From positions 1 through 11,551 of the forward strand of contig JAOTTZ010000023.1 in NCBI GenBank assembly GCA_029864165.1: 11,551 nucleotides of DNA. The letters are read 5' to 3'. The notes beneath the pieces were generated by a model that was not told where the DNA came from, searched no databases, and saw only the letters and a list, made by a program, of their open reading frames with translations. The translations under genes and the position numbers were made by a program. Positions 1-11,551 of the stretch are shown piece by piece (within the stretch, counting starts at the first letter, position 1; every line of letters starts with the position of its first letter). This stretch comes from Burkholderiaceae bacterium (lineage in GTDB: Bacteria > Pseudomonadota > Gammaproteobacteria > Burkholderiales > Burkholderiaceae_C).

Positions 1-1
1 T

Positions 2-673
2 GGCGAAATTTTCGACAAGGTTTGGTTCGAAGGCGGTAGCCGGTTTCAAGAAAACGTGCAGACCACACTCATTCCGGCCGGCGGCGCCGCGATGATGGAC
101 TTTCATCTCGAAGTGCCGGGCAGCTACATACTGGTTGACCATTCGATTTTCCGCGCCTTCAACAAGGGCGCGCTGGCGATACTCAAGGCCGATGGCCCCG
201 AGAACAAGGCGATTTACTCGGGCAAGGAAGTTGACGAGGTCTATCTCGGTGATCGCGCTCAGGCTAACCTCGCTGCGGTGGCTGCTGCGGCCAAGGCGGC
301 AAAAAGCGGTGAGCTGACGATAGCCGAGCAGGTAAAAGCTGGCCAAGCGCTGTTCGCTGGTACCTGCTCCACTTGCCACAGTGCCAACGGCGTCGGCATG
401 CCGGGCGTGTTCCCGCCGCTGGCCAAGTCGGACTACCTGGCCAGCCCCAAGAACGCGATTGACGCGGTGCTGCATGGCTTGAGTGGCCCCGTGAAGGTGA
501 ACGGGCAGGACTACAACTCGGTGATGCCACCGATGAATCAGCTTACCGACGACGAGGTGGCCAACATCCTGACCTACGTGCTCAACAGTTGGGACAATCC
601 GGGCGGTAGAGTGACCGAGGCAGAAGTCGCCGAGCGACGCAAGGCCAAGCCGTCGGTCGCCGCCGCTCACTGA
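2..673 (+). CDS. nirK: Copper nitrite reductase NirK with C-terminal cytochrome c domain (5' truncated)
   Basis: The reading frame is open from base 2, so this is the last 223 residues of a gene that starts outside the window. The first ~75 residues match the C-terminal cupredoxin domain of copper nitrite reductases of the AniA type. The [13 protein letters not shown] segment carries the His that in this family ligates the type 2 catalytic copper. An Ala/Lys-rich linker follows, then a class I cytochrome c domain with a CSTCH haem site (bases 365-379) and a likely Met axial ligand in SVMPPM near 518-535. NirK reduces nitrite to nitric oxide in the periplasm. In fused forms the tethered haem is expected to pass electrons to the type 1 copper, which lies in the part not seen here. 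The stop is 12 bases before the nirV-like gene, which suggests co-transcription. The family call is firm; the upstream half and signal peptide cannot be judged. Confidence 0.93.
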
Positions 674-685
674 TACGAACACGCA

Positions 686-1459
686 GTGCCGATGGTGCGT
701 CGCTGGTTCATTCTGTTGTGGCTCGTGATGGTGGTCGGCAATTCCAGTGCGGCCGAGCGTACGTATGTGGACCTCCCCGGCGGCGAGTTCAGCTCGGCGC
801 TCAAATACGAGGACAGCGGCAGTGGCGTGCGGATCGCGCCGTTTTCTCTGATGAAGCTACCGGTGACCAATGCAGATTTTCTTGTCTTTGTGCGGCGGCA
901 TCCGCAGTGGCGGCGCGATCGTGTCGCCGGGGTCTTTGCCGAGTCACGCTATCTCTCGCACTGGGCCGGGCCGACGCAGCTCGGGCCACAAGCGCTACCG
1001 CGGCAACCCGTGGTTTGGGTCAGTTGGTTCGCAGCCGACGCGTACTGCCAGGCGCAGGGCGCGCGCTTGCCGACGTGGTCGCAATGGGAATACGCGGCCG
1101 CAGCCGATGAACAGCGCGCCGACGCACGTGGCGACCGCGCCTGGCGCGAACGCATGCTCAGCTGGTACGCGCAACCGTCGAACCACGCTTTGCCTGCCGT
1201 CGGTTCGCGCCTACCGAATGCCTACGGTGTGCATGACCTCCACGGGCTGGTGTGGGAATGGGCCGACGACTTCTCTGCCTTGTTGGTGTCGTCCGACAAC
1301 CGCGACCAAGGTGATCCAGATCGGCTCAAGTTCTGCGGCGCCGGTGCCTTGTCGGTCAATGACCGCGACCACTACGCGGTGCTGATGCGGGTGGCGATGT
1401 TGTCGTCGCTAGAAGGCGCGTATGCCACTGCCAACCTGGGTTTTCGTTGTGCTCGCTAA
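686..1459 (+). CDS. nirV: NirV-like FGE-sulfatase-domain protein
   Basis: A 257-residue exported protein of the formylglycine-generating-enzyme/SUMF1 fold. A hydrophobic signal peptide covers about residues 4-22, ending NSSA. Fold hallmarks are LPVTNADF in the N-terminal half, VVWVSWFAADAYC, RLPTWSQWEYA (residues 127-137), the VWEW motif (189-192) and the terminal GFRCAR. Proteins of this type encoded beside nirK are called NirV; their biochemical role is not established, and they are usually treated as accessory to nitrite reductase assembly. I see no clear catalytic cysteine pair of true formylglycine-generating enzymes, so sulfatase activation is unlikely. The start could be GTG 686 or ATG 692; neither has a strong Shine-Dalgarno sequence, and translation may be coupled to nirK. 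The position between nirK and a SCO gene is the main reason for the nirV name. Confidence 0.8.
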   Translation: MPMVRRWFILLWLVMVVGNSSAAERTYVDLPGGEFSSALKYEDSGSGVRIAPFSLMKLPVTNADFLVFVRRHPQWRRDRVAGVFAESRYLSHWAGPTQLGPQALPRQPVVWVSWFAADAYCQAQGARLPTWSQWEYAAAADEQRADARGDRAWRERMLSWYAQPSNHALPAVGSRLPNAYGVHDLHGLVWEWADDFSALLVSSDNRDQGDPDRLKFCGAGALSVNDRDHYAVLMRVAMLSSLEGAYATANLGFRCAR

Positions 1460-1501
1460 GCCTTGAGGGGCCGTCCTATTGACCGTTTTAGAGAAACCGC
1501 C

Positions 1502-2086
1502 ATGCGCACATTCATTGCTCAACTCATTGTTCCCTGGCTCGCCGTCAGCGCCGCGCTGGCGGCGCAAGCCAACCCCGCGCCACTTCCCAGTGATTCGATT
1601 TACCACCTCGACGCGCCGCTGACCGACCAGTCGGGGCGTCGCCTGACGCTGGCTTCGAAGCGTGGCAGTGCACAGCTGGTGGTCATGTTCTACACCTCGT
1701 GCAAGTACATCTGTCCGACGATCGTCGACACGGTGTTGGACTTGGACCGCAAACTCGCTCCCGCGCAACGGCAGCAGCTCGGCGTGCTGCTGATCAGCCT
1801 CGACCCGCAACGCGATGACCCCACGGCGTTGAAGACGCTGGCCGACAAGCGTGGCCTAGACCTCACGCGTTGGACTTTAGTGCAACCGCAAGTTGCAGAC
1901 GTGCGCGCCATCGCGGGTGTGCTCGGCGTTCGCTACCGAGCACTCAGCGATGGTGAATTCAACCACACCGGCGCCCTCGTGCTGCTGGATGCCGACGGTC
2001 GCATTGCCGCACGCAGTGCGCAAACGAGCGGCGAGGTCGAGCCGCAGTTCATGAGCAGCGTGCGCGCGATGCTGGGTCAGCCTTGA
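1502..2086 (+). CDS. SCO1/SenC-family copper-binding thioredoxin-fold protein
   Basis: A 194-residue SCO1/SenC/PrrC-family protein. ATG 1502 is chosen because a signal peptide or membrane anchor (about residues 3-20, rich in Leu/Val/Ala) follows at once; an upstream TTG at 1463 would add 13 polar residues before it. The copper site is visible as Cys67-x3-Cys71 in TSCKYICPT and His155 in FNHTGA, the three classic SCO ligands. The thioredoxin-fold core includes LLISLDPQRDDP and ALVLLDADGRI. SCO proteins deliver copper or act as thiol-disulfide reductases for periplasmic copper enzymes, classically the CuA site of cytochrome oxidase. Here the gene ends a nirK-nirV-like cluster (42 bases after the preceding stop), so supply or redox protection of NirK copper is a reasonable inference, not a demonstrated function. 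Confidence 0.9.
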   Translation: MRTFIAQLIVPWLAVSAALAAQANPAPLPSDSIYHLDAPLTDQSGRRLTLASKRGSAQLVVMFYTSCKYICPTIVDTVLDLDRKLAPAQRQQLGVLLISLDPQRDDPTALKTLADKRGLDLTRWTLVQPQVADVRAIAGVLGVRYRALSDGEFNHTGALVLLDADGRIAARSAQTSGEVEPQFMSSVRAMLGQP

Positions 2087-2125
2087 CATCAGGGTCTACG
2101 ACGCCGTTCAACTGACAACCCGCGC

Positions 2126-2154
2126 CCGTGGCGGTGTGATTGACACCGACACGG
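2126..2154. terminator. Hairpin between convergent genes, candidate bidirectional terminator
   Basis: CCGTG-g-CGGTGT, loop GATTG, then ACACCG-a-CACGG: an 11-pair stem interrupted by one G/A mismatch. It lies 39 bases after the SCO stop and 33 bases beyond the stop of the convergent haem-binding-like gene. There is no clear T-run on either side, so a classical intrinsic terminator is not proven. Confidence 0.45.
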
Positions 2155-2187
2155 AGTGAAGGTTGATTGACGCGCGATGACGCTGGT

Positions 2188-2883
2188 TTACGGGCTGGGT
2201 GGAGGCCCGCTGTTCGGGCAAGCGGGGTGATTCCCAGGTTCGAATGAAATGTTGTCGCTGGTGGGCGTGACGTTCAACGCCAGGTTCTTTCTGGTTTGCC
2301 AGGCCACGTTGTGGTCCTCGCACGACGTATCACCGGAGACGCCGAGTGCGCCAACGATTTTCCCGTTGACGTACAGGGCCAGCCCACCACCGAATACGTT
2401 GACGCCACCGATTTTCTTGCCGACCATGGGATCACGGTGGCTGCCATACTTGAACGACGGTCCCTTGTACGCAACCTTGGTGTCGACCGGATTGCTGTGC
2501 TGCAAACCGTACAGGCTGGCGCCCGGCTGCACCAGCGGATACAACTGAGCGGTAGAAAGCGCTAACCCGTCTAGGCTGAATGAGTTCGCGGTGTTGGCTT
2601 TCTCCGCGGATATCACGCGGCTGCCGGGCCATTGCGCCCCACGGTCGTCACCAGTGAACACGACCGCGCAAACAACGCCATCGCGATTGACCACGGTGCC
2701 CCACATATTGAGCCCAAAGCCGCCATTGCTCGACAACACGGCTGAGGACAGCGCAGCCTTGAGATCCGAATGAGACGGCAAGCCGCGGCAGGGTGAACGG
2801 TGATCGGCAAGCGCCGGTGCCACCGACAGCGTGAATATTGCGGCAGCGGCAATGTGCTTCGACAAGGACTTGTTGGTTATCAC
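2188..2883 (-). CDS. Secreted GlcG/HbpS-like (DUF336) haem-binding-family protein
   Basis: A 231-residue protein of the GlcG/HbpS (DUF336) family, which includes a haem-binding extracellular protein of Streptomyces and the glycolate-operon protein GlcG. The start is GTG 2883, set by a perfect AGGAGG six bases upstream and by a signal peptide directly after it (about residues 5-26, ending APALA). The frame is open further upstream, but that part has neither a signal sequence nor a ribosome binding site. The diagnostic glycine-rich core is GGVNVFGGGLALYVNGKI followed by VGALGVSGD. Four cysteines in the mature part could form disulfides in the periplasm. It carries a longer middle section than minimal GlcG proteins (about residues 60-140) and a Pro-rich tail. 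It converges on the nir genes and diverges from the caspase-STAND gene. The ligand cannot be read from sequence: haem is a family precedent, not shown here. Confidence 0.82.
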   Translation of the reverse strand: MITNKSLSKHIAAAAIFTLSVAPALADHRSPCRGLPSHSDLKAALSSAVLSSNGGFGLNMWGTVVNRDGVVCAVVFTGDDRGAQWPGSRVISAEKANTANSFSLDGLALSTAQLYPLVQPGASLYGLQHSNPVDTKVAYKGPSFKYGSHRDPMVGKKIGGVNVFGGGLALYVNGKIVGALGVSGDTSCEDHNVAWQTRKNLALNVTPTSDNISFEPGNHPACPNSGPPPSP

Positions 2884-3275
2884 TGGGTTCCTCCTATGTG
2901 TGGTTGAGAACGTTGGGGTGATCGCAGCCTTAAATGGCTTCCTGGCTAAACGGAAACGCCTATCGGCGACCGGAAAGCACGAATCGCCTTGCCCTGGCAG
3001 CGACCGGTTCAGTATACGGGGGACCAATCGGTGGTGTGCCCAATGCTCGACGCACGAGACCTGCAAGCCGGCCATGTCGTGCAAGTAGATTTCAAAACGC
3101 GGGCGGCAACGCATCGGGCTTGTGTAGTGTTAACAGGCCCTAACTGGTTGTGGTCAATCAGTCAGTCACGGTGAGCATCCCGGTAATCGGTGACGCCAAA
3201 CTTCTTGGTTCATACTGTTATTGGGTGAATAGCGAGAAAAGTTTCAAATCCAGCGCGGCGACTCGAAGGTAAATT
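2884..3275. other. 392-bp divergent intergenic region
   Basis: This stretch separates two divergently transcribed genes and must hold both promoters. Apart from the minus-strand Shine-Dalgarno I see no convincing paired -35/-10 boxes. On the minus strand a TATACT lies near 3011-3016 without a fitting -35. On the plus strand CATACT at 3211-3216 is similarly isolated. A weak GAAGG at 3265-3269 sits six bases before GTG 3276. The open frames here have no family resemblance, and I see no RNA gene. Confidence 0.5.
2890..2895 (-). promoter_or_regulatory. Perfect Shine-Dalgarno (AGGAGG) fixing a GTG start
   Basis: On the minus strand AGGAGG precedes GTG 2883 by six bases. This overrides the longer open frame reaching to 3114 and places the signal peptide at the N-terminus. 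Confidence 0.85.
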
Positions 3276-5945
3276 GTGAGCATGCGACGAATCCTGGTCA
3301 TCGGCTCTCAGTGCCACGCGCTCGGCAGGCTCGACTTCCTGCCTCGGGCTGCGCAGGATCTTTATCGCGTGATGTGTGACCCGGCTGTCGGTGCTTGCGC
3401 ACCGGCGCTTGAGGGCGATCTAGGCTTGCTCATCGACCCGTCGGTGGCCGCGACCAAAGAGGCTTTCAAGGCTGCCTACCGGCGCGCCGCGCAGGACGAA
3501 GCCACGCTGTTCCTGGCCTACGTCGGACACGGTGAGCACGTAGGCGACGATTTCTACCTGCTGCCTGCTGACGCCGAAAACCCTCCTGACGCCGACACGG
3601 CGGTACACCTTACCAGCTTGATCAAGGAAGTCCACCGGAAGACTCCCGGCACCGTAGATGGTTTGGGCGTGTTGCTCGACGCCTGTTATGCCGGTGTCGC
3701 CGGCTTCAGCGCCGCCCAAGCGTGGGTCAAGGAGCTGGGAGGAACCCTGCGTTTCGAGGTCCTCACGGCAGCGGCAGACCGTCCGGCCGCAAACGGCTGC
3801 TTCACCAAGACGCTCGTCGGCTTGTTGAAGGAAGGCGTGTCAGCGCAGCCTGCCGAGCATCTGCAATGCATGCACCTGCGCCCGCTGATCGAAAGCCTTT
3901 GTCCGAATCAGCTGGCACAAAACCCTTCGTATAACCCCGACCAAACGCTTTGGTTGGGTAAGAACACCGGCCGTCGCATCGAACCCTGGGCCCAAACGCC
4001 GCTGGCCGACGAGATTCAGCGGCTGACGGCGGCCTATCAGGCCACGCCTGCCCTGGCCGAGGTCGTGGCGCTGTCGCGCGCGCACCGCTGTATAGCGGTG
4101 GTGGCCGATGCAGGTGCGGGCAAGTCCGCGCTGACTGCGGCGCTCGGTTGGCCGAAAGTCGCAGGCGGCATGGTCGAGCCGGGCTTTGTTCACGCCATTT
4201 TCATGCTGAACGAGGCGACCACACCCCATGAGTTGGCGCGTGTGCTCGCGGCGCAGCTGGCGCGTGCCGTACCGGGCTTCGCGGCAGCGCAGCAGAGTTT
4301 TGCGCGTGCAACGCCCTACGACGAACAACTGCGTCTGGGCCCGTTGGACAAGCAGCTCGTCGGTCCGCTCAAGCGCGTGGCGCCTGCCGCCGAGGTGCGA
4401 TTGGTGATCGACGCGCTAGATCGTCTGTCCACCAGCGCAACGGTGTCGGTCATGGAGGCCTTAAATACCTTGGTCGAACAGCCCTTGATTCGCCTGGTAC
4501 TGGCCGCAAGGCCTGACACCGAGCTTCCCGCGACGGCACACACCTACCGGCTCGGCCCGGCAACCCAAGATCAGGTGCAGCACTACCTCGCGCTGCGCGC
4601 CGTTGCGCCGGCGCGGCAGGATGAAGTCGTTGCTGCAGCCCAAGGCAACTGGCTGGTGGCTAGAGTGCTCGCCGACCTGCTGCGTAGCGACACCGAGGCG
4701 CCGACCCGTGCCGGCCAGATCACCCTCGGCGACGCTTTTGACGAAATGCTCGCGCGCTGCGCCGAGCGTCACCGCCAAGACTTGCACCCGGCGCTTGCGC
4801 TGCTGGCCGCTGCGGGCGCGGGGCCGGTTGTGCCGCTTGCGCTGCTGTGCGCAGCCAGTGAACGGCTGGCGGGGCCAAAGACCGGTGCGCGCATGCGCGA
4901 CTTGTTGGTGGCCTTGCGCGGTCTCGTGACGAGGGGGGCCGCCGGAACCGACGACGAACACGTTGGGCTGTTTCACCAGAAGTTTGTGGACCACGTGCTG
5001 GAGCGCTTTGCACCGCAAGTGCGCGACGCGCACGGCGCGCTGGTGCAGAGCATCGAAACGCTGATCCCTACTTCTGACGCGCCGATGGAAATGAATCGCG
5101 GCATCGCGCGCTATGCCTTCGAACGCGGGGCCGAGCACCTGTGGCAGCTTGGCGAGTTCGAAAAAGCACTTCAATCGCTGAATGACCGGAAATCACCAGT
5201 TCCCAGGGAGAACCTGCGGCGTTGGCGGCCATGGCACGAGCGAGTCGAATCTTCTTTTGGGCCGGGCCATCTCGACACGCTGAGAATGCGCAATAACATC
5301 GCGCACTTGACTGGTCAGTGCGGCGACGCTCGCGAGGCGCTGCGCCTGTTCGAGGCACTGCTGCTCGACCACACGCGCGTGCTCGGGCAGGACCATCCCC
5401 ACACGCTGACAACGCGCAGCCACATCGCGTACTGGACTGGTCAGTGCGGCGACTCTCGCGAGGCGCTGCGCCTGTCCGAGGCACTGCTGCCCGATCACAC
5501 GCGTGTGCTCGGGCAGGACCATCCCGACACGCTGACAACGCGCAACAACATCGCGTACTGGACTGATCAGTGCAGCGACGCTCGCGAGGCGCTGCGCCTG
5601 TTCGAGGCACTGCTGCCCGACGGCTTGCGTGTGCTTAGACCGGACCATCCCGACACGCTGATAACGCGCGGCAACATCGCGTACTTGACTGGTCAGTGCG
5701 GCGACGCTCGCGAGGCGCTGCGCCTGTTCGAGGCACTGCTGCCCGACCACACGCGCGTGCTCGGGCAGGACCATCCCGACACGCTGACAACGCGCGACAA
5801 CATCGCGTACTGGACCGGTCAGTGGGGCGACGCTCGCGAGGCGCTGCGCCTGTCCGAAGCGCTGCTGCCCGACCTCACGCGCGTGCTCGGGCCGGACCAC
5901 CTGGCTACCCAGGTTATTCGCGACAGGATTGAATCCCTTCGCTGA
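3276..5945 (+). CDS. Caspase-like protease / STAND NTPase / TPR protein
   Basis: An 889-residue three-part protein with no signal peptide, so probably cytosolic. Residues 4 to about 220 form a caspase-like (clan CD, C14-type) protease: RILVIGSQ as first strand, catalytic His85 in YVGHGEH and catalytic Cys137 in LLDACYAG. Residues about 250-500 form a P-loop STAND/NACHT-like NTPase: Walker A ADAGAGKS (Lys283), Walker B LVIDALD (Asp379, Asp382) and LAARPD (Arg412), followed by a helical region. Residues 667-876 are five 42-residue TPRs of the kinesin-light-chain/TPR_10-12 type, plus a final half repeat. By analogy to known STAND proteins, the TPRs would sense a ligand, the NTPase would oligomerise and the caspase would cut a target, as in prokaryotic immune or cell-death systems. 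GTG 3276 has GAAGG six bases upstream; ATG 3282 is the alternative. The substrate is unknown. A convergent alpha/beta-hydrolase follows. Confidence 0.9.
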   Translation: MSMRRILVIGSQCHALGRLDFLPRAAQDLYRVMCDPAVGACAPALEGDLGLLIDPSVAATKEAFKAAYRRAAQDEATLFLAYVGHGEHVGDDFYLLPADAENPPDADTAVHLTSLIKEVHRKTPGTVDGLGVLLDACYAGVAGFSAAQAWVKELGGTLRFEVLTAAADRPAANGCFTKTLVGLLKEGVSAQPAEHLQCMHLRPLIESLCPNQLAQNPSYNPDQTLWLGKNTGRRIEPWAQTPLADEIQRLTAAYQATPALAEVVALSRAHRCIAVVADAGAGKSALTAALGWPKVAGGMVEPGFVHAIFMLNEATTPHELARVLAAQLARAVPGFAAAQQSFARATPYDEQLRLGPLDKQLVGPLKRVAPAAEVRLVIDALDRLSTSATVSVMEALNTLVEQPLIRLVLAARPDTELPATAHTYRLGPATQDQVQHYLALRAVAPARQDEVVAAAQGNWLVARVLADLLRSDTEAPTRAGQITLGDAFDEMLARCAERHRQDLHPALALLAAAGAGPVVPLALLCAASERLAGPKTGARMRDLLVALRGLVTRGAAGTDDEHVGLFHQKFVDHVLERFAPQVRDAHGALVQSIETLIPTSDAPMEMNRGIARYAFERGAEHLWQLGEFEKALQSLNDRKSPVPRENLRRWRPWHERVESSFGPGHLDTLRMRNNIAHLTGQCGDAREALRLFEALLLDHTRVLGQDHPHTLTTRSHIAYWTGQCGDSREALRLSEALLPDHTRVLGQDHPDTLTTRNNIAYWTDQCSDAREALRLFEALLPDGLRVLRPDHPDTLITRGNIAYLTGQCGDAREALRLFEALLPDHTRVLGQDHPDTLTTRDNIAYWTGQWGDAREALRLSEALLPDLTRVLGPDHLATQVIRDRIESLR
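5274..5903 (+). repeat. Five tandem 126-bp repeats encoding TPRs
   Basis: Five head-to-tail 126-bp units (starting 5274, 5400, 5526, 5652 and 5778) each encode one 42-residue TPR. Blocks such as CTGGTCAGTGCGGCGAC and GCTCGCGAGGCGCTGCGCCT recur with exact 126-bp spacing (for example 5311 and 5437). Most units are almost identical in DNA, silent sites included, which points to recent expansion or gene conversion. Differences gather at a few residues: repeat positions 7-8, 11-12 and 26, and the segment 33-38. Four units carry a Cys in TGQCGD or a close variant; the fifth has Trp there. Confidence 0.95.
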
Positions 5946-5977
5946 CGTGTTCAGCATCAAACAGAGACTGGCACCCA

Positions 5978-6002
5978 CGACAGCGATCCAAGTTCGCTGT
6001 TG
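5978..6002. terminator. Hairpin between convergent caspase-STAND and hydrolase genes
   Basis: ACAGCGA, a seven-base loop TCCAAGT, then TCGCTGT, extended by one G-T and one C-G pair. It lies between the two convergent stop codons (5945 and 6035). No T-run follows on either strand, so a shared terminator is plausible but weakly supported. Confidence 0.4.
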
Positions 6003-6034
6003 CGCCGTACCCGGATCCGCATTGGCTCGTCGGC

Positions 6035-6970
6035 TCAGCGGCTGTAGAGCTCGCCGATCGGTTGACCCAGCTGAGACTTGCCGAGGTAGAAGTCGGCCTT
6101 GTGCGGCTGGGCACCGTTGTCCACGGTGTACCCACTTTCAAAGACGGCGTTTGCCGGCATGCCGGTGCCGAACAGGGGGTTCAGGTTGGGCTCGGCGGCG
6201 ATGAAGTCGTCGCGGTCTGCCACGTTGACCCAGCGGCTGACGGTGGGCGGAAAGCCAGGCGGTTGCGGTCGCAGCCGCTGGTAGACAAGGGTTTGCAGCC
6301 CCAGCGGCGAGCCCAGCGTGATCAACAGCGGCAGCGGCAGCGGTTGCCGTAGGCGTTGCACGGCCTCGTAAGCGACCACCGACCCGAGCGAGTGCCCGAT
6401 CACGGCCTTGGTCTCAGGGCCGATCAACTTCGACACGGCATCCAGCGCTGACGAGCGCACCACTTCGTCGGTGAAGTAGCGGGTCACCTGGGCGAGCGCG
6501 CGATTGACAAATCGCTCAGCGAAACCCATACCCAAGGGCGCAAACCAGGCAATTTTGGCCAAACCGGCGATGGCGCTGCGAACCGCGCTGCCCGCGCCTT
6601 GCTCTACACCCATCTGGCCCGACACGTAGGCCAACTCTCTTTGGCCTGTGCGCATGGCCGTTTTCCTGCTGGCCCGCTCGGCGGCGTGTTGCAGCCATTC
6701 GACGGCCAAGCGCTCGGCAAACGCAGATTCCTCGGCAGTGAAGTCTCCTGGGTCGCCGCCTTGCTGGTTGGGTGAGAGAAACAGCGCGCCGTAATACGCC
6801 ATGCGCGCTTCGATACTTCCGGGTCCGCGAACGCGCCAGATGCGATCAGCGACTTGCGGGAAACCCGCCATCCGAACCCCGCCCGCCAGCGCCGGCAGCC
6901 AAGCGGCTTCGAGCTTGTCGGCAGTTTCCTGCTCTTGGCCGATGCCGTGAACCAGAACAATCTCCGCCAT
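6035..6970 (-). CDS. Alpha/beta-hydrolase (lipase/esterase-like), convergent with the caspase-STAND gene
   Basis: A 311-residue alpha/beta-hydrolase. ATG 6970 is preferred over an in-frame TTG at 6994 because GGAG lies five bases upstream and the first beta strand (EIVLVHGIGQ) follows directly. The HGIG oxyanion-type motif is at residues 8-11, the nucleophile elbow GHSLGS places Ser194, the acid is probably Asp252 or Asp254 in VADRDDF, and His290 in QPHKADF completes the triad. No signal peptide is present, so it should act in the cytosol. Substrate cannot be read; lipid or thioester hydrolysis is typical of the fold. It ends 89 bases from the caspase-STAND stop, tail to tail, so the two are not one operon, although they may travel together. 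The central region (residues about 70-150) has alternating polar and hydrophobic helical segments, including a hydrophobic stretch around IAWFAPLGMGF that might contact membrane. Confidence 0.85.
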   Translation of the reverse strand: MAEIVLVHGIGQEQETADKLEAAWLPALAGGVRMAGFPQVADRIWRVRGPGSIEARMAYYGALFLSPNQQGGDPGDFTAEESAFAERLAVEWLQHAAERASRKTAMRTGQRELAYVSGQMGVEQGAGSAVRSAIAGLAKIAWFAPLGMGFAERFVNRALAQVTRYFTDEVVRSSALDAVSKLIGPETKAVIGHSLGSVVAYEAVQRLRQPLPLPLLITLGSPLGLQTLVYQRLRPQPPGFPPTVSRWVNVADRDDFIAAEPNLNPLFGTGMPANAVFESGYTVDNGAQPHKADFYLGKSQLGQPIGELYSR

Positions 6971-7081
6971 AGCTACTCCATCTACGCCATCCAATGGGTC
7001 GAGGCCTTACGACAAGGCTGCCAACGTACATCGGAACGGGGTGGTATCCGCCAAACGAATGAAAGAGACTTCCCCGTTCAG

Positions 7082-7517
7082 AAAAGCTGGGGCCAGCCCA
7101 GAGATGAGGCCCAGCCTTGATTTTGAACCAATCGCTCGGTAAGGTCTCAAGTAACCGGTACAAACCAAGAAGACAAACTGCCGCAAGAGGGATACGTCGC
7201 AACGCTTCTTGAGCGTAGCCAGTTTTCCGCCTGGCTGGAGTTGACCGCTGCCTACGATGTCAAAACTACTCGTGGCGCATTGCTACTACCTCTGACTACG
7301 CAGCGCGTGGAACAGCGCGTAGCGCCGCGTCAGCCTGGCATAGCCACGCGTTTAAGCGCCGATCCGGCCCTGACTTCTGGGAACAACTTATCGAGCGACA
7401 CCGAACGGGTGTTGTCGACGACGATACGGGCATGGAACCGGCGCAGTTCACGAGGCTCGTGTACGCCGCACGAGTGTGCAATCACGCCAACTTCGTGCCG
7501 CATGTTACGGCAGTAGC
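7082..7517. repeat. Left copy of ~0.42-kb direct repeat (gltB-like 3' end plus downstream DNA)
   Basis: Aligns in the same orientation with 9733-10151. Homology begins at AAAAGCTGGGG and ends at CATGTTACGGCAGTAGC. I count about 28 substitutions by eye, roughly 93 % identity, plus one 17-base length difference near 7096 where this copy has extra bases. Bases 7330-7517 correspond to the 3' end of the glutamate-synthase-like gene and 7082-7329 to its downstream flank. Substitutions in the coding part are mostly silent or conservative in the minus-strand frame. I see no separate gene in 7082-7329. Confidence 0.92.
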
Positions 7518-7872
7518 CCCACACCTCGTTGGGCTGGCTCGGTAGCAGCAGCGGCTGCCGCTCGGGGACGGACAGCTTCTTGCGTCGACGCTGGCGCACC
7601 ATGAGGCCTTCTTCCCGGTACAGCCGGTAGGTACGTTTGACGTTGATGGCCCAGCCCTGACGGGTCAGCCTGTCGTGCAGCATTCGGTAGCCGTGGCGGC
7701 GGTGCTGGCCGGCGAGCTCCTTCAGGCGCTCGCGCAGCTTGCTGTTGCCGTCGTCGCGAGGTTGGTAGCGCAGGACGCTGGCGCTGATGCCCACCAGCTT
7801 CAACGCCATACGTTCGCTCAGGCTCAGAGCCTTGAACTCTTGCACTACCTCGCGCCGTGCCGTCATGGCCAC
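7330..7872 (-). pseudogene. Chimeric ORF: truncated IS3 orfB fused in frame to a glutamate-synthase-like C-terminus
   Basis: A 180-codon open frame made of two unrelated parts. The first ~119 residues (GTG 7872 or ATG 7866 start) are the N-terminal part of an IS3-family OrfB, with the HTH_21-type stretch KELAGQHRRHGYRMLHDRL and the PSQPNEVW segment that normally precedes the first Asp of the DDE integrase core. The match stops there. The rest, from YCRNM to the stop at 7330, is the C-terminus of the FMN-binding glutamate-synthase family, nearly identical to the end of the intact gene at 9964. All DDE residues and the FMN and Fe-S parts are missing, so neither parent activity is possible. The junction near 7517 keeps frame. 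It is most likely debris of an IS-adjacent deletion; a stable small chimeric protein cannot be excluded. Confidence 0.85.
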
Positions 7873-8200
7873 TATTTTCGCGACAGCACCTCGCGCATCG
7901 CGTCAACCTCCAACATGGAGTTCGCGAGAAGGCGCTTGAGCTTGCCGTTTTCGGCCTCAAGGCCTTTAGGCGCTGTGCGTCAGAAACTTTCATGCCGCCG
8001 AACTTGGCCTTCCAGGCGTAGTAGCTGGGCTCACTGAAGCCGTGTTTCCTGCACAGCTCTTTGAGGGGCAGTCCTGCATCGGCTTCGCGCAGCAAGCCAA
8101 TGATCTGCTCCTCGGTGAATCGCCTCTTCATCGGTCCGATCTCCTTCTCGGGTTGATCGAACTCTAGACCCTCGCGCCACTGTTCTCCGGGGGCAGCGCA
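7518..8200 (-). mobile_element. Truncated IS3-family insertion sequence
   Basis: Contains a frameshifted orfA and the first part of orfB in the usual overlapping order (orfA stop TAG and orfB GTG share a base at 7872). The catalytic 3' half and right end are gone, replaced at 7517 by glutamate-synthase-like sequence. The left end is uncertain: a TG followed by CTGCCCCCGG near 8200 (minus strand) would suit an IS3-type terminus, but with the other end missing no inverted-repeat pair or target duplication can be confirmed. The element cannot move by itself. Confidence 0.82.
7872..8131 (-). pseudogene. IS3-family orfA, frameshifted
   Basis: Starts at ATG 8131, nine bases after AAGGAG. The first ~57 residues (KRRFTEEQIIGLLREA, then KELCRKHGFSEPSYY) are a typical IS3 OrfA helix-turn-helix of the transposase_8/HTH_Tnp_1 family. 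After RLKAL the frame is lost. Adding one G near 7957 (CTTGAGGCC to CTTGGAGGCC on the minus strand) restores the expected leucine-zipper continuation EAENGKLKRLLANSMLE up to VLSRK and a TAG at 7872-7874. The shift lies in the middle of orfA, not at the usual programmed site at its end, so it is read as a mutation or sequencing error. Confidence 0.85.
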
Positions 8201-8208
8201 GGAGCACG

Positions 8209-8241
8209 ATAAATAATATCGGCACGCCGCAGCGTGCCGAT
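8209..8241 (-). terminator. Rho-independent terminator of the lactonase-family gene
   Basis: A perfect 10-bp stem ATCGGCACGC / GCGTGCCGAT with a four-base loop (8218-8241), followed on the minus strand by the T-rich ATTATTTAT. It lies 18 bases after the stop of the minus-strand gene that ends at 8260. Stem and tail orientation fit that gene only. Confidence 0.9.
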
Positions 8242-8259
8242 ACAGTGTGCGAGGAAGGC

Positions 8260-9405
8260 TTAGTTTGCTGCCAAACCAGCGCTTCCTGACGGTATGGCGC
8301 TACTAGCGCCAAGCCGCGTGAGGTCACCGTTGTGTTTGACGCTGAAGGACACGATTTGCAAGCTGCGGTGTGCAAAGGCGTACAGCTGCTCGCCATCCGG
8401 CGTAACGGCCATGTCAAGCGCGCCGGCGTTAACACCGGTAGTTCCGGCAACCGCATTGGCCAACTCTATGCTCCCCGAGCGCGCGATGCGGTAGCTGCTC
8501 AAGGTACTGGTGGCCGCGTTGGTGGTATAGGCGTATCGGCCGTTGGGAGTGGTGACGACCCAGCATGCAGCACCTTGGGTGTTGGGCACTGAAGCACTGA
8601 TTAACTGTGCCATCGCGGGCCCGGTTTCCGGAAAGCGATACGACGACGCTCCGCTCGCGGTTGCCTCAGAGACGATCAGATAATCGCGCTTATCGAAGGC
8701 AAAGCCGAACGGTGTTTGCCCCGACGAGGGCGTCACTATCGGTTGGCTCAAAGTTCCATTACGACGCACGTTGTAGCTGGTGATGCTGTTGGTCGCTTTT
8801 TCGGTGACTACCAGTACCTCGCCGTCGGCACCAAAGCCAACCTGTGCGGCGTTGGTGCCACCCGCGGCGGATAAGGCGCGTACACCGTCGTGTAAGGGCC
8901 GTAGCTGGCCATGCGTGTTGCGAAAGCCTGCCACGTTGCCACTACCGCCAGCATTAAGTACATAGACGATGCCTTCATACTCGGTGACACTGATCGGTTG
9001 CAGACCACCGGAATCTACGGCCGAAGTCAACTCTACCGAGTTGCGCCCCAGTGCAAATGTTGAAACGGTATTGCTTGCCGCGTTAACGACAAACGCGTAG
9101 CGGCCATTGGTGCTCAGCGTCACTGCGCCCTGTGATCCAAGCCCAGCACCTGTGCCCTGACCGTTGGTGGCAACGCGCTTGACTAACGAGAGGCTCCCGG
9201 TGTCGTCGGGTGCAAGCACGAGAAGCTCATTATTGCCAGGCGCGTTGGTGCTGATAAACACCTTGCCCTCGCGATAGGAATGGCGTTCATGATAATCGCG
9301 ATCGGATTCATGATCGCGATGCGCCAGTGCGGGAACGGCAGCGGCTAAGGCAGCCGTCAACACCACAACGTTGGAAACAAAATTACGACGTGAAAAAGTG
9401 TTCAT
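8260..9405 (-). CDS. Exported beta-propeller protein, lactonase (YVTN/6-phosphogluconolactonase-like) family
   Basis: A 381-residue protein starting at ATG 9405, five bases after AGGAG. Residues 1-28 form a signal peptide with a twin-arginine-like motif (SRRNFV, residues 5-10) and an AVPALA cleavage region, so Tat export to the periplasm is likely. A His/Asp/Arg-rich linker (residues 29-47) follows. The rest consists of propeller blades with repeated motifs such as LSTNGRYAFVVNAASNTVS, TTPNGRYAYTTNAATSTLS and AVTPDGEQLYAF, typical of the lactonase family (PF10282-type). Cytosolic 6-phosphogluconolactonase activity is unlikely for an exported form; many secreted members have unknown substrates. 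The gene stands alone, flanked by direct repeats, with its own terminator and a dyad-rich leader. Confidence 0.85.
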   Translation of the reverse strand: MNTFSRRNFVSNVVVLTAALAAAVPALAHRDHESDRDYHERHSYREGKVFISTNAPGNNELLVLAPDDTGSLSLVKRVATNGQGTGAGLGSQGAVTLSTNGRYAFVVNAASNTVSTFALGRNSVELTSAVDSGGLQPISVTEYEGIVYVLNAGGSGNVAGFRNTHGQLRPLHDGVRALSAAGGTNAAQVGFGADGEVLVVTEKATNSITSYNVRRNGTLSQPIVTPSSGQTPFGFAFDKRDYLIVSEATASGASSYRFPETGPAMAQLISASVPNTQGAACWVVTTPNGRYAYTTNAATSTLSSYRIARSGSIELANAVAGTTGVNAGALDMAVTPDGEQLYAFAHRSLQIVSFSVKHNGDLTRLGASSAIPSGSAGLAAN

Positions 9406-9440
9406 ATGAACTCCTGTACTTGTTAAGTGGTAATAAATGA

Positions 9441-9465
9441 GTCGTCATCAAATGTGATGAGCGAC
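9441..9465. promoter_or_regulatory. Inverted repeat in the leader of the lactonase-family gene
   Basis: GTCG-TCATCA, loop AATG, TGATGA-g-CGAC: a ten-pair stem with one bulged G, 36 bases upstream of ATG 9405. It could be a repressor site or a 5'-UTR hairpin; no T-run indicates a terminator for this strand. Confidence 0.45.
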
Positions 9466-9505
9466 GTTGCATAGTCGTAGCAACCGACGGGAATTTACAC
9501 AGATT

Positions 9506-9523
9506 GCGATATTTATTTATCGC
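9506..9523. promoter_or_regulatory. GCGATA-N6-TATCGC dyad
   Basis: A perfect six-base inverted repeat around an A/T-only centre, about 100 bases upstream of ATG 9405. The symmetry and AT-rich core resemble an operator overlapping a promoter. The cognate regulator is unknown. Confidence 0.4.
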
Positions 9524-9732
9524 GCACTTCATTTTTCAACGAAATGGTTCTATGGGTGTGAAGTCGGTTCACGCCAGGCGATAAACATCACGTGGATGTG
9601 AACTTTGTTCTCGCCGCGTGAGCATGACTGAAGTGGCCATGACATCCTCGCAATCGACGAACTGTATGTAGCAAGGCCCTGTGCGCGTCAGATCCGATGC
9701 CCAGGAGATGCATGCCACTCACAGCGTCTAAA

Positions 9733-10151
9733 AAAAGCTGGGGCCAGGCCTTGAGTTTGAACCAATCGCCCGGTAAGGTCTCAAGTAACCGGCGCACGCC
9801 AAGGAGACAAACTGCCGCAAGAGGGATATGTCGCAACGCTTCTTGAGCGTAGCCCGCGTGCCGCCTGGCTGGCGTTGACCGTTGCCTACGATGTAAAAAC
9901 TACACGTGGCGCATCGCTACTACCTGTGACTACGCAGCGCGTGGAACAGCGCGTAGCGCCGCGTCAGCCTGGCATAGCCACGCGTTTAAGCACCGATCCG
10001 GCCCTGACGTCTGGGTACAACTTATCGAGCGACACCGAACGGCAGTTGTCGACGACGATACGGGCATGGAACCGGCGCAGTCCGCGCGGCTCGTGTACGC
10101 CGCACGAGTGTGCAATCACGCCAACCTCGTGCTGCATGTTACGGCAGTAGC
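9733..10151. repeat. Right copy of ~0.42-kb direct repeat
   Basis: Same orientation as 7082-7517, about 93 % identical by eye. It spans the last ~62 codons of the glutamate-synthase-like gene (9964-10151) and 231 bases beyond its stop. The gene continues without a break past 10151, so this copy is the probable source arrangement and the left one the rearranged copy. Confidence 0.92.
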
Positions 10152-11490
10152 TGGCAACGCGTACCGCCTTGTTCGTCGGGTCCAACCCCCTTTGCAGAAC
10201 CGGGTCGTGGGTAGTGATACCCGTCGGACAGGTGTTTTTGTTGCACTGGAGCGCCTGGATGCAGCCCAGTGCAAACATGAATCCACGCGCCGAGACGATG
10301 AAATCAGCGCCTACGCACAATGCCCAGGCCACGTCTGCCGGTGTGACCAGCTTGCCCGAGCAGATGACTTTTACGCGGTCGCGAAGATCGTGCGCACACA
10401 ACTGATCGATGACCAGCGGCAGGGATTCGCGCAACGGCAAGCCGACATCGTCGATCAGCGACATGGGCGCCGCGCCGGTGCCGCCGTCAGCGCTGTCGAC
10501 GGTTATGAAATCCGGTGCCGATTCGATCCCGCGCCTACGCACCAGGTCAAACAGCGAATCGAGCCAACCGTAAGCGCCGATAACGCATTTTATGCCGACC
10601 GGTTTGCCGGTCACGCGTCGGATATGGTCAATGGCATTCAGCAGCTCCTCGTTGCTGTTGACGTCCCGATGCCGGTTCGGGCTGATTGCGGTTTCACCCG
10701 AACGTATGCCGCGAATCTCCGCAATTTCTTTTGTGACCTTGCCGCCCGGCAAGATCCCGCCCTTGCCGGGTTTAGCGCCTTGGCTCAGCTTGAGTTCAAA
10801 CATTCTGACCTGCGGGTGCGCCGCGATAACGCTCAGCCGCTCATCGCTCAGACTGCCGTCGAGATTGCGTACGCCGTTTTTCGCCGTGCCGATCTGGAAC
10901 ACGATATCGCAACCACCTGCAAGGTGATACGGCGACAAGCCACCCTCGCCCGTGTTCAACCAGCAGCCCGCTTCGCGCGCACCGTTCGATAATGCGAGCA
11001 CAGCGGGCCGCGAAATCGCGCCGAAGCTCATACCGGATATATTGAAGAAAGACTTCGTTGTGTAGGGCTTTGCGCAGTGCGGTCCGATGGTGACATCAGT
11101 GGACTCCACCGCGTCTTCATCGAGAGTTGGATAGGGGCAATTGACGAACAGTACGCTGCCGGGCGCGCGCAGGTCTCTGGTGGAACCGAAGGCGACCGTG
11201 TTGTCGACGTTCTTCGCCGCTCGGTAACACCACGACCGCTGCGCCCTGTTGAACGGCAGCTCCTCGCGGTCCATCGCGAAAAAGTACTGGCGCAGGAACT
11301 CGCCGAGGTGTTCGAACAGGTAGCGGAACCTGCCTATGACGGGATAATTGCGGCGGATTGCCTGCTTGGTCTGAGTTATATCAACGACATACAGGATCAT
11401 CACCACGATCGTGATGACGCCGAGCGCGAGCACGAACAGCCCCGCCATGATTTCCAGCAGGGTCATCGGCAGCTTGGAAAGTTCCGGCAT
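9964..11490 (-). CDS. FMN-binding glutamate-synthase-family protein with N-terminal membrane segment
   Basis: A 508-residue protein of the family related to the FMN/Fe-S domain of the glutamate synthase large subunit, without the amidotransferase domain. One hydrophobic segment (residues about 10-36) suggests membrane anchoring. The TIM-barrel core shows SGMSFGAIS (152-160), NTGEGGLS, GAKPGKGG (238-245) and ADGGTGAAP, the FMN- and 2-oxoglutarate-side motifs. Cys410-x5-Cys416-x4-Cys421 (through CNKNTCPTG) is the [3Fe-4S] ligand pattern. ATG 11490 is chosen; an in-frame TTG lies at 11499 and neither has a good Shine-Dalgarno, while the frame stays open to the window edge without ATG or GTG. Without a glutaminase domain, ammonia-dependent glutamate synthesis or another flavin redox reaction is possible; the actual substrate in this subfamily is uncertain. 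Its last ~62 codons are duplicated at 7330-7517. Confidence 0.92.
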   Translation of the reverse strand: MPELSKLPMTLLEIMAGLFVLALGVITIVVMILYVVDITQTKQAIRRNYPVIGRFRYLFEHLGEFLRQYFFAMDREELPFNRAQRSWCYRAAKNVDNTVAFGSTRDLRAPGSVLFVNCPYPTLDEDAVESTDVTIGPHCAKPYTTKSFFNISGMSFGAISRPAVLALSNGAREAGCWLNTGEGGLSPYHLAGGCDIVFQIGTAKNGVRNLDGSLSDERLSVIAAHPQVRMFELKLSQGAKPGKGGILPGGKVTKEIAEIRGIRSGETAISPNRHRDVNSNEELLNAIDHIRRVTGKPVGIKCVIGAYGWLDSLFDLVRRRGIESAPDFITVDSADGGTGAAPMSLIDDVGLPLRESLPLVIDQLCAHDLRDRVKVICSGKLVTPADVAWALCVGADFIVSARGFMFALGCIQALQCNKNTCPTGITTHDPVLQRGLDPTNKAVRVASYCRNMQHEVGVIAHSCGVHEPRGLRRFHARIVVDNCRSVSLDKLYPDVRAGSVLKRVAMPG

Positions 11491-11551
11491 GATCGTCAAT
11501 GAGCATAGCCCGGCACGGCCGGCGTGACCTGTTTCGGGCCTAAGCGATCGA

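Follow-up and report, generated by a model that had tools for sequence, protein, structure and literature searches.

The gene at positions 3276–5945 of the window (the whole stretch of DNA analysed here, 11,551 nucleotides and an entire contig) encodes a protein that joins a caspase-like domain, a STAND ATPase and a TPR array in one chain, and the α/β hydrolase gene facing it on the other strand is its conserved partner. The sequence-only reading had described a single-protein module and had left the hydrolase unmentioned, and this part of it has to be revised. We consider it about an even bet that the two genes form an NLR-like conflict system, anti-phage or for programmed death, in which TPR sensing would lead to STAND assembly, and the caspase would then activate a hydrolase that damages membrane lipids. 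The following features were assigned.

2-2086: terminal part of a copper nitrite reductase gene fused to cytochrome c, followed by a gene with FGE-sulfatase domain and a SCO1/SenC gene (profile scans)
2188-3114: HbpS-like gene, divergent from the caspase gene (Pfam scan)
3276..5945, + strand: caspase-STAND-TPR protein, 889 aa, GTG start (ORF, profile scans, structure model)
3276..3965, + strand: caspase-like domain of paracaspase/metacaspase fold, residues 1-230 (model, fold match, conservation)
3528-3530 and 3684-3686, + strand: codons of His85 and Cys137 in the caspase-like domain, the latter in a D135-x-C137 motif
3999..5075, + strand: STAND/NACHT-like ATPase, residues about 242-600 (Pfam scan, alignment, model, fold match)
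4104-4127 and 4410-4421, + strand: Walker A (ADAGAGKS) and the end of Walker B (D379-D382) of the STAND ATPase
5256..5942, + strand: TPR sensor array, residues 661-889 (Pfam scan, repeat analysis, fold match)
5259-5888, + strand: five DNA repeat units of 126 bp within the TPR array
5946..6034: 89-bp spacer between the facing stop codons, with no terminator-like site listed inside
6035..6970, - strand: partner α/β hydrolase, 311 aa (the longest ORF extends to 6994), adjoining the caspase gene
6389-6391, - strand: codon of the nucleophile Ser194 in the GHSLGS motif of the hydrolase, in which Asp255 and His290 are also conserved

Architecture and conservation of the large protein

The structure of the 889-aa ORF was modelled with high confidence (pLDDT 90.7). 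Its N-terminal part is predicted to adopt a MALT1/metacaspase-like fold, the STAND part resembles Apaf-1, NLRP3 and MalT, and the C-terminal repeats match TPRs of the kinesin light chain type. At least 125 homologues were found, of which 120 were listed and 105 aligned by BLAST to residues 1-640; leaving out 28 partial ones, 77 span this region. In all 77, the window protein included, H85, C137, D135, G282-K283-S284 and D379 are conserved, while D382 is present in 75 and replaced by Glu in the other two. A second alignment of 54 rows, which also included more distant and truncated sequences, again had D135, C137, K283 and D379 invariant, and H85 in more than 90%. D135 precedes the catalytic Cys by two residues, and in proteases of the MALT1/metacaspase type an Asp at this position binds Arg or Lys at P1. 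Thus, the protein has both the caspase fold and the His/Cys dyad of a clan CD protease, and the P-loop, Walker B, NLR-type fold and C-terminal repeats of a STAND/NLR-like protein. The caspase-like protease with intact His85/Cys137, the STAND/NACHT-like switch with intact Walker A and B, the TPR sensor array and their effector-switch-sensor order, all proposed from the sequence alone, are borne out by structure and conservation.

Profile databases recognised the protein in part. Pfam Peptidase_C14 (PF00656) did not match it at E ≤ 0.001 and is among the precomputed domains of 4 of the 120 relatives among the matches listed; AAA_22 and NPHP3_N scored above the Pfam cut-off, NACHT and nSTAND1 below it. 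None of the families in PADLOC-DB 2.0.0 matched either the caspase protein or the hydrolase at E ≤ 0.1.

Between the two closest loci, dN/dS was 0.07 for the caspase, 0.18 for the STAND part, 0.23 for the TPRs and 0.10 for the hydrolase. Over six locus pairs, the ranges were 0.06–0.09 (caspase) and 0.08–0.14 (hydrolase), with five calculable pairs each, 0.14–0.18 (STAND; 6/6 pairs) and 0.10–0.23 (TPR; five calculable pairs); values for the window pair are near saturation. Judging from these sequence comparisons, the hydrolase is under purifying selection. At the seven loci described below, the large protein is 889 to 1,148 residues long, and it reaches 1,368 among the homologues listed, mostly owing to differences in the number of TPRs. 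The five units in the window differ by only 11–17 nucleotides, with a pN/pS between units of 1.08, and appear to have been recently copied or homogenised. Diversifying selection on the TPRs was considered and rejected, as their dN/dS between orthologues overlaps that of the STAND part. The array is thus taken to have a variable copy number and near-identical units, and neither positive selection nor clearly relaxed constraint is claimed; such variation would fit a changeable sensor and is no proof of positive selection. Across 400 units from 70 proteins, the most variable positions were 16, 32, 9, 20 and 12, of which 9, 12, 16 and 20 probably line one face of a helix.

Pairing of the caspase and hydrolase genes

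In the window and in the six relatives with surrounding sequence (7/7 loci), the caspase and hydrolase genes lie tail to tail, the stop codons being 89 bp apart in the window, 28 bp in a Nitrosospira MAG (L006), 7 bp in Nitrosospira NpAV (L007), 4 bp in Duganella sacchari (L008), 21 bp in Nitrosovibrio tenuis (L009), and 6 and 7 bp in genomes G920 (L020) and G924 (L021). Given this facing layout, the two genes do not belong to one operon in the window. The large protein was found (E ≤ 1e-20) in 5 of the 125 genomes of the family to which NpAV belongs, and the same five also have the hydrolase, at 71–73% identity; this coincidence would have a chance of 1 in 2.3e8 if the genomes were independent, but the five are related and hence not independent. 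Weaker hydrolase matches occurred in seven more of these genomes. One of them (G919; 34% identity) lies directly upstream of a gene for a caspase-WD40 protein; the other six are partial and lie inside frames of 732–814 residues, of which the one that was scanned is a hydrolase-subtilase fusion.

Contig sizes also link the two families. Among 101 caspase homologues (P0001–P0101 of the 120 listed), 20 come from assemblies whose longest contig is exactly as long as that of some of the 120 hydrolase homologues among the matches listed, compared with 0.23 per shifted length by chance, although equal sizes do not prove one shared contig and non-matches mean little. For contigs of at least 8 kb, 18 of 54 caspase contigs were matched in size by a hydrolase contig, versus 0.03 for shifted lengths.

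More distant hydrolase relatives were found on plasmids, in 22 records, of which 18 were fetched, the other four being likely duplicates by organism and position. In 17 of the 18, two of them look-alikes (L049 and L050), the adjoining gene on the same strand encodes a caspase domain; no caspase was seen beside the hydrolase in the remaining record (L047). Fourteen of these caspases were recognised by profile with the dyad aligned, using a profile extended by its own hits (the family profile alone gave 13/18 at E ≤ 0.01), and three (L042, L046 and L052) had weak profile scores and GHG/AHG/SHG and DCC/DLC motifs that were read in the sequence. The hydrolase gene precedes the caspase gene in 12 of the 17 records (actinomycetes and Leptolyngbya) and follows it in five (three rhizobia, Streptomyces atratus and one Embleya). 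With the facing layout there are thus three gene orders, which means that the pairing outlives changes in order.

The pair is also present or absent as a unit. In genome G932, which does not belong to the five carriers, the upstream ∼250-aa gene, a ∼1,020-aa oxidase-like gene and a GAF gene are arranged as in G924, with BLASTN matches on both sides of the site, and exactly the caspase and hydrolase genes are missing between these neighbors; the unit therefore consists of two genes. None of the other three non-carrier loci retrieved via the GAF gene (L069-L071) had the G924-type neighborhood. Three candidates for further parts were dismissed: the upstream ∼250-aa gene of the Nitrosospira-type loci (no Pfam match) and the multicopper/galactose-oxidase-like gene, as they adjoin each other in the pair-less G932, and the KAP/TIR genes, as they are present at two loci only.

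These observations bear on whether the caspase acts alone, killing the cell by cutting host proteins, with the hydrolase as its antidote, its regulator or a lucky neighbor. Many STAND effectors do work singly, and a hydrolase on the opposite strand can be regulated apart; yet a pairing that persists through facing (7/7), hydrolase-first (12/17) and caspase-first (5/17) orders, that comes and goes as a unit and in which the hydrolase is kept by purifying selection makes this explanation unlikely.

Distribution, genomic settings and known systems

Occurrence of the caspase-STAND-TPR protein is very patchy. Beside the 5/125 genomes of the Nitrosospira family, a sample of 399 genomes of the order contained a single carrier, as did a sample of 398 genomes of the phylum, and each time this carrier was the genome of the window itself. 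A search of genome contigs with the single protein returned no related loci; an alignment-based search returned eight, of which L006–L009 are true relatives and L010–L013, short matches to the caspase only, were set aside apart from one BLAST comparison. Viral contigs gave no match to the large protein, and phage records gave three, all in Wolbachia phage WO and confined to residues 639-850. When plasmids were searched with the whole protein, none of the 144 records covered 80% of it, and 20 among the matches listed mainly comprised the TPR part.

The Duganella sacchari pair is flanked by Zorya type II genes (ZorA2, E = 5.5e-183; ZorB2, 4.4e-90; ZorE2, 4.5e-116; together with an NA37 gene) on one side and Tn7-like genes (TnsA, TnsB-like, TniB and TniQ) on the other, a mobile, defence-type setting in this one genome. 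A KAP-NTPase gene is found near the pair in G920 (L020:14617-18291) and G924 (L021:4644-8842); that of G924 also encodes a TIR domain, with another, small ORF there matching TIR weakly. Plasmid neighbors of the distant relatives include a PDC-S28 helicase (L044) and UvrD helicases of the GajB/DRT type (L043 and L054), in a scan of ten proteins picked by eye, four of them without a match, which is not an enrichment test. In the window, no known defence gene was seen, in agreement with the first reading.

The defence or programmed-death role that had been proposed thus gains indirect support, from the patchy distribution, the presence or absence as a unit, the Zorya II and Tn7-like neighbors of one relative and the KAP-NTPases (one with TIR) of two. 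Consistent embedding of the homologues among housekeeping genes would speak against it, and here the outcome is mixed: the loci L007, L009, L020 and L021 share neighbors that resemble ABC-transporter genes by eye (three also have a GAF protein), and the site itself varies. The pair might accordingly act outside defence, in cell death linked to stress or to kin recognition or in ordinary signaling; ordinary-looking common neighbors at these four Nitrosospira-type loci would suit such a function, as would fungal proteins of similar layout, to which PMC10907252 ascribes a role in heterokaryon incompatibility. The patchiness, the Duganella setting and the variable number of near-identical repeats argue against it, and we regard it as rather improbable.

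A caspase with a neighboring α/β hydrolase is not new in itself. According to Kaur et al (2020; PMC7159879), comparative genomics revealed this pairing in the VMAP (vWA-MoxR) ternary systems, where the neighbor is obligate. The window pair differs in that its caspase is part of a STAND-TPR protein, that the genes face each other and that no VMAP, MoxR or vWA component was found among the 10 ORFs scanned in the window; in distant relatives from Streptomyces, the caspase is fused to VMAP-M2, with an AAA/MoxR gene adjoining. PMC12799240 describes protease-gated nucleases, namely Canu (caspase-nuclease) with the caspase-activated CanC, and nuclease-protease pairs of Hachiman and AVAST. These share with the window a MALT1-like caspase beside a partner enzyme and a proposed activation by cutting, which for the window is put forward by analogy. 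The partner in Canu is an MBL-fold nuclease, whereas it is an α/β hydrolase here; no MBL-fold nuclease was found among the 10 ORFs, and no Ig-like domain of the kind described in that paper was detected in the window protein by Pfam. A further related group is that of STAND NTPases with TPR sensors, in which MalT, the archaeal STAND-TPR protein 6mfv, Avs and other bacterial NLRs, and Apaf-1 are placed; unlike these, the window protein carries its effector, a caspase, at the N-terminus of the same chain, and has no PADLOC match. The nearest named caspase profile, that of EACC1-associated caspases (NCBIfam NF047832, caspase_w_EACC1), gave 42.8 of the required 140 bits, and the TPR protein of FxSxx-COOH systems (NF040586), which resembles the TPR part alone, 150.7 of 300; both scores are below the cut-off.

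The free-standing, NLR-like two-gene form and its facing layout look new. Among the top-ranked titles and abstract openings of open-licence PMC articles, neither a STAND-TPR caspase forming a two-gene unit with this hydrolase nor the facing layout was found, although supplementary tables of Kaur et al (2020) may list some such cases; nor did the top matches there show one hydrolase family working with TPR, WD40 and VMAP sensors alike and occurring in a subtilase fusion.

Proposed mechanism and minor observations

The hydrolase has the fold, the nucleophile elbow and the Ser-Asp-His set of a lipase-like α/β hydrolase. Ser194 and Asp255 are conserved in 120/120 and His290 in 119/120 homologues among the matches listed (one short homologue was excluded). 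The best fold matches were DDHD domains, followed by SOBER1, esterases and lysosomal phospholipase A2. Because Foldseek gave no match at E ≤ 0.001 and many esterases tie within 1–2 Z, the model points only weakly to a lipid as the substrate; an alternative role in resetting or anchoring the caspase complex, as a protein deacylase, a thioesterase or an enzyme that degrades a signal, strikes us as quite unlikely all the same. The hydrolase also has a largely helical cap, some 120 residues long, with conserved basic residues near low-confidence stretches, R131 (119/120 homologues among the matches listed) and K/R139 (115/120), which are candidates for the cleavage site and only that, as other Arg residues are conserved too.

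Switches of the Apaf-1/NLRP3 type are well established. The conflict system favored here is modeled on these switches and on Kaur et al (2020), PMC12799240 and a 2021 paper in which membrane lipids are listed as the target of α/β hydrolases (PMC8195603). The TPR array would recognize a trigger, probably a protein of an invader, and thereby release the STAND ATPase for ring-like assembly, bringing the N-terminal caspases together. Once active, the caspase, with the Arg/Lys preference of the paracaspase/metacaspase type, would cut the hydrolase, which may be held inactive by its cap until then; the freed hydrolase would attack membrane lipids, and the cell would die or stop growing. A broader proposal is more tentative, and we lean somewhat against it: the large protein would be an apoptosome in a single bacterial chain, its caspase turning on a lipase, and bacteria would thus have one more type of protease-gated death enzyme in addition to gasdermin pores and MBL nucleases. 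STAND-TPR, WD40 and VMAP sensors, and subtilases as well, would share the hydrolase as their unchanging executioner, and the facing layout would keep the transcripts of switch and executioner apart or mutually silencing. If the mechanism holds, a single bacterial protein would unite the sensor, an apoptosome-like switch and the caspase, with its likely executioner named, and what bacterial caspases cut, and why, would become testable with two genes.

Related combinations were seen elsewhere. In G873 (L030:940-3378), an 813-aa protein is a fusion of an α/β hydrolase domain and a subtilase (Peptidase_S8), which hints that a related hydrolase partner can also be served by proteases of another class. 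On a Sinorhizobium medicae plasmid (L057:1-6864), genes annotated as MBL-fold hydrolase and S8 protease adjoin a caspase and α/β hydrolase pair, so that two protease-partner pairs lie side by side. The caspase-WD40 protein of G919 (L037:3907-8992; Nitrosospira genus set) has an Apaf-1-like layout and its own co-directional hydrolase.

As to the remainder of the window, positions 2-2086 are a probable nirK-nirV-type cluster, one gene of which we take to be nirV. The HbpS-like gene occupies the place that the ∼250-aa gene without Pfam match has in the Nitrosospira-type loci. A 416-bp direct repeat (7102-7517 and 9736-10151; 92% identical) flanks a lactonase-like gene and remnants of an IS3 transposase, and since it carries the end of an FMN/glutamate-synthase-like ORF, transposase sequence and this end are joined in a chimaeric frame at 7330-7872.
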